Source: Rhodanobacter sp. B04 (lineage in GTDB: Bacteria; Pseudomonadota; Gammaproteobacteria; Xanthomonadales; Rhodanobacteraceae). From it: a stretch of DNA of 64,000 bases. The stretch lies in NCBI RefSeq assembly GCF_002001125.1, contig NZ_MUNV01000007.1:124001-188000 (forward strand), in the 5' to 3' direction. The notes beneath the pieces are model-generated. The model did not search any database and was not told the origin of the DNA. It was given only the letters and a program-made list of their open reading frames with translations. Positions 1 to 64,000 of the stretch are shown piece after piece. Position 1 is the stretch's first letter, and each line of letters begins with the position of its first letter. The translations under genes were made by a program, and so were the position numbers.

Positions 1-27
1 TGATTCGAGCGTATCGATCAGCGCCAT
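1..27 (-). CDS. lpxK: Start of lpxK, tetraacyldisaccharide 4'-kinase (partial)
   Basis: Only the first nine codons lie in the window (M-A-L-I-D-T-L-E-S), beginning with ATG nine bases after the msbA stop and preceded by a GGGGCACC stretch that could serve as ribosome-binding site. The assignment rests on context: in gammaproteobacteria lpxK, which adds the 4' phosphate to lipid A, usually follows msbA directly. The sequence alone is too short to prove it; any other gene in this slot is possible. Confidence 0.45.
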
Positions 28-36
28 CGGTGCCCC

Positions 37-1821
37 TCAGTCGCCCGCCTGTTGATCGGCGTGATCGTGGAACTGCATCCGGTGCAACGCGGCGTACTGC
101 CCGCCGAGCGCCAACAGCTCGGCATGCGTGCCGCGCTCGATGATGCGGCCCTGATCCATCACCGCGATCTGCTCGGCGCCCTCGACGGTGGACAGGCGAT
201 GCGCGATCACCAGCGTGGTACGGTCCTTCATCAGGCGCTGCAGCGCCTGCTGGATCAGCCGCTCCGATTCGGTATCGAGCGCGCTGGTGGCTTCGTCCAG
301 CACCAGGATCGGCGCGTTCTTGAGGATCGCGCGGGCGATCGCGAGGCGCTGGCGCTGGCCGCCGGAGAGCGTGTTGCCGCTCTGGCCGATCTGGGTGTGG
401 ATGCCCTTGGGCAGGCGCTCGATGAATTCCATCGCATTGGCAGCTTCAGCGGCCGCGATGATGTCCGCTTCGCTCGCCCCAGCCAGTTCGCCATACGCGA
501 TGTTGTTGGCCACCGTGTCATCGAACAGCACCACGTTCTGTCCGACCCAGGCGATCTGCCGGCGCAGCGAGGCCAGCGTGTATTCCTGGTAGTCGTGGCC
601 GTCGAGCACGATGCGGCCGGCACTGAGCTCATTGAAGCGCGGCAACAGGCTGACCAGGCTGCTCTTGCCGCTGCCGGAACGCCCCACCAGCGCGGTCACC
701 GTACCTGGCGCGCATTGCAGGTCGACACCGCGCAGGGCTTCGAACCCTTCGCGTGGATAAACCATCCGCACATCCTCGAAGCGCAGGTCGCCGCGGGTGC
801 GTGCCAGCTCGAGCTTGCCATCATCGGTTTCCGGCGGCAGGTCGATGACTTCGAAAAGGTCTTCGGCAGCGGACAGGCCACGCTGGATATTCGCCTGCAC
901 CGTGGCCAGCCGCTTCAGCGACGGCAGCATGGTGCCCATCGCGATCAGGACGGCAAAGAATTTGCCGGGCGACATCTGGTACAGCACGTCCGGCCGGGTC
1001 CCCAGGAAGACCAGGGCGGCCATGGCGGAGGCCGCTATCAGCTGGACCGTGGAACTGGAGGCGGCGTTGGTCGCCGAAATCTTCAGATTGAGCGAGCGCG
1101 TACGTTCGGTGATCGCATCGAAACGCGTGGCCTCGTGTTGCTGGCCGCCGTAGATGCGCACTTCGCGGTGTGCGCCGACGGATTCCTCGACCGTGCCGGT
1201 GACCGATCCCATGGTGCCCTGGATCCGGCGGCTGATCAGCCGGTAGCGCCTGCTCACGACGGTGGCCACGAAGGCGATCGCCGGCACCATGATCAGCAGC
1301 GACATGGTGAGATAGGCGCTGTTGTACAGCATCACCATCAGCATGTAGATGACGGTGAGGCCATCGGTGACGGAAACCTTCAGCGCATCGGTGGCAGCCG
1401 ATGCCACCTGCTCGCTGGTGTAGGTGATGCGTGAAATCTGCTGGCCCGACGACTCACCGCCGAAGAACGACGCCGGCAACCTCAAATAGGCCGCAAAGAC
1501 GTCATGCCGCATCTTCTGCACGACATGGCGGCCGATGTACGAGATGCCGTAATCGCTGACGAAGGTGCCGCAGGAACGCACCAGAAAGATGCCGATGATC
1601 CATATCGGCATCCAGAAGATCAGATACGGGTCCTTTCTCACGAACAGGCCGTCGATCATGGTCTTCAGCAGGTTCGTGAACAGCGCCAGGCCGCCGCCGT
1701 CGGCCGCCATGCCGACCATCGCGACCAGGCCGATCGGCCAGTAGCGTGCGGAATAACCGAGCAGGCGCTTGTACACGCGCCAGCTTTCCGCACCCCACAT
1801 GCGGGCCTTCGGTTTGCTCAC
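37..1821 (-). CDS. msbA: MsbA, lipid A flippase ABC transporter
   Basis: Half-transporter that flips lipid A-core (and lipids) across the inner membrane using ATP; acts as a homodimer. The 594 residues match the usual length. An N-terminal six-helix membrane domain (about residues 20-320) is followed by an ATPase domain with Walker A GRSGSGKS near residue 382, signature LSGGQRQR near 487 and Walker B ILVLDEA near 506, then the H-loop AHRLST. The ATG overlaps the exbD stop codon by four bases, so the two are translationally coupled, and the probable lpxK start follows nine bases downstream. The order exbB-exbD-msbA-lpxK is characteristic of xanthomonads. No anomaly seen. Confidence 0.96.
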   Translation of the reverse strand: MSKPKARMWGAESWRVYKRLLGYSARYWPIGLVAMVGMAADGGGLALFTNLLKTMIDGLFVRKDPYLIFWMPIWIIGIFLVRSCGTFVSDYGISYIGRHVVQKMRHDVFAAYLRLPASFFGGESSGQQISRITYTSEQVASAATDALKVSVTDGLTVIYMLMVMLYNSAYLTMSLLIMVPAIAFVATVVSRRYRLISRRIQGTMGSVTGTVEESVGAHREVRIYGGQQHEATRFDAITERTRSLNLKISATNAASSSTVQLIAASAMAALVFLGTRPDVLYQMSPGKFFAVLIAMGTMLPSLKRLATVQANIQRGLSAAEDLFEVIDLPPETDDGKLELARTRGDLRFEDVRMVYPREGFEALRGVDLQCAPGTVTALVGRSGSGKSSLVSLLPRFNELSAGRIVLDGHDYQEYTLASLRRQIAWVGQNVVLFDDTVANNIAYGELAGASEADIIAAAEAANAMEFIERLPKGIHTQIGQSGNTLSGGQRQRLAIARAILKNAPILVLDEATSALDTESERLIQQALQRLMKDRTTLVIAHRLSTVEGAEQIAVMDQGRIIERGTHAELLALGGQYAALHRMQFHDHADQQAGD

Positions 1822-2249
1822 TGCCCCGCGCCCGGCTTGCTCGGCGTGGTGGCGATCGACAGCCTGGTGAAGCCGAGCTGGCCCAGTGCGTCCATTGCGG
1901 TCACCACGTCCTGGTTCGGCGTCATCGCGTCGGCACGGATCGTCACCGGCCGGTCGTGGTCGGTACCGGCATTGCGCGCGATGGCCTGCTTGAGCGGCTC
2001 GATGCCCTCGCCCATCACCTCGTCGCTGCCCACGTAATAGCGACCATCGCGGTCGATCATGATGGTCAGCGCCGGCGCGTTCATGTCGCGGTCCTGCGTG
2101 CTGGCCTTGGGCAAGGTCACCTGCATCCGCGAATGCTGCACGAAGGTGCTGGTCAGCACGAAGAACATCAGCAGGGTCAGCAGCACGTCGATCAACGGGA
2201 TCACGTTGATCTCGAAATCATCGCCACGGCGGTTGTTGCTGATACGCAT
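1818..2249 (-). CDS. exbD: ExbD/TolR-family energy-transducing protein
   Basis: Small inner-membrane protein that with ExbB forms the proton channel energising TonB-dependent (or Tol) outer-membrane functions. 143 residues: a short cytoplasmic N-terminus, one membrane helix (about residues 14-37) carrying the conserved Asp21 in VIPLIDVLLTLLMFF, and a periplasmic domain. The start lies nine bases downstream of the exbB stop and its end overlaps msbA. No TonB gene is adjacent, so whether the complex serves TonB or another partner cannot be read from here. The coupling to msbA/lpxK suggests co-expression with lipid A export. Confidence 0.92.
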   Translation of the reverse strand: MRISNNRRGDDFEINVIPLIDVLLTLLMFFVLTSTFVQHSRMQVTLPKASTQDRDMNAPALTIMIDRDGRYYVGSDEVMGEGIEPLKQAIARNAGTDHDRPVTIRADAMTPNQDVVTAMDALGQLGFTRLSIATTPSKPGAGQ

Positions 2250-2258
2250 GGTGCGCGC

Positions 2259-2930
2259 TCAGCTCGCGCTCGGCGCGGACGAGGCCGGCGTGCGCCGCAC
2301 CCGTGCCGGCGCCGGCGTCGGCGCGGCGGGCGCCAGGGTCAGGTCGTCGAGCAAGGCGGTGGCCTGCTTTTCCATCTCCACGCAATAGCCAGCCACGCGC
2401 GAGCGGAAATAACGGTGCAGCACATACGCCGGAATCGCCACGGTCAGGCCCGACGCGGTGCAGATCAACGCCTCGCCGATGCCGCCGGCCATCTTGGCCG
2501 GATCGCCGATGCCGCCGGCCATCACTTCCATGAACATGCGGATAAGGCCGATCACCGTGCCGAACAGGCCGAGCAGAGGGCCGATCAGCGCGATCGTGCC
2601 CAGCGTGTTGAGGTAGCGCTCCATCCGGTGGATCACATGCCGGCCGGTATCCTCGATGCGTTCCTTGATCAGATCGCGCGGCTGGTTGCGCACCGCCAGC
2701 GCCGAAGCCAGCAGTTCACCCAGCGGCGAACCATTGGTCAGCGCTTCCAGATGCGCCGGATACAACTGGCCCGTGCGCGCCCACTCGCGCACCTCGTCGC
2801 CCAGACCCGGCGGCAGCACCGATTTGCGGCGCAAGGTCCAGCAACGCTCCAGCACGATCGCCAGCGCGATCGCCGAGCAGATCAGGATGGGCACCATCGC
2901 CCAACCGCCAGCCATCAGGATTTGCAGCAC
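2259..2930 (-). CDS. exbB: ExbB/TolQ/MotA-family proton channel protein
   Basis: Partner of ExbD in the inner-membrane proton channel. Three membrane segments are visible (WAMVPILICSAIALAIVLER near the N-terminus; GTIALIGPLLGLFGTVIGL; EALICTASGLTVAIPAYVL), the layout of ExbB/TolQ. I chose the GTG at 2930 (223 aa) because a CGAGGTC ribosome-binding site lies just upstream and the product then begins LQILMAGGW like other family members; an in-frame ATG at 2969 would add 13 basic residues with a weaker site. The C-terminus ends in a Pro/Ala-rich tail (about residues 200-223) of no known role. Confidence 0.9.
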   Translation of the reverse strand: MLQILMAGGWAMVPILICSAIALAIVLERCWTLRRKSVLPPGLGDEVREWARTGQLYPAHLEALTNGSPLGELLASALAVRNQPRDLIKERIEDTGRHVIHRMERYLNTLGTIALIGPLLGLFGTVIGLIRMFMEVMAGGIGDPAKMAGGIGEALICTASGLTVAIPAYVLHRYFRSRVAGYCVEMEKQATALLDDLTLAPAAPTPAPARVRRTPASSAPSAS

Positions 2931-3045
2931 GTTACGACCTCGTCTTGCGACCTCTCGGGAAGCGCGCATGATAGCAGTCCCGTCCTGTCGTACTGCGGCA
3001 CGCGTGGCAATCCCTTATTCACGCCACTTGTGGCAAACCATTAAG

Positions 3046-5355
3046 TCACTCCCGCCAGTAGCGTGGCTGCCGCCAGCGCCAGCCCGGTTTGCGCTGCACG
3101 GGGCCGCCGGCGGGAAAATCCAGCGGAATCGCCCCCTCCAGGGCGGTATTGAATACCGCTATGCCAGCGCCGGCATAGCGTGCCAGCACCTCCGGCTTCG
3201 GGTGTCCAAAACGGTTGCGCCAACCCGCCGACACCAGCGCCATGGGTGGCCGCACCGCGGCGATGAAAGCCATGCTGGACGAAGTCTTGCTGCCATGATG
3301 CGGCACCAGCAATACCGGCCGCGCTCCGGAGCCGAGCACAGCGGCCACCTGCGGCTCGGCCTTCAGGCTGATGTCGCCGGTCAGCAGCAAGCTCCCGCCA
3401 TGACCTTCGACCAGTACTACGCAGGAGCTGTCATTGCCCCGATCGCCCGCGCCGCTGCGAGGACTCAGTACACGGAAACGCACGCCGTCCCATTGCCATG
3501 ACTGCCCAGCGACGCACTGCTGCATCGGCAATTTCATGCGCGCCATTCGGGCCGGCTCGCCGGCATAGCGCTGCGCTTCCGGAAAGGCGCTTGCGACGGC
3601 CTCGGCACCGCCGGCATGGTCGTTGTCGCCATGGCTGACCATCAGCATGTCCAGGCGCGTGATGCCAAGCGCATGGATCGACGGCACCACGGCGGCCTCG
3701 CCCAGGTCGAAGCCGGACGGATAGCGCGCACCGGCGTCGTAGACCAGCGCGTGGTCGCGCGTGCGCAACAGCACCGACAAGCCCTGGCCGACATCCAGCA
3801 CCCAGACCTGGAACGCTCCCTCGACCGGCAGCTGACGCGGCGGCCACAGCAACGGCAGGAACAGCAGCACGCCGAACCAGCGCAACGGCACGCCACGCGG
3901 CAGGAACAGCCACGACGCCCCCAGCAACGCCAGCAGCAACGCCCACGGTTGCACGGTCGGCAGATACCAGTGCGCGCCGGGCCAGCTCGCCATCCGCTCC
4001 AGCAGCCACCACTGCGCGTGCGCCAGCTGCGCCGCCAGCCACAGCACCGGCGTGGCCAGCGGCGGGCATAACCCCAATGCCAGCATGCCTAGCAGCGCGC
4101 ACGGCACGATCACGAAGCTGACCACCGGCACCGCGACCAGGTTGGACAACGCACCCACCAGCGAAGCCTCGCCGAAAAACCACAGGGTCAGCGGCAGCAG
4201 CGACACCGTCATCACCATCTGCCCGGCCGACAGTTCGTGCAGGAACGCGCGCAACCCGCGGCCGCGCGATTGCAGGCAGAGCATCAGGAAGGCCACGCCG
4301 ACGAACGACAGCCAGAAACCGGCGGCGAGTACCGCCAGCGGATCGAACAGCAGGATCGCGATCATCGCCAGCGCCAGGGATTGCGCGCCACCGCCGCCAC
4401 GCCGGCTGCAGCGCGCCAGCGCGACCACCGCGATCATCAGCAACGTGCGCACCGTCGGCAGGCCGAAACCGGCCAGCGCACTGTAGATGCCGGCCACCAG
4501 CAAGGCCGCCGCGGCCTGCGCCTGCGGGCGTGGCAGCCACGACCCCAAGCGTGGCCACAGCCAGTAGACCAGCATCGCCAGCCACACGCCGGACACGGCT
4601 GCGACGCCGACGTGAAAGCCGGAAATCGCGATCAGGTGCGACACCCCGTTGGCCCGCGCGACTTCCCAGTCACGCTGCTCCAGCCCTCGCGTGTCGCCCA
4701 CGGAAAAGGCCTGCAGCAAGGTGGCATCGTGCGGATCGTGCACGCGTTCGGCGATGCCGCGGGCGATCGCGTCGCGCACGCCATCGACACACCAGTGCGT
4801 GCCAGACAACCGTGTGTTGCCAGGATCATCGCGCACATAGCCCGTGGCAACGATGCCGCGCTCCAGCGCGGAACGCTCGCTGTCAGCCACACCAGGATTG
4901 AGCAGGCCACGCGGTCGCTTCAGTCGCAGCAGCAACCGCCATTGGCTACACGGCTGCAGCAGCGGCGCATCGTCATACCAGGACACCGTCACGCGACCAT
5001 GCAACGCGACGGGATGTCCATCCAGCGTGGCGTGCTCCACGCGCAGCACGAAGCGATTGGCGTCCGTGCCGGCCTGCGGCAAGCCGACGATGCGGCCGAC
5101 CACCGCGATGTCCTGGCCTTCCAGTGCGCGCGGCAACCGCGCGTCCATCGCTGCGGCACCATGCCATGCCGCCCAGACGAAGCCGAACAAGGCCCACGCC
5201 AGCCAGCGCCAGCGTGGCAAGCGCCACGCCAACAGCAACACTGCCGCCAGCAGCAGCCCGAGACACCAGCGCGGCGGCAGGCTCGGCAGCCATTGCACCA
5301 GCAGCACGCCGGCCAGCAAGGCCAGTGCCGCCGTGATTGCCGCCGTTCGTGTCAT
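3046..5355 (-). CDS. comEC: ComEC/Rec2, DNA uptake channel protein
   Basis: Inner-membrane channel that carries one strand of incoming DNA into the cytoplasm during natural transformation. The 769 residues show the three family domains in order: an N-terminal membrane/OB-like DUF4131 region (about 1-200), a polytopic Competence domain (about 220-490), and a C-terminal metallo-beta-lactamase-like domain with the metal-binding motif SHGDNDHAGG near residue 571 and PHHGSKTSS further on. It sits 115 bases downstream of exbB and 120 bases from lolD; the lolC-lolD-comEC-exbB-exbD-msbA order is conserved in xanthomonads. All domains look intact, so the strain may be transformable, but no other com genes are in view. 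Confidence 0.94.
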   Translation of the reverse strand: MTRTAAITAALALLAGVLLVQWLPSLPPRWCLGLLLAAVLLLAWRLPRWRWLAWALFGFVWAAWHGAAAMDARLPRALEGQDIAVVGRIVGLPQAGTDANRFVLRVEHATLDGHPVALHGRVTVSWYDDAPLLQPCSQWRLLLRLKRPRGLLNPGVADSERSALERGIVATGYVRDDPGNTRLSGTHWCVDGVRDAIARGIAERVHDPHDATLLQAFSVGDTRGLEQRDWEVARANGVSHLIAISGFHVGVAAVSGVWLAMLVYWLWPRLGSWLPRPQAQAAAALLVAGIYSALAGFGLPTVRTLLMIAVVALARCSRRGGGGAQSLALAMIAILLFDPLAVLAAGFWLSFVGVAFLMLCLQSRGRGLRAFLHELSAGQMVMTVSLLPLTLWFFGEASLVGALSNLVAVPVVSFVIVPCALLGMLALGLCPPLATPVLWLAAQLAHAQWWLLERMASWPGAHWYLPTVQPWALLLALLGASWLFLPRGVPLRWFGVLLFLPLLWPPRQLPVEGAFQVWVLDVGQGLSVLLRTRDHALVYDAGARYPSGFDLGEAAVVPSIHALGITRLDMLMVSHGDNDHAGGAEAVASAFPEAQRYAGEPARMARMKLPMQQCVAGQSWQWDGVRFRVLSPRSGAGDRGNDSSCVVLVEGHGGSLLLTGDISLKAEPQVAAVLGSGARPVLLVPHHGSKTSSSMAFIAAVRPPMALVSAGWRNRFGHPKPEVLARYAGAGIAVFNTALEGAIPLDFPAGGPVQRKPGWRWRQPRYWRE

Positions 5356-5474
5356 GCCGCGCCCCGCGCTCCATCCTGGATACGGTCGAGCCTAACGCGG
5401 CCCTGCCGGCTGCGCGGATGAAAAGCATGTAGGCACTCGCCGCCCAGGCGGCAGCGTCACGGTACAGCCGGCGA

Positions 5475-6203
5475 TCAGGCCTTCGGACTTTCCTGCAGCA
5501 TGCCGTTGTGCAGCACCAGGGTGCGATCCATCCGCCCCGCCAGGTGCGTGTCATGGGTGACCAGGATGAAGCTGGTGCCGATCTCGCGGTTGAGCTCCAG
5601 CATCAGCGCGTAGACCTGCGCGGCGTTGCCTTCGTCGAGGTTGCCGGTGGGCTCGTCGCCGAGCACGCAGGCCGGCCGGGTCACCAGCGCACGCGCCACC
5701 GCACAGCGCTGGCGCTCGCCGCCGGACAGCTCGGACGGCTTGTGGTGGCTGCGCCCGCCCAGGCCTACCCGCTCCAGCAGCGTGCTGGCCTGGCGCTGCG
5801 CCTCGGCGATCGCGGTGCCGCGGATCAGCAGCGGCATGCACACGTTCTCCAGCGCGGTGAACTCCGGCAGCAGGTGATGGAACTGGTAGATGAAACCGAG
5901 CGAGCGGTTGCGCACGCGACCGCGTTCGGCGTCGGAGAGTTTCGACAGCACGCGGCCGTCCACTTCAACCTCGCCGGCGGTCAGCGTGTCCAGCCCGCCG
6001 ATGATGTGCAGCAGCGTGCTCTTGCCCGAACCGGAGGCGCCGACGATCGCCATCGTCTCGCCGCGCTTCAGGGTGAAGCTGACGTCGCTGAGCACATCGG
6101 TGCGCAGGCCGCCTTCGTCGTAGGTCTTGGCGACATGGCTGGCGCGCAGCACGTTTTCGCCGGCTTGATCGGTAGCGGTCGGGTTCATGGCGGTCTTATT
6201 CAT
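5475..6203 (-). CDS. lolD: LolD, lipoprotein-releasing system ATPase
   Basis: ATPase of the LolCDE complex, which extracts outer-membrane lipoproteins from the inner membrane and hands them to LolA. 242 residues with Walker A GASGSGKS (about 55-62), a Q-loop, the signature LSGGERQR and Walker [14 protein letters not shown], the usual LolD/MacB-type pattern. The ATG overlaps the end of lolC by eight bases, so the two are coupled. A longer N-terminus than the E. coli protein (first about 18 residues) is common in this lineage. Confidence 0.95.
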
Positions 6204-7437
6204 AGCGCAGCGCCTGCGCCGGCTGCGTGCGCGACGCGCGCCACGCGGGATAGAGGGTGGCCAGCAGCGAGAAGGCGAATGTCAGCAGGGCGGTCCAGCC
6301 CACATCGTGCCAGTCCAGCCGGCTCGGCACCTCGCTGATGTAATAGACGTCCGGCGACAGGAAGGTCACGTGGAAGGTGTGCTCGATCCACTTGATGATG
6401 CCCGGCAACTTCCACGACAGCAGCGAGCCGAGGCCCACGCCGAAGCCGATGCCGACAAAACCCACCAGCACGCCCTGCACCATGAACATGCCCATGATGC
6501 TGCGCGGCGTGGCGCCGAGCGTGCGCAGGATCGCGATGTCCGCCTGCTTGTCGGTGACCAGCATCATCAGCATCGAGATCAGGTTGATCACCGCCACCAG
6601 GATGATCAGCGAGAGGATCACGAACATCACCATCTTTTCCATCGACAGCGCGGCGAACAGGTTCGCGTTGGTGTCCATCCAGGTCTGCACCCGGTATACC
6701 TGCCCCAGCTTGTCGGCCAGCTCGCGGGCGACCGGGCGCGCGTTGAACATGTCGTCGAGCTTCAATCGGATGCCGGTGGGCCCGCTCAGGCTGTTGAGCT
6801 TCTCGGCATCGCTCATGTTGACCAGCGCCAGGCCGGAGTCGAACTGCTCCATGCCCAGTTCGAACAGGCCCACCACGTGGAAGCTGCGCATCTTCGGCAC
6901 GCCACCCATCGGCGTGGCATACAGCTGCTGCACGATCACCGTCACCCGGTCGCCGACGCTGACGCCGAGCGTCATCGCCAGGTCACGGCCGAGCACGATG
7001 TTCCAGCTGCCCGGGGTCAGCTCGCCCAGCGAGCCCGCGACCATGTGCTTGTCGATGTCGACGACCTTCGGCTCCTGCGTCGGCTCGATGCCACGCAGCA
7101 ACGCCGCGCTGGAACGACCGGCGGTCAGATAGGCCTCCGCCTCCACGTACGGCGCAGCGCCCAGCACATGCGGGTTCGCCTCGGCGACCTGCAGCGTGCG
7201 CGGCCAGTCCTGCACGCTTTCGCCGACACCGGACACGGTCGCATGCGAGATCGCGCCGAGGATGCGCGACTTCATCTGGTAGTCGAAACCGTTCATCACC
7301 GACATCACGGTGATCAGCGCGATCACGCTGATCGCGATGCATACGATCGACACGGTGGAAATGAACGAGATGAACTGGTTGCGTCGCTTGGCACGCGTGT
7401 AGCGCAGGCCGATGAAGAGTTCGAGCGGTCGGAACAT
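6196..7437 (-). CDS. lolC: LolC/LolE-family lipoprotein-releasing permease
   Basis: Membrane subunit of the lipoprotein-releasing transporter. 413 residues from ATG 7437 ([17 protein letters not shown]), matching family length; an upstream in-frame ATG at 7485 adds 16 non-conserved residues. One helix near the N-terminus (about 25-50), a large periplasmic domain, and three helices after residue 270 are visible. Only one LolC/E gene is present, so the complex is probably LolCD-type with a homodimeric permease (often called LolF) rather than the E. coli LolCDE heteromer; LolC versus LolE cannot be decided by eye. Confidence 0.93.
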
Positions 7438-7562
7438 GGGCGGGTCGCTTGTGGGGATCGCAGGGCGGGCCGCCCGGTCGTGCATTATCAGGTATTCGGT
7501 GAGACCGCGCCGCAGTGGCGAAGTTGCCGAGAGCCCAGGCCATGCGGATCAATTCATGCAAA

Positions 7563-8000
7563 TCAGAGCCGCGGCACGGCCTCGCCCGGCTGCACCGTCG
7601 CCAGCCGCATGCGCAGGCGCCGACGGATATCCGCGTCGCTGTTGTCCGGCGCCAGCAGCAGCACCTGCGTGCCCTGCCGCGCAGTCTGCAGGCGCAGCAA
7701 CACGAAACCGCCCAGCATCCGGAACGAAAGCAGCAGCGCAGGCACATCCTCGCGATCCACCAGGTGCAGCGTCCAGTCGTTAGCGGCACTCCAGCCCGCG
7801 GCCGCCACCGGTGAATCTTCCACCTTGCGGAGCGATTGCCTTGTCGCCAGCAGCACGCCGGCGATCAGAAACCATTTCATCCACGGCGCCAGCGCGCACA
7901 GCCAGACAGCCAGCACCGCCAGCGCAGCGACTGCGAGCAACGCGCGCCGCAGCAGGCGCGACGGCCGGTATTCAAAGCCGATGGCGGGCGCGGATGTCAT
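7563..8000 (-). CDS. YgfX/CptA-like membrane protein
   Basis: 145 residues with two adjacent membrane helices near the N-terminus (about residues 17-55) and a cytoplasmic C-terminal half rich in beta-type residues, the layout of the E. coli YgfX (CptA) family. The start (ATG 8000) lies inside the 3' end of sdhE, a 29-base overlap in another frame, exactly the sdhE-ygfX pairing seen in enterobacteria. YgfX has been described both as an inhibitor of cell division proteins and as an SdhE-linked membrane factor; which applies here cannot be decided. Sequence similarity is weak, so the call depends on neighbour and topology. Confidence 0.65.
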   Translation of the reverse strand: MTSAPAIGFEYRPSRLLRRALLAVAALAVLAVWLCALAPWMKWFLIAGVLLATRQSLRKVEDSPVAAAGWSAANDWTLHLVDREDVPALLLSFRMLGGFVLLRLQTARQGTQVLLLAPDNSDADIRRRLRMRLATVQPGEAVPRL

Positions 8001-8241
8001 CGATGATCGCCTGCCAGTCCGTTCGTTGCGGGCGCGCATGACCCATCACCCAGTCCCACAGGTCCGGATCCTGCACGTCGAGCAGTTCGTCGAACGCCTG
8101 CCGCTGCGCTTCATCGGCGCTGGCAAAACGTTCGTCCAGCCAGCCGCCGAACAGGGCATCCAGTTCGCGGGTGCCGCGACGGGTGCGCCAGCGCAGGCGC
8201 TTGAGGCGGGCATCGTCCGGCATGACATGATCGTTGCTCAT
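7972..8241 (-). CDS. sdhE: SdhE, FAD assembly factor for succinate dehydrogenase
   Basis: Small cytoplasmic chaperone (SDHAF2/Sdh5 family) that promotes covalent flavinylation of SdhA. 89 residues from ATG 8241, with the diagnostic RRGTRELD (RGxxE) motif near the N-terminus and the helical tail ending in LWDWVMG. It lies just beyond the sdh operon terminator, on the same strand, and overlaps the ygfX-like gene by 29 bases. An extended frame upstream to 8286 has no ribosome-binding site and would run into the terminator hairpin, so the shorter start is preferred. Confidence 0.93.
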   Translation of the reverse strand: MSNDHVMPDDARLKRLRWRTRRGTRELDALFGGWLDERFASADEAQRQAFDELLDVQDPDLWDWVMGHARPQRTDWQAIIDDIRARHRL

Positions 8242-8267
8242 GCACGGAAGTGTAACGTCAGCCCCGC

Positions 8268-8302
8268 AAAACACGACAGGCCGCACCAGGCGGCCTGTCG
8301 TG
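8268..8302 (-). terminator. Rho-independent terminator of the sdh operon
   Basis: A perfect 12-bp stem (CACGACAGGCCG / CGGCCTGTCGTG) with a seven-base loop, followed on the minus strand by TTTT. It lies 22 bases after the sdhB stop codon. The T-run is short, so some read-through into sdhE-ygfX is plausible. Confidence 0.75.
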
Positions 8303-8323
8303 GCGATGCAGCTAAAGAAAAAA

Positions 8324-9106
8324 TCAGGGCGAACGCCGCTCCACCATCAGCTTCTTGATCTCCGCAATCGCCTTGGCCGGGTTCAGGCCCTTCGGGCAGG
8401 TGCGCGTGCAGTTCATGATGGTATGGCAGCGGTACAGCTTGAACGGATCTTCCAGATCGTCCAGCCGCGCACCGGTGGCCTCGTCCCGCGAGTCGACGAT
8501 CCAGCGGTAGGCCTGCAGCAGGATCGCCGGGCCGAGGTACTTGTCGCCGTTCCACCAGTAGCTCGGGCAACTGGTCGAGCAGCAGGCGCACAGGATGCAC
8601 TCGTACAGCCCGTCGAGCTTCTTGCGCTCTTCCGGCGACTGCAGCCGCTCGCGATCCGGCGCCGGGCTCTGCGTGCGCAGCCATGGCTTGATCGAGGCGA
8701 ACTGCGCGTAGAAGTGGGTCAGGTCGGGAACCAGATCCTTCACCACCGGCATGTGCGGCAACGGATAGATCTTCACGTCGCCCGACGCGCATTCCGAGAT
8801 CGCCCGGGTGCAGGCCAGCGTGTTGGTGCCGTCGATGTTCATCGCGCACGAACCGCAGATGCCTTCGCGGCAGGAACGGCGCAGCGTCAGCGTGGAATCG
8901 ATCTCGTTCTTGATCTTCAGCAGCGCGTCCAGAACCATCGGGCCGCACACGGCCAGGTCGACCTCGTACGTGTCGATGCGCGGGTTCTGGCCGTCGTCCG
9001 GCGACCAGCGATAGATGCGGAAGGTGCGCGGATTCTTCGCGCCCTTCGCCGGATAATGCTTGCCCGGCTGGATCTTGGAATTCTTGGGTAGCGTGAACTC
9101 GGCCAC
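8324..9106 (-). CDS. sdhB: Succinate dehydrogenase iron-sulfur subunit SdhB
   Basis: Carries electrons from the SdhA flavin to ubiquinone in complex II. 260 residues from the GTG at 9106, which has a strong GGAGAGG site seven bases upstream; this start gives the expected N-terminus AEFTLPKNS. An N-terminal [2Fe-2S] domain shows CREGICGSC and a later Cys (about residues 80-110), and the C-terminal part shows [12 protein letters not shown] and [14 protein letters not shown] for the [4Fe-4S] and [3Fe-4S] clusters. It follows sdhA by 22 bases and ends the operon before a terminator. Confidence 0.96.
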
Positions 9107-9128
9107 GGTTGCCTCTCCAGTCGAAAAC

Positions 9129-10916
9129 TTAGTAAACGCGCTTCTTCGGCGGCACCACCTCGACCTCATCGGTCAAGGTGTACATGTGTACCGGACGGAA
9201 GTCGAAGCTGCTCTTGCCGGCCTCGTCCACCTTCACCAGCGTGTGCTTCATCCACTCGGCGTCGTTGCGATCGGGGAAGTCCTCGCGCGCATGACCGCCA
9301 CGGCTCTCCGTGCGCTGCTGGGCCGAGTGCATGGTGGCGACGGCCTGGTCCAGCAGGTTGGCCAGCTCCAGCGTCTCGATCAGGTCGGAGTTCCACACCA
9401 GCGAGCGATCGCTGACGCGGACATCCTTGAACGATTCGCGCACCGCGGAAATCTTCTCCGAACCTTCCTTCAGCGTGCTGCCGGTACGGAACACCGCCGC
9501 ATCGCTCTGCATGATGCGTTGCATCTCCAGCCGGATCTGCGCGGTCGGCTTGCTGCCGTTCGCGTTGCGCAACGCGTCGAACCGGGCCAGCGCCTTGTCC
9601 AGCACGTTGGTCGGCAGGTCCTTGTGCGCCGTCTCCGGCTTGATCAGTTCGGCGCAGCGATGCGCCACCGCACGACCGAACACCACCAGGTCGAGCAGCG
9701 AGTTGGAGCCAAGGCGATTGGCGCCATGCACCGACACGCAGGCCGCCTCGCCGATCGCGAACAGGCCGGGCACGATCGCGTCGACGTCGTCGCCCTTCTT
9801 CTGCACCACTTCGCCGTGGTAGTTGGTCGGGATGCCGCCCATGTTGTAGTGCACCGTCGGGATGACCGGGATCGGCTCCTTGGTCACGTCGACGCCGGCA
9901 AAGATGCGCGCCGACTCGGCGATGCCCGGCAGGCGCTCGTGGATCACCTCGGGACCGAGATGCATCAGGTTGATGTAGATGTGGTCCTTGTGCTCGCCGA
10001 CGCCGCGGCCTTCGCGGATCTCCATCGTCATCGCGCGGCTGACCACGTCGCGGGAAGCCAGGTCCTTCGCATTCGGTGCGTAGCGCTCCATGAAGCGCTC
10101 GCCCTCGGAGTTGGTCAGGTAACCGCCTTCGCCACGCACGCCCTCGGTGATCAGGCAGCCCGCGCCGTAGATGCCGGTCGGATGGAACTGCACGAACTCC
10201 ATGTCCTGCAACGCGAGACCGGCACGCAAGACCATGCCGCCACCGTCGCCGGTGCAGGTATGCGCCGAGGTGGCGCTGAAGTAGGCACGGCCGTAGCCGC
10301 CGGTCGCCATCACCACCGCGTGGCCGCGGAAGAAATGCAGGGTGCCCTCGTTCATGTCGAGCGCAAGCACGCCGCGGCAGACGCCCGCCTCGTCGAAGAT
10401 CAGGTCGATCGCGAAGTATTCGATGAAGAAGGTGGCGTCGTGCGCCAGCGCCTGCTGGTACAGCGTGTGCAGGATCGCATGGCCGGTACGGTCGGCCGCG
10501 GCGCAGGTGCGCTGCGCGGTGCCCTTGCCGTAATGCGTGGTCATGCCGCCGAACGGGCGCTGGTAGATCTTGCCTTCGTCGGTGCGCGAGAACGGCACGC
10601 CGTAGTGCTCCAGCTCGATGATCGAGGGAATCGCCTCGCGGCACATGTACTCGATCGCGTCCTGGTCGCCGAGCCAGTCGGAACCCTTGACGGTGTCGTA
10701 GAAGTGGAAGCGCCAGTCGTCCTCACCCATGTTGCCGAGCGCGGCCGAGATGCCGCCTTGCGCCGCCACGGTGTGCGAGCGGGTCGGAAACACCTTGGTG
10801 ATGCACGCCGCCTTGAGGCCCTTCTCGGCCAGGCCGAAGGTGGCGCGCAGGCCCGCGCCACCGGCGCCAACCACGATCACGTCATACAGATGTTGCTGGA
10901 TCTTGTAGCTTTCCAT
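9129..10916 (-). CDS. sdhA: Succinate dehydrogenase flavoprotein subunit SdhA
   Basis: Oxidises succinate to fumarate in the TCA cycle and feeds electrons to SdhB. 595 residues, standard length. The N-terminal dinucleotide-binding motif [11 protein letters not shown], the covalent-FAD site [10 protein letters not shown] (His48), the substrate-site HPTGI and RGEGG, and the C-terminal [11 protein letters not shown] region are all present. It lies between sdhD (19 bases upstream) and sdhB. The flavinylation factor SdhE and a SDHAF4-type protein are encoded on either side of the operon. Confidence 0.97.
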
Positions 10917-10935
10917 GAAATCTCGGCCTCGCGTC

Positions 10936-11340
10936 TTAAGGGGTCAGCGCAATGCGCAGCACGGCCAGCACGCATGCCAGCGCGCCCAGCACCGCGAGGA
11001 ACTTGATCGCCACCAGCAGGACGACTTCCTTCCAGCGGGTATGCACGTAATCCTCGATCACCACCTGCAGGCCGAGCACGGCATGCCAGAACATGGTGAG
11101 CACGAACGCGATCAGCAGCAGCGCGTTCCACGGCTTCGCCACCGCCGCATGCGCCGTGGCGTAGTCGGCATGCAGCAGGCACAACACGGTGGCGACGAAC
11201 CACAGGCCGAGCAGCACCAGCGCCGCGGCGGTCACCCGCTGGGTCCACCAGTGGCCTACGCCTGACTGCGACGAACCCAGGCCGAGGGCCGTCTTCAGCG
11301 GATTGCGCCGGTCTTTCATGACGGTGTCCTTCGCGCTCAT
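10936..11340 (-). CDS. sdhD: Succinate dehydrogenase membrane anchor SdhD
   Basis: Membrane anchor subunit of complex II that with SdhC binds haem b and ubiquinone. 134 residues from the ATG at 11340, which overlaps the sdhC stop by four bases. Three helices are visible (about residues 28-50, 60-83 and 100-130), with [17 protein letters not shown] carrying the conserved His and the Asp-Tyr motif of the quinone/haem region. A longer open frame to 11790 reads through sdhC antiphase and is not the gene. Confidence 0.92.
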
Positions 11341-11732
11341 GCCGCACCTCCGGCCATCAATGCATAAGCCCACACCAGCACGGTGAGCACGATGCTGCCA
11401 GCCACCGACAGCCAGCTGGAGCGCACGAACTGGGGAATCGCATAACCGGCACCGGCATCCTGGATCAGGTGACGGATGCCGTTGCACAGGTGATAGAACA
11501 GCGCCCAGCTCCAGCCGAGCAACAGCACCAGGCCAAGCGGACTGCCAGTGCAGACCTTGAACTGATTGAAGCTGGCCTCCCCGCCGGCCAGCGAGAGCAA
11601 CCCCCACAGCACCAGCAAGGTGCCGACGGCCAGGGCGACACCGGTGGCGCGATGCAGGATGGACGTCATCATCTGCACTTGCCACTTGTAGATCTGAAGA
11701 TGCGGTGAGAGCGGTCGTTGCATGTCTGCCAT
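11337..11732 (-). CDS. sdhC: Succinate dehydrogenase cytochrome b subunit SdhC
   Basis: Cytochrome b556 subunit of complex II. 131 residues, with RPLSPHLQIYKWQ at the N-terminus, SILHRATG (quinone-site Ser/Arg), and YHLCNGIRHLIQD, in which His81 matches the haem-b ligand. Three membrane helices (about 27-50, 65-88 and 107-127). First of the four structural genes, overlapping sdhD by four bases. Between it and the SDHAF4-like gene upstream is a 12-bp hairpin. Confidence 0.95.
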   Translation of the reverse strand: MADMQRPLSPHLQIYKWQVQMMTSILHRATGVALAVGTLLVLWGLLSLAGGEASFNQFKVCTGSPLGLVLLLGWSWALFYHLCNGIRHLIQDAGAGYAIPQFVRSSWLSVAGSIVLTVLVWAYALMAGGAA

Positions 11733-11791
11733 GGCGGCTATCCTGTGTGGAATCGCTGATGTCCGTGCCGTACCGTTTCCCGAGACCCACT

Positions 11792-11818
11792 CCGTTGCGA
11801 CGACGATCGTCGCAACGG
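11792..11818. other. Perfect 12-bp hairpin between the SDHAF4-like gene and sdhC
   Basis: CCGTTGCGACGA pairs perfectly with TCGTCGCAACGG across a three-base loop. It starts six bases beyond the stop codon of the microprotein gene and has no T-run, so it is not a classical terminator; it could be an mRNA-stabilising or attenuating element that sets the ratio between the small gene and sdhCDAB. Confidence 0.6.
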
Positions 11819-11823
11819 TGGCT

Positions 11824-11991
11824 TCAGAAATCGATACAGCGTCCGTTCTTTTCCCAGTCGCCGTAACGGGTGGGATCGGGAGCCGGTCGCTCCTCCGGAA
11901 CCTTGTCCTGATTCGGCCGTTCGGAAACGGCCGCTGGCTCCGTCGGAACGGAAGCAGGCGTGGACTTGATGGGGGAGGAGGTCTTGGACAT
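11824..11991 (-). CDS. SDHAF4/DUF1674-type succinate dehydrogenase assembly microprotein
   Basis: A 55-residue protein that ends in the family signature RYGDWEKNGRCIDF (residues 42-55), the hallmark of DUF1674/SDHAF4. Members bind flavinylated SdhA and promote its assembly with SdhB. The N-terminal 40 residues are Pro/Ser/Thr/Ala-rich and look disordered, as in bacterial homologues. It starts at ATG 11991 and lies about 90 bases upstream of sdhC on the same strand, so it is probably the first gene of the sdh operon. Its length makes it easy to miss in automated annotation. Context and C-terminus agree; only the start is open to debate. Confidence 0.88.
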   Translation of the reverse strand: MSKTSSPIKSTPASVPTEPAAVSERPNQDKVPEERPAPDPTRYGDWEKNGRCIDF

Positions 11992-12098
11992 GGTTTTTTG
12001 TTAGCCGCAAAAGGTTAATACCTGCGGCAAAGCAGCACAACCTCGACCACGGTCGTACTACTTGTACTCGGGCCACCTGCCCCAACCTAGATTGCCCT

Positions 12099-12902
12099 AT
12101 GCCGACACCTTATCCCGCAGAAACCCTGCTGATCGAAGGCACGGACGCCGTCGCGTTTGCACAAGCCCAATTCAGCAGCAAGGTCACATCCCTTGCCACC
12201 GGCCAATGGCAATTCAGCGCATGGCTCGATCCACAAGGTCGCGTGCGCGCGCTGTTCCATCTGGCCAGGCTTGCCGACGACCGGCTGCTCCTGCTTCTGC
12301 GCGGCGGCAGCGCGGCAGCGATGGTCGATGCGCTGCAACGCTTCGTGTTTCGTTCGAAACTCAGCTTGACGGCCTTGCCGTCGCGCGCGCTGGCCACCGC
12401 TCCCGCTCGACTGATGCACGCCATCGCCGGCGACGTGGACACATGGCTGTTCGGCTGCGGCACGTACAGCATGCGGAGCACGACGGCGGATCTCGGCGAC
12501 GATGCATGGCACCTGTTGCAACTGCGCGAAGGCTGGCCCTGGCTGCCAGAGCAAACACTTGGCGAACTGTTGCCACCTGCGCTCTCGCTGCATCGACTGC
12601 AGGCCGTCGCCGTCGACAAAGGCTGCTACCCGGGTCAGGAAATTGTTGCACGACTGCATTATCGCGGCGGCAACAAGCGACACCTGCACCATGTCATTTT
12701 GTCGCAAGCAACAGGCGCCGGTGATTCGCTGCGTTCGGATGCGCATGAAGTCGGCCGCGCACTCGATGTCGTCGACACACGTGCCGGCATCGAGGCCTTG
12801 ATCGTGCTGAATGATGACGTTGCAGCGAAAGCCAGTCATGGACGTCTGAATGGATTGGATGACCATCCGGACATTCACTTCATCAACACATGGTCGGCAT
12901 GA
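12099..12902 (+). CDS. ygfZ: YgfZ-family folate-binding protein
   Basis: Folate-dependent protein of the YgfZ/GcvT-like family involved in iron-sulfur cluster enzyme maintenance and tRNA modification. 267 residues; the diagnostic motif KGCYPGQE, with the conserved Cys, is at about residues 171-178, followed by EIVARLHYRG. It is transcribed divergently from the sdh operon, whose Fe-S subunit is a plausible client. The protein is slightly shorter than E. coli YgfZ (326 aa), normal for this lineage. Confidence 0.93.
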   Translation: MPTPYPAETLLIEGTDAVAFAQAQFSSKVTSLATGQWQFSAWLDPQGRVRALFHLARLADDRLLLLLRGGSAAAMVDALQRFVFRSKLSLTALPSRALATAPARLMHAIAGDVDTWLFGCGTYSMRSTTADLGDDAWHLLQLREGWPWLPEQTLGELLPPALSLHRLQAVAVDKGCYPGQEIVARLHYRGGNKRHLHHVILSQATGAGDSLRSDAHEVGRALDVVDTRAGIEALIVLNDDVAAKASHGRLNGLDDHPDIHFINTWSA

Positions 12903-13380
12903 GTCGTGCTTGTCAACAGCAACAAGATTCGTCATGGCACTTGCCAACGCAAGATGAGCATCAGTTAAACTGCACCACCCCGGCACTTGCCAGCGGACTG
13001 ATCCGCAACTAGGCTCCGCCGACCGAATATCGCGACATCCGGAACAAGGGGTGTCGATGTACGCGACGAACCGGATGTATCCGAATCGGCGCGACCCGGC
13101 AGCAGCATCGCCGGATGGAAGACCGCCTCGCGTCCACGAGTGCGGATGAAGTTGCAGGCAACAGGGCCCATACCGCCCGCATATCGCCACGCAGCACCCA
13201 ACCCAGGATCGGCACAGACTCCGCCGCTCATACCGCCACAATCCCGTGGCAAAGCGCCCAGCCACAAGTTTCGGCTGCGGCGATCAATCCAGGTGGAACG
13301 GCGCCTGCCAGCCCGTCCACCGCAATGGCGCACAAAGCTTGCAACCCGCTTTGCGCGTACAGCACGTTGGAGGCAGATAC
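12903..13380. other. Intergenic region without a recognisable gene
   Basis: 478 bases between ygfZ and the cell-wall hydrolase. Several open frames on both strands exist but none has a ribosome-binding site, family motif or convincing start. The last bases (GTTGGAGG) form the ribosome-binding site of the next gene. A decayed gene cannot be excluded. Confidence 0.5.
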
Positions 13381-13815
13381 ATGAAACTTTCCATGCTGTT
13401 GTGGCTGACTTCACTGATGCCCCAGCCCGTCGCCGACCATGCTTGCCTGGCCACCACGGTGTACCTGGAGGCGCGAAGCGAACCCACCATCGGCCAGTTG
13501 GCCGTCGCCGAAGTCGCCCTGCGTCGTCGCGACCGTGGCCAATGGGGCAACACCGTATGCAAGGTGGTGACCGCTCCGCATCAGTTCGCGACCACCACCA
13601 CACCCGGCTCCTTCGAAGTCGACAATCTGGATTCGTTCAGCAAAGCCTGGGAAATTGCCGGGCGCTCACTGCAGAACTGGCAGCTACCGCTCGCACAGCG
13701 TCGCATGTTCGTACCGCATGCCGATCACTTCGCAACGACTGCGATCACTCCGGCATGGTCGCGCAATCGTCCCAGCGTCACGATCGGCGAACATGCATTT
13801 TACGCAGTGAACTAA
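13381..13815 (+). CDS. SleB-like cell-wall hydrolase (Hydrolase_2 family)
   Basis: 144 residues: a short hydrophobic N-terminus (possible signal, about 1-18) and a Hydrolase_2 domain with CLATTVYLEARSEP, where the Glu of YLEAR is the presumed catalytic acid, and VCKVVTAPHQF. The family includes SleB, a lytic transglycosylase of spore cortex; in non-sporulating proteobacteria members are thought to remodel peptidoglycan. ATG 13381 is chosen because GGAGG lies nine bases upstream; a longer frame from 13246 has no such signal. It converges on the glycine-zipper lipoproteins and ends before a bidirectional terminator. Confidence 0.85.
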   Translation: MKLSMLLWLTSLMPQPVADHACLATTVYLEARSEPTIGQLAVAEVALRRRDRGQWGNTVCKVVTAPHQFATTTTPGSFEVDNLDSFSKAWEIAGRSLQNWQLPLAQRRMFVPHADHFATTAITPAWSRNRPSVTIGEHAFYAVN

Positions 13816-13840
13816 CCAACAAAGAAGCCAGCCGCCAAAC

Positions 13841-13880
13841 CAAATAAAAAAGGCCATCATGCGATGGCCTTTTTTATTTG
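13841..13880. terminator. Bidirectional rho-independent terminator
   Basis: A perfect palindrome: an A-rich flank, GGCCATC, a four-base loop ATGC, GATGGCC, and a T-rich flank. The A-tract on one side and T-tract on the other make it functional in both directions, fitting the convergent genes on each side. Confidence 0.9.
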
Positions 13881-13904
13881 GACGTCCATACATATGGACG
13901 TCCA
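13879..13904. repeat. 26-bp near-perfect palindrome next to the terminator
   Basis: Two 12-base arms, TGGACGTCCATA and TATGGACGTCCA, separated by CA. Each arm itself contains the 10-bp palindrome TGGACGTCCA, so the element can form one long hairpin or two short ones. It shares two bases with the terminator. Confidence 0.8.
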
Positions 13905-13919
13905 TTCAATCACATCATG

Positions 13920-14408
13920 TCATCGCGCATAGACCAGGCCATCGCGCACCTCGACGTAATCGCCGTTGCGCACTCCTGGATTGTCACGCTGCGTCACCGT
14001 GGCGTACTGGCCATTGTCCAACTGGACCACAATCCGCCATCCCGTGCCATTGCCGTCGCTGCGCTGCCCCACCTGATTGCCGACGACACCACCGGCCACC
14101 GCACCAACCACGGTGGCGGCCGTACGGCCATCACCCTTGCCCACCGTGCTGCCAAGGACACCGCCAGCCACGGCACCGATGATCGTGCCCAACGCAGTGT
14201 TGTTGCTGCCGTTGTTGATATAGACCTGCCGCACGTCCTGCACGACGCCACAGGTCTGGCAGCGACCGTTGCGGCCGCCGTAACCGTTCGGCTGCCCCTG
14301 ATAACCATAGCCACCATTGCTGCCATAGGGCTGGGTAACGCAGCCCGCGAGCATCAGGCTGCCAACCATCGCCGCCACCAGGGTTAACTTGCGTTTCATT
14401 GCACTCAT
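13920..14408 (-). CDS. Glycine-zipper 2TM-domain lipoprotein (downstream copy)
   Basis: 162 residues with a lipobox LMLAGC (Cys at about 23), a Gly/Tyr/Gln-rich linker, and a Gly-zipper domain (AVAGGVLGSTVGKG... AVAGGVVGNQVG, about 80-120), then a C-terminal strand region ending DYVEVRDGLVYAR. The family (17-kDa antigen/SlyB type) is exported to the outer membrane and linked to envelope integrity; the exact role is unknown. An AAGGAACGG site precedes ATG 14408. It lies 26 bases downstream of a related lipoprotein and is probably a tandem duplicate. Confidence 0.83.
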   Translation of the reverse strand: MSAMKRKLTLVAAMVGSLMLAGCVTQPYGSNGGYGYQGQPNGYGGRNGRCQTCGVVQDVRQVYINNGSNNTALGTIIGAVAGGVLGSTVGKGDGRTAATVVGAVAGGVVGNQVGQRSDGNGTGWRIVVQLDNGQYATVTQRDNPGVRNGDYVEVRDGLVYAR

Positions 14409-14434
14409 GATCCCGTTCCTTTTGTTGGGTCGAC

Positions 14435-15061
14435 TCAGCGAGCGTCGGATACCGCGGTCACGCCTTCCTGCACCTGTACTCGATCACCCGGATCGTGATC
14501 CATACGTACCGTACGGGTCACGCCGTTGTACACGTAGCGCACGTCGTAAGCGACGATCTGGCTGCCAGGATTGTTCACCGTGCTGCACCGACGCTCCACC
14601 GATGAGGTCACCTGGGGCTGCTGGTGGCTTGCCTCGATGCGATTGCCGGCATAGCCGCCACCCACCGCTCCGGCCACCGTGGCCAGCGTATTGCCCTTGC
14701 CGCCGCCCACCATATGTCCAAGCAGGCCGCCGGCCACGGCACCGATCGCCGTGCCGGCGATCCTGTGCTGATCTTTCGGCGGCGCAGTGTGAGTCACTGT
14801 CTGATCGCGACAGACCTGCTGGGGATTGTTCGACGACTCACGCACCGGGTCGACACTGACCACCCTGGCGTACTTGATGCCGTTGTCAGGCGCACCGCTG
14901 TCCGTGGCACCCGGTGCACCAGACGATGCAGCCGCATCACTCGCCGTCACTGCCGCACCACTGGAAGTGCCGGCATCCGCATTGCGGTTGCACGCCGCCA
15001 GGCTCATCGCGAGCGCTGCTGCAACACCGGCATTGAGGGCGTTGACCATCAACCTGTTCAT
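14435..15061 (-). CDS. Glycine-zipper 2TM-domain lipoprotein (upstream copy)
   Basis: 208 residues from ATG 15061. The N-terminus has a lipoprotein signal with lipobox SLAAC, then an Ala/Ser/Asp-rich linker, and a Gly-zipper segment (AVAGGLLGHMVGGG... AVGGGYAGNRIE, about 110-150). The C-terminus (DVRYVYNGVTRTVRMDHDPG) resembles the DUF4124-free tail common in xanthomonad outer-membrane lipoproteins. A longer frame to 15151 is rejected because the signal peptide starts at 15061 and has a GGATAGGA site. Function inferred only as envelope structural. Confidence 0.83.
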   Translation of the reverse strand: MNRLMVNALNAGVAAALAMSLAACNRNADAGTSSGAAVTASDAAASSGAPGATDSGAPDNGIKYARVVSVDPVRESSNNPQQVCRDQTVTHTAPPKDQHRIAGTAIGAVAGGLLGHMVGGGKGNTLATVAGAVGGGYAGNRIEASHQQPQVTSSVERRCSTVNNPGSQIVAYDVRYVYNGVTRTVRMDHDPGDRVQVQEGVTAVSDAR

Positions 15062-15233
15062 AACAATCCTATCCTCTGTTTTTATGATGGCGGCAATCCC
15101 GGCGAAGCATGCGTCACCGCAATTACCTGCGCCCATTGAACCGCTATGCAACTGAATCAGAGCTAGCTCGCTCCCGTTACATTATCTTCACGTCGAAGTC
15201 GCAGAACTCTCGCCCACCGCACGGAACGGCATC

Positions 15234-16034
15234 ATGCCCAAGCTCGTCGACAGTCACGTCCACCTCGACGACGACGCATTCGCTGACGATCGCGAAGCCG
15301 TGATCGGGCGCGCACGCGATGCCGGGGTCGAGGCGATGATCGTTCCGGCCGTTGATGCGGCCAGCTGGCCACGCATCAAGACCATGTGTGCGCAGCATCC
15401 CGGCCTGTTTGCGGCGTTTGGCCTGCACCCGATGTTTCTGCCCCGGCATGTGCCTGAGCACGTCGACGCGCTGCCTGCATGGCTTGAAGACGGCAGCGCG
15501 GTGGCTGTCGGCGAAATCGGCCTGGATTTTCATGTGGCCGGCCTCGACCATGACCGTCAGCGACACTACTTTGCGAGCCAGCTGCAGCTCGCGCGCGAAC
15601 GGAAACTGCCGGCTATCGTGCATGCGCGCGGCGCGCTGGAAGAGGTGATTCTCACGTTGCGCCGGACCGGCGACCTGCGCGGCGTCGTGCACAGCTTCTC
15701 AGGCAGCGAGCAACAGGCGCGGCATTTGTGGGACATGGGCTTTTGCATCGGGATTGGTGGCCCGGTGACCTACGAGCGCGCCCAGCGCCTGCGCCGTATC
15801 GTCGCGCGGATGCCGCTCGAGTTCCTGCTGCTGGAAAGCGATGCGCCGGACCAGCCGGACGCCGCCCATCGCGGCCAGCGCAACGAACCGGCCCGCATCA
15901 CGGAAGTACTGCGCAGCATCGCGATGCTGCGAGACGAATCCGAAGCCGTGATTGCCGCGGCGACCACCGCCAACACCCGTCGCCTGTTCGACCTGGAACG
16001 GCGCAGCGACCAGCACAGCCGTCATGTTCCCTGA
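15234..16034 (+). CDS. TatD-family metal-dependent DNase/hydrolase
   Basis: 266-residue TIM-barrel hydrolase. Metal-site motifs are visible: DSHVHLDD at the N-terminus (HxH), GEIGLD in the middle, HARG and HSFSG for the later His ligands, and LLLESDAPD with the final Asp. TatD relatives have 3'-5' exonuclease activity and are linked to DNA repair; paralogues YcfH and YjjV make the exact orthologue uncertain. Transcribed divergently from the lipoprotein pair with about 170 bases between. Confidence 0.92.
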   Translation: MPKLVDSHVHLDDDAFADDREAVIGRARDAGVEAMIVPAVDAASWPRIKTMCAQHPGLFAAFGLHPMFLPRHVPEHVDALPAWLEDGSAVAVGEIGLDFHVAGLDHDRQRHYFASQLQLARERKLPAIVHARGALEEVILTLRRTGDLRGVVHSFSGSEQQARHLWDMGFCIGIGGPVTYERAQRLRRIVARMPLEFLLLESDAPDQPDAAHRGQRNEPARITEVLRSIAMLRDESEAVIAAATTANTRRLFDLERRSDQHSRHVP

Positions 16035-16068
16035 CGCCACTTGCGCACGACGAGCGGCCCTTGCTACA

Positions 16069-16103
16069 TTTTACTTCATCAGTGAAATATGACTTGGTGA
16101 AAT
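16069..16103 (+). promoter_or_regulatory. Putative MarR operator in front of the efflux operon
   Basis: An AT-rich stretch in otherwise GC-rich DNA contains the inverted half-sites TTCA and TGAA (16075-16087) and the repeated sequence GTGAAAT at 16082-16088 and 16097-16103. The second copy abuts the marR start codon, where binding by the MarR protein would block its own operon. This is pattern-based only. Confidence 0.4.
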
Positions 16104-16626
16104 GGCTCAGCTGACAAACTGCATCGCGATGATGAACGAGGGCATCGAACGGGTGAGCCAGATCATCCCGCAGATGCCTGCCGTCGAGGCGCGGCTGTGC
16201 CGGTTGATGCTGATGGTAGGCAGCAGCCTCGAGGAAGAGCTCGAGTTCAAGCTGAAGCCGCACAAGCTCAACCACAGCGACTTCCTCACCCTGATGATCC
16301 TGTACAGCCGTCCGGATGGCAGCTCCACGCCGGGTGAACTGTGCGAGTTCGCCACCCAGGGCGCCACCAACATGACACGCATCACCAATGCACTGGTGAA
16401 GCGCGGGCTGATCACCCGCGGCGCCAGCGCCGAGGATCGCCGTCGGGTAGTGATCCGCATCACCGCCGCCGGAAAGCGCTTCGTGCAGAAGATGCTGCCG
16501 CCGATGTTCCCCCGTGTCAGCGCGATGTTTGCCGGCTTCAGCGAGGCCGACAAACGCAACCTGGGCCGCCTGCTGGGCAAGCTCGCGCACAATCTCGACC
16601 AGCTGGATCCGGATACCCAGCCATGA
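16102..16626 (+). CDS. MarR/EmrR-family transcriptional repressor
   Basis: 174-residue winged-helix regulator: helices around residues 30-60, recognition region GATNMTRITNALVKRGLITR (about 92-111), wing EDRRRVVIRITAAGK. Members bind small phenolic or hydrophobic compounds and release their operator. It lies 10 bases before the outer-membrane factor gene of an EmrAB-type efflux operon, so it most likely represses that operon and itself. The start could be ATG 16102 or one of the downstream ATGs at 16129/16132; the first was kept, though its ribosome-binding site is weak. Confidence 0.9.
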   Translation: MAQLTNCIAMMNEGIERVSQIIPQMPAVEARLCRLMLMVGSSLEEELEFKLKPHKLNHSDFLTLMILYSRPDGSSTPGELCEFATQGATNMTRITNALVKRGLITRGASAEDRRRVVIRITAAGKRFVQKMLPPMFPRVSAMFAGFSEADKRNLGRLLGKLAHNLDQLDPDTQP

Positions 16627-16636
16627 AGGCCACGAA

Positions 16637-18148
16637 ATGAAGAAGGTCCCGATGAAACATCTTCCGCTTCATCGCACCGCCATTGCGACGGCATTGGCCT
16701 TGCTGCTCGGCGCCTGCGCGATACCGGCACGGCTGAATCGCCCGAACCTGCGTGACGATGTGCCGCTCGCCGGCTTGCAGGCGCCTGCCCGCGCCGGCTG
16801 GCCGGATGCCGATTGGTGGCGCGCCTATGGCGACCCGCAGCTGGACCAGCTGATCGCGATCGCGATGAAGCAGTCGCCGGACCTGGAGCAGGCGCACAGC
16901 CGCGTGGTCAATGCCGAGCAATCGGTGCGACTCGCTGCCGCCCAGGCGGGGCTCAACGTGAATGGCAATGCGCAGTTCGAACGTCAGCGCATGAGCAAGA
17001 ACGGCATCCTCAGCCTGCTGCCGCCGAACATCCCGATCGACCCCTGGTACAACCAGACCGATCTCGGCCTGCAGGCGAAATACACCTTCGACTGGTGGGG
17101 CAAGAAGCGCTCGAGCATCGAGGCCGCACTCGATCAGGCGCATGCCGCCGAGGCGCAGCGCAGCGCCGCCGCGTTGACGATCCAGAACGCCGTGGCCGAT
17201 ACCTATTTCGGCTGGCAGGGCGACCAGGCACGCCTGGCGCTCTCCATCCGGCTGGTCGCTGCGCAGGAAAAACTGGTGCGCATCGCCGAGTTGCGCGTGG
17301 CGCAGGGCGTGGACCTCGCCGATACCGCGCAGCAGGCCAAGGCACAACTCGCAGCTGCGCGCGAGATGCATGTCGCCCTGCAGGGCTCGGCCGCGATCCG
17401 CAGGGTGGCGCTGGCTTCCCTGCTCGGCATTGCGCCGGCCGATCTGCCCGCCTTGCAAGCCCGGCCGCTGCCCGAAGTGGACAGCCGCCTTCCCGCCAGC
17501 GCGCGGCTCGACCTGATTGCGCGCCGCCCCGATATCGCCGCCAGCCGCTGGCAGGTCGAAGCGGCGCTGAAACAGACGGATGTGGCGCGCGCGCAGTTCT
17601 TCCCGGACATCGGCATCAGTGCGATGGCGGGCCTGTCCAGCCTCGACATGGGCAAACTGCTCGAAGCCGGCAGCCGCACCTTTGCACTGACCCCCGCGCT
17701 GCACCTGCCGATCTTCGAAGGCGGTCAGCTGAGGGCCAACTACGGCGTCAGCAAGGCCCAGCTCGCCGCTGCCGTGGCGGAATACAACAGCACCGTGGTC
17801 AGTGCCGCACGCGACGTGGCGACCCAGGCACTCACCGCGCAACAGATCGCCGCACGGCGCAGGGAACAGTCCGCGCAGATCATCGCCAACGAACGCCTGC
17901 TCGCCACCGCACAGGCGCGTGCCCATCAAGGCGTGCGTGATGCACGCGAAGGCCTCGCTGCGGCAGCGCAGCTGCTGCAGCAGCAAGACGATGCCGCCAG
18001 CCTGAAGGCCCAGGCCGTTTCCACGGACCTGGCCCTGATCAAGGCCCTCGGCGGCGGCTACCAGAACACCGGCGGGATCGGCAGCGCCAACCCGACTTCC
18101 CCCTCCCCTTCAAATCCGTCCGGAGACGACGCCGATGAGCGCCACTGA
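16637..18148 (+). CDS. Outer-membrane efflux factor (NodT/OprM-type lipoprotein)
   Basis: TolC-like trimeric channel subunit. 503 residues with a lipoprotein signal (lipobox LLGAC, Cys about 26) and the family pattern PARAGWPDADWWRAYGDPQLDQLI, followed by two repeated outer-membrane efflux segments with long helical stretches. The middle of the operon marR-OMF-emrA-emrB, it completes a dedicated tripartite pump, so this system does not depend on a shared TolC. Its last 14 bases overlap the MFP gene. ATG 16637 or 16652 are both possible starts. Confidence 0.92.
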   Translation: MKKVPMKHLPLHRTAIATALALLLGACAIPARLNRPNLRDDVPLAGLQAPARAGWPDADWWRAYGDPQLDQLIAIAMKQSPDLEQAHSRVVNAEQSVRLAAAQAGLNVNGNAQFERQRMSKNGILSLLPPNIPIDPWYNQTDLGLQAKYTFDWWGKKRSSIEAALDQAHAAEAQRSAAALTIQNAVADTYFGWQGDQARLALSIRLVAAQEKLVRIAELRVAQGVDLADTAQQAKAQLAAAREMHVALQGSAAIRRVALASLLGIAPADLPALQARPLPEVDSRLPASARLDLIARRPDIAASRWQVEAALKQTDVARAQFFPDIGISAMAGLSSLDMGKLLEAGSRTFALTPALHLPIFEGGQLRANYGVSKAQLAAAVAEYNSTVVSAARDVATQALTAQQIAARRREQSAQIIANERLLATAQARAHQGVRDAREGLAAAAQLLQQQDDAASLKAQAVSTDLALIKALGGGYQNTGGIGSANPTSPSPSNPSGDDADERH

Positions 18149-19370
18149 GTCCGACAAGACCGCCAACAAGACCGCTGACGACAACGACAGCGGCCTGGCG
18201 GCGAAGAACCCGGCCAAGCGCCGCAAGACCTTGTTGATCATGCTGCTGGTGTTTGCGCTGATCGGCATGATCTGGTTCCTGCTGTGGAAGCTGGTGTTTT
18301 CCACGCGCGTCACCACCGACAACGCGTACGTGAATGGCAACCAGGTGGCGATCTCGGCCCAGGTGCCGGGCACCGTGGTGGCGATCCTTGCCGACGATAC
18401 CCAGCACGTCGACGCCGGCCAGGTCCTGGTCAAGCTGGACGACACCGACGCCAGCGTGCGGCTGAGCCAGGCACGCAGCGCGCTGGCACAGGCGGTGCGG
18501 CAGGTACGCCAGCAGACCGACTCCGCCAGCGGCAGCGATGCCGCAGTCGCCGCACGGCAGATCGACCTGAAGAAGGCCGAGGCCGATCTCAAGCGGCGCC
18601 TGCCGCTGATCGCCCAGCAGGCCGAAGCGCCGGAAACCATCCAGCACCTGCGCGATGCCGTCGATCAGGCACGTGCCGCGCTGACCTCGGCCCAGGCGCA
18701 GGCATCGGCCGAACACGCCTCGATCGAAGGTACCGACATCGCCAACAATCCGGCGGTGCTGCAGGCACGCGCGAATTTCCGCGCAGCCTGGGTCGCGGCG
18801 CAGCGCAACACGATCTACGCGCCGGTATCCGGCTATGTGGCACAACGCAGTGTGCAGCTGGGCAACAGCGTGCAGCCTGGCCAGCAGCTGATGACCGTGC
18901 TGCCGCTGCACGACCTGTGGATCGACGCCAACTTCAAGGAAAACCAGCTGCGCCACGTTCGCATCGGCCAGCCGGCCAGGATCGAGACCGACCTCTATGG
19001 CGACAGCGTCGAATACCACGGCAAGGTGATCGGCCTGGGTGCCGGCACCGGCAGCGTGTTCTCGCTGCTGCCCGCGCAGAACGCCACCGGCAACTGGATC
19101 AAGGTGGTGCAGCGCGTCCCCGTGCGCATTGCGCTGGACAACCAGGAACTGGACAAGCATCCGCTGCGCATCGGCCTGTCCAGCAATGTCACCGTCGACA
19201 TCACCGACGACCGCGGCGCCGTGCTGGCACCGCAGGCCGAGCATCCATCCGTGGTGGCCAAAACCACGGTGTACGAGCAGATGGCCAGCCAGGCCGACGC
19301 CGAAGCCGATCGGGTGATTCGCGCCAACCTGGGAGCCTCCGGCAACACCGGCGGCAACCACTCGAACTGA
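18135..19370 (+). CDS. emrA: EmrA-type membrane fusion protein
   Basis: Periplasmic adaptor of the multidrug pump. 411 residues: a cytoplasmic N-terminus, one membrane helix (about residues 34-55), the sequence RVTTDNAYVNGNQVAISAQVPG typical of EmrA/HlyD, a lipoyl-like half-motif, a coiled coil (about 110-200), and a beta-barrel ending before residue 365. It overlaps the outer-membrane factor gene and is followed 16 bases later by the MFS transporter. Confidence 0.93.
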   Translation: MSATESDKTANKTADDNDSGLAAKNPAKRRKTLLIMLLVFALIGMIWFLLWKLVFSTRVTTDNAYVNGNQVAISAQVPGTVVAILADDTQHVDAGQVLVKLDDTDASVRLSQARSALAQAVRQVRQQTDSASGSDAAVAARQIDLKKAEADLKRRLPLIAQQAEAPETIQHLRDAVDQARAALTSAQAQASAEHASIEGTDIANNPAVLQARANFRAAWVAAQRNTIYAPVSGYVAQRSVQLGNSVQPGQQLMTVLPLHDLWIDANFKENQLRHVRIGQPARIETDLYGDSVEYHGKVIGLGAGTGSVFSLLPAQNATGNWIKVVQRVPVRIALDNQELDKHPLRIGLSSNVTVDITDDRGAVLAPQAEHPSVVAKTTVYEQMASQADAEADRVIRANLGASGNTGGNHSN

Positions 19371-19386
19371 GGCCGAGTCCAACCCC

Positions 19387-20955
19387 ATGGCTGCCATTTC
19401 CTCCGATGCCGCACCTGCCGATGCCGCTCCCCTGAAGCCGTTGCAGGGCGGCATGCTGGCCCTGATGACCATCGCCGTCGCGTTCAGCACCTTCATGGAG
19501 GTGCTGGACATGACCATCGTCAACGTGGCCGTGCCGCATATCGCCGGCAGCCTGGCGGTGAGCCCCAGCGAAGGCACCTGGGCGATCAGCTCGTACTCGA
19601 TGGCCAGCGCGATCATGCAGCCGCTGACCGGCTGGATCGCCAAGCGCTTCGGCGAAGTGCGCACCTTCGTGTTCTCGGTGATGTTGTTCGTGGTGTTCTC
19701 GATGCTGTGCGGCCTGGCCACCAGCATGCCGATGCTGGTGGTGGCCCGCCTGCTGCAGGGCGCCGGCTCCGGCCCGATGGTGGCGCTGGCGCTGTCGCTG
19801 TTGCTGGCCAACTATCCCAAGAGCAAGCAGGGCATCGCGCTGGCGCTGTGGGCGATGACCGTGGTGATCGCACCGGTGCTGGGGCCGATCCTCGGCGGCT
19901 GGATCACCGACAACTTCACCTGGCCGTGGATCTTCTACATCAACCTGCCGGTCGGTATCGGCGCGGCCATGACCACCTGGTTCCTGCTGCGCAAGCGTGA
20001 ATCGAAGACGGTGAAGGCGCCGATCGACGCCGTCGGTCTGCTGCTGCTGGTGGCCGGCATCGGCTGCATGCAGTTCATGCTGGACAATGGCAACGACCAC
20101 GACTGGTTCGCCTCGCCGCTGATCCTCACGCTGGGGCTGATTGCCGTGGTCTGCCTGAGCTTCCTGGTCGCCTGGGAGCTCAATGCAAAACATCCGGTGA
20201 TCGACCTCACACTTTTCAAGCAGCGCAACTTCACCATCGGCGTCAGCGCCATGTCATTCGGCATGCTGGCGTTCTTCGCGATCAACGTGGTCTCGCCGCT
20301 GTGGCTGCAGACCACGCTGGGCTTCACCGCCAGCTGGTCGGGACTCACCAGCGCCTGGGTCGGCGTGCTGGCCTTCCTGCTGTCGCCGGTGGTCGGCAGC
20401 ATGCTGGGCAAGTTCGACCTGCGCGCGATGATCACGATGGCCTTCGTGATACTCGCCGGCACCTCGTTCTGGCTGTCCACCTTCGACAGCAGCGCCTCGT
20501 ACGGCAGCATGGTGTGGCCACGGCTGGTGATGGGCCTGGGCATCCCGCTGTTTTTCATTCCGTTGAACCAGATCTATCTTTCCGGCCTGCCGGCGGATCA
20601 GATCGCCAGTGCCTCGGGCCTGGCCAATTTCTTCCGCACGCTCGGCTCCAGCGTTTCCACCGCCGCGACGGTGACGCTGTGGCAGCACCGCACCGAGTTC
20701 CACCACGCTTCACTGACCGAAAACATCACCGCAGCCGCTCCCGCGGCGAGCGGGTTCCTGCAGCATTTGCAGGCGGCGGGGCTGGCCGGCCAGCGTGGCC
20801 TGGCGGTGGTCGATCAGTTGCTCAGCCGGGAGGCGGCCACGCTGGCGGTCAACGACGTGTTCTGGCTGTGCTCGGTGATCTTCATCTGCATGATCCCGCT
20901 GCTGTGGCTGGCCAAGCCGCCGTTCGGCAGCGCCGGTGGCGCGGTGGGTCATTAG
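19387..20955 (+). CDS. emrB: EmrB/QacA-type MFS multidrug transporter
   Basis: Proton-driven DHA2-family (14-helix) drug exporter, 522 residues. Motif VLDMTIVNVAVPHIAG near residue 40, RFGEVR in the loop after helix 2-3, and the antiporter motif GPILGGWITDNFTWPWIFYINLP near residues 165-187 are visible. With the membrane fusion protein and outer-membrane factor it forms a tripartite pump exporting hydrophobic toxicants across both membranes. Substrate cannot be predicted. The reading frame ends before phaR with about 90 bases between. Confidence 0.94.
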   Translation: MAAISSDAAPADAAPLKPLQGGMLALMTIAVAFSTFMEVLDMTIVNVAVPHIAGSLAVSPSEGTWAISSYSMASAIMQPLTGWIAKRFGEVRTFVFSVMLFVVFSMLCGLATSMPMLVVARLLQGAGSGPMVALALSLLLANYPKSKQGIALALWAMTVVIAPVLGPILGGWITDNFTWPWIFYINLPVGIGAAMTTWFLLRKRESKTVKAPIDAVGLLLLVAGIGCMQFMLDNGNDHDWFASPLILTLGLIAVVCLSFLVAWELNAKHPVIDLTLFKQRNFTIGVSAMSFGMLAFFAINVVSPLWLQTTLGFTASWSGLTSAWVGVLAFLLSPVVGSMLGKFDLRAMITMAFVILAGTSFWLSTFDSSASYGSMVWPRLVMGLGIPLFFIPLNQIYLSGLPADQIASASGLANFFRTLGSSVSTAATVTLWQHRTEFHHASLTENITAAAPAASGFLQHLQAAGLAGQRGLAVVDQLLSREAATLAVNDVFWLCSVIFICMIPLLWLAKPPFGSAGGAVGH

Positions 20956-21046
20956 GTACAAACTGAAATTGCTGCAGCTTCCAGCTGCAGCATGGATACC
21001 CGGCCACGGCTGGTGCGGCGCAATATCTTCTGCTAGCGTTCGCCGC

Positions 21047-21544
21047 ATGGCACAAACTAAACGCACCATCAAGAAGTATCCGAACCGGCGTCTCTACGAC
21101 ACGGAAATCTCCAGCTACATCACGCTGGAGGAAGTCCGCCAGCTGGTGCTGGACAACGAGGATTTCGAGGTCCGCGATGCCAAGACCGGCGAGGACCTGA
21201 CCCGCTCTGTCCTGCTGCAGATCATCTCCGAGCACGAGGACAAGGGGCAGCCCATGCTGTCGCCGCAGCTGCTCAGTCAGATCATCCGCTTCTACGGCGA
21301 TTCGCTGCAAGGCTTCATGGGCCCCTATCTGGAGCGCAGCCTGCAGGTGTTCCTGGATCAGCAGACCCAGTTCCGCAGCCAGCTCAACAGCCTGATGGGG
21401 CAGACCCCGTGGAACACGCTGAATGACCTGACCGAGCGCAACATGGCGGCCTTCCAGGCGATGCAGCGGGGGCTGATCGATACTGCCGCCAAGGTCATGC
21501 CGACGCCGGGCGCCGGCGGTCGCGGCAGCAAGAAGCCCGGCTGA
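21047..21544 (+). CDS. phaR: PhaR, polyhydroxyalkanoate synthesis repressor
   Basis: 165 residues with the PHB_acc_N domain at the N-terminus (RTIKKYPNRRLYDTEISSYITLEEV) and PHB_acc domains after (LLQIISEHEDKGQPMLSPQLL). PhaR senses polyhydroxybutyrate granules and represses phasin and PHB genes. ATG 21047 is the start that begins with the domain; the open frame extends upstream to 20936 but overlaps emrB. phaB is 121 bases downstream. No polymerase (phaC) gene is in the window. Confidence 0.94.
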   Translation: MAQTKRTIKKYPNRRLYDTEISSYITLEEVRQLVLDNEDFEVRDAKTGEDLTRSVLLQIISEHEDKGQPMLSPQLLSQIIRFYGDSLQGFMGPYLERSLQVFLDQQTQFRSQLNSLMGQTPWNTLNDLTERNMAAFQAMQRGLIDTAAKVMPTPGAGGRGSKKPG

Positions 21545-21665
21545 GTCCAGCCCGCGCGACGGCGCGTACTCGCGCGCCGCTCGCTTGTTGCATTACAGGT
21601 CGAGCGCTGCAGTACAGCATGTGCTGCCTTGCCGCATGATCGAAACCTAAGGGGACGCAAGACAC

Positions 21666-22427
21666 ATGAGCGAAGTCGCTCTCCCAAAGCGTGTGGCGGT
21701 GGTCACCGGCGGCATCGGAGGACTCGGCACCGCCATCTGTCGCCAACTGCTGCAGGCGGGCCGCAAGGTGATTGCGGTGGACCTGGCTGCACGCGATGAG
21801 CGCATCGCGGCATTCCGCCAGGAACTGGCCGGTTTCGATGGCGCAATCAGCTTCGAGGCCGCTGACGTCAGCGACTTCGACAGCTGCCAGCAACTGACCA
21901 CGCGCATCGAACAGCAACACGGCGGCGTCGACGTGCTGGTCAACGCCGCCGGCATCACCCGCGACGCCAGCCTGCGCAAGATGTCGCCGCAGCAATGGCA
22001 CGAGCTGATGCGGGTGAATCTCGACGGCGTGTTCAACATGTGCCGCAACGTGGTCGACGGCATGACCACGCGCGGTTTCGGCCGCATCGTCAACATCAGT
22101 TCGGTGAATGGCCAGACCGGCCAGTTCGGCCAGACCAACTACTCCGCCGCCAAGGCCGGCGTGCACGGCTTCAGCATGGCGCTGGCACGTGAGACCGCAC
22201 GCAAGGGCGTCACCGTGAACACGGTCTCGCCGGGCTATTGCGATACCCCGATGGTCGCCGCCGTCTCCGCCGAGATCCGCGCGCAGATCATCGCCGACAT
22301 CCCGGTCGGCCGCCTCGGCGCACCAGCCGACATCGCCCGCGCGGTGAACTTTCTCGCCGATGATGCCGCCGGCTACATCACCGGCGCCAACCTGCCGGTC
22401 AACGGCGGCTACTTCATGAGCTTCTGA
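21666..22427 (+). CDS. phaB: PhaB, acetoacetyl-CoA reductase
   Basis: NADPH-dependent short-chain dehydrogenase reducing acetoacetyl-CoA to (R)-3-hydroxybutyryl-CoA for polyhydroxybutyrate. 253 residues with cofactor motif TGGIGGLG, NAAGIT, catalytic Ser in VNISSVNG and YSAAKAGVHGF (YxxxK), and C-terminal YITGANLPVNGGYFM, all in the PhaB subtype. Adjacent phaR supports PHB metabolism rather than fatty-acid FabG, though a FabG-like role cannot be fully ruled out. Confidence 0.9.
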   Translation: MSEVALPKRVAVVTGGIGGLGTAICRQLLQAGRKVIAVDLAARDERIAAFRQELAGFDGAISFEAADVSDFDSCQQLTTRIEQQHGGVDVLVNAAGITRDASLRKMSPQQWHELMRVNLDGVFNMCRNVVDGMTTRGFGRIVNISSVNGQTGQFGQTNYSAAKAGVHGFSMALARETARKGVTVNTVSPGYCDTPMVAAVSAEIRAQIIADIPVGRLGAPADIARAVNFLADDAAGYITGANLPVNGGYFMSF

Positions 22428-22501
22428 GCCTCGGTGCGGAAATGGCAGCGGTCGTCATGCGCTGGCATTTGATGTTTGCTGTACACCAAGCATGTCTCGA
22501 A

Positions 22502-22920
22502 TTACTTGCAGCTGAGTGCCTTGACGACCCCACCAGGACCGTAAGTCAGCTGACATTCCTTATATAGGAGGCGGGCAGTCGCCGCACGAGAGAGATGCCT
22601 GTATCCAGATATCTGCACGCCAGCCAGACAGGTTCCGCGCCTGATCCAAGGCGCCATTGGGCAATGCGCTCCCTGCCTTTCGTTGCGATGTCGCGCGCAG
22701 GAGCGATGCTCTGGTTTTCCTTGGGATCACCATCGAAGAACGTCACTCCTGCAAGATAGCGAACCGGCGCATACGATTGCATGGCCCATCCTTCAGGCGG
22801 TGGCTGATGCAGCGCCTCCGCGACTGAAATCGATTCAGGACATGATACGTTTTCAGCGAAAAGCTGGCTTGCCCAGACAATGGACAGGCATAGCAGCGTG
22901 ATCGCGCGAAGAGAGGCCAT
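22502..22920 (-). pseudogene. STY0301-family secreted protein, frameshifted near the C-terminus
   Basis: The readable frame from ATG 22920 gives a signal peptide (cleavage after LFA), then CPESISV, GWAMQSY, LAGVTFFDGDP and WLACRYLDTGISLVRRLP, the layout of the STY0301 family. The frame stops at 22546, but the expected C-terminus (KECQLTYGPGGVVKALSCK, with its two paired cysteines) continues in another frame to a TAA at 22502. The shift falls in a TATATA run around 22561-22566, where removal of one TA restores the frame. STY0301-type proteins occur beside amidase-like effectors, as here. The gene may be inactive, recently mutated, or a sequencing error. Confidence 0.75.
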
Positions 22921-22922
22921 GC

Positions 22923-23130
22923 TCACCATTCGATCACCGGGAAGGCGTTTCCATCATTGCTCCAGCCAGGTCGATGCGGCTGCCACGGAATCGTGCGTGG
23001 AAGCACCTTGCCTTGTGCCCCCCACTGATCCAGAACATGGATACCTCACGCACTCCGTATTCCCTTGGCTATTGGCAAAAACCCTGCCGCCATAAGACTC
23101 CGGCCTTTGCAAGACATGAGGCATATCCAT
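22923..23130 (-). pseudogene. BPSL0067-family (NlpC/P60-like amidase) gene with internal deletion
   Basis: Two fragments of one protein are joined out of frame. The N-terminal piece begins at ATG 23130 or 23124 behind an AAAGGA site and reads MPHVLQRPESYGGRVF then NTECV, matching the family's N-terminal region that holds the catalytic Cys. From about 23045 to the stop at 22923 a different frame reads GIHVLDQWGAQGKVLPRTI and SNDGNAFPVIEW, the conserved C-terminus. Some 75 residues between them, including the His region, are missing. It ends immediately before the STY0301-like gene, so the two were once an operon. Confidence 0.72.
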
Positions 23131-23471
23131 TCCTTTGGATAAATGAAGTTGTGATATCCACACAGGCAAACCGTTGCCAAAGCGCAATGTGCCGCTACAG
23201 GTAAGCAAAGGCCGCGATGCGGAACAGGGCACATTTGACCTGATTCATCTGGACCGCCCAAAAGGCGACATCCAATATCCGCAAAGACAACCAGGCAGGT
23301 CGCGCTTCTTCCATGTGCGAGACCGTCAGCGCTTGTCACGATCGTCGCCGCCAAGAGCAAGCGGCAAGTCCATCGGACAGCATCGTTCTCAGGAGTCGAG
23401 AAACGCCGCATGGGATTGCAGTCTCTCGCCGCTTGCGGAACAGTGGGCAGACTCACTCGACGGATCGCAGC
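23131..23471. other. Intergenic region between the decayed pair and kmo
   Basis: 341 bases. No family-like open frame on either strand. It must contain the promoter for kmo on the plus strand, and the old promoter for the decayed pair on the minus strand, but no convincing -35/-10 pair can be assigned. Confidence 0.4.
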
Positions 23472-24875
23472 ATGGCGCAGCAACCCATCACCCTCATCGG
23501 CGGCGGCCTGGTCGGCGCATTGTTGGCGCAACAACTGGCGCAACGCGGCTTTGCGGTCGAGGTTTACGAGAAGCGCGCAGACCCGCGCGTGGCTGGTTTC
23601 ATGGGCGGCCGATCGATCAACCTGGCACTGGCCGAACGCGGCTTGCAGGCCCTGCGCACAGCTGGTCTGGCTGACGACGTGCTGGAGCGTGCGGTGATGA
23701 TGCGCGGTCGCATGGTGCATACCCGCGACGGCGACAGCGGACTGCAACGCTATGGGGTCGACGACAGCGAGGTGATCTGGTCGGTGTCTCGCGGCGCCCT
23801 GAACATGCTGCTGCTGGATGCTGCCGAGGCGGCTGGGGTGCGGTTCCATTTCGGGCAGTCGCTGGTCGGTGCCGATTTCGATGCCCGGCGCATCCGGCTG
23901 GCCGATGACGCGGGCGTGCAACACGAACTGCAGGTCGGCATGCTGATCGGTGCCGACGGCGCCGGCTCGGCGGTACGCGCCGCGATGAACGTCCACATGC
24001 CGCTGGGTGAGCGCATCGAGTCGCTCGGCCACGGCTACAAGGAGCTGGAAATTCCTCCCGCAGGCGAACTGCCTGCGGCCGTGCTGCAGCTCAGCGGTGG
24101 CCGCGACCAGTTCGCGCTGGAACCGCATGCGTTGCATATCTGGCCGCGTGGCGGCTACATGTGCATCGCGCTGCCGAATACCGAGGGCAGCTTCACCGTC
24201 ACCCTGTTCCTGCCTGCGCAAGGGGCGGCGCCAAGCTTCGCCACGCTGCCCGATGCAACCGCTGCCGCCACCTTTTTCAGCGAACAGTTTCCGGGCCTGC
24301 TGTCGCTGATCCCGAATTTCCACGAGGACTACGACAGCCATCCGGTCGGCACCCTGTCCACGCTGTACCTGGACCGCTGGCATCTGGACGGTCGCGCCCT
24401 GCTGATCGGCGACGCCGCCCACGCGATCGTGCCGTTCCACGGCCAGGGCATGAACTGCGGATTCGAGGACACCGTGGTGCTGGCGAACCTGCTGGCTGCC
24501 GCACCGGACGACGGCGCCGAGGTCTTCGCCGAATTCCAGCGCGTGCGCCAGCCGAACGCGAACGCGATCGCCGCGATGGCGCTGGAAAACTACATCGAGA
24601 TGCGCGACTCGGTGGCCGATCCTCACTACCTGGCCAAGCGCGAACTCGGCGCGCTGCTGGCCACCCGCATTCCCGCCCACTACATGGCGCGCTACCGCAT
24701 GGTGACCTTCACCCATCTTCCCTATGCGTATGCGCTGGAACGTGGTCGTGCGCAGGACCGTTTGCTGGAGCAGCTGCTGCGCGAGAACCCGAACGTGGCG
24801 ACCATCGACATCGACGCCGCTGCCCAGCTGTTCCTGACTACGCTGGCCCCGCTACCGGCGCTGCGCCATGGATGA
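23472..24875 (+). CDS. kmo: Kynurenine 3-monooxygenase
   Basis: FAD-dependent hydroxylase converting L-kynurenine to 3-hydroxykynurenine with NADPH and O2. 467 residues from ATG 23472 (MAQQPITLIGGGLVGALLAQ). The GGGLVG FAD-binding motif, EKRADPR, GRSINLALAERG (a kmo signature), and the second FAD motif LIGDAAHAIVPFHGQGMNCGFED are all present. A longer frame upstream lacks homology. No kynureninase gene is adjacent; the product could feed NAD synthesis or tryptophan degradation. The DUF3293 gene overlaps its last eight bases. Confidence 0.95.
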   Translation: MAQQPITLIGGGLVGALLAQQLAQRGFAVEVYEKRADPRVAGFMGGRSINLALAERGLQALRTAGLADDVLERAVMMRGRMVHTRDGDSGLQRYGVDDSEVIWSVSRGALNMLLLDAAEAAGVRFHFGQSLVGADFDARRIRLADDAGVQHELQVGMLIGADGAGSAVRAAMNVHMPLGERIESLGHGYKELEIPPAGELPAAVLQLSGGRDQFALEPHALHIWPRGGYMCIALPNTEGSFTVTLFLPAQGAAPSFATLPDATAAATFFSEQFPGLLSLIPNFHEDYDSHPVGTLSTLYLDRWHLDGRALLIGDAAHAIVPFHGQGMNCGFEDTVVLANLLAAAPDDGAEVFAEFQRVRQPNANAIAAMALENYIEMRDSVADPHYLAKRELGALLATRIPAHYMARYRMVTFTHLPYAYALERGRAQDRLLEQLLRENPNVATIDIDAAAQLFLTTLAPLPALRHG

Positions 24876-25275
24876 GGCCCTGCTGGAAGCGTTCCGCTCC
24901 ACGACCTACCACGTCTGCATCGACACGGTGAACTGGGCAACCCTGCGGATCGACCTGCCGTTGCCGGTCGCGCTTGCCGGCGTGGTCGGCATGCACTCGT
25001 GGGCGTTCATCACCGCCTGGAATCCACAGGCGCGACGACGCCCGCCGGCAGAGAACCTGGCCGCCCAGCGCGAGCTGCTGGCGGCTCTGCAGGCGCAGCC
25101 TGGCACCGTCGTGCTGCCCGCCATCGGCGTGGGCAGCAGCGGCTGGAGCGAACCCAGCCTGTTCGCCATCGGTCCGGACGTCGTCACGCTCGACCAGCTG
25201 GCCAGGGTGCACAAACAACTGGCTTACGTGCATGGCGAGGCCGCCGGCGCGGCTCTTCTGCGCGTCCTGGACTGA
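24868..25275 (+). CDS. DUF3293-domain protein
   Basis: 135 residues; the sequence SWAFITAWNPQARRRPPAENLAAQRELL is the hallmark of DUF3293, a small cytoplasmic family of unknown function. No membrane segment or signal peptide. It overlaps kmo by eight bases and is followed 60 bases later by ccmA. The overlap suggests co-transcription with kmo, but no functional link is established. Confidence 0.85.
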   Translation: MDEALLEAFRSTTYHVCIDTVNWATLRIDLPLPVALAGVVGMHSWAFITAWNPQARRRPPAENLAAQRELLAALQAQPGTVVLPAIGVGSSGWSEPSLFAIGPDVVTLDQLARVHKQLAYVHGEAAGAALLRVLD

Positions 25276-25335
25276 GTCTTCAGCGGCAGTGCGCCGCATG
25301 GACAAGCACCCACGGCATTGCGGACAATCGAGGCA

Positions 25336-25971
25336 ATGACTGCCGCAAACACCGCCGTGCCCCTGCTCGAAGCGCGGGCCTTGAGCTTTCTTCGCCAGGA
25401 CGAACCGGTGTTCGCGCCGCTGGATTTCCACCTGCATGCGGGCGAACTGGCGCTGGTCGAGGGTGACAACGGCAGCGGCAAGACCACCTTGCTGCGCATC
25501 CTCGCCGGCCTGCTGCATGTCGGCGAGGGCGAGCTGCGCTGGCGCGGCGAACCGATGCAGCGCGACACCTGCGCTGGCGAGATCCTGTTCCTCGGCCATC
25601 AGCTCGGCCTCAAGGCCGACCTCAGTCCACGCGAGAACCTGCAGATCGCCGCCGGCCTGTTCGGTTGCCGCGACGGTGTAAGCGTGGCGACGGCGCTGGA
25701 GGAGGTCGGCCTGCGCGGCTACGAGGACGAGCCGGTGCGCCGACTGTCCGCAGGCCAGAAGAAGCGCGCCGCACTCGCGCGCTTGCTGCTGTTGCCGGCC
25801 ACCCTGTGGCTGCTCGACGAGCCCTATGCCAACCTCGACCGCATCGGCATCGCCCTGGTCAATCAACTGCTGGAAACGCATACCGCCGCCGGCGGTGCCG
25901 CGCTGGTCACCAGCCATGGCGCGGTGGGTTTCCATGGCGGCGAACCGCGGCATATCCGGATGCATGCATGA
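25336..25971 (+). CDS. ccmA: CcmA, haem exporter ATPase
   Basis: ATPase of the CcmABCD complex that releases holo-CcmE in cytochrome c maturation. 211 residues; Walker [11 protein letters not shown], signature [10 protein letters not shown], and Walker [13 protein letters not shown], all CcmA-type. Start at ATG 25336. Its stop overlaps the ccmB start (ATGA), the first link of a nine-gene ccm operon. Confidence 0.95.
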
Positions 25972-26654
25972 AGCGTCCAGGCCTCGCCACCGCCTGCACC
26001 GCGATGCTGCGGCGCGACCTCACCCTGGCCTGGCGCCGGCGCGGCGATATCGCGATGCCGGTGCTGTATGCGCTGATCGTGACGATGCTGTTCCCGTTTG
26101 CGCTGGGGCCGGAGGACACCTTGCTGCAGCGGATCGCCGGCGGCGTGGTGCTGGTCACCGTGCTGCTGGCGATGCTGCTGGCGCTGGATGCGATGTTCTC
26201 CAGCGATATCGAGGACGGCTCGCTGGAGCAACTGGTGCTGGCACCGCAGCCGCTGGCGCTGATGCTGGGCATGAAGATCCTCGCCCACTGGCTCACCACC
26301 GCATTGCCGCTGATCGTGATCGCACCCTTGTTGGCCGCGATGCTGCACCTGCCCGGCGCGGTGATTCCGGTGCTGTTGCTGGCCCTGCTGCTGGCCACGC
26401 CGCTGCTCAGTCTGCTGGGCGCCGTGCTAGTGGCGCTCACGGCCGGGACCCGGCGCTCTGGTATGCTGTTGGCCTTGATGCTGCTGCCTCTGTGCATGCC
26501 TGCCGTGATCTTTGCCGCTGGCGCCGTGGCAGCCGCCCAACAGGGGCTGCCGTGGCTCGCGCCGATCGCCTGGCTCGCAGCCGCCTTGGTGCTGGCCGTG
26601 GTGCTGGCGCCGCTGGCCTGCGCGGCGGCCCTTCGTATTGCCCTGGATGCCTGA
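25968..26654 (+). CDS. ccmB: CcmB, haem exporter membrane protein
   Basis: Membrane partner of CcmA. 228 residues with six hydrophobic segments from about residue 20 to 225, and the family stretch [28 protein letters not shown] 25968 overlaps the ccmA stop. A longer frame from 25665 is antiphase to ccmA and is not used. Confidence 0.94.
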
Positions 26655-26660
26655 CTGTTT

Positions 26661-27419
26661 ATGTCTAGCTGGATCCCCCTCTGGTTGCACAAGCTCGGCT
26701 CACCGCCGACCTTCTATCGCTTCGCCGGCAGTTTGCGGCCGTGGGCGATGGCGCTGGCGCTGCTGCTCGGTGCGGTTGGGTTGTATGGCGGCCTGGTGCT
26801 GGCGCCAGCCGACTACCAGCAGGGCGACGCCTACCGGATCATCTTCATCCACGTACCCAGCGCCGAGATGAGCATGTTCATCTATGCGGCGATGGGCGCG
26901 GCCGCGTTCATCGCGCTGGTGTGGCGGATCAAGCTGGCCGAGGTGGTGGCGATGGAATCGGCACCGATCGGTGCGGCGTTCACCTTCATCACCCTGGTCA
27001 CCGGCTCGCTGTGGGGCAAGCCGATGTGGGGCACCTGGTGGACGTGGGATGCGCGGCTCACCTCCGAGCTGGTGCTGTTGTTCCTCTATCTGGGCGTGAT
27101 CGGGCTCTATCACGCGTTCGAGGATCGCCGCCAGGGCGCGCGCGCCGCTGCTTTCCTGGCGATCATCGGCATCATCAACGTGCCGATCGTGCATTTCTCG
27201 GTGAACTGGTGGAACACCTTGCACCAGGGCAGCACGGTCAACATCTTCGGCAAGTCGAAGATGTCCTGGGACATGCTGTGGCCGCTGCTGACGATGATGC
27301 TGGCGACCAAGTTCTATTACGTCGCCAGCCTGTTCAACCGCGTGCGCACCGACCTGCTGGCGCTGGAAGGCGGCAAGGACTGGGTGCGCAAGATCGCCGC
27401 AGACGAGGCGAGGTCATGA
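26661..27419 (+). CDS. ccmC: CcmC, haem-handling membrane protein
   Basis: Loads haem onto CcmE. 252 residues with six membrane helices and the tryptophan-rich haem motif WGTWWTWDARLTS (about residues 118-130), plus conserved His in HVPSAEMS and HFSVNWWNTLHQG. Overlaps ccmD by four bases. Confidence 0.95.
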   Translation: MSSWIPLWLHKLGSPPTFYRFAGSLRPWAMALALLLGAVGLYGGLVLAPADYQQGDAYRIIFIHVPSAEMSMFIYAAMGAAAFIALVWRIKLAEVVAMESAPIGAAFTFITLVTGSLWGKPMWGTWWTWDARLTSELVLLFLYLGVIGLYHAFEDRRQGARAAAFLAIIGIINVPIVHFSVNWWNTLHQGSTVNIFGKSKMSWDMLWPLLTMMLATKFYYVASLFNRVRTDLLALEGGKDWVRKIAADEARS

Positions 27420-27619
27420 ACTCCCTGCAGACCTTCTTTGCGATGGGGGGTTACGCCATGTACGTGTGGCCGGCCTACGCCCTGTTCTTCACCGTGCTGA
27501 TCGCCGATACCATCGCGCCCGGCGTGCGCCGCCGCCGCGTGCTGCGCGAACTTCGCACCAGGCTGGCGCGTCAAAGCATGCGCCAGAATCGCCCTACTCC
27601 TGCCCCGCCGTCGCCCTGA
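27416..27619 (+). CDS. ccmD: CcmD, small haem exporter subunit
   Basis: 67 residues: MNSLQTFFAMGGYAMYVWPAY and one membrane helix (about residues 15-37) with a basic cytoplasmic tail (RRRRVLRELRTRLAR), as in CcmD. It helps release holo-CcmE from CcmABC. ATG 27416 overlaps the ccmC stop. Confidence 0.9.
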   Translation: MNSLQTFFAMGGYAMYVWPAYALFFTVLIADTIAPGVRRRRVLRELRTRLARQSMRQNRPTPAPPSP

Positions 27620-27637
27620 CCGGAACGGCCCACGAGC

Positions 27638-28111
27638 ATGCCCATGAACCCCACCCGTAAACGCCGGCTCACCATCGTCGTCCTGATCGTCGCCGCCGCT
27701 GCGCTGGCGGTCGGCCTGGGCGTGTATGCGCTGCAGAACAACATGAACTACCTGCTCACGCCGAGCCAGGTGCAATCGGGACAGGCCGCCGATTACAAGA
27801 CCTTCCGCCTCGGCGGGATGGTCAAGGCCGGCTCGATCCAGCGCAGCAGCGACTCGCTCAAGGTCACCTTCACCGTGGTCGATGCCGGCGGCGCGATGCC
27901 GGTGGAATACACCGGCATCCTGCCCGACCTGTTCCGCGACAACCAGTCGGTGATCGCCACCGGCCACATGGACGGCGCGCGCTTCGTCGCCACCGAAGTA
28001 CTGGCCAAGCATGACGAGACCTACATGCCGAAAGAGCTGAAGGACGCGATGGCCAAGGCACACGCGGACAAGAAAGTCGGCGACGAATCCGCGCAGGGCG
28101 ACATGCCATGA
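27638..28111 (+). CDS. ccmE: CcmE, periplasmic haem chaperone
   Basis: 157 residues: an N-terminal membrane anchor (about 10-31) and an OB-fold periplasmic domain with [12 protein letters not shown], and the covalent haem site [11 protein letters not shown] (His125, Tyr129). The flexible C-terminal tail is rich in Lys/Asp. The start may be ATG 27638 or 27644; both precede the same anchor. Overlaps ccmF by four bases. Confidence 0.95.
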
Positions 28112-30084
28112 CGCCGGAACTCGGCCAGCTCGCGCTGATCCTTGCCCTGTTGCTGGCACTGGCGCAGGGCATCCTGCCATTGCTCGGCGCATGGCACGGC
28201 AACCGTGCGCTGATGGCCGTGGCGCGTCCTGCCGCCGCTGGCCAGGCCGTGTTCGTGGCGCTCGCGTTCGGCATCCTGGTGTGGGCGTTCGTGCATTTCG
28301 ATTTCTCGGTGCAGTACGTGGCCGACAATTCGAACCTGGCGCTGCCGTGGTACTACCGCATCGCCGCGGTATGGGGCGCGCATGAGGGTTCGCTGCTGCT
28401 GTGGATCTTCATCCTCAACGTGTGGACGGTGGCGCTGGCCGCGTTCAGCCAGAAGCTGCCGGAAGTGTTCGCCGCGCGCGTACTGGCCGTGATGGGACTG
28501 ATCGCGGTGGGTTTCCTCGCCTTCATCATCTTCACCTCGAATCCGTTCGGACGGCTGCTGCCGATGCCGGGCGACGGCGCCGACCTGAACCCGGTGCTGC
28601 AGGATCCGGGCATGACGTTCCACCCGCCGGTGCTTTACACCGGCTACGTCGGCTTCTCGGTGGCGTTCGCGTTCTCGATCGCCGCCCTGCTCGGCGGTGG
28701 GCTGGAGCAGGCCTGGGTGCGCTGGGCGCGACCGTGGACGAATATCGCCTGGGCTTTCCTGACTCTCGGCATCGTCGCCGGCAGCTGGTGGGCGTATGCG
28801 GAACTGGGCTGGGGCGGCTGGTGGTTCTGGGATCCGGTGGAAAACGCCAGCTTCATGCCGTGGCTGGTCGGCGCCGCGCTGATCCACGCGCAGGCGATCA
28901 CCGAGAAGCGCGGCGGCCTGCGCGCCTGGACGATCCTGCTGTCGATCTTCGCGTTCTCGCTCTCCCTGCTCGGCACCTTCCTGGTGCGCTCGGGCGTGCT
29001 CACCTCGGTGCATGCATTCGCCTCCGATCCGCGCCGCGGCATCTTCATCCTGATTTTCCTGACCCTCGTGGTCGGTGGCTCGCTGTTGCTGTACGCACTG
29101 CGCGCGCCGAAGGTAGCCAGCGGCAAACCGTTCAAGCCGGTCTCGCGCGAAAGCGCCCTGCTGATCGGCAACCTGATGTTCGCGGTGGCCGCGGCGATGG
29201 TCCTGCTGGGTACGCTGTTCCCGCTGATCGGCGATGCGCTGAACCTGGGCCGGATCTCGGTCGGGCCGCCCTACTTCGGCTTCCTGTTTCCATTGCTGAT
29301 GCTGCCGGTGGTGCTGCTGCTGCCGTTCGGGCCGTTCCTGCGCTGGGGCAAGGGCGAAGCACCCATGCTGAAACAGATCTTGCTGCGCGCCGGCATCGCC
29401 GCCGCGGCGTGCGCGATCGTGGCGGCGTTCTTCGTCGACGGTCAGCTCAAGGCGATCGCCGGCGTGGCCGCCGCGGTATGGATCGTCGCCGGCGTGCTGC
29501 TGTATGCGTACAAACGCTGGCGCGAGATGCCGCGCGGCCGGCGTTATCCGGCCGAGATGGCCGGCATGCTGCTGGCGCATCTGGGCGTGGGCGTGTTCGT
29601 GGCCGGCGTGCTGCTGTCCGAGTCGCTCAGCGTGACCAGCGACGTGCGGATGGCGCCGGGACAGACCGAACACGTCGGCGGCTACGACTTCCGCTTCGAC
29701 GGCGTGCATCGCGCCAGCGGACCGAACTGGCGTGCCGACCAGGGCGTGATCACGGTGACCCGCGATGGTCGCCAGCTCACCGTGATGCATCCGCAGAAGC
29801 GCACCTACCTGCGCGGCCAGGTGCAGACCGAATCGGCGGTGGATGCCGGCATCTTCCGCGATCTGTATGTCGCGCTGGGTGAGCCGATGGACGCGAACAA
29901 GGTCGAGGACGCGTGGTCGCTGCGGCTGTACTACAAGCCGTTCATCCGCTGGATCTGGGGCGGCGGCCTGTTGATGATGCTGGGCGGTTTTGTCTGTGCT
30001 GCCGACAAGCGCTTCCGCCTCAGGCGTGCAGCCACCGATGCCGTAGCGGCCGAAAGTCTGCAGGTGCAGGAGACGCATGCATGA
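28108..30084 (+). CDS. ccmF: CcmF, cytochrome c haem lyase subunit
   Basis: 658-residue polytopic protein that with CcmH/CcmI ligates haem to apocytochrome c. The WWD motif [19 protein letters not shown] (about residues 236-254) and repeated His-containing helices, with a periplasmic domain near the C-terminus, match CcmF. Its stop overlaps ccmG by four bases. Confidence 0.96.
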
Positions 30085-30626
30085 ACCGGTTGCTGCCGTT
30101 CGTCGGCTTCATGTTGCTGGTGGTTCTGTTCGGTTTCGGCATCTGGTGGAACTCGCGGCACGATCCGAATGCGATTCCGACACCACTATTGAACAAACCC
30201 GCACCCGCGTTCGTGCTGCCCAAACTGTACGAACCCACGCAGACGGTGAGCAAGGCGGACTTGCTTGGCAAACCCTACCTGCTCAACGTGTTCGCCAGTT
30301 GGTGCGTGGAATGCGGCGCGGAGCATCCGGTACTGGAAGCCGAGGGCCCGACGCTGGGTGTACAGCTGGTCGGCTACAACTACAAGGACGCGCCGGTCGA
30401 TGCCAAGCGCTGGCTGGCTGAACACGGCAATCCCTACAACGTGTTGATTGCCGATGAACCGGGCAACACCGCGATCGACTTCGGCGTGTACGGCGCACCG
30501 GAAAGTTTCCTGATCGATGCGCATGGCGTGATCCGCTACAAGCACATCGGTCCGCTGACGCCCGATGTGGTCGCCAGCGAACTGAAGCCGGCGATCGCGG
30601 CACTGTCGCGCGAGGCGCAGCCATGA
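30081..30626 (+). CDS. ccmG: CcmG/DsbE, thiol:disulfide interchange protein
   Basis: Membrane-tethered thioredoxin-like protein reducing apocytochrome c or CcmH cysteines. 181 residues, N-terminal anchor (about 5-24), active site WCVEC (Cys75, Cys78) and the cis-Pro loop YGAPESFLID. ATG 30081 overlaps the ccmF stop; a longer frame from 29913 is not used. Confidence 0.95.
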   Translation: MNRLLPFVGFMLLVVLFGFGIWWNSRHDPNAIPTPLLNKPAPAFVLPKLYEPTQTVSKADLLGKPYLLNVFASWCVECGAEHPVLEAEGPTLGVQLVGYNYKDAPVDAKRWLAEHGNPYNVLIADEPGNTAIDFGVYGAPESFLIDAHGVIRYKHIGPLTPDVVASELKPAIAALSREAQP

Positions 30627-31099
30627 TGCGTGCGCTTCTTCATGTACTGCTGGTGGCCTTGCTGGCATTTGCCGGCGTGACCCACGCGCAGGCGATCGAG
30701 CCGATGCCGTTCGCCGACCACGCGCAGGAACTGCGCTTCCAGCACCTGACCCAGCAGCTGCGCTGCCCGATGTGCCAGAACGAGACGCTGGCCGATTCCA
30801 ACGCACCGATCGCACGCGACCTGCGCAACCAGATCTTCCAGCTGATGCAGCAAGGCAAGAGCGACGACGAGATCAAGCGATACCTGGTCGCCCGCTATTC
30901 CGATTACGTGCTGTACGACCCGCCACTGAAACCCGGCACCTGGCTGCTGTGGTTCGGTCCGCTGCTGATCCTGTGTGCCGGCGCTGGCGTGGTGCTGGTC
31001 GCGATCCGCAAGCGTGGCCGTGACGGCAGTGCCACCGACACAACATCTGACCGCATGCCGCTCGACAACGAACCGGCCGACAACGGGGACGACTGGTGA
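30623..31099 (+). CDS. ccmH: CcmH/CycL, apocytochrome c thioreductase
   Basis: 158 residues, a signal peptide, then LRCPMCQNETLADSNAP (Cys48, Cys51), the family redox motif, and one membrane helix (about residues 108-126). Works with CcmG and CcmF. Overlaps both neighbours by four bases. Confidence 0.95.
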   Translation: MMRALLHVLLVALLAFAGVTHAQAIEPMPFADHAQELRFQHLTQQLRCPMCQNETLADSNAPIARDLRNQIFQLMQQGKSDDEIKRYLVARYSDYVLYDPPLKPGTWLLWFGPLLILCAGAGVVLVAIRKRGRDGSATDTTSDRMPLDNEPADNGDDW

Positions 31100-32148
31100 A
31101 GATCGCGTTTTTCATCGCCGCTGCAGTGATGATCGCTGTGGCGCTGGCTGCCTTGCTGCTGCCGCTGGTACGCCAAGGCCGCAAGTCGGGACGCTCGCGC
31201 GGCGTGTTCGCGCTGACGCTCGCGATCGCCTTCGTGCTGCCGCTGAGCGCGGGTGCGCTGTACCTGCTGGTGGGTACGCCGGCTGCGCTGAATGGCGTCT
31301 CCGCCGAGGCCGAACGGCCGCTCACCCTGCCGCAGGCGATCGATGAGCTGCACGCCCACCTGGCCCAGCAGCCCGACGATGTGCAGGGCTGGATGCTGCT
31401 GGCGCAGACCAGCACCATGCAGCGCGATCCGGCCGCGGCGCGCGACGCCTACGACCACGTGCTGAAGCTCGCCCCCAACAACGCCGAGGCGATGGTGGGC
31501 TGGGCCGAAACCGATTCGATGACACGCGATGACCACATGATCGAGGGTCGTGCGCTGGAACTGCTCAAGCGCGCCGTGCAATTGCAGCCGGACAGCCAGC
31601 GCGGCCTGTGGCTGCTCGGCATCAGCGATTTCCAGCATGGTCAGTATCGGGAAGCCGCTGCCACCTGGCGCGTGCTGCAGCCGCAGCTGGAGCCCGGCTC
31701 GAAGGTCGCCCAGGCGGTAGCCGAGCAGATCGCCGTGGCCGATGCCCGCGCTGGCGGCGCCCCGGCCGATGCCTCGACCTCGGCACTGGCTGCCACACCA
31801 CAAGGCGCAGCATTGCAGGTAAAGGTCTCACTGGCAGCGGCGCTCAAGGACAAGGTCGCTGCAGGCGACACATTGTTCATCTACGCCCGCGCCGAGAACG
31901 GACCTCCCATGCCTCTGGCTGTGGCCAAACTCGATGCCAGCCAGCTGCCAGCCAGCGTTACTCTTACCGATGCCATGGCGATGACGCCGGCGATGAAACT
32001 GTCGTCGGTCTCTCGCGTGTTCGTCGGCGCGCGGATCAGCCATAGCGGCCAGCCGATCGCCCAGCCGGGCGATCTCGAAGGCGATGCCGGCATCGTGCCG
32101 GTGGCTAGCAAGACGCCGATCACGATCCATATCGACAAGGTGCATTGA
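31096..32148 (+). CDS. ccmI: CcmI/CycH, TPR apocytochrome chaperone
   Basis: 350 residues: two N-terminal membrane helices (about 5-25 and 38-60), three or so tetratricopeptide repeats (about 80-200) and a C-terminal beta domain. It binds the C-terminus of apocytochrome c for delivery to CcmFH. It ends the ccm genes proper; its stop overlaps the next gene by four bases, so the MetX-like enzyme is co-translated with the ccm operon. Confidence 0.92.
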   Translation: MKIAFFIAAAVMIAVALAALLLPLVRQGRKSGRSRGVFALTLAIAFVLPLSAGALYLLVGTPAALNGVSAEAERPLTLPQAIDELHAHLAQQPDDVQGWMLLAQTSTMQRDPAAARDAYDHVLKLAPNNAEAMVGWAETDSMTRDDHMIEGRALELLKRAVQLQPDSQRGLWLLGISDFQHGQYREAAATWRVLQPQLEPGSKVAQAVAEQIAVADARAGGAPADASTSALAATPQGAALQVKVSLAAALKDKVAAGDTLFIYARAENGPPMPLAVAKLDASQLPASVTLTDAMAMTPAMKLSSVSRVFVGARISHSGQPIAQPGDLEGDAGIVPVASKTPITIHIDKVH

Positions 32149-33275
32149 TGAGCCACGATGCACGCCGTTACTTCAGCCTGCCCTCGCCGTTCGCGATGAA
32201 GCGCGGCGGTGCGCTGCACGGTGCGCACGTCGCCTACGAAACCTGGGGCGAGTTGAACGAAGCGCGCGACAACGCCGTGCTGGTGCTGACCGGCCTGTCG
32301 CCCAGCGCGCACATGGCCTCCTGTGCCGCCGATCCCACGCCCGGCTGGTGGGAGGACATGGCCGGTCCGGGCAAGGCGATCGACACCACGCGCTGGTTCG
32401 TGATCTGCGTGAACTCGCTGGGCAGCGACAAGGGCTCGACCTGCCCCGCCTCGATCGACCCGGCGACCGGCGAAGCCTATCGGCTGACCTTTCCCGAGCT
32501 GGCGCTGGAAGACGTCGCCAACGCCGCGCAGGCCGCCGTCAGCAGCCTCGGCATCACCCAACTGGCCTGCCTGATCGGCTGCTCGATGGGCGGCATGAGC
32601 GCGCTGGCCTACATGCTGCTGCACCCGGGCAGCGTGCGTGCGCATATCAGCGTGGATACCGCACCGCAGGCACAACCGTTCGCGATCGCGATCCGCTCGC
32701 TTCAGCGCGAGGCGATCCGGCTCGACCCGCAGTGGAACGAAGGTCGTTACGACATCCATGCCGAACACGGCGGAGCCTACCCCGACATGGGCATGAGCAT
32801 CGCGCGCAAGCTCGGCGTGATCACCTATCGCTCGGCGATGGAATGGAACGGCCGCTTCGCGCGTATCCGGCTCGATCCGGAGCAGCGTGAGGACGAGCCG
32901 TTCGGCCGCGAGTTCCAGGTCGAGTCGTATCTCGAAGGCCATGCGCAGCGTTTCGTGCGCAACTTCGATCCCAACAGTTATCTGTACCTCTCGCGCGCCA
33001 GCGACTGGTTCGACATCGCCGAATACGGCCACGGCAGCGTGCTGGAGGGACTCAAGCGCATCCGCATCGAGCAGGCGATGGTGATCGGCGTCAGCACCGA
33101 CATCCTGTTTCCGCTGCAGCAACAGCAACAGATCGCCGAAGGCCTGCAGGCCGCCGGCGCCGAGGTGGAATTCGTGGCGCTGGATTCGCCGCAGGGCCAC
33201 GACGCGTTCCTGGTCGACATCGAGAACTACAGCCGTGCGATCGGCGGCTTCCTGAACCGACTGCCGGCCGCTTAA
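32145..33275 (+). CDS. metX: MetX-family acyltransferase, probable serine O-succinyltransferase
   Basis: Alpha/beta-hydrolase acyltransferase, 376 residues, nucleophile Ser147 in GCSMGGM, with late Asp and His in VSTDILFP and SPQGHDAF. The sequence around residues 95-110 reads NSLGSDKGSTCPASIDP and later PFAIAIRSLQREAIRLDP, the pattern seen in xanthomonad serine O-succinyltransferases, rather than the NVLGGCYGSTGP of homoserine O-acetyltransferases. The product would then be O-succinylserine for cysteine synthesis; homoserine as substrate remains possible. It overlaps ccmI and is followed by a cysteine-dioxygenase-like gene. Confidence 0.85.
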   Translation: MMSHDARRYFSLPSPFAMKRGGALHGAHVAYETWGELNEARDNAVLVLTGLSPSAHMASCAADPTPGWWEDMAGPGKAIDTTRWFVICVNSLGSDKGSTCPASIDPATGEAYRLTFPELALEDVANAAQAAVSSLGITQLACLIGCSMGGMSALAYMLLHPGSVRAHISVDTAPQAQPFAIAIRSLQREAIRLDPQWNEGRYDIHAEHGGAYPDMGMSIARKLGVITYRSAMEWNGRFARIRLDPEQREDEPFGREFQVESYLEGHAQRFVRNFDPNSYLYLSRASDWFDIAEYGHGSVLEGLKRIRIEQAMVIGVSTDILFPLQQQQQIAEGLQAAGAEVEFVALDSPQGHDAFLVDIENYSRAIGGFLNRLPAA

Positions 33276-33323
33276 CCGCGCCGCTGCTAAGATAGCCAGC
33301 ATCACGCACCGCCCGAGACCATA

Positions 33324-33905
33324 ATGCTCACCCTGGATTTCCCCGGCAGCCGTACCCTGATCGACGCGATCGACACCGCCGTGGCCAAGCCGACCACCCA
33401 CGAGCTCACCGACAGCCTGCGCAACAGCCTATGCAAGCTGATCCGCGACAACGAAGTGAAGCTGCCCGACTGCGTGTTCGAAGCCAATCCGGATCACTAC
33501 GCCCGCCGCGAGCTCTACCGCAGCGACGAGCACGGCTACTGCGTGGTGGCGATGACCTGGGGCCCGGGCCAGGGCACGCCGATCCACGATCACGACGGCA
33601 TGTGGTGCGTCGAGGGCGTGTGGAACGGCGCGCTGGAGATCGTGCAGTACGAGCTGGTCGAGCACGATGCGAAACGTTATTGCTTCCAGCCGGTCGGCTC
33701 GATCCAGGCCGGCGCCGGCTCCGCCGGCAGCCTGATCCCGCCGCACGAATACCACAGCATCCGCAACCCCAGCGACAACAGCGTCACCGTCAGCCTGCAC
33801 ATCTACTCCGGCCCGATGACCCGCTGCGCGGTGTTCCAGCCGCTGCCGGAGGATCGCTGGTATGGACGCGACATACGCCAGCTGGGGCTCGACCGCGTGC
33901 ATTGA
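33324..33905 (+). CDS. Cysteine dioxygenase-like cupin (thiol dioxygenase)
   Basis: 193-residue cupin. The iron ligands are likely His88 and His90 in TPIHDHDGMWCVEGVW and a later His in PPHEYHS (141 or 144); Cys95 stands where cysteine dioxygenases have their crosslinked Cys. It probably oxidises cysteine to cysteine sulfinate or 3-mercaptopropionate to its sulfinate, a distinction the sequence does not settle. It is 48 bases downstream of the MetX-like gene, possibly forming a cysteine make/degrade module. Confidence 0.85.
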   Translation: MLTLDFPGSRTLIDAIDTAVAKPTTHELTDSLRNSLCKLIRDNEVKLPDCVFEANPDHYARRELYRSDEHGYCVVAMTWGPGQGTPIHDHDGMWCVEGVWNGALEIVQYELVEHDAKRYCFQPVGSIQAGAGSAGSLIPPHEYHSIRNPSDNSVTVSLHIYSGPMTRCAVFQPLPEDRWYGRDIRQLGLDRVH

Positions 33906-33930
33906 ACCCGGCATAATGCGCAGCTCACAT

Positions 33931-34016
33931 GCCGGTGTGGCGGAATGGTAGACGCGGCGGACTCAAAATCCGCTGGCAGCGATGTCGTGTAGGTTCGAGT
34001 CCTATCACCGGTACCA
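33931..34016 (+). tRNA. tRNA-Leu(CAA)
   Basis: 86 nt with CCA encoded. Acceptor stem GCCGGTG/CACCGGT (first pair G-U), anticodon stem GCGGA/TCCGC with loop CTCAAAA giving anticodon CAA, a variable arm CTGGCAGCGATGTCGTGTAG typical of class II tRNA, and T-loop GTTCGAGTC. The 3' part is repeated 1.3 kb downstream and was used as an integration site. Confidence 0.95.
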
Positions 34017-34096
34017 AGTGAGGGTTTCAAGCAAGACCAGCGAGACCCGTGGAATACCCCAAGCCCGCATCACAGCGGGCTTTTTCATGCCTGAAG
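34000..34096 (+). repeat. attL-like direct repeat at the tRNA-Leu 3' end
   Basis: Begins with the tRNA 3' end (TCCTATCACC...CCA) and continues through GTGAGGGTTTCAAGCAAGAC and a terminator to CATGCCTGAAG. A diverged copy lies at 35299-35391. The tRNA is intact, as expected when an element restores the gene it enters. Confidence 0.8.
34061..34085 (+). terminator. Terminator downstream of tRNA-Leu
   Basis: AGCCCGC/GCGGGCT stem with loop ATCACA followed by a T-run. It is part of the duplicated attachment region. Confidence 0.8.
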
Positions 34097-34138
34097 GCGT
34101 CCAGCCCGTCCCACGGAAACCCGTCCAAGCACGGGGTA

Positions 34139-34259
34139 TCTGGGGGTGCATCTGGGGGTATACCCCAGCAACGGGGCTTGCAAGGCAGCAGCAGATACCC
34201 CCAGAATGCACCGCAAGTTCTTGCATATTCACATGCAAGAATCTGCTGATACCCCCCAG
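34139..34259. repeat. Four TCTGGGGGT repeats before the integrase
   Basis: TCTGGGGGTG (34139) and TCTGGGGGTA (34151) are direct copies spaced 12 bases; inverted copies follow near 34193-34203 and 34248-34259 just upstream of the integrase start. Candidate arm-type integrase binding sites. Confidence 0.6.
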
Positions 34260-34271
34260 CGAGGCGGCGCG

Positions 34272-34712
34272 ATGCTCACCGATACCCTGATCCGCAAGAC
34301 CAAGCCCACGGACAAGCCCCAGAAGCTGTTCGACGGTGGCGGTCTGTTCCTGTTGGTGCAGCCGAACGGGGCTAGGTACTGGCGGATGAAGTACCGCACG
34401 GACGGCAGGGAGAAGCTGCTGGCGTTCGGGGTGTACCCCGTCATCTCCCTTGCAGACGCACGGCAGCGCCGAGAGGATGCCCGGAAGCTACTGGCGAACG
34501 GTTGCGACCCCGGCGAGATGAAGCAGGCAGCTAAGGCCGAGCGACTGGCCGCAGCGGCAGCCGAAACCGTCGCCTCCGAGACATTCGAGAAGGTCGCTCG
34601 CGATTGGATGGCATGGCGCGAGTCACGCGGCAAGACTGCCGAGGCCACGATGGGCAAGGACTTGTGGCGGCTGACCGCTGCAACTTGCGTGGGGACAACC
34701 TACGCGCCGTAA
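34272..34712 (+). pseudogene. P4-type phage integrase, truncated
   Basis: 146 residues from ATG 34272: the Arm-DNA-binding (DUF4102) domain (LTDTLIRKTKPTDKPQKLFD, FLLVQPNGARYWRMKYR, LLAFGVYPVISLADAR) and the start of the core-binding domain (FEKVARDWMAWRESRGKTAEATMGKDLWR). A full enzyme is about 400 residues; the catalytic domain with the Arg-His-Arg-Tyr residues is missing. It cannot catalyse recombination. Its position right after tRNA-Leu marks the edge of an integrated element. Confidence 0.9.
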
Positions 34713-35021
34713 AAGGCGGAGGACACGCCCCCACCGCAGCGAACGCCTTGCGTCCCGGCACTGTCGAGTTCATCACCGATAAGCCCGAGAAGGCAGAGAT
34801 CACCGAAGGACGGCGCAAGGCTCCCGAGCGTGTCCCCAGCGGCCACCACGCCAGCCCCTGAAAAGTTCACACCACGAATTTCCGTGAGGGTATCTAACAG
34901 AGGGAAGTCGCGCACTTCCCCCCGTGCCCCCGGCCGAACCTCACAGGAACCCCAGCACCCCACCGACACGGCCGAGCATCCTGCCAGCCGTCTCGTGTCA
35001 CGTCATGAAGGACACCACGCA
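34713..35021 (+). other. Decayed element interior
   Basis: 309 bases between the integrase remnant and the AlpA-type gene. A frame crossing the integrase end (34604-34861) reads NLRAVKGGGHAPTAANALRP and TVEFITDKPEKAEITEGRRKAP; it looks protein-like but I do not recognise the family. It may be the 3' end of a phage or plasmid gene joined to the integrase by deletion. Confidence 0.4.
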
Positions 35022-35282
35022 ATGAACCTAGTCACCAGCAGCACCACCGCGCCGAGCTTGCTGCGCCTGAAGGCGGTACTCCAGCACATCGGCGTGTCAC
35101 GCACCACGTTGTACCGATGGATTCACGCCGGACACTTCCCGCGCCCCCGCTCACTCACCCCCAACGGTTCCACCGTGGCATGGTTGGCTGCCGAGGTTGA
35201 GGCATGGATCAACAGCAAGCCCGCCACGTCTGGGGGTATATCTGGGGGTGCATTCGGAAGCGATGCCTTGCAAGCCGCATAA
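35022..35282 (+). CDS. AlpA-family regulator/excisionase-like protein
   Basis: 86 residues with an excisionase-like winged helix: LLRLKAVLQHIGVSRTTLYR, WIHAGHFPRPRSL and VAWLAAEVEAWINSK. AlpA proteins regulate integrase genes of P4-like elements and some act as excisionases. ATG 35022 has no strong ribosome-binding site. The last codons overlap two TCTGGGGGT repeats. It appears intact although the integrase is not, so it may be non-functional baggage. Confidence 0.87.
   Translation: MNLVTSSTTAPSLLRLKAVLQHIGVSRTTLYRWIHAGHFPRPRSLTPNGSTVAWLAAEVEAWINSKPATSGGISGGAFGSDALQAA
35229..35250 (+). repeat. Two TCTGGGGGT repeats at the right end of the element
   Basis: TCTGGGGGTA (35229) and TCTGGGGGTG (35241), spaced 12 bases like the left pair (in reverse order of the final base), inside the 3' end of the alpA-like gene. 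Confidence 0.6.
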
Positions 35283-35298
35283 CAGCGGCCTTGTTTGT

Positions 35299-35391
35299 TC
35301 CTATCACCACCACGTGAGGGTTTCAGGCAAGACCAGCGAAACCCATGAATGCCCCAAACCCGCGTAACTGCGGGTTTTTTCATGCCTGAAG
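35299..35391 (+). repeat. attR-like direct repeat
   Basis: Diverged copy of 34000-34096: TTCCTATCACCACCACGTGAGG, then TTTCAGGCAAGACCAGCGAA and the terminator to CATGCCTGAAG. It bounds an element of about 1.3 kb. Confidence 0.8.
35356..35380 (+). terminator. Terminator in the attR copy
   Basis: AAACCCGC/GCGGGTTTTTT stem-loop with a T-run; the diverged equivalent of the terminator after tRNA-Leu. It insulates the amino-sugar operon from upstream transcription. Confidence 0.8.
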
Positions 35392-35463
35392 ATAGATCCA
35401 GGGCCATCCGAGCCGTGGAATGCATCGCTCCCGATGCCGCTTCCAGGCATGGTGCGTTACCGC

Positions 35464-35479
35464 TTGACACCGGTGTCAA
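35464..35479. promoter_or_regulatory. LacI-type operator palindrome overlapping a -35 box
   Basis: TTGACACCGGTGTCAA is a perfect 16-bp palindrome with a central CG, the form used by LacI-family repressors. Its left end is a consensus -35 hexamer TTGACA, 53 bases upstream of the glucokinase start, so binding would occlude RNA polymerase. No clear -10 hexamer is visible. The LacI gene at the end of the operon is the obvious regulator. Confidence 0.7.
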
Positions 35480-35521
35480 TACTGTCCAAGCTGCATGACA
35501 GTTCTATTGCGGGGGAGCGCG

Positions 35522-36586
35522 ATGGACGTGGCAATCGGCCATCTGGACCAGTCGGAAGAGGCTCCGGCATCGCCGTTTCTTGCGGCGGATGTCGGCGGCA
35601 CGCACACGCGCATCGCATTGATGCGGGCCTCGCACGAGGATGGCCGGAAGGTCGAGACGCTTGCCTACCGCAAGCTTGCGTGCCGGGACTTCGCGGGATT
35701 GGCGGAGCTGTTGCAGACGTTTGTCGATGCCGACGTGCGGATTCCGGTACGGCACTGCGTGCTGGCGTGCGCGGGCCAGGTCATGGGCGACGAGGTCGTG
35801 AACGACAACCTCGCCTGGTCCATCCAGCTGTCGCAATTGCGCCGGGCACTTGCCCTGGACGACATTGCCGTACTCAACGACTTCGAGGCGCTGGGATACG
35901 CGCTCGACGGTCCCCTCGCCCACAGCGGCCGTCACTTGTGCGGACCCGATATTCATGCAAAGGGCCCGACCCTGGTGATCGGCCCGGGCACCGGCCTTGG
36001 CGCGGCGGTGCATGTGCCCGGCTCTGCAGGCGGTTTCGTGCTGACGACAGAAGCCGGCCAGATGGATTTCGCGCCGAACTCGATCCGCGAGCGCGAAATC
36101 CTCGCGCAGCTGGCACCGCATGGCGGCTACGTGGAGTTCGAACGCATCGTGTCAGGCCCCGGCCTGCTGACCGTTTACGCGACCCTGTGCGCCTTGCATG
36201 GGGACACGCCGAAGCTCGCAACGCCCGAAGCCGTGACCGCCTCAGCCGCCGCGCGCAGCGACATGCATGCCGTGGAAGCCGTGGAGGTTTTCTGTGGGTC
36301 GCTGGGAAGCCTTGCCGGCAACCTCGCGATGGCCTTCATGGCCACCGGTGGCGTGTATCTGGCTGGCGGCTTCCTGTCATCGATGTTCGCACTGCTCGAA
36401 CGCAGCAGCTTCGAAGAGCGGTTCCTGCACGGGCGCAGCGCGCGTGCGTTGCTGTCGCAGATTCCGGTGTGGGTGACGGAGCACGGTCGCCATGGCGTCG
36501 CCGGGGCGGCCGAGTGGTATCTCAGGCGCGGCATGTCTGGTGAGGCAACGACACGTCATGCCGCGGCAAGCGGACTGAGCGCATGA
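35522..36586 (+). CDS. glk: Glucokinase-family sugar kinase
   Basis: 354-residue ATP-dependent hexokinase of the bacterial Glk family: phosphate motif ADVGGTHTRIALM near residue 22, NDFEALGYAL with catalytic Asp near 120, GPGTGLGAAV near 155, and the adenosine motif GGVYLAGGFLS near 278. In this locus the substrate may be glucosamine or GlcNAc rather than glucose; the sequence does not tell. ATG 35522 follows a GGGGGAGCGCG site. First gene of the amino-sugar operon; its stop overlaps the hexosaminidase start by four bases. Confidence 0.9.
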   Translation: MDVAIGHLDQSEEAPASPFLAADVGGTHTRIALMRASHEDGRKVETLAYRKLACRDFAGLAELLQTFVDADVRIPVRHCVLACAGQVMGDEVVNDNLAWSIQLSQLRRALALDDIAVLNDFEALGYALDGPLAHSGRHLCGPDIHAKGPTLVIGPGTGLGAAVHVPGSAGGFVLTTEAGQMDFAPNSIREREILAQLAPHGGYVEFERIVSGPGLLTVYATLCALHGDTPKLATPEAVTASAAARSDMHAVEAVEVFCGSLGSLAGNLAMAFMATGGVYLAGGFLSSMFALLERSSFEERFLHGRSARALLSQIPVWVTEHGRHGVAGAAEWYLRRGMSGEATTRHAAASGLSA

Positions 36587-38928
36587 GCCATGTCACGACG
36601 TCGAAACTTTTCCGGCGCATGGCCGGCGTCTGGCTCGCTGCAGCGGGTGTGGCTGCGGCATCCACCGCACCTGCCCCGCCCGCATGGTCGCTGGTGCCGC
36701 AACCCGCCCGGATGAGCCCTTCCGGATCGGGCACGGTCCGGGTTGCAGATGGCGCCACGGTTGCGGTGCGCGGCACCGATCTTCGGCAAGTGCAATCCAT
36801 CGCAAGACGCTTCGCGCAGTTGCTGGCCGGCACGAGCGGATTGCATCTGCACATGGCGACTGCGGCGACCAGACATCCGGCCATCACGTTCGAGGTGGAT
36901 CCGCACGCCGATGTCGCGGGAGATGCCGGCTATCGGCTCGTGGTGGGCGACCAAGGCATTCATGTCATCGCCCGCACGCCGCGCGGTGCATTCTACGGCG
37001 GCGTCACCCTGTGGCAGTTGCTGACGCCGCCAGGCTGGGCTCACGGCACACCGGTCGGGGTCGCCGAAGGCGTCATCGACGATTACCCGCGTTTCGCATG
37101 GCGCGCACTGCTGCTCGACTCCGGGCGGCACTACCAGAGCACAGCCGACATCAAGAAACTGATCGACTGGATGTCGCTCAACAAGCTCAACGTGTTGCTC
37201 TGGCATGTGACCGAAGACCAGGGCTGGCGCCTCGATATTCCCGAGTTTCCCGAGCTCACCCACACCGGCGCCTGCCGCAAGGCGGCAGGCCTCGATGCCG
37301 AGCTGACTGGTTCTGCCGACAAACCCTATTGCGGCTTCTATACCCGGGCCGAGGCGCGCGACATCGTGCGCTATGCCGCCGAGCGCTTCGTCGATGTCGT
37401 GCCGGAAATCGATCTGCCCGGACATTCGCAGGCGGCCATCGCCGCCTACCCGTGGCTGGGCGTCACCGGCCAGCGTCCGCCGGTGTGGACCGACTGGGGC
37501 GTCAGCCCATGGCTGCTCAAGCCCGACGAAAAAACCTTGCGCTTCGTCGACGAGGTGCTCGACGAGGTGATGCGGCTGTTCCCCTCCCGCTACATCTCGA
37601 TCGGCGGCGACGAGGCCGACAAGCAGCAGTGGAACGCATCGCCCCAAGTGAGTGCGCAGATGCACGCGCTGGGCCTGACAAACATGGATCAGCTGCAGGG
37701 CTGGTTCACCGGCCAGGTCGCCGACTACCTAACCAGGCACGGACGCACGCCGGTCGGCTGGGACGACGAGCTGGTCGCGGGTGCGACGCTGCCGGCTTCG
37801 GAAGTGGTGATGTCGTGGCATGGCAACGACAACGAACGCGTGGCGCTGCAAGCGATCAGGCAAGGCCACGATGTGGTCATGACGCCGCAGGAGTCGCTGT
37901 ACTTCGACCACTATCAGTCCGACCTGCCCGACGAATGGCAGGGGCCGCCGCCCGTGACGACGTTGCGGCAAGCCTATGACACGGTTGTCATCCCGAACGG
38001 TGCCAGCGAGACCGAAGCCACGCGCATCATCGGCGTGCAAGCCGGCCTCTGGACCGAGCAGATGCCCACCTTCGCGCACGACCGGCATGCGGTGTTTCCG
38101 CGCATCGCGGCGCTGTCGGAGCTTGGCTGGTCGCCCGCAAGCGCGCACGACTGGAACGGTTTCCTGCAACGCATGCCGGCGGAGCTGGCGCGCTATCGCG
38201 CACTCGGCATCGGTTATGCCGACAGTGCGTTCGCTCCCGCCTTCCTGGTGACGGCAGCGGCCAACGGCGCATTCCGGGTCGAGCTGTCCAATCAGGCGGG
38301 ATTCGGCACGATCCGTTACAGCACGGACGGCTCCGTGCCGACCATCCGTTCCACGCAGTATGTCCAGCCGCTCACGCTGCCGGACAAGACGACGCTGCGC
38401 GCCGCGGCATTCGCAGCCGACGGCTTCGAGCTCGCCGCGGCACGTACCCAGGTGCTGGATGACACAACACGGTTGAGCCGCGACAGCAGCGCGCTTGCAA
38501 CGTGCTCGCACCATCCAGGCTCGCGCCTGGATGGCAGCCGGTCGACGCAGGGATCGAGGCCGATCTACATGGTGGATATCGGCAACGCGTGCTGGCTGTG
38601 GCCACAGGCGCCGCTGGACGGCATCAAGCATGCCGTACTGACCGTCGAGCGGGTGACATGGCGCTTCGGCGACGTGGCCGACAAGGATACCGTGGTGCGC
38701 AGCAAGACCAGCGCGGCCGGCGAGCTCGAGATCCATGCCGACTCCTGCACGGGGCCGCTGCTTGCCACCCTGCCGCTGGCGCCCGCGGTGCAGGCGCAGG
38801 GACAAACCCGTCTCAATGCAAACGTGGCGGTGCCGGTGGGGGCCGGCATTCGCGACCTGTGTGTCTTTGCTACCGGCGATCCGCGCGATGGCCAGTGGGC
38901 GTTGGCGCGCATGGCGTTTTCGAAATAA
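36583..38928 (+). CDS. GH20 beta-N-acetylhexosaminidase
   Basis: 781 residues: a signal peptide, a GH20b N-terminal domain, a (beta/alpha)8 catalytic domain with the catalytic Asp-Glu pair in SIGGDEADKQQW (Asp343-Glu344), and a C-terminal domain with IRYSTDGSVPT like chitobiase C-terminal modules. It removes terminal GlcNAc or GalNAc from the non-reducing end of oligosaccharides through the substrate's acetamido group. Probably periplasmic. After it come two intergenic hairpins and the TonB-dependent receptor. Confidence 0.95.
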   Translation: MSHVTTSKLFRRMAGVWLAAAGVAAASTAPAPPAWSLVPQPARMSPSGSGTVRVADGATVAVRGTDLRQVQSIARRFAQLLAGTSGLHLHMATAATRHPAITFEVDPHADVAGDAGYRLVVGDQGIHVIARTPRGAFYGGVTLWQLLTPPGWAHGTPVGVAEGVIDDYPRFAWRALLLDSGRHYQSTADIKKLIDWMSLNKLNVLLWHVTEDQGWRLDIPEFPELTHTGACRKAAGLDAELTGSADKPYCGFYTRAEARDIVRYAAERFVDVVPEIDLPGHSQAAIAAYPWLGVTGQRPPVWTDWGVSPWLLKPDEKTLRFVDEVLDEVMRLFPSRYISIGGDEADKQQWNASPQVSAQMHALGLTNMDQLQGWFTGQVADYLTRHGRTPVGWDDELVAGATLPASEVVMSWHGNDNERVALQAIRQGHDVVMTPQESLYFDHYQSDLPDEWQGPPPVTTLRQAYDTVVIPNGASETEATRIIGVQAGLWTEQMPTFAHDRHAVFPRIAALSELGWSPASAHDWNGFLQRMPAELARYRALGIGYADSAFAPAFLVTAAANGAFRVELSNQAGFGTIRYSTDGSVPTIRSTQYVQPLTLPDKTTLRAAAFAADGFELAAARTQVLDDTTRLSRDSSALATCSHHPGSRLDGSRSTQGSRPIYMVDIGNACWLWPQAPLDGIKHAVLTVERVTWRFGDVADKDTVVRSKTSAAGELEIHADSCTGPLLATLPLAPAVQAQGQTRLNANVAVPVGAGIRDLCVFATGDPRDGQWALARMAFSK

Positions 38929-38932
38929 GCGG

Positions 38933-38999
38933 TGCGCGGGGCAGGCGTCCCGCGCAGTGGCACCGAATGAAACAGCCATGGCCGGCAAGGCCATGGCTG
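38933..38999 (+). other. Tandem hairpins between GH20 gene and TonB-dependent receptor gene
   Basis: Two stems: TGCGCGGG/CCCGCGCA (38933-38956) and a perfect 11-bp CAGCCATGGCC/GGCCATGGCTG with loop GGCAA (38973-38999). Neither has a T-run, so they are more likely to stabilise or process the mRNA than to terminate it. Confidence 0.55.
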
Positions 39000-39121
39000 G
39001 GGACAGCGAGGCATTGCATCACGACGGCGTGCGAAGCGGCAGGCGCCGCTGAACTACACGCGTTTTGGAACACCGCGGAGCACCTGAGGTTCGACAGGCA
39101 CCCACAACGAGGTTAACGCCC

Positions 39122-42100
39122 ATGCCCACCGTACATCGCAAGCATCCCTTGTCATTTGCCATCACCATGTCGCTGTTCGCCGTCGTGTCGACGGCGGCCG
39201 CCGTGGCGCCAGTCGCCGATGCGCAAACCGCCAGCCCGGCAACGCAGGACAGCACGGCGCAAACCGCGCCAGCGACATCGTCACCTGGCGCCAAGAAGGC
39301 CAGCGGCACCGACGCGGAGAAAAACGCGGTCACGCTGTCGACCGTCAGCGTCTCCGGCGTGCGCGCGTCGCAGATGCGCGCGATCGACCTGAAGCGCGAA
39401 GCGCCGAACATCCAGGACAGCATCACGGCGGAAAACATCGGCGCGCTGCCCGACGTGACCATCACCGATTCCCTGCAGCGCGTCACCGGCGTGCAGATCA
39501 ACCGCGATGCCGGCGTCGGCACCTCGGTGGACGTGCGTGGCCTGCCGCAGGTCGGCACCATGTTGAACGGCGAAGTATTCATCACCGCGGACCAGATCGA
39601 CTCGCAGCAGCCCGACTTCACCATGTTGCCGTCCACGCTGTTCCACGGCGTGGACGTGGTCAAGTCGTCCACGGCCAACGAGACCGACGGCGGCATCAGC
39701 GGTGCCATCGACCTGCATACCTACCGCCCATGGGACCTGCCCAGCGGATTCACTTACAGCTATTCCGCCGATGGGGAGCGCGGCACGACCACCAATCGCT
39801 GGGGTCCGGAGGGAAGCGGCCTCGTCTCGTACAACGACGATGGCCACTGGGGCTTGCTGATATCCGCCGATTACTCCGACACCACGCGGATGAACGCGAC
39901 CGAAGGCCTCGACCAGTACGGCGTCGTGCTGAACGGCGAGAACGCGGCCAGCTCGGGCGGCTACAACGGATTCCTGGCCCCGTGGAACGGCGCGCCCATC
40001 CCGTCGCAGATCCACCAGAACGCCGACGGCAGCGTGGACGTCAATGGCGACGGCAAGTCCAACGGCGTCTTCATGGGCAGCCAGGACATCAGCCTCTACG
40101 ACACCGTCACCCAGCGGAAGCGCAAGTCCGGCAATGCCTCGTTCCAGATGGATCTCGGCAATGGCCTCAGCCTGACCAGCGACTACTTCTACTCGCAGCA
40201 GCGCCAATGGGATCGCAACGTCGGCATCCAGTTCAATTCCACCAACTGGCAGGGCGCGACCTACGTGCCGCTGCAATCGCGCAACACCGGAAGCCCCGCC
40301 CTCGGCGCCTATGGCACGCCGGAGCCGGGCTGGGAGGGCTCGCAGATCTACACCACGCAGGTGTACGAGAAGTGGCCGGGCGACGTGGAGTCGTTCTCGC
40401 AGATCACGCAGAAGAGTTCCAACGCGAAGAACTTCAACCTGCAGCTGGATTACGACAACGGCGGCCCGTTCACGGCAACTGTGCGCGGCATTCACGACAC
40501 GGCGTTCCAATCGAACGTCGAAACCGACATCAATGTTTCCGATTCCGACGGTGCGCTGTGGCCCAACGTGCTGAATGACGGTGTCTCGTTGCCAGCCGGC
40601 ACCATGGTCTACCCGGCGCAACTGGGCGGCGACCGCGTGTTCAACGCCAACGGCGTTGCGCAGAACACCATACCGATCATCGCGAACTTCGGTGGCCGCT
40701 ACCTCACGGTCAACATGCCCGCCTCGCTGGCCGCTGATTTCGCCAACCCCAATGGCTGGACGATGAAGACGCTGGAGTCCTCCGGCGACTATGACCGCCA
40801 GGTGGATCTCAACGCGCTGCGCTTCGACGGGAAGTTCGACTTCGAGGACGGCATCAAGCTCGAATTCGGTGTGCGCGACAGCATCCGCAGCGCCGACAAC
40901 AACGGCTGGACGCTGGAAACACCGGTCTACGCAGGCATGGGCGCCAGTGATCCGAATGGATGCCTGGTGCGCTACGTCGGCGCCGACGTGGTCATGGACA
41001 GTGGCTCGTGCACCGCCGGCAACGCCGAGGGTTACTACCGCGCAGGACCGCTGTCCGCGATTTCGATGCCGAATACCGCTGCGCCGCTGTCGGGCAACTT
41101 CAAGGAATACACCAACCTGCTCGGCTCGGGCATCAACTTCTGGGCGGTCAATCCCTCCGCCATGACCAATCCCATCGCGTACTGGAAGTCGCTCTACCCG
41201 GACACCGTCGAGGTGGGCGAACCGGGAACCACCTGGGGCGTGGGACTGCGCGAGTTGTCGGGATATCTGCAGGCGGATTTCAACGGCAACCTCGGCGAGA
41301 TGCCGTACAGCGGCAACGTCGGCGTCCGCATGATCCACACCGACTTGAACGTGACCCAGCACCTGAGCGGCGCCCCGGGTTCGTATGGCGACGAGCCTGT
41401 CGATGCCGGTACCTCCATCACCAACCGCAGTTACCGTGACATCCTGCCGTCGGCCAACTTCGCACTGGATCTGACCGATGCCCTGAAGTTGCGGCTGGCC
41501 TATTCGAAAAACATGATGCCGCTCGACCTCAGCACCTGGGGTGGCGGCCTTCAGCTGAACTACTCGCTGATGGAAACACCGCAAGGGCCGATCTTCCGGG
41601 TCTCGGACGGCACGTCGACGGGCAACCCGAACCTCAACCCGTGGCGCTCCACCAACTATGGGGCATCGCTGGAGTACTACATCAACCCCACCAGCATGCT
41701 CAGCCTCGCGCTGTTCCGCATCGACATGCAGAGCTTCATCAAGAACGGCAGCGTGACCAACTGCACCTTGCCGGACGAGGACGGCGTGGTCCGCGACCAT
41801 TGCATCGTGATCACCGAGCCGGTGCAGGGCACCGGCAACAGCATCCAGGGTGCGGAGTTCGATTACCGCCAGGGCTTCACCTTCCTGCCGGGCATCCTGT
41901 CCAAGACGGGCATGGAAGTGAACGCCACCTACGCACCCAGCAACTCGGGTGAAAGGGATCTGGCCGGCAACAAGATTCCGTTCCAGGACAACTCGACCCG
42001 GTCCGGCAACTTCATCCTGTGGTACCAGGACGACCGCTTCCAGGCCCGCCTCGCTTACAACTACCGTTCGCGCCGCGCGGTGATGGACACCGTGGGCGGC

Positions 42101-42307
42101 ATCACGGGCATGGAGATGTACGAGGCGCCGCAGAAGTACGTCGACGCGTCGGTCTCGTACAAGATCAACAAATATGCCGAGGTGTTCGTGGACGGCACCA
42201 ACCTTACCAACGAGTACCAGCGGTACTACCTTGTATGGTCCGACCAGCCGGCGCACTCGAACTTTTCCGAGCGCATGTTCATGGTCGGCGTACGCGGGCA
42301 GTGGTGA
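39122..42307 (+). CDS. TonB-dependent receptor, probable amino-sugar oligosaccharide importer
   Basis: 1061 residues: signal peptide (to about residue 36), Ala/Thr/Ser-rich linker, TonB box region (TVSVSGVRAS), plug domain (APNIQDSITAENIGALPDV, TDSLQRVTGVQINRD, SVDVRGLPQ) and a large beta-barrel ending in the aromatic FMVGVRGQW. This is the size and type used by xanthomonads for oligosaccharides (CUT systems). The substrate is inferred from the adjacent GH20 and GH2 enzymes. ATG 39122 starts a proper signal peptide; the frame extends upstream without homology. Ends one base into the alternative start of the permease gene. Confidence 0.93.
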   Translation: MPTVHRKHPLSFAITMSLFAVVSTAAAVAPVADAQTASPATQDSTAQTAPATSSPGAKKASGTDAEKNAVTLSTVSVSGVRASQMRAIDLKREAPNIQDSITAENIGALPDVTITDSLQRVTGVQINRDAGVGTSVDVRGLPQVGTMLNGEVFITADQIDSQQPDFTMLPSTLFHGVDVVKSSTANETDGGISGAIDLHTYRPWDLPSGFTYSYSADGERGTTTNRWGPEGSGLVSYNDDGHWGLLISADYSDTTRMNATEGLDQYGVVLNGENAASSGGYNGFLAPWNGAPIPSQIHQNADGSVDVNGDGKSNGVFMGSQDISLYDTVTQRKRKSGNASFQMDLGNGLSLTSDYFYSQQRQWDRNVGIQFNSTNWQGATYVPLQSRNTGSPALGAYGTPEPGWEGSQIYTTQVYEKWPGDVESFSQITQKSSNAKNFNLQLDYDNGGPFTATVRGIHDTAFQSNVETDINVSDSDGALWPNVLNDGVSLPAGTMVYPAQLGGDRVFNANGVAQNTIPIIANFGGRYLTVNMPASLAADFANPNGWTMKTLESSGDYDRQVDLNALRFDGKFDFEDGIKLEFGVRDSIRSADNNGWTLETPVYAGMGASDPNGCLVRYVGADVVMDSGSCTAGNAEGYYRAGPLSAISMPNTAAPLSGNFKEYTNLLGSGINFWAVNPSAMTNPIAYWKSLYPDTVEVGEPGTTWGVGLRELSGYLQADFNGNLGEMPYSGNVGVRMIHTDLNVTQHLSGAPGSYGDEPVDAGTSITNRSYRDILPSANFALDLTDALKLRLAYSKNMMPLDLSTWGGGLQLNYSLMETPQGPIFRVSDGTSTGNPNLNPWRSTNYGASLEYYINPTSMLSLALFRIDMQSFIKNGSVTNCTLPDEDGVVRDHCIVITEPVQGTGNSIQGAEFDYRQGFTFLPGILSKTGMEVNATYAPSNSGERDLAGNKIPFQDNSTRSGNFILWYQDDRFQARLAYNYRSRRAVMDTVGGITGMEMYEAPQKYVDASVSYKINKYAEVFVDGTNLTNEYQRYYLVWSDQPAHSNFSERMFMVGVRGQW

Positions 42308-42375
42308 TGGCAAGGCCTGGGTCCGTGGCGCGCGGCATGCGCGCCACGCCCGCAACCGACAACGACAAGGCAGAC

Positions 42376-43764
42376 ATGCAGGATTCCAGCGCGCCCCAGC
42401 CCATCCGCGACAACGGCTTCCATCGCTCCATCGGCCTGTTCTCGGGCACCGCGATCAACATGACGCAGATGTGCGGCATCGGACCGTTCATCACCATCCC
42501 GATCATGGTCGCCGTCATGGGCGGCCCGCAGGCAGTGATCGGCTGGATCGCCGGCGCCATCCTGGCCATGGCCGACGGCCTGGTCTGGGCCGAACTCGGC
42601 GCGGCCATGCCGGGCTCCGGTGGCACCTACGTCTACCTGCGCGAGGCGTTCCAGTACCGCAGCGGCAAGCTGATGCCGTTCCTGTTCATCTGGACGATGC
42701 TGCTGGCGATTCCCCTGCTGATGTCCACCGGCATCATCGGCATGGTGGAATACCTCGGGTTCTTCTTCCCCGATCTCGGCTGGTGGCCGGTGCACCTCAT
42801 CGGCCTGGCGTCGACCGCGCTGGTCACCTGGCTGCTGTACCGGCGGATCGAATCGGTGCGCGCGATCACCATCGCACTGTGGGTGATCATGCTGGTCTCC
42901 GTCGTCGGCGTGACGGCGGCGGGCTTTTCACACTTCAATGCGGGCTTCGCCTTCGCCTACCCGGCGGGCGCGTTCGGCAGCCACTTCTTCGTGGGGCTGG
43001 GCGCCGGGCTGATCATCGGCATTTACGACTATCTCGGCTACAACACGACGGCCTACATCGGCGACGAGTTGCGCCATCCGGGCCGGACGATGCCTGGCTC
43101 CATCATCATCTCGGTCATCGCGATGATGTTCATCTACCTCCTACTCAACATCAGCGTGCTTGGCGTGGCGCCGTGGCAGGAAATCGCCCAGTCCAAGTCC
43201 GTGGCCTCGCTGGTCGTGCAGCGCAGCTGGGGGCACCTGGCCGCGGCTGTCATGACCATCCTCATCATCGTGACCGCGTTCGCCTCGGTGTTCACCGGCC
43301 TGCTTGGCGGCTCGCGCGTGCCCTTCGAGGCAGCGCGGGACAAGGTGTTCCTGTCGGTGTTCGGACACCTGCACGCCAAGCACGGCTTCCCGCACATAGC
43401 GCTGCTCACGATGGGTGCGGTGACGGCGATCGGCACCTTCTTCGACCTGACCGAAGTCATCAACATGCTGCTGGCCGTGACCATCATCGTGCAGTCCATC
43501 GCGCAGATCGCCGCGCTGGTCGTGCTGCGCAGGCGCCAGCCGAATCTCGAGCGGCCGTACAAGCAATGGCTTTACCCCGTGCCTTGCGTGATCGCGCTGG
43601 CGGGATGGATCTATGTGTACGTATCTGCCTCCACGCTATCGTTGATTCTGTCCGGCCTGTGGATCATCGCCGGCCTCGCGGTGTTTGCGATCTGGGCCAG
43701 GCTCAATCAGTCGTGGCCGTTCGCGCCCGTTGAAATTCGCGAAACCTATCTTGAGAAGCATTGA
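42376..43764 (+). CDS. APC-superfamily permease in an amino-sugar locus
   Basis: About 462 residues with twelve membrane segments, GSGGTYVYLREAF in the helix 2-3 region and YNTTAYIGDELRHPGRTMP between helices 6 and 8, both characteristic of amino acid/polyamine/organocation permeases. Its placement between the TonB-dependent receptor and glycosidases suggests a role in taking up the released monomer across the inner membrane, where related loci usually have an MFS (NagP-type) carrier. Two starts are possible: ATG 42376 behind AAGGCAGAC (chosen) or ATG 42307 overlapping the receptor stop. Transport of an amino acid is the alternative. Confidence 0.9.
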   Translation: MQDSSAPQPIRDNGFHRSIGLFSGTAINMTQMCGIGPFITIPIMVAVMGGPQAVIGWIAGAILAMADGLVWAELGAAMPGSGGTYVYLREAFQYRSGKLMPFLFIWTMLLAIPLLMSTGIIGMVEYLGFFFPDLGWWPVHLIGLASTALVTWLLYRRIESVRAITIALWVIMLVSVVGVTAAGFSHFNAGFAFAYPAGAFGSHFFVGLGAGLIIGIYDYLGYNTTAYIGDELRHPGRTMPGSIIISVIAMMFIYLLLNISVLGVAPWQEIAQSKSVASLVVQRSWGHLAAAVMTILIIVTAFASVFTGLLGGSRVPFEAARDKVFLSVFGHLHAKHGFPHIALLTMGAVTAIGTFFDLTEVINMLLAVTIIVQSIAQIAALVVLRRRQPNLERPYKQWLYPVPCVIALAGWIYVYVSASTLSLILSGLWIIAGLAVFAIWARLNQSWPFAPVEIRETYLEKH

Positions 43765-43768
43765 CGCC

Positions 43769-46513
43769 ATGCAAACTCCAGCGAAGCACGCGCTTTGGAT
43801 AATGGCCGCGATGGCAGTGTCGGCCGCGCCGGCCGCATACGCGCAAACGACCTACGCGCCCACCCAGGTCTCTGTCGACGCCGGCGCCACCACCGCCATC
43901 GATCATTGGCAAATCCAGGACAGCGCGAAGGCGCAGCAAAGCGGCGCCGAGATTTCCTCGACCGGCTTCCCCACCGAGGGCTGGTACCCGGCGAGTGGGC
44001 GGGCGACCGTCATGGCCGCACTGCTGGAGAATCATGCGTTCAAGGACAGCACCTTCAAGAACGACGTGTTCTACAGCGACAACCTGCGCGCGGTGCAGGT
44101 GCCGGACTCCAGCGGCAACCTCTTCGTGACGCCCTGGTGGTATCGCGCCGAATTCAAGCTGCCGAAGGACCTGGCGGGACGGCATACGCTGCTGCGTACC
44201 AACGGCATGATCGCGAGCGCCGACGTGTGGATAAACGGGCATCTGGTCGCCGGCCACGCCGACGTCGCGGGGGCCTATCCCGTGCACGCGTTCGACGTGA
44301 CGCGCTGGACACACACGGGCACCAACATCCTGGCCATGCGCGTGCATCCGGCCGATCCGAGAATGAGCCTGTCGATGGGCTGGGTGGACTGGAACCCCAC
44401 GCCTCCGGACAACAACATGGGTCCATGGCGCGGCGTGGACATCATGCAGACCGGACCTGTGGAATTGAGCTTTCCACAGGTCGTTTCGACGCTGTCGCTG
44501 CCCGATCTCGCGCGCGCCACGCTGACCGTGAAGGTGGACGCGAAGAACCTTGATGCGGTGGCGCATGATGCGACGATCACCGGCACCGTGGCCGGCGTGC
44601 CGCTGCAACAAACCGTGCACCTCGCGCCCGGACAAACCCGGGTCGTTTCGTTCTCACCCACGACAACGCCGGGCCTCGCCCTGGATCACCCGAAGATCTG
44701 GTGGCCCGTCGGCATGGGCGAACATCCGCTGTACCAATTGGAGATGAGTGCCGCGGTTGATGGCGCTGTATCCGACCGGACCACAACGACGTTCGGCATA
44801 CGCAGCGTCAGTTCAAGCCTGACCAGGCAGGGCTATCGCCAATTCTTCATCAACGGAAAACCGCTGTTGATCCGCGGCGGCGGCTGGGCACCGGACATGT
44901 TCCTGCGCGATGACCCCGCGCGCATGGAGGCCGAGTTCAGCTACGTCCTCAACCTCGGCCTCAACGCCATCCGCAGCGAAGGCAAGCTGGAGAATCAGCG
45001 CTTCTACGACCTCGCCGACCGCAACGGCATCCTGATACTGGCGGGCTGGGAATGCTGCGACAAATGGGAGTCGGCCGCCAAGACCGGCGGTGCGCCCTGG
45101 GATGCCGCCGACATGAACGTGGCCGAAGACTCCATGGCCAGCGAGGCACGTCTGCTGCGCAACCACCCCTCCGTGATCGGTTTCCTGATCGGCAGCGACA
45201 ACCCACCCCCGCCGCCCATCGCGAAAATGTACGTCGACGCGCTGCGTGCCGCTGACTGGCCGTTGCCGATCATCTCGGCGGCCGTTCCCAAGGGCACCGC
45301 CGAAGCCGGCCCTTCCGGCCTGAAGATGGATGGCCCTTACGACTGGATACCGCCGTCCTATTGGTATGCCGACAAGCTGGGCGGTGCGTTCGGCTTCGAC
45401 TCGGAGGTCAGCGCAGGCGCGGATATTCCGCGGCTGGAGGATGTGCAGCGCATGCTGTCGCCGCAAGAGCAGGAAGCGCTGTGGAAATACCCGGAGGCGC
45501 GGCAATACCACGCATCCGCGGACTGGTCGACATTCGCCGTGCTGACGCCGTTCGACACCGCGCTGGCCCATCGCTACGGCGCGCCCACGGGTCTTGCCGA
45601 CTATGTTGCCAAGGCCCAGCTCGACAACTACGACAACGTGCGCGCGCAGTTCGAGGCGTTCAACGCGCACATGGATGCGGCCAATCCATCGACCGGCGTG
45701 GTCTACTGGATGCTCAACAACGCCTGGCCCTCGCTGCACTGGCATCTGTACGACTACTACATGAATCCGGCGGGCGCCTATTTCGGCGCCAAGAAGGCGA
45801 ACGAGCCGGTGCACATCCAGTATTCGTATGATTCGGATGCCATCGTGCTGGTGAACCACACATTGGAGGATGCACACGGCTTGCAGGCAAGCATCCGGGT
45901 GCGCAATCTGGACGGCAGCATGCGTTACGAGAAACACCTGCAAGGCATCGACCTCGCAGGAAACCACACGCGGTCATTAACGACGCTTCCAACCCTGGCC
46001 GGCCTGTCGCACACACACTTCATCGAACTCGACCTCGCCTCGTCCGATGGCAAGCCGATCAGCCGCAACGTCTACTGGCTCCCTGCCCAGCCCGACAAGC
46101 TCGACTGGGATCGTTCGAACTGGTATCTCACGCCGGTGACGCGGTACGCGGATCTGACCGCGTTGCAGTCGCTTCCAGCCACGACGAGCGAGGCCCGCGC
46201 GACCACGCGGCATGAAGGCAACGAGGACGTCACCACGGTCACGCTGTCGGTACCCGCATCGGCCAAGGCAGTGGCCTTGTTCCAGCACGTGTCGATCAGG
46301 CGCGGTGCGCACGGCGACCTCGCGCTTCCCATCCTGTGGAACGACAATGACGTCACACTGTGGCCCGGCGAGTCGATCGTCTTGATCGCACATTACGCAT
46401 CCCAAGGATCTGAAGCGCCCGTGGTCGAAGTGAGCGGGTGGAACGTTTCAACCCGATACATTCCGGCTGCTGCCGGAAACCCGACTGACGCCGCGCAAGG
46501 GAAAAATCATTGA
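43769..46513 (+). CDS. GH2 exo-beta-D-glucosaminidase-like enzyme
   Basis: 914 residues with a signal peptide (after AYAQ). The N-terminal sugar-binding domain (DWNPTPPDNNMGPWRGV), an Ig-like domain, and the TIM barrel with ILAGWECCDKWES, IGSDNPPPPP (Asp477) and GFDSEVSAGADIP (Glu546) match CsxA-type exo-beta-glucosaminidases, where these positions are acid/base and nucleophile. The enzyme would remove GlcN from chitosan oligomers. Beta-mannosidase is a related alternative, but the ECC motif and the Asp for Glu at the acid/base position favour glucosaminidase. Five bases after the permease; 16 before LacI. Confidence 0.87.
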   Translation: MQTPAKHALWIMAAMAVSAAPAAYAQTTYAPTQVSVDAGATTAIDHWQIQDSAKAQQSGAEISSTGFPTEGWYPASGRATVMAALLENHAFKDSTFKNDVFYSDNLRAVQVPDSSGNLFVTPWWYRAEFKLPKDLAGRHTLLRTNGMIASADVWINGHLVAGHADVAGAYPVHAFDVTRWTHTGTNILAMRVHPADPRMSLSMGWVDWNPTPPDNNMGPWRGVDIMQTGPVELSFPQVVSTLSLPDLARATLTVKVDAKNLDAVAHDATITGTVAGVPLQQTVHLAPGQTRVVSFSPTTTPGLALDHPKIWWPVGMGEHPLYQLEMSAAVDGAVSDRTTTTFGIRSVSSSLTRQGYRQFFINGKPLLIRGGGWAPDMFLRDDPARMEAEFSYVLNLGLNAIRSEGKLENQRFYDLADRNGILILAGWECCDKWESAAKTGGAPWDAADMNVAEDSMASEARLLRNHPSVIGFLIGSDNPPPPPIAKMYVDALRAADWPLPIISAAVPKGTAEAGPSGLKMDGPYDWIPPSYWYADKLGGAFGFDSEVSAGADIPRLEDVQRMLSPQEQEALWKYPEARQYHASADWSTFAVLTPFDTALAHRYGAPTGLADYVAKAQLDNYDNVRAQFEAFNAHMDAANPSTGVVYWMLNNAWPSLHWHLYDYYMNPAGAYFGAKKANEPVHIQYSYDSDAIVLVNHTLEDAHGLQASIRVRNLDGSMRYEKHLQGIDLAGNHTRSLTTLPTLAGLSHTHFIELDLASSDGKPISRNVYWLPAQPDKLDWDRSNWYLTPVTRYADLTALQSLPATTSEARATTRHEGNEDVTTVTLSVPASAKAVALFQHVSIRRGAHGDLALPILWNDNDVTLWPGESIVLIAHYASQGSEAPVVEVSGWNVSTRYIPAAAGNPTDAAQGKNH

Positions 46514-46529
46514 ATCGGGACAGGCTTCC

Positions 46530-47537
46530 ATGGCGCATGTGACCATCAACGATGTCGCCCGTGCCTCGGGCACCTCGAAAAAGACCGTGTCGCGGGTACT
46601 CAACAACGAGCCGAACGTGCGCGACTCCGTGCGCGAACGCGTGCTGGCTGCCATTGCGGAACTCAATTACCGGCGGCTCACCTCGGCGCGCAGCCTGGCG
46701 ACGAACCGCTCCTTCATGATCGGCCTGCTGTACGACAACCTGTCGCCCAGCTACATCATGGAAGTCCAGGCCGGCGTGCTGGAGGCGTGCGAGGCGCAGC
46801 ACTACAGCATGATGGTGCAGCCACTGGTCTCGACGGCAGCAGACTTCGTCGGGCACGTCGAGGACATCCTGTCGCGACACCGGCCGGACGGGCTGATCCT
46901 CACGCCGCCGATCACCGACCATCCGCAGTTGCTGGAATGCCTGCGCAAGAACGACCTTCCGTTTGCCTCGATCGCACCCCACCACCCCGAGGGCTGCATC
47001 GGCGTGATGCTGCGCGAACGCGAGGCCGCCGCGGCGATGGTGGAGCATCTGGTGTCGCTGGGCCATCGCCGCATCGCCCACATCCTTGGCGACCCCAAGC
47101 ACGGCGCCGGCGTCTGGCGCCTCGCCGGTTTCCGCGACGGCATGAAGCGCGCCGGGCTGAAGGAAAATAGCGCGTACATGGTGCAGGGCCGGTTCTCCTT
47201 CGAATCGGGCGTGGCGGCCGCACGCCAGCTGCTGGCGCTGCGGTCACGGCCAACCGCCATCTTCGCGGCCGACGACGACATGGCCGTCGGCGCGATCTGG
47301 GCAGCCTGCGAGGCCGGGATATCGGTTCCCGGGGACATCTCCATCTGCGGGTTCGACGACACCACGATCGCAACGCAGGTGTGGCCGCTGTTGACCACCA
47401 TCCACCAGCCCGTGCGTGAAATGGGCAGGCGCGCCACCGAGGAACTGCTGCTTCGCGTGCAGGACAAGGGAGACGCCAGGATGGTCGAGGTCGGCTACGA
47501 AATGCGCATCCGCGCCTCGACCGCACCCGCGCCCTGA
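46530..47537 (+). CDS. LacI-family transcriptional repressor of the amino-sugar operon
   Basis: 335 residues: HTH (VTINDVARASGTSKKTVSRV, about 3-22) with hinge helix SARSLATNRS, then a periplasmic-binding-like effector domain. The effector may be a GlcNAc or GlcN derivative. Sixteen bases after the GH2 gene, it is the last gene of the operon and is thus likely autoregulated through the palindrome at 35464-35479. Confidence 0.92.
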   Translation: MAHVTINDVARASGTSKKTVSRVLNNEPNVRDSVRERVLAAIAELNYRRLTSARSLATNRSFMIGLLYDNLSPSYIMEVQAGVLEACEAQHYSMMVQPLVSTAADFVGHVEDILSRHRPDGLILTPPITDHPQLLECLRKNDLPFASIAPHHPEGCIGVMLREREAAAAMVEHLVSLGHRRIAHILGDPKHGAGVWRLAGFRDGMKRAGLKENSAYMVQGRFSFESGVAAARQLLALRSRPTAIFAADDDMAVGAIWAACEAGISVPGDISICGFDDTTIATQVWPLLTTIHQPVREMGRRATEELLLRVQDKGDARMVEVGYEMRIRASTAPAP

Positions 47538-47588
47538 AGCGGGCGCTATCCTGCCAACCACGCCACCGCCCCTGGAGAGAGTGCCCAT

Positions 47589-48434
47589 ATGCCTGCCGCA
47601 GCAGAAGCCCACAAGCCGCCACGGAAGTTCCACTTCATTTCCGGGCTGCCACGCTCGGGCACTACCCTGCTGGCTGCCATCCTCAACCAGAACCCGCGCT
47701 TCCGCGCCGGCATGACCAGCCCGCTTGCGGACATCATGGGGGTGGTGATCGCGGAGGCGAGCAGCAAGAACGATTTCTCGTTCGACGTTTCCGACGAGCA
47801 GCGGGTCGCCCTGTTGCGCGGCCTGGTCGAGAACTTCTACTCGGTGCAAACAGGGGCCGATGCGGTGTTCGACACCAGCCGGCTGTGGTGCAGCAGGATG
47901 CAGTTGCTGAGCACGCTGTTCGCGGAGGTGAAGGTCATCGCCTGCGTGCGCCCGCTGGCGTGGGTGCTGGACAGCATGGAGCGGCTGGTGCGCAGGCAGC
48001 CGGTCAGCGTCAGCAAGGTATTCCGCTTCGACACCAACACCACGGTGTATTCGCGCATCGAGGCGCTGACCGATCCACGCGGCATGGTGGGCTTCGCCTT
48101 CCAGGCCACCAAGGACGCGTTCTACGGCCCGCATGCGCAGGATCACCTGCTGCTGTTGACCTACGACAGCCTCGTACGCGATCCGGCCGCCGCGATGCGC
48201 TCGGTCTATAGCTTCCTCGGCGAACCCTGGTTCGAACACGACTTCGACAACATCGAATACCACGCGGACGAGTTCGATGCCCGCGTGGGCATGCCCGGCT
48301 TGCACAGTGTGCGCCGGAAGGTGGAGTCCATCGAGCGCCTGCCGATCATCCCACGCGACATTTTCGGCCGCTTCGCGAACGAGGCGTTCTGGCTGGATCC
48401 GAAGAACAACGTCAACCAGGTGCCCATCGTGTAG
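47589..48434 (+). CDS. Sulfotransferase family protein
   Basis: 281 residues with a PAPS 5'-phosphosulfate loop FISGLPRSGTTLLAAILNQN (residues 17-36) and a 3'-phosphate motif around VIACVRPLAWVLDS. Family members move sulfate from PAPS to sugars, peptides or steroids; the acceptor is unknown. It follows the LacI gene by 51 bases on the same strand, with no signal peptide. Whether it belongs to the amino-sugar operon is open. It converges with the FGE-like gene. Confidence 0.85.
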   Translation: MPAAAEAHKPPRKFHFISGLPRSGTTLLAAILNQNPRFRAGMTSPLADIMGVVIAEASSKNDFSFDVSDEQRVALLRGLVENFYSVQTGADAVFDTSRLWCSRMQLLSTLFAEVKVIACVRPLAWVLDSMERLVRRQPVSVSKVFRFDTNTTVYSRIEALTDPRGMVGFAFQATKDAFYGPHAQDHLLLLTYDSLVRDPAAAMRSVYSFLGEPWFEHDFDNIEYHADEFDARVGMPGLHSVRRKVESIERLPIIPRDIFGRFANEAFWLDPKNNVNQVPIV

Positions 48435-48450
48435 GGTTTTTCATGTCCCG

Positions 48451-50388
48451 CTAGAGCTCGCGCACCACGCGGAAGCCGACACGGCCGCTGCGCACGTCGC
48501 TGCTGGCGCCCTGCCGGTACGCGGAAATCACCTGTTCGGGCGAGCTGCCCCACGAGCCACCGCGCACCACATGGGCGACGCACCCGGGGTTGAGCCAGGC
48601 GCTGCCGTCGTTAGGCGCGCGCAGGTAACTGTCGTGCCAGCAGTCGGCCGTCCACTCGGAAACGTTGCCGTTGATGTCGTACAGGCCAAACGGGTTGGGT
48701 GCGAAGGTCATCACCGGTGCCGGGCCCCAGTAACCATCGCGGTAGCCGCGGAAGGCATGGCTCCAGCGGCGGCCACTGCGCGAACGGTCGCCGGAGCCGG
48801 TGAGGTTTTCCACCAGGTGCGTGGGCGAACCGTCGCCCCACCAGTAGCGGCTGGTGGTGCCGCCACGCAAGGCGTATTCGAACTCCGCCTCGCTCGGCAG
48901 CCGATAGACCTTGCCCGTGCGCTGGCTGAGCCAGTCGGCATAGGCCTTGGCGTCGTTCCACGAGATATTCACCACCGGCAGATCGTCGTCGGCCTTGCGC
49001 CCGGCGTAGTCGTCCTGCCAGGTCGCACTTGAATCATCGCGCATCGCGCCACTGCGCTCGTCGTACACGCTGGCGCCACCCAGCTTCACCGAATCGGGCA
49101 CATAGCCGCTGGCACGCACGAACTCGCGGAACTGGCCCACGCTGACCGCGCTGCGCGCCATCGCAAAGCCCTTGTCGATGGTGACCGCATGCTGCGGCAA
49201 CTGTGACTCGACGCGGTCGCCGTCGCTGTCCGCCGCGCCCATCTGGAAGCTGCCGGTGGGAATCACCACCATCGCCGGCGTCTTGCCGGGCAGGTCGACA
49301 TAGCGATCGGTGAACACCTGGCCCGGCTTGTAGCTGGCGTACAGGCGTGCATTGGTCAGCTGCTCGGCAAAAGCCGCCAGGGCCGGCAGGTCAGGGGCAA
49401 TCGCCCGCACCTGCTCCGCCAGCTTGTTGGCCAGCGCGATATTGCCGGCATCCAGCGCCGAATGCGCCTGGGCCAGCACGCCATTGGCCCGCTGCTCGCG
49501 CATGTCGCTGACGCGCTTGCTGACGTCCTGCATCTGCTGGGAGCCGGGGCGGATCACCTGCGCTTCCGCCAAGGCCTTGTCCGCATCGGTGAAATCATTC
49601 TGCGCCACCGCCGCAAGGGCGCGATCGAGCACCGCCCGCTGCACTTCGAAGATGCCCTGCTCGGCCACCGCATTCTGCGGATCCAGCAGCTGCACCTGGC
49701 GGTAAAGATCCAGCGCGCTCCCGCCATCCGGCTGATCGGCCTTGCCCTGCTGCAGCAGGCCGGCCGCCTTGGCCAGCATCGGCCGCACCTTGGCCAGCGT
49801 CTTCAGGCTCGCCTCGAGTTGCGCCACATCGTCGGCCGCATTCGGCAGGGTGCGCAGTGCATCGAGCAGATCCTGCGCCGAATCGGCATCGCCCACCGCA
49901 ATGTCCTGATCGATCTCCGCGACCAGCCGCACCCGCACATCGAACAGGCCCTGCGCGGCGCGGCGGCTGTCCGGCTTCTCCTTCAGCGCCTGCTCGTACA
50001 GTGCGGCGGCACTTTCCTTGTCGCCCACCAGCTGGCCGGCGTGCAGCGCCTTGGCGGCGCGCGACAGCAATTCGCGCACCGCTGGCGGATCGGCGCTGAG
50101 CTGCTCGGGCAGATGCGCATTGCGGCCACTGCGCGCCGCGATCACCGCTGCCGGCGCCAGCGTCAACGGCGGCCCGGCATTGATCTCGGCGATCACCGCC
50201 GCCCGCTCCGGCTGCTGCGGGCTGCCCGGCAGCGCCGTGCCCAGCGACATCGAGCGCGGTGGCGCTTCCGCCGGGTTGACATGGAACACCCGCGGGAAAA
50301 AGTGATAGACCAGCGCACAGCCCAGCACGATCACGCCCAGCGTCCCGCCCAAGGTGCGCTGACGGTGCAGGGTCGCGTTGCTCGGCAT
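48451..50388 (-). CDS. Membrane-anchored TPR protein with FGE/SUMF1-like domain
   Basis: 645 residues: an N-terminal helix (about 13-32), a Gln/Ala-rich region with TPR-like repeats (about 95-320), and a C-terminal formylglycine-generating-enzyme-like domain (PTGSFQMGAADSDGD, VNISWNDAKAYADWLS, YRLPSEAEFEYA, LYDINGNVSEWTADCW, HVVRGGSW, GRVGFRVVREL). The final segment SWGSSPEQVISAYR lacks the Cys pair of true formylglycine enzymes, so it probably binds rather than modifies. Similar proteins serve as domains of kinases or diversity-generating systems; the function here is unknown. Confidence 0.85.
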   Translation of the reverse strand: MPSNATLHRQRTLGGTLGVIVLGCALVYHFFPRVFHVNPAEAPPRSMSLGTALPGSPQQPERAAVIAEINAGPPLTLAPAAVIAARSGRNAHLPEQLSADPPAVRELLSRAAKALHAGQLVGDKESAAALYEQALKEKPDSRRAAQGLFDVRVRLVAEIDQDIAVGDADSAQDLLDALRTLPNAADDVAQLEASLKTLAKVRPMLAKAAGLLQQGKADQPDGGSALDLYRQVQLLDPQNAVAEQGIFEVQRAVLDRALAAVAQNDFTDADKALAEAQVIRPGSQQMQDVSKRVSDMREQRANGVLAQAHSALDAGNIALANKLAEQVRAIAPDLPALAAFAEQLTNARLYASYKPGQVFTDRYVDLPGKTPAMVVIPTGSFQMGAADSDGDRVESQLPQHAVTIDKGFAMARSAVSVGQFREFVRASGYVPDSVKLGGASVYDERSGAMRDDSSATWQDDYAGRKADDDLPVVNISWNDAKAYADWLSQRTGKVYRLPSEAEFEYALRGGTTSRYWWGDGSPTHLVENLTGSGDRSRSGRRWSHAFRGYRDGYWGPAPVMTFAPNPFGLYDINGNVSEWTADCWHDSYLRAPNDGSAWLNPGCVAHVVRGGSWGSSPEQVISAYRQGASSDVRSGRVGFRVVREL

Positions 50389-50485
50389 GGATGGGCGTCC
50401 TTGGTGTGGCCTGTTATCGTTCGCCGCTCACCATAGGCACAAACCGCCGACAGGGCAATGCGTCCTGCCGCTCAAAGGAATTTCG

Positions 50486-51601
50486 ATGGCATTGCCCGAG
50501 ACGGCCAGCGCCGACTGGATCGACAACCGCGACGCACTGCAGGCATGGCTCGCCGCGGTGCCGGCGGACGCCGCCGTCGCACTCGACACCGAGTTCATGC
50601 GCCGGAACACGTTCTACCCGCAACTGGCACTGCTGCAGCTTGGCTGGAACGGACGGCATGCGCTGATCGATCCGCTGGCATTCGACATCGGCGACGCATT
50701 GCAGCCACTGCTGGGCGCCGGCCCGGCGGTCACCGTGATGCACAGCGCCAGCGAAGACCTGGAAACCCTCGCCCCCTTGCTGCCCGACGGCCCCCACATC
50801 CTGTTCGATACCCAGATCGCCGCGGCCTTCGTCGGCATGGGCCTGGGCATCAGCTATCGCGCGCTGGTCGCCGAACTTGCCGGCGCCGAACTGGACAAGG
50901 GCGAGACCCGCTCGGACTGGATGCAGCGCCCGCTCACCGCCTCGCAATGCAGCTACGCCGCGCTGGACGTGGTGTACCTGAAAACCATCCACGAGCAGTT
51001 GGTCGAGCGCCTGCGGCAGCGTGGGCGCAGCGCCTGGCATGCGGAGGACTGCGAGCGGCTGAAACGCCGCGCCAGCCACCGCGACGGCGACCCGCAGCCG
51101 CAGCGGGCCATGCGCGGCGCGGCCGACTGGCCGGCTGCGCGACAAGCCATGCTGCGCCGCCTGCTGTCATGGCGCGATCGCAGCGCACGCCGCCTCGATG
51201 TGCCGCGGCCCTGGCTGATCGACGACACCCTGGCACTGAGCCTGGCGCAACAACCACCGGCTTCCCTGAGTGAACTCGAACAGCGCGGCCGCGGCCAGCG
51301 TGCGCTGCGTTCGGCACAACGCAGCGAGCTGTTCGCCCTGCTCGCCGAAGCGGTCAGTGCCGATGAAATCGACACCACCGCGCGGATCCCCGGCCATCCG
51401 CAGGGCGAGGCGAAGAAGGCGCTCACCGAAATGAAGCAGGTAGTCGACAGTCTCGCCGGCGAACTGGATCTGCCGCCGGGCCTGCTGTGTCCACGCAAGG
51501 CACTGGAGGAATACGTGGTCACCGCCGAATGGCCTGATCTGCTCGAAGGCTGGCGCCACGACGTGCTGCACGACCGCCTCGGCGCCCTGCTGCCCGGCTA
51601 G
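50486..51601 (+). CDS. rnd: Ribonuclease D
   Basis: 371 residues from ATG 50486 (CAAAGGAA upstream). DEDDy exonuclease domain with ALDTEFMRR, HSASEDLETL and CSYAALDVVYL, then two HRDC domains (WRDRSARRLDVPRPWLIDD and SPEGEAK-like C-terminal stretch). It trims 3' ends of tRNA precursors; a tRNA gene lies 55 bases downstream. Confidence 0.95.
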   Translation: MALPETASADWIDNRDALQAWLAAVPADAAVALDTEFMRRNTFYPQLALLQLGWNGRHALIDPLAFDIGDALQPLLGAGPAVTVMHSASEDLETLAPLLPDGPHILFDTQIAAAFVGMGLGISYRALVAELAGAELDKGETRSDWMQRPLTASQCSYAALDVVYLKTIHEQLVERLRQRGRSAWHAEDCERLKRRASHRDGDPQPQRAMRGAADWPAARQAMLRRLLSWRDRSARRLDVPRPWLIDDTLALSLAQQPPASLSELEQRGRGQRALRSAQRSELFALLAEAVSADEIDTTARIPGHPQGEAKKALTEMKQVVDSLAGELDLPPGLLCPRKALEEYVVTAEWPDLLEGWRHDVLHDRLGALLPG

Positions 51602-51656
51602 CCCGCACAGGTCTTGGCGAACCCCTTCGCACGCTGCTAAGATCCCCCGCTTCCGT

Positions 51657-51732
51657 GGGGCGGTAGCTCAGCTGGGAGAGCGCCACGTTCGCATCGTGGA
51701 GGTCGTGGGTTCGATCCCCATCCGCTCCACCA
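51657..51732 (+). tRNA. tRNA-Ala(CGC)
   Basis: 76 nt with encoded CCA. Acceptor GGGGCGG/CCGCTCC, D-arm GCTCAGCTGGGAGAGC, anticodon stem CCACG/CGTGG with loop TTCGCAT giving CGC, and T-arm GTGGGTTCGATCCCCAT. Confidence 0.95.
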
Positions 51733-52099
51733 CGGAATGTTTCACCAGTGTCACGCAATACCCCGGAAACCGCGCTACGGCGCGGTTTTTCTTTGGGCGG
51801 ACGTAACACAAGGCTCATCCGGACTGCATCATCACGCAACGCGTGACAATCCGCCTGACGCAGGCTGATGTTCCGTCTGCGCGCTTTGACTTATCGCGAG
51901 AAGCCTTCCACTGCGAAGGAATCGCCATTGCCGCCCACATCCCGCGGATCTGCGAGAACCAGTCCGCTGGATCCGGTATGCGTCCGGTTGTTGGCCGGAC
52001 CCAGCACGGATAAGCTCCCGTTGAATCAGGGCGTTGTGTCGGAACTCCCGAATGTGACCACGGATGTATAGCCGGACCCTTGGGTCCGTTTATTAGGTA
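51733..52099. other. Intergenic region between tRNA-Ala and the gene cassette
   Basis: 367 bases. Holds the tRNA terminator (51767-51790) and, just before the cassette, a 7-bp hairpin CGGACCC/GGGTCCG (52073-52088). No supported gene; a 115-codon minus-strand frame here has no homology or ribosome-binding site. The final stretch would be where an integron attI or a previous attC lies, but I could not identify the other half. Confidence 0.45.
51767..51790 (+). terminator. Terminator after tRNA-Ala
   Basis: ACCGCGC/GCGCGGT stem, TACG loop and TTTTTCTTT tail. Confidence 0.85.
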
Positions 52100-52111
52100 G
52101 TTAGGCATCAC

Positions 52112-52507
52112 ATGAAGCTTCAGATTCCCCCGATGACCCCATGGAAAGATGTGCTGGTCCATTTGGCGATCTGGGCGATCTTGTTGTCAGCTCCGTCAAT
52201 CGTCTACTCGTTCTTTCCAAAACCCGACTTCGATGCCGCGTTGCGGAGTAAGTATCCGCATCAAATTGCGCTAGTCATGGGTGGCGGGGACTCGTCCAGC
52301 GGCAACACAACGTATGCGCGTCGATCCTATCTGCTTGTCCCGTCCGCGCCTCAACTACCGGAAGTCGTGCAAATTACTCAGGTAGATTCCGAGCGTCCAA
52401 AGGTAGTTGTGCAAAACAATTTATTCCTGATATCGCTAGTAATTTTCATCGGGCTCAGTGTTTACTATTTTCGTAAACGGTGGCGCACTCAGCAGAGTGA
52501 TGCGTAA
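52112..52507 (+). CDS. Cassette-encoded membrane protein of unknown function
   Basis: 131 residues with two membrane helices (about 14-34 and 102-120), a soluble region between them with no recognised motif, and a basic C-terminal tail. The start ATG is six bases inside the cassette and the TAA stop lies within the attC R'' core site, as is usual for cassette genes. Its codon use is less GC-rich than its neighbours. Likely a two-pass inner-membrane protein; function unknown. Confidence 0.7.
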   Translation: MKLQIPPMTPWKDVLVHLAIWAILLSAPSIVYSFFPKPDFDAALRSKYPHQIALVMGGGDSSSGNTTYARRSYLLVPSAPQLPEVVQITQVDSERPKVVVQNNLFLISLVIFIGLSVYYFRKRWRTQQSDA

Positions 52508-52558
52508 CATTTCGTTCAAGGCGGACGGCTACGCCGCCGCTTAACTCCAGCGTCAGGC
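52502..52558 (+). repeat. attC recombination site (59-base element)
   Basis: R'' GCGTAAC, then TTCGTTCAAG (L''-type), a GC stem GGCGG...CCGCC, CTTAACTCC (L'-type) and R' GTCAGGC. The TTCGTTCAAG...GCTTAACTC pattern is that of Xanthomonas and Pseudomonas attC sites; R' has C for T at its third position (consensus GTTRRRY). Confidence 0.8.
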
Positions 52559-52571
52559 GCCAACAAATCCC

Positions 52572-52972
52572 ATGTCATCTCACGGCATCGTCAGACTGGA
52601 GAGTCCGTATCCATTCGCTGATACCGTGCAGCGGCTGCTCGCCGCCTTCGCCGAGAAAAGCATCAAGGTCTTCGCAACCATTGATCAGCAAGCAGAGGCT
52701 CGGCCGTCGGTTTGGCGATGCCTGCGACCACGCTGATCGTCTTCGGCAATCCGAAGGCGGGCACACCGCTCATGCTCGCCAATCCGCAAGTGGGCGTCGA
52801 TCTGCCGCTGAAGGTACTGGTGTGCGAGCCTGAGCCAGGCCAGGTCGCGGTGTTCTTTACCGCCGCGTCGGAGCTTGTCGAACGGCATTCCCTTTCGCCT
52901 GAATTGGCCGCCGGCCTGGTTCCGGCTGAGCGCCTGATTGCAGCTGTCATCGGAAAGAGCGTCGGCGCCTGA
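52572..52972 (+). pseudogene. DUF302-family protein, frameshifted
   Basis: From ATG 52572 the frame reads SSHGIVRLESPYPFADTVQR and KSIKVFATIDQQAEAR, the DUF302 N-terminus, but after Arg-44 one base is missing near 52704 and the frame soon stops. The remaining domain continues in another frame from about 52706: VGLAMPATTLIVFGNPKAGT, PLKVLVCEPEPGQV, SLSPELAAGL, to the stop at 52972. An intact gene would be about 134 residues. DUF302 proteins are small soluble proteins of unknown function. It begins 14 bases after the attC. Confidence 0.85.
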
Positions 52973-52998
52973 CCAGCAGGCAAGTGAACAACCGAGCG

Positions 52999-53283
52999 CT
53001 ACACCCTGACGAACCAAGGTATCGCCATCAGCGCAACCCCGATGGAGATCAACAGGAAAGTGCCGGACACGAAATACGGAAACGTCATCAGCGCCAGCCC
53101 GCATACCAGCGGAACGATCGCCCGTTGCTTTTTGCCGTACACGAAGAAGCCGAGCCCGATCGACCCGAACAGTACGCCCCAGAGTAGTGTCGCTGTGCTC
53201 AAGACAAGCTGACCGGCTTTGGCTTGGATGGCAGGATCGTACACCAACGCCGGACTGGTGGACTCGAGTGCATATGTCGGCAC
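52999..53283 (-). CDS. Small conserved membrane protein
   Basis: 94 residues with three hydrophobic segments (about 27-50, 55-73 and 73-92): LSTATLLWGVLFGSIGLGFF, then YGKKQRAIVPLVCGLALMTFPYFV. The family is widespread in proteobacteria and sometimes labelled amino acid transport protein, without experimental basis. It converges with the DUF302 pseudogene and is divergent from the S9 peptidase. Confidence 0.75.
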   Translation of the reverse strand: MPTYALESTSPALVYDPAIQAKAGQLVLSTATLLWGVLFGSIGLGFFVYGKKQRAIVPLVCGLALMTFPYFVSGTFLLISIGVALMAIPWFVRV

Positions 53284-53417
53284 GCACTTCTCCAGAAGCC
53301 GGAGAACGTGCCAATCTCTGCGCCGGGAGTCTGTTTACGGATATCCACCTTCTGTACTGCCTGATGGCATGGACGACATGCCGTCAGGCAGATCGCGCAT
53401 TCAAGTCGGGAGTTTTC

Positions 53418-55406
53418 ATGAAGTCTTCGGGATATTTCGCCTTTGCAACCTGCTTCGCTCTCACGCTGCCGCTGTCGGCTCATGCCGACGCGACTGCTTC
53501 GACGTTCCAGTTGAGCGACTTGCAGAAGATCGTGAACCTGGGCGAGCCGCAGATTTCGCCGGACGGCAAGCGCATTGCCGTTGTCGTTTCGACGCCGGAC
53601 TGGAAAGCCGACAAGAGCAAGCAGGAAATCGACCTGGTGGACAGCGCCAGCGGCGCGCGGCGCATGCTGACCTGGAAGCGCGAAGGCATCTCGTCGCCAC
53701 GCTGGTCGCCGGACGGCACGCGACTGGCCTTCATCGCCGATGATGCAGAGACCAAGCAGGGACAGTTGTTCGTGATGCCGATGGACGGCGGCGATGCGCA
53801 GCGCATCACCGACATCAAGCGCGGCGTGGACTCGTTCAGCTGGAGCCCCGATGGCAAGCAGATCGCCTTCGTCAGCGAAGACGAGCCGGCCAATGCGAAG
53901 GCCATCAAGGAACACGACGATGCGTTCCAGGTCACCGACAACCACTTTCTCACCCGCGAGGCGCTCACTCCGTGGCATCTGTGGCTGGTGCCCAGCGCGG
54001 GCGGCGCGGCGAAACGGCTTACCCAGGGCAGCTACAGCCTGCAGACCGACCAGCAGGACGACACGCCGCAGCCGGCGTGGAGCCGCGATGGCCGCAGTAT
54101 CGCATTCGTCCGTTTTCCCGGCCCGTACTGGGGACCGTCGTTCCACTCCGTGATCGCTGCCGTGGATGCCAACGGTGGCGAGCCACACACCCTGGTGTCG
54201 GATGAAGGATCGGCCAACGTCACCTACGCGCTGGACAGCGATCAATTCGCCTTCGTGCGCCCGCGCAACGGCGACCAGAACAACGGCAATGCGGTCTACG
54301 TGACGACCGGCGGCAACACCCGCGACGTCACCCAGGCGCTGGCACGCAACCTCAACGGCTATGCCTGGCTGCCGCGCGGCAAGTCGCTGCTGCTGGCCGC
54401 CGAGGACGGCACTCACTCGGTGCTGTGGGAGCAGCCGCTGTCGGGGGCGGCGAAGAAGCTCGATCTCGGCGAGGTGGAAGCGGGTGCCGACGTGAGCGTC
54501 TCGAAAACCGGCGCACTGGCCTTCATCGGCAGCACCACGGCGCATCCGGGCGAGCTGTACGTGATGGATTCGGTGAGCGCAAAGCCGCGTCGGCTTACCA
54601 ATCTCAACACCTTCGTCGACAGCCTCGCGCTGGGCCGCACCGAATCGGTCGAGTGGCAGGAACCAGACGGTTTCCACGAGGATGGCGCGCTGACCTATCC
54701 GGTCGGCTACCAGCGCGGCCAGGCCTATCCGCTGGTGCTGGTGATCCACGGCGGTCCGGAAGCAGCCTCCACCGTGAGATTCTCGCCGCTGCCGCAGTTG
54801 CTGGCCGCGCAGGGCTTCGTGGTGTTCCAGCCGAACTACCGCGGCAGCACCAACCTCGGCGATGCCTACCAGCACGCGATCTTCCGCGACACCGGCGTGG
54901 GTCCGGGCAATGACGTGATGGCCGGCGTGGCCGCCGTGCAGAAGCTCGGCATCGTCGATGCGCAGCGCATCGGCGTCACCGGCTGGTCCTACGGTGGCTA
55001 CATGACCACATGGCTGACCGGCCATTACCCGATCTGGAAAGCCGCCGTATCCGGCGCGGCGCTGACCGACTGGGTCATGGACTACACCGTGTCGTACTAC
55101 CAGACCGGCGACACCTATTTCTTCGGCGGCTCGCCGTGGATGGCGAAGTACAAGGACATCTGGCGCGAACAGTCGCCGATCGCCTATGCCCACAACGTCA
55201 CCGCGCCGACCCTGATCATGGGCGACGTGGGCGACCCCAACGTGCCGCTGCTGAACAGCTACGAGTGGTACCACGCGCTGCGCGACAACGGCGTGCCGGT
55301 GGAGTTCTACGCCTATCCGGTGGACACGCATTTCCCCAAGGACATCGTGCGCACCACCGACGTCTACCGGCGCTGGGTGGGCTGGATGACGCAGCATCTG
55401 AAGTGA
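53418..55406 (+). CDS. S9-family prolyl oligopeptidase, secreted
   Basis: 662 residues with a signal peptide (SAHADA). An N-terminal beta-propeller with TolB-like WD repeats (ISPDGKRIAVVVS, RWSPDGTRLAFIAD, SWSPDGKQIAFVSE) and a C-terminal alpha/beta hydrolase with nucleophile Ser in GWSYGGYM (about 565), Asp in GDVGDPNVP and His in VDTHFPKD. Likely cleaves after Pro or similar residues in periplasmic or external peptides. A longer frame back to 53187 is not used because the signal peptide begins at 53418. Confidence 0.92.
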   Translation: MKSSGYFAFATCFALTLPLSAHADATASTFQLSDLQKIVNLGEPQISPDGKRIAVVVSTPDWKADKSKQEIDLVDSASGARRMLTWKREGISSPRWSPDGTRLAFIADDAETKQGQLFVMPMDGGDAQRITDIKRGVDSFSWSPDGKQIAFVSEDEPANAKAIKEHDDAFQVTDNHFLTREALTPWHLWLVPSAGGAAKRLTQGSYSLQTDQQDDTPQPAWSRDGRSIAFVRFPGPYWGPSFHSVIAAVDANGGEPHTLVSDEGSANVTYALDSDQFAFVRPRNGDQNNGNAVYVTTGGNTRDVTQALARNLNGYAWLPRGKSLLLAAEDGTHSVLWEQPLSGAAKKLDLGEVEAGADVSVSKTGALAFIGSTTAHPGELYVMDSVSAKPRRLTNLNTFVDSLALGRTESVEWQEPDGFHEDGALTYPVGYQRGQAYPLVLVIHGGPEAASTVRFSPLPQLLAAQGFVVFQPNYRGSTNLGDAYQHAIFRDTGVGPGNDVMAGVAAVQKLGIVDAQRIGVTGWSYGGYMTTWLTGHYPIWKAAVSGAALTDWVMDYTVSYYQTGDTYFFGGSPWMAKYKDIWREQSPIAYAHNVTAPTLIMGDVGDPNVPLLNSYEWYHALRDNGVPVEFYAYPVDTHFPKDIVRTTDVYRRWVGWMTQHLK

Positions 55407-55472
55407 TCGCGGGCCATCCATGGCCCGCAGCTCCGGGGAGCCATCGCCCCGGAGCTGCCCGCATGCCGAAAC

Positions 55473-56453
55473 TCAGCGACTGATCACCACGGGAAGCGAC
55501 GAGAGCTGCCGTGCCTGATCATCGAGCAGATGCGCCACGACCGGATCGAGGCTGCGCATGAACGCCTCGACCTGCGTCGTGTAGTTCGAGGCACTGCCCA
55601 ACTGCTGGTTGATCTCTTCGTGGGTCATGTCCTGTTCGAGCACCTGCGCATGCATGCCGAGCCGGGTCGCCTTGTCGACGAAGCGATGCGCCTGCGGACA
55701 GGACTCGGCACGCCGGCTGGAGCACACGGCCAGAAACGGCGCACCGGGCGCATGCAACTGCTGCAATGGCGACGCGGCCTGCCACACTGCCGGATCGCTG
55801 CCGAACGCGCGATCGTACAGACGCAGGTGGCGCGACTGCATGGTCTGCACCACATCCAGCGACGCGCTGTCCAAAGACACCGTACCGAGCCAGGGCGTAG
55901 CACCCAATTGCAATGCGATCGCCGGCTCAGCCGCCAGCAGATCGACCAGATGCGCCCCTGCGGAATGCCCCATCAGGATGAACTTCCGGCGATCGCCACC
56001 CCACTCCGTCGCCTGTCGCTGCGCCTGTACCAGCGCCTGCGCCACGTCGCGTGCCTGTTGCAGCGGAGCCGCATCGGGCAGCAGTCGATAGTTGACTGAA
56101 ATCAGGATGAAACCGCGCGGCACCCAACGCGCCACCTTGTTCTGGATGACATTCTTCGCCGCCTTGTCGCCGATCGCCCAGGCGCCGCCGTGCACCATGA
56201 AGATCACCGGCGCACGATCGGCCTGCATCGGCGCATAGACATCGAAGCGCTGCTTCGGATCGCTGCCGTAGGCCACATCGCGCACCACTCGGATGCCAGC
56301 AGGCAGCACGGCCGCCCCCGGGTTGCCAGCCTGCGCACGGCGTTGCATCAAGGCATCCCGCAACGCGCCTGCGCAGACAGGCTGCCAGCTCAGGGCGGAT
56401 GCCAGTGCGATCACGGCGAGTGCCCAGCTCACCTTCCTTTGCCATCGGAACAT
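55473..56453 (-). CDS. Secreted alpha/beta-hydrolase (carboxylesterase type)
   Basis: 326 residues from ATG 56453, with a signal peptide (MFRWQRKVSWALAVIALA). HGGAWAIGDK is the oxyanion-hole motif of the hormone-sensitive lipase class; GHSAGAHLVDLL holds the nucleophile Ser. Typical of BD-FAE-like esterases. The ATG shares its A with the stop of the sterol-desaturase gene (TGATG), so the two are translationally coupled. Substrate unknown. Confidence 0.87.
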   Translation of the reverse strand: MFRWQRKVSWALAVIALASALSWQPVCAGALRDALMQRRAQAGNPGAAVLPAGIRVVRDVAYGSDPKQRFDVYAPMQADRAPVIFMVHGGAWAIGDKAAKNVIQNKVARWVPRGFILISVNYRLLPDAAPLQQARDVAQALVQAQRQATEWGGDRRKFILMGHSAGAHLVDLLAAEPAIALQLGATPWLGTVSLDSASLDVVQTMQSRHLRLYDRAFGSDPAVWQAASPLQQLHAPGAPFLAVCSSRRAESCPQAHRFVDKATRLGMHAQVLEQDMTHEEINQQLGSASNYTTQVEAFMRSLDPVVAHLLDDQARQLSSLPVVISR

Positions 56454-57268
56454 CACGGTCTCCCCAGTGCGATACGACATGCCGCACGCAGATCCGGTGC
56501 AGCGAGCAGATCGGCGGCCAGACGCCGCCATTCGCCAAAGGCGATCACCAGCGGCCGCTGCGAATCCAGCGGGTGCGCCAGGCCGTAGCGGATCGGCTGT
56601 TCTTCACGCTCCTCGCGCAGCGTGCCGAACATGCGGTCGAACACGATCAGCACACCGCCGTAATTGCAATCCAGATACTCGGCATTGGACGCATGATGGA
56701 CGCGATGGTGCGCCGGCGTGTTCAGTACCCACTCCAGCACGCCCAGCCTGCCCACCGCTTCGGTATGCAGGAAGAACTGGTAATGCAGGTCGAACGCCAG
56801 CAGGGCGAACACCATGCGCGGATCGAGGCCGGCCAGCACCAGCGGCACGTAGAACACCCAGCCGAACGACAGCAGGTGGGTCCAGCCCAGCCGCACCGCC
56901 GACAACAGCGTCATCTGCTCCGGCGTGTGATGCACCGCGTGGTTCGCCCACATCCAGCGGATCGTGTGGCTGCAGCGGTGGTAGCCGTAATAGGCGAACT
57001 CCACCGCGACGAAACCGGCCAGCCACACGCGCCAGTCGCGCACCGGCCAGTGCACCGGCGCCAGTCGGCTGATCGCGGCAAACAGGCTGGCCAGCGCCAG
57101 ACCGCTCAATGCGCCTGCAAGGACATTGCCGATGCCCACGGCCAGCGACGCCAGCGCGCCGCGGCCGTCATAGCCGACCCTGGCGATGCGCCGGCGCCAC
57201 AGCCATTCCAGCAGCACGCAGACCAGCATCACCAGCAGGAAGCCGGGCGAGCGACCAAGACGTTCCAT
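56453..57268 (-). CDS. Sterol desaturase/fatty acid hydroxylase family protein
   Basis: 271 residues with four or so helices and the eight-His di-iron pattern: HRCSHT, HAVHH, and HHRVHH. The family hydroxylates or desaturates lipids such as sterols, fatty acids or hopanoids using O2. First gene of a two-gene unit with the esterase. The substrate cannot be inferred. Confidence 0.9.
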   Translation of the reverse strand: MERLGRSPGFLLVMLVCVLLEWLWRRRIARVGYDGRGALASLAVGIGNVLAGALSGLALASLFAAISRLAPVHWPVRDWRVWLAGFVAVEFAYYGYHRCSHTIRWMWANHAVHHTPEQMTLLSAVRLGWTHLLSFGWVFYVPLVLAGLDPRMVFALLAFDLHYQFFLHTEAVGRLGVLEWVLNTPAHHRVHHASNAEYLDCNYGGVLIVFDRMFGTLREEREEQPIRYGLAHPLDSQRPLVIAFGEWRRLAADLLAAPDLRAACRIALGRP

Positions 57269-57292
57269 CAGCGGACTCCGTCGAGCATGCCA

Positions 57293-57940
57293 TCAATGAC
57301 CGCAGGCAATCGCATTGCCGCTGGGATCGGTGCAGCTTCCCGTATGCGTCACACCCTGGCCCTTGGTGTAGCTGGTCTGCCCGGTATAGGTGTCGCCGCT
57401 GGCATTGGTGATGGTGCTGTCGTGCGTGGCGGTGCCGTTCGACGCCGTGGTGCTTCCCTCATAGCTGCCGCGCGCACCGCTGGCCGTGGTCTCGCTGCTG
57501 GCGTTCCAGCTGCCGCTGGCATTGCGCGCGTAGTTGCCGCTGCTGTTGTAACTGCCGTCGGAAGCGCTGGTGCCCGATTGCTGGTAGCTGCCCTGGGCCG
57601 AGCCGTCGGTGTTGCGCGTATAGCTGTTGTGGCCGCTGAAGCTGCCACCGTTGGCACCGGTGACCTGAGTGCCGCCCTGATGGCTCACGCTGCCATCCGG
57701 GTTCACCGAGGTATACGCGCCGTGGGCCGCCGTACCGTTCGGGCCGGATGCGCGGGTACCGCGAAAGTGGGTCAGGCCACCCTGGCCATTGACGACCGTG
57801 CCACCGATGTGGCCGACCTGCTGGCCATTGGCCTGGAGGCGGGAACCGTGGACGCGGGCCTGGGCCGGATGGGTCGCGCCGAGTGCGATGGCGCCGACGA
57901 TGGCCAGTGAGGCAAGACGGGCATGGGAAGACACGGTCAT
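57293..57940 (-). CDS. Secreted Gly/Ser/Thr/Asn-rich repetitive protein
   Basis: 215 residues from ATG 57940: a signal peptide (cleavage near HPAQA), then a low-complexity body rich in Gly, Ser, Thr and Asn with short repeats of GSY plus a few small residues, in alternating beta-type pattern. It ends in GSCTDPSGNAIACGH with two cysteines. It resembles surface or matrix proteins, but I do not recognise a family. It is divergent from the two-component system, with a 211-base shared upstream region. Confidence 0.75.
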   Translation of the reverse strand: MTVSSHARLASLAIVGAIALGATHPAQARVHGSRLQANGQQVGHIGGTVVNGQGGLTHFRGTRASGPNGTAAHGAYTSVNPDGSVSHQGGTQVTGANGGSFSGHNSYTRNTDGSAQGSYQQSGTSASDGSYNSSGNYARNASGSWNASSETTASGARGSYEGSTTASNGTATHDSTITNASGDTYTGQTSYTKGQGVTHTGSCTDPSGNAIACGH

Positions 57941-58151
57941 GGCAAATCTCCTGCGCGAATGAAGTGGAAGTGACCGCCCATCGGAACGATCCGATGGCGT
58001 GGAGCCACTCTCCCCCAAAGCCATCGACAAGGTGTTTCCGGAAACGCCCGGATGTGAGCAGGTGTTGCCGAATGCGCGGCAGAAACATTTGCTTGCAAAT
58101 GGCGAACTGGCGGGCTTGCTGGTGCCCCGGACTCACGACATAGTCGCCGCC

Positions 58152-58868
58152 ATGGAATCGATCCACATCCTTGTCGTCGACGACGACCTGCGCCTGCGCG
58201 ACCTGCTGGAACGCTATCTGACCCAGCAGGGCTTCCACGTGCGTGGTGCCGCCCACGCCGCCGCGATGCGCCGCGAACTGTCCGCACATCACGTCGACCT
58301 GATCGTGCTCGACCTGATGCTGCCGGACGCCGATGGCCTGGAGCTGTGCCGTAGCCTGCGCGCGGAGGGCATCGAGACGCCGATCATCATGCTCACCGCG
58401 AAAGGCGACGAGGTGGATCGCATCGTCGGCCTGGAAATCGGCGCCGACGATTACCTGGCCAAGCCGTGCAACCCGCGCGAACTGGTCGCGCGCATCCGCG
58501 CGGTGATGCGCCGCCGGCCGCGTGCACCGGCCGGCGCGCCGCAGGCCGAGCAAGGGCCGGTACAGTTCGGCCGCTTCAGCTTCGAACCGGCCACCCGCCA
58601 GCTGCTCGATGAAGGCACCCCGATCAAGCTGACAAGCGGTGAATTCGCGGTGCTGGCGGCCCTCGTGACGCGTCCGTTCGAGACGCTCAGCCGCGAGCGG
58701 CTTATCGCGCTGGCGCGCGGTCGCGATCACGAAGCCTTCGATCGCAGCATCGACGTGATGGTCTCGCGCCTGCGCCGCTGCCTGGAGGACGAGCCCCGGC
58801 AACCACGCTGGCTGCAGACGGTCTGGGGCGAGGGCTATGTGTTCGTGCCCGACGGCGACCGCCCATGA
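58152..58868 (+). CDS. OmpR-family response regulator
   Basis: 238 residues: a receiver domain with the acidic pair DDD near the N-terminus, phospho-acceptor Asp in LIVLDLMLPDADG and Lys in LAKPCNPREL, then a winged-helix Trans_reg_C domain ending WLQTVWGEGYVFVPDG. ATG 58152 is chosen because the upstream 51 codons (from 57999) lack homology. Its stop overlaps the sensor kinase start by four bases. The closest well-known relative by pattern is OmpR. Confidence 0.93.
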   Translation: MESIHILVVDDDLRLRDLLERYLTQQGFHVRGAAHAAAMRRELSAHHVDLIVLDLMLPDADGLELCRSLRAEGIETPIIMLTAKGDEVDRIVGLEIGADDYLAKPCNPRELVARIRAVMRRRPRAPAGAPQAEQGPVQFGRFSFEPATRQLLDEGTPIKLTSGEFAVLAALVTRPFETLSRERLIALARGRDHEAFDRSIDVMVSRLRRCLEDEPRQPRWLQTVWGEGYVFVPDGDRP

Positions 58869-60157
58869 AACGTGCGCCGACCACCTTCTCACTGGTGCTG
58901 GCGCTGGTCGCACTGGCCTTGCTGCTGGCACTGACCCTCGCTGGCTTGCTGTCGACCCGTGGCGGCCTTAAGGCCGCCGGCGAGACCTATGGCCGGCTCG
59001 TCGTATCGACCGCCTTGGCTGCCGACGAGCTGTCCACTCGCTCGGACGGCGCCTCGATGCGTACGCTCGATGCACTGAAACAGGCCGGCGTGGCTTTCTC
59101 GACCTCCGCGCCGCCGCCGCCCACGGTACGGGTGGCATCGGTGATCCGGGAAATCGGCCGCACCGCCGGCGACCTGCTCGGCGATCCCTCGCGGGTCGTG
59201 GTCACCCAGTCGCTGCAGTCCTCGCAGATCTGGGTGCGCAGCGAACACGATCCGCGCCGATGGATCGTGCTGCATGCCGTCAGCTACCGTCAGCAACTGA
59301 TCGACTCGACCCTGGTGGTGACGCTGCTGGCCGGCCTGATCGCGCTGGCGATTGCAGGCTTCGCCGCACGCCTGCTGACGCGCCCGCTGGAGCGACTCTC
59401 GGCGCATGCCACGGCCTTGTTGGCGGGCGACCCGATGATCCAGCAGTTGCACGGCAGCCCGCGCGAGGTGCGCCAGCTGGCCCAGGCCATCGGCACAGCC
59501 GGCGCACGCTTGCGCGGCGTGGCTCGCGAACGCGAGCTGATGCTGGCCGGCATCTCGCACGACTTGCGCACCCCGCTGGCACGGCTGCGCCTCGCGCTGG
59601 AACTGGGCGACGCCGATGATCCGCAGCGGCGCGAGGCGATGGTGGGCGACCTGCAGGAACTCGACAGCGCACTCGAACAATGCCTCGCCTTCGTGCGCGA
59701 TGGTCGTGACGAGGCATTGCGCGAGGTCGACATCATCACCCTGGTCGGCCAGCTGCTGGCCTTGCGCGGGCAACCCGACGCTTGGCAGCTGGAGGGCCCA
59801 TCACTGCTGCCGGCCAGGATACGGCCCACCCTGCTGCGCCGGGCCATCGGCAATCTCATGGACAACGCCGAGCGTCATGGTGCCGCCCCGTTCAAGGTGT
59901 CGCTTGGCTGCGACGGTGGCGTGCTTTTCGTGTGCGTGACCGACCACGGCCCCGGCATACCGGCAAGCTTGCTCGACCGGCTCGGCCAGCCGTTCCTGCG
60001 CGGCGATCAGGCGCGCAGCAGCGCCGGCAGCGGGCTCGGTCTGAGCATCGTGATGCGCGCCGCCGAGCTGCACGGCGGCACGTTCGAACTTGGCAATGGC
60101 AGCTACGGCGGCCTGGCAGCCACGATCCGGATTCCGGCCGCGCCCACAAACATCTGA
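58865..60157 (+). CDS. EnvZ-like sensor histidine kinase
   Basis: 430 residues: helix 1 (about 12-30), a periplasmic domain, helix 2 (about 150-170), a HAMP domain, the H-box ISHDLRTPLARLRLALE, N-box NLMDNAERHG, and G-boxes DHGPGIP and GSGLGLSI. It phosphorylates the response regulator encoded just upstream. The periplasmic sensor region is Ser/Thr/Pro-rich with no known fold by eye. The signal sensed is unknown; osmolarity as in EnvZ is only an analogy. Confidence 0.92.
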   Translation: MKRAPTTFSLVLALVALALLLALTLAGLLSTRGGLKAAGETYGRLVVSTALAADELSTRSDGASMRTLDALKQAGVAFSTSAPPPPTVRVASVIREIGRTAGDLLGDPSRVVVTQSLQSSQIWVRSEHDPRRWIVLHAVSYRQQLIDSTLVVTLLAGLIALAIAGFAARLLTRPLERLSAHATALLAGDPMIQQLHGSPREVRQLAQAIGTAGARLRGVARERELMLAGISHDLRTPLARLRLALELGDADDPQRREAMVGDLQELDSALEQCLAFVRDGRDEALREVDIITLVGQLLALRGQPDAWQLEGPSLLPARIRPTLLRRAIGNLMDNAERHGAAPFKVSLGCDGGVLFVCVTDHGPGIPASLLDRLGQPFLRGDQARSSAGSGLGLSIVMRAAELHGGTFELGNGSYGGLAATIRIPAAPTNI

Positions 60158-60173
60158 CCCGAGGTCATCTTGC

Positions 60174-61022
60174 ATGTCGATCCTGCCTCGCCTCTCTGCC
60201 TGCCTCGCCCTGTCCATCCTGACCGGCAGCGTGCACGCCCAGCAGGCCGTATCCGCGCCGCGCGCCGACGGCGCACTGACACCGCTGATGGTCTACGAGG
60301 CAAGCAGTGCGACATGCCCGCCGCTGCTGCTGATTTCGCCCGGCGCCGGTGGCGACGAAAAAGGCATGCGCTATCTCGGCGAAGCGATGAGCCGGGATGG
60401 CTGGCGCACGATCGTGCTGGGCCATCGCGAGAGTGGCATGGCGCCTTTGCGTGCCGATATCCGCCGCAGCGGCGGCATCCGCCGTGGCGTGGCCGCGATG
60501 GTGTCGACCCCGGCCGACTACCATGCCCGCCTGATGGACATCGACGCTGCACTGCAATGGTCGCAGCAGCGTTGCCGGGCACCGTTCAAGGCGCTGCTCG
60601 GCCACTCGATGGGCGCACGCACGGTGCAGATCGAGGCGGGCGCGCTGAACAAGATCGGCATACGCGGCGAAGGCGGCTTCGACGCCTACGTGGCGCTGTC
60701 GCCGGCCGGCCCGGATGAGGTGTTTCCGGTCGCCGCGGAACGCAACATCCAGCTGCCGATGCTGATGATCACCGGCACCCGCGACAGCGGAACGGAAGGC
60801 GATTACCACTGGCGCATGCAGGCCTTCGACGCGCTGACCACCCCGTGCAGCTGGCTGGCGGTGATCGACGGCAGCACGCACATGAACTTCGCCGGGATCG
60901 GCCTCGCCGGCACAACCCGGGCGGCCACCGTTGCACTGACCGTGAGCTGGCTGGATGCCTTGCGCGCGGGTCGCTGCGGGCAACCCCCAAGCCTCGCCGG
61001 GGTAAGCCTTACCCGCAAATAA
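60174..61022 (+). CDS. Secreted alpha/beta-hydrolase
   Basis: 282 residues with a signal peptide (GSVHAQ). The nucleophile motif GHSMGART sits around residue 140; LISPGAGGDEKG forms the oxyanion-hole loop, and a late Asp (ITGTRDSG) and His (GSTHMNF) complete the triad. It resembles predicted dienelactone hydrolase-like esterases. It lies 16 bases after the sensor kinase, so it may be co-transcribed with the two-component genes. Confidence 0.82.
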   Translation: MSILPRLSACLALSILTGSVHAQQAVSAPRADGALTPLMVYEASSATCPPLLLISPGAGGDEKGMRYLGEAMSRDGWRTIVLGHRESGMAPLRADIRRSGGIRRGVAAMVSTPADYHARLMDIDAALQWSQQRCRAPFKALLGHSMGARTVQIEAGALNKIGIRGEGGFDAYVALSPAGPDEVFPVAAERNIQLPMLMITGTRDSGTEGDYHWRMQAFDALTTPCSWLAVIDGSTHMNFAGIGLAGTTRAATVALTVSWLDALRAGRCGQPPSLAGVSLTRK

Positions 61023-61381
61023 GATCTGCCGCATGGGGGGGCGATCGACCCCATCCCTGCGACGCTACACGTCCAATCCGACCCGGTCCGGGCATGCCCG
61101 GCATCTGGTCAAGAGCATCCAGCCTTGCGTTAAAGAATGCGATCACAACGCAGTTGCGGGAGGATCGCCGGGCAATGGCATGACCAGTGCTTGGAATTTC
61201 GATGGAAATTGCGATGCACCGACGGAACCGGTTCGATCCATAATGGTTGTGGCCGATGGGATATCTGCCAGACGAGTGACCTGGCCTTGAGCAGGTTTGC
61301 CCAACATGGCGACATGGATGCCCGCAACATGAATTTTGTGCTCGCAGTTCTGCAGGAGTGTCTCAGAGCGGGGGGAGGCAA
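61023..61381. other. Intergenic region before the diguanylate cyclase
   Basis: 359 bases without a supported gene. It holds an inverted repeat AATTTC-GATG-GAAATT (61195-61210), a plausible operator, and ends with the GGGGGGAGG ribosome-binding site of the next gene. Confidence 0.45.
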
Positions 61382-63136
61382 ATGGAGAGGCTGATCACAC
61401 TACTGCCATCAGGCCGCCATAGGCGGTCATGGTTCGGTTTTGTGCTTGGCCTGCTGTGGCTGGGTTTCGCCCACGCCGCCACGCCTCTGAATGGGGCCTG
61501 GCGCGAAGCGCGCACCGGCGACACACCGCAGGCTGTGCTGCGCGAATATCGCGGCGGCATGCTGCAGAGCTTCAATCCCTCCCTGCTCGAGCGCTTTCCA
61601 CACGGCGCGCAAGGCAGCTGGGTGGTCATCGCACCGCAGCCACCGTGGGACAACAGCGCGCGCGTACTGACGATCTACCCGCCCACGCTGGGTGCGGTCA
61701 CGGTATACAACCAGCAGCAGGCACCGGCACAGCTGCTGGCGCTCGACGACTTCCGCGCATCCATGCATGGGCATGGCCGGCTGGCCTGGCTGGTGCCCGC
61801 CGACCAGGCGGCATCGGAACCGATCCTGCTGAAGTTCGAGCCGACGGAAACGTTGAGTGCACCCGTACGCTTCCACCTGCTGCCATGGAGCGAATACCTG
61901 CAGCAGGATGCGCAATGGCTGGTGTTCGCCAGCGCCTGCTTCGCCGTGATGCTGGCCATGGTGCTGATGGCCGCATGTTTTGCAATGATGCTGCGCGACA
62001 TCACCTATGCCTGGTACGCCGGCTATATCGTCTGCTATGCGCTGATCCAGGGCATCCAGACCGGCTTCGTATTCCACCCGCTGGAGTGGACCTGGCTGTC
62101 CGGCATGATCGTGACGGCCGGTTCGACTGCGGTCGCTCTCTCGGTATCGTTCGCCGCCTTGTTCATGATGCGGTTCTGCGAACTGCAGCGATATGCCCCG
62201 TTGCTGCGGGTGCCGATCGTCGCGCTCTCGGTCGGCATGTTCCAGCTGGTGCTGATGCGCTGCAGCCAGATTCCGCTGCTGGTCGAGGTGGCGCAGGTCC
62301 TGTTGAATCCCCTGCTGATGATCGGTGCCGCACTATTGCTGACGGCTGCCGTTGCCGCCGCCGCACGCGGTTCGCGCCAGGCATGGTTCTTCCTCGCGGG
62401 CTGGACGCCGCTGCTGCTGCTCACCGCGATGACCAGCGCGCAGGTCAACGGCGCCCTGCCCGAGCTCGACTGGCTCAATGACGCCAGCCTTGCCGGAGGC
62501 GCGTTCGAGGCGGTGATCCTGTCGCTGGGCCTTGCCGACCGCGCCCTGCGACTGCGCCACGACCGCGACATCGTGCGGGTGCTGGCCGACCACGACGCGC
62601 TCACCAACGTGCTCAACCGCCGCGCCTGGAACGAGCGCGCCAGCGTGCTGCTGTCCAGCGGAGCGCCGCGGCCGATCGCGGTGCTGTTCCTGGATCTCGA
62701 TCACTTCAAGCTGCTGAACGACTACCAGGGCCACCATACCGGCGACCGTGCCCTGATCGCGGTGGCCAAGTCGCTGGCCGCCGAATTGCGTCCGAACGAC
62801 CTGCTCGGACGCTATGGCGGCGAGGAATTTGTGGCCCTGCTCGACGGCGCATCCGCCCAGCAGGCGATGCAGGTGGCGACCCGGCTGTGCCGGCGCGTGC
62901 ACCGGCTGGAGATTCCGGTGAGCAGTGACGCGCAACTGCTCAGCATCAGCATCGGCATCGCCATGCGGCAGGACGGCGACGACGTGGCATCGCTGGTCGA
63001 ACACGCCGACCACGCCATGTACGACGCCAAGCTCAACGGCCGCAACCGGGTCTGCCTGTACGCCGAAACCGTGCCGATGAAGATGCCGCCCGGCCGCCTC
63101 CTGCGCGTGGTCGAAACGCGCGAGCGCGATCGTTAG
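61382..63136 (+). CDS. DISM-type membrane diguanylate cyclase
   Basis: 584 residues: a signal peptide, a periplasmic 7TMR-DISM extracellular beta domain (about 30-170), seven membrane helices (about 180-385), and a GGDEF domain with RYGGEEFVAL (active-site loop GGEEF) and DLDHFKLLNDYQGHHTGD. It should make cyclic di-GMP in response to a ligand bound outside. The residues upstream of the GG(D/E)EF do not show an obvious RxxD inhibitory site. A strong GGGAGG site precedes ATG 61382. It converges with the 2-oxoacid dehydrogenase gene by four bases. Confidence 0.93.
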   Translation: MERLITLLPSGRHRRSWFGFVLGLLWLGFAHAATPLNGAWREARTGDTPQAVLREYRGGMLQSFNPSLLERFPHGAQGSWVVIAPQPPWDNSARVLTIYPPTLGAVTVYNQQQAPAQLLALDDFRASMHGHGRLAWLVPADQAASEPILLKFEPTETLSAPVRFHLLPWSEYLQQDAQWLVFASACFAVMLAMVLMAACFAMMLRDITYAWYAGYIVCYALIQGIQTGFVFHPLEWTWLSGMIVTAGSTAVALSVSFAALFMMRFCELQRYAPLLRVPIVALSVGMFQLVLMRCSQIPLLVEVAQVLLNPLLMIGAALLLTAAVAAAARGSRQAWFFLAGWTPLLLLTAMTSAQVNGALPELDWLNDASLAGGAFEAVILSLGLADRALRLRHDRDIVRVLADHDALTNVLNRRAWNERASVLLSSGAPRPIAVLFLDLDHFKLLNDYQGHHTGDRALIAVAKSLAAELRPNDLLGRYGGEEFVALLDGASAQQAMQVATRLCRRVHRLEIPVSSDAQLLSISIGIAMRQDGDDVASLVEHADHAMYDAKLNGRNRVCLYAETVPMKMPPGRLLRVVETRERDR

Positions 63137-64000
63137 CCGGCCAGCTTCTTCGCTGCCGCCACCACGTCGGCCTCGCCCGGCAATACCAGGAAGGCGGCGC
63201 CGGCCAGTGGCGTGAAGGTATCGGCGCCCACCACGCGCGCCAGCGGCGTGCTGCCGAAGCCGCCCTCGACGATCGCGGTGATCACGCCCTCGCCAACGCC
63301 TGCGCTCTTGCGGCCTTCGTCCAGCACGATGATGCGCCGGGCGTTCTTCGCCTGCGCCGCGATGAACGCGTCATTGAGCGGCGCCAGCCAGCGCAGGTCG
63401 ACCACGCGTACCTTCCAGCCCTGCCCGGACTCGATCGTGCGCGCGGCACGCAGTGCCATCGGCACGCCGTTGCCGAAGGTGAAGATCACCAGATCATTGG
63501 CATCGTCGTTGTAGACGCGCCCTTCGCCCAGCGTCATCGCTTCGCCGGGCGCCGGATAGGCGAACTGCCATTGGCCATCGCCGGCCTCGTACAGATCCTT
63601 GGTCATGTACAGCGCGATCGGTTCGAGGAAGGCGCACACGCGACCGTCCACCCTGGCCAGCGCCATCAGCGTGCGCAGCATGGTCGCCGCGTCGTCGCCG
63701 CGGCTGGCGCAACCCACGACGAGACCCGGGATGTCGCGCAGCGCGGTGATCGAGTTGTCGTTGTGGAAATGACCGCCGAAACCCCGCTGGTAACCCAGCG
63801 AGGCGATTCGCATCACCATCGGGTTGCGGTACTGGTCGTTGGAGAAGAACTGCAGCGACGATGCCTCGCCGCGGATCTGGTCGCCGGCGTTGTGGAAATA
63901 CGCCAGATACTGGATCTCCGGGATCGGCAGCATGCCCATGTTGGCGTAGCCCTGGGCCAGGCCGAGGATGATCGTCTCGTCCAGCAAGGTGTTGAACACG
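63133..64000 (-). CDS. Thiamine-diphosphate 2-oxoacid dehydrogenase, E1 beta-like part (partial)
   Basis: The C-terminal 288 residues of a protein that continues past the window end. The pyrimidine-binding region (EIQYLAYFHNAGDQIRGEA, GGHFHNDNS) and the C-terminal transketolase domain (VRVVDLRWLAPLNDAFI, IIVLDEGRKSAGVGEGVI) match E1 beta subunits of branched-chain or pyruvate dehydrogenases. In xanthomonads a fused alpha-beta protein of about 750 residues carries this end, so that is the likely full gene; a separate beta subunit is the alternative. Confidence 0.82.
   Translation of the reverse strand, partial: VFNTLLDETIILGLAQGYANMGMLPIPEIQYLAYFHNAGDQIRGEASSLQFFSNDQYRNPMVMRIASLGYQRGFGGHFHNDNSITALRDIPGLVVGCASRGDDAATMLRTLMALARVDGRVCAFLEPIALYMTKDLYEAGDGQWQFAYPAPGEAMTLGEGRVYNDDANDLVIFTFGNGVPMALRAARTIESGQGWKVRVVDLRWLAPLNDAFIAAQAKNARRIIVLDEGRKSAGVGEGVITAIVEGGFGSTPLARVVGADTFTPLAGAAFLVLPGEADVVAAAKKLAG

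Follow-up and report, generated by a model that had tools for sequence, protein, structure and literature searches.

Beside a tRNA-Ala gene in the 64-kb stretch of Rhodanobacter sp. B04 DNA analysed here (the window, which belongs to contig C25 of G000, a genome of 3.8 Mb) lies an attI site with no integrase gene next to it. We think it quite probable that this site is an orphan platform kept by vertical descent, that it now holds one gene cassette and a decayed second one, and that it has been filled in trans. The features of the locus are as follows.

51657-51732, plus strand: tRNA-Ala(CGC) gene (ARAGORN; Rfam), the left neighbour and a hotspot for integron parts in the genus.
51844-51969, plus strand: left arm of the orphan attI unit, common to genome G045 and in part to G017:C8, and unlike the leader of intI-linked sites.
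51970-52107, plus strand: orphan attI of type B, about 138 bp, ending in the core GTAG^TTAGGC; homologous to the attI beside intI-B.
52068-52093, no strand: inverted repeat GGACCC..GGGTCC just left of the attI core, seen in the sequence.
52101-52552, plus strand: integron gene cassette (TTAGGC ... attC ... G), from the sequence, the attC model and relatives elsewhere.
52112-52507, plus strand: cassette gene, a translated 131-aa open reading frame with two predicted helices and its stop inside R''.
52501-52560, minus strand (bottom strand modelled): attC recombination site, from a covariance model (71.3 bits, E 7.5e-19).
52553-52973, plus strand: probable second cassette, a frameshifted DUF302 gene (Pfam DUF302, E 4.5e-14) with no attC after it.

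That 52101-52552 is a real integron gene cassette is clear from its ends and from its relatives. The left core GTTAGGC occupies 52100-52106 of the window sequence and R'' (GCGTAAC) 52502-52508, with the TAA stop of the single gene inside it at 52505-52507; R', at 52552-52558, reads GTCAGGC, that is, with GTC instead of GTT. The coordinates given in a preliminary description of the locus are right, and so is its placing of the stop in R''. For the attC we used a covariance model, because folding of the bottom strand alone is uninformative (z -1.05, not decisive). The model (R2) was built from an alignment (A3) of 22 other attC sites of the same genome, the window site being left out, and its best match in the window is the cassette's own site, the next best scoring 13.4 bits. 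The attC is genuine, as had been claimed, and the genome-wide search that the preliminary description recommended recovers it among 58 attC sites at E<=0.001, 28 of them on C22, 10 on C4 and 20 across seven other contigs. A chance match was considered and rejected on the covariance score, and also because the background is low, with 0.49% of strand positions followed by an attC in the next 1.5 kb.

The unit has R''/R' cores and a structured bottom strand at its attC, and units with the same ends are present in other arrays. It is 85-87% identical to a cassette in the middle of an array of Rhodanobacter sp. L36 (G050:C9) that has normal GTTAG cores on both sides, the G050 cassettes being 100% identical to the L36 record NZ_LMUV01000003.1, and a further relative lies on a MAG contig (L079 / G055); relatives occur in 3 of 45 congeneric genomes, G000 itself included. 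The cassette is AT-richer than its surroundings, as first described, with a GC of 0.518 against 0.654 for the window, and only 0.16% of 1270 sliding 452-bp segments are as low. Its product matches no family in Pfam (best E only 0.077), NCBIfam or PADLOC, so that the label of an unrecognised protein stands; the two helices attributed to it are predicted, as two long helices, at low confidence only (mean pLDDT 55.1). Judged from a dN/dS of 0.19-0.25 against its relatives, purifying selection acts on the gene.

Is the cassette solitary, as was first thought? The tRNA-Ala(CGC) gene near which it was said to stand is there, but the cassette is not quite alone, because the frameshifted DUF302 gene that comes next resembles a second cassette without an attC. 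This gene starts directly at the core (TCAGGC...) on the right of the window attC, and is 98.6% identical to a gene that directly follows the last attC in G045; in G001 a DUF302 homologue comes after a degenerate attC. The window copy lacks one base relative to that of G045 and has therefore lost its frame. From these comparisons the DUF302 unit is a probable second cassette that has no attC. The same junction does not bear out the suggestion that the altered R' locked the first cassette in place: what follows the G, six bases long, is part of the DUF302 unit, the corresponding junction in G045 reads GTCAGGT, and GTC is found in R' of 5 of the 170 attC sites that could be parsed (199 examined, 29 unparsed).

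On the left, the cassette joins an attI that is recognised by homology to intI-adjoining sites, with its core at the first cassette. Against the attI beside a full intI in G015:C19 the identity is 84.6% over 142 bp (E 5.9e-40), with the cores aligned, and against the intI-adjoining attI of G050:C4 it is 77.6%. Positions 51955-52108 resemble loci throughout the genus, and our attI-B model (R1), which has the window copy among its training sequences, matches 51973-52109 with 121.1 bits. Sixteen attI-B copies can be aligned from the inverted repeat to GTAG^TTAGG. Conservation among the 13 without intI is highest in the core block, where the mean majority identity is 0.935 (columns 126-138), versus 0.78 in the middle. 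Related GGACCC/GGGTCC inverted repeats lie at the left end of the site (51970-52010) and before the core (52068-52093), and are kept in most copies. In front of three internal attI units, one in L141 (G050:C6) and two in L107, stands a 45-bp sequence (TTTCGACCCAAAGCGGAC...), with similar letters before several other orphan sites; it is possibly a left-end signal of the attI unit. A promoter scan of 51720-52620 found no sigma-70-like site.

These results bear on a reading in which a single cassette was inserted at a secondary (attG) site in ordinary chromosomal DNA, which the preliminary description had entertained. One attC only and no intI nearby are what such an event would leave, but the left junction coincides with the end of a 138-bp sequence that is homologous to intI-linked attI and present at many loci, and not with DNA unlike attI or attC; the secondary-site reading is thus unsupported. 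Comparison with related genomes, as advised at the outset, gives one that lacks the whole insert, G013. Its locus is an empty site, without attI, cassette or DUF302 gene, and the mere 60 bp or so between its tRNA and the next conserved block likewise speaks against insertion into ordinary DNA, an explanation that we find hardly credible. In attG insertion, Loot and colleagues are said to have reported in 2024, the integrase acts outside its own attI, at sites that are neither attI nor attC. Such insertion resembles what we propose in that an integrase acts away from its own attI, and differs in that the window site is a close attI homologue.

Several observations concern the tRNA neighbourhood. 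The same tRNA-Ala(CGC) recurs in G015:C3 (L096, 7749-12379), there with a full intI-A and an array that faces it, and this tRNA locus therefore received integron parts independently. In G017:C8 (L092, 4831-4917) the 3' end and terminator region of tRNA-Ala are copied inside a cassette-array contig, possibly as an island end or a duplication. ARAGORN places a second tRNA-Ala (GGC, 94 nt) at 57365-57458 of the window, without support from Rfam at the gathering score. Among the 20 plasmid matches listed, most are to the tRNA and two cover the DUF302 stretch.

Where, then, is the integrase? A search of the 2 kb to the left of the window attI gives no intI trace with an E better than 0.1, and 51601-53400 contains none either; the locus is not a complete integron, in which intI adjoins attI. 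The original statement that no integrase is present is right for the locus but wrong for the genome. A check for intI elsewhere, also proposed in the preliminary description, finds two full genes in G000, at C4 and C22, the only two over the family cut-off, with open frames of 333 and 385 aa and no stops. The intI-B that lies beside a type-B attI is about 51% identical to both of these integrases, and the subtype of the window attI therefore lacks its own integrase in G000.

The window locus is one of several of its kind in the genome. Our attI-A model (R3) was made from 16 intI-linked sites, all of other genomes. At E<=1 it matches G000 at 7 places, each of them the start of an array and two with intI; these are the complete integrons on C4 and C22 and the array starts on C6, C24 (two), C26 and C29, two of the matches being weak on their own score (C29, 17.7 bits; C24b, 15.7 bits). 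The window array on C25 starts with the attI-B found by R1, and that on C11 with a decayed attI copy recognised by BLAST and by eye. All 7 integrase-less arrays with an assembled left end start at an attI-like site, two array pieces at the ends of C30 having been left out as their left end is off the contig, and no intI trace is found in the 2 kb left of any of the seven. In five attI-A arrays similarity to intI-linked leaders extends 39 to 181 bp left of the attI end, C24b gives no match to these leaders, and in the complete integrons intI begins 216 to 228 bp from the attI end.

What has happened at the site since it lost, or never had, a neighbouring integrase? In G045, a sister species, the order is rnd, tRNA-Ala, a 222-bp spacer, attI (91.5% identical), three cassettes, DUF302 and peptidase, and none of the three cassettes resembles that of the window, the only matches being attC repeats. 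An attI without intI is thus present in both genomes with different cassettes, from which it follows that the attI was most likely in place before G000 and G045 diverged, the cassettes having changed later. The preliminary description had raised the possibility that the window cassette is the last one of a decayed integron. An attI lacking intI is indeed there, but the junction is shared with G045, whose cassettes all differ, and the window cassette is not necessarily a remnant. The cassette that leads the G045 array also comes first after an orphan attI at another locus of another species, C19:165170 of G015. The two cassettes are identical at 378 of 380 positions and the attI parts at 106 of 132, the outer flanks are unrelated, and the similarity starts at the G^TT cut and stops after the G of attC. 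The direct explanation of this alignment would be that one cassette was inserted into two diverged attI sites, neither of which lies beside intI.

The left side of the cassettes is about 86% identical to G045 and the right side about 98%, a sudden change, and homologous recombination has therefore also acted at the locus. One might think that the sharp shift at the cassette block reflects nothing else, the block having been swapped between strains by ordinary homologous recombination with no integrase action at the site. We consider this very unlikely: in loci whose flanks are unrelated, the breakpoints coincide exactly with G^TT and with the G of attC, the pattern is repeated in 12 orthologous groups, and the swap would still call for a donor that carried another cassette at this orphan site.

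Across the 45 congeneric genomes, orphan attI sites outnumber intI-linked ones. The attI-B model (the window being in its training set) has 51 matches in 21 of the genomes: four with a full intI within 1.5 kb, two with an N-terminal remnant and 45 with none, two of the latter having less than 400 bp of contig upstream. An attC lies within 1.5 kb downstream of 33 of the 51, the other 18 having none above threshold; of the 22 matches scoring at least 68 bits, 20 have a downstream attC (one weak) and two have a full intI. The attI-A model has 107 matches in 36 of the 45 genomes, with 30 lying within 1.5 kb of intI, two at contig edges and 75 candidate orphans. Among the 62 candidates that have at least 1 kb of contig upstream and 700 bp downstream, 49, from 26 genomes, combine no intI trace with a downstream attC above 25 bits; no attC above threshold follows 12 of the 63 with enough downstream contig. 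Genomes assembled as a single contig also have orphans (three each in G041 and G024, one in G057), so contig breaks are not the cause.

Left-flank comparison covered 97 sites: the 75 attI-A candidates, three further ones of the window's own genome and 19 hand-chosen attI-B orphans. Of these, 49 form 12 orthologous groups of 2 to 9 genomes each, with left-flank identities of 72 to 98%. In none of the 67 testable cross-genome pairs of orthologues (those with at least 600 bp on the right) do the partners have over 100 bp in common within the 800 bp that adjoin attI on the right, a count that takes insertions and deletions together. As a separate observation, an orphan attI beside tRNA-Leu(GAG) is common to G004 and G017 (L103 and L109); in G004 its core is mutated (GTAAGG) and no attC accompanies it.

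Could these sites, and the window locus among them, simply be relics of complete integrons, in which intI was deleted in place, the cassette remained, and no recombination has occurred since? The homology of the window attI to intI-linked sites and the loss of both attC and frame by the DUF302 unit are in keeping with this, and intI remnants survive beside a few attI sites (G017:C29, G046:C20 and three attI-A sites), so that some orphans did arise by decay of complete integrons. As an account of the window locus, we nevertheless regard the relic as unlikely: the orthologous G045 site has an intI-free junction yet carries three other cassettes, no orthologous pair of the 67 has its first cassette in common, an intI trace is found at only 3 of the 75 attI-A candidates, and a nearly identical cassette occurs at two unrelated orphan attI sites.

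A further question is whether the attI unit itself travels, within a cassette that carries it, so that site and cassette arrived together. Units of attI do lie inside arrays (three in G050:C4; also in G017:C8 and G052:C16), and Delta-attI cassettes are described in PMC12901181 as recombining in class 1 integrons. But the attI and its left flank are common to the window and G045, the cassettes differ, and in G045 no cassette boundary (GTT core or attC) is present at the left end of the attI unit. We hold this account to be rather improbable. The three attI-B copies of G050:C4 (L107: 5315-5464, 6852-6987 and 10241-10376) comprise one beside intI and two internal, from which it is plain that attI units can lie inside arrays; in G052:C16 (L099 / L193) one array has an orphan attI of each type, A and B, about 1.4 kb apart and pointing the same way.

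How would a vertically kept orphan platform be filled? In established integron biology, IntI binds attC of a circular cassette as a folded bottom strand and recombines it with attI at G^TT. At the window locus, an attI platform without intI would have been inherited vertically beside tRNA-Ala. An integron integrase made elsewhere in the cell (G000 has two, of the other subtype) would act in trans, recombining circular cassettes at their attC with the window attI. The DNA left of the core may be kept because it is useful for recombination, and perhaps for expression of the first gene. A conserved place, a changed cargo and no integrase in cis are the expected look of a platform fed in trans, and the genus-wide pattern suggests that the orphan sites are served by a recombinase whose gene lies elsewhere in the cell.

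How does such a platform compare with known systems? The complete sedentary chromosomal integrons on C4 and C22 of G000 have the same attI, attC, cassette organisation and orientation; what differs is that intI is missing at the window locus. The locus shares with CALINs (clusters of attC sites without an integrase) the attC-bounded cassettes and the absence of intI from the neighbourhood, and differs in its recognisable attI anchor and its one attC. By the IntegronFinder default, which needs at least two attC sites and no intI, it is not a CALIN, having one attC, though it fits the older one-attC definition. Xanthomonas is a group related to Rhodanobacter. Text in PMC12444791 places Xanthomonas CALINs at conserved loci, in contrast to attG insertion, and says that CALINs can be mobilised in trans. 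These integrase-free arrays at conserved chromosomal positions, other than ilvD, resemble those described here; the difference is that the relevant passages of PMC12444791 mention no attI, whereas G000 has one at each assessable array. Partial attI sites can recombine as cassette ends according to PMC12901181, and the Delta-attI cassettes of mobile integrons treated there likewise have attI copies that lie away from intI and recombine, but those copies are attI-derived ends of resistance cassettes, and the Rhodanobacter units sit at fixed chromosomal places. Our searches of open-licence papers turned up no account of integrase-free platforms that are anchored by attI and conserved across species.

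Opinions differ on how integrase-less cassette clusters arise, whether as degraded integrons or as new insertions at non-classical sites. IntegronFinder names and counts CALINs, reporting them as proposed degraded integrons, and leaves attI outside class 1 undetected, according to PMC9024848. The integrase-less clusters of Rhodanobacter are here tied to attI sites that stay put while the cassettes change. Should other lineages have a standing network of the kind considered below, many CALINs would have been put in the wrong class, their attI being overlooked outside class 1. A simple improvement would be to search lineage-specific attI models at the left ends of CALINs. Feeding in trans becomes directly testable, and the genus offers natural replicates. 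Are the integrase-free arrays, then, a standing network rather than dying integrons, made up of dozens of species-spanning orphan attI sites without intI that continually lose and regain cassettes through one or two integrases acting in trans? We would put the chances of this wider proposition at about even. If it is true, one integrase serves many chromosomal capture sites.
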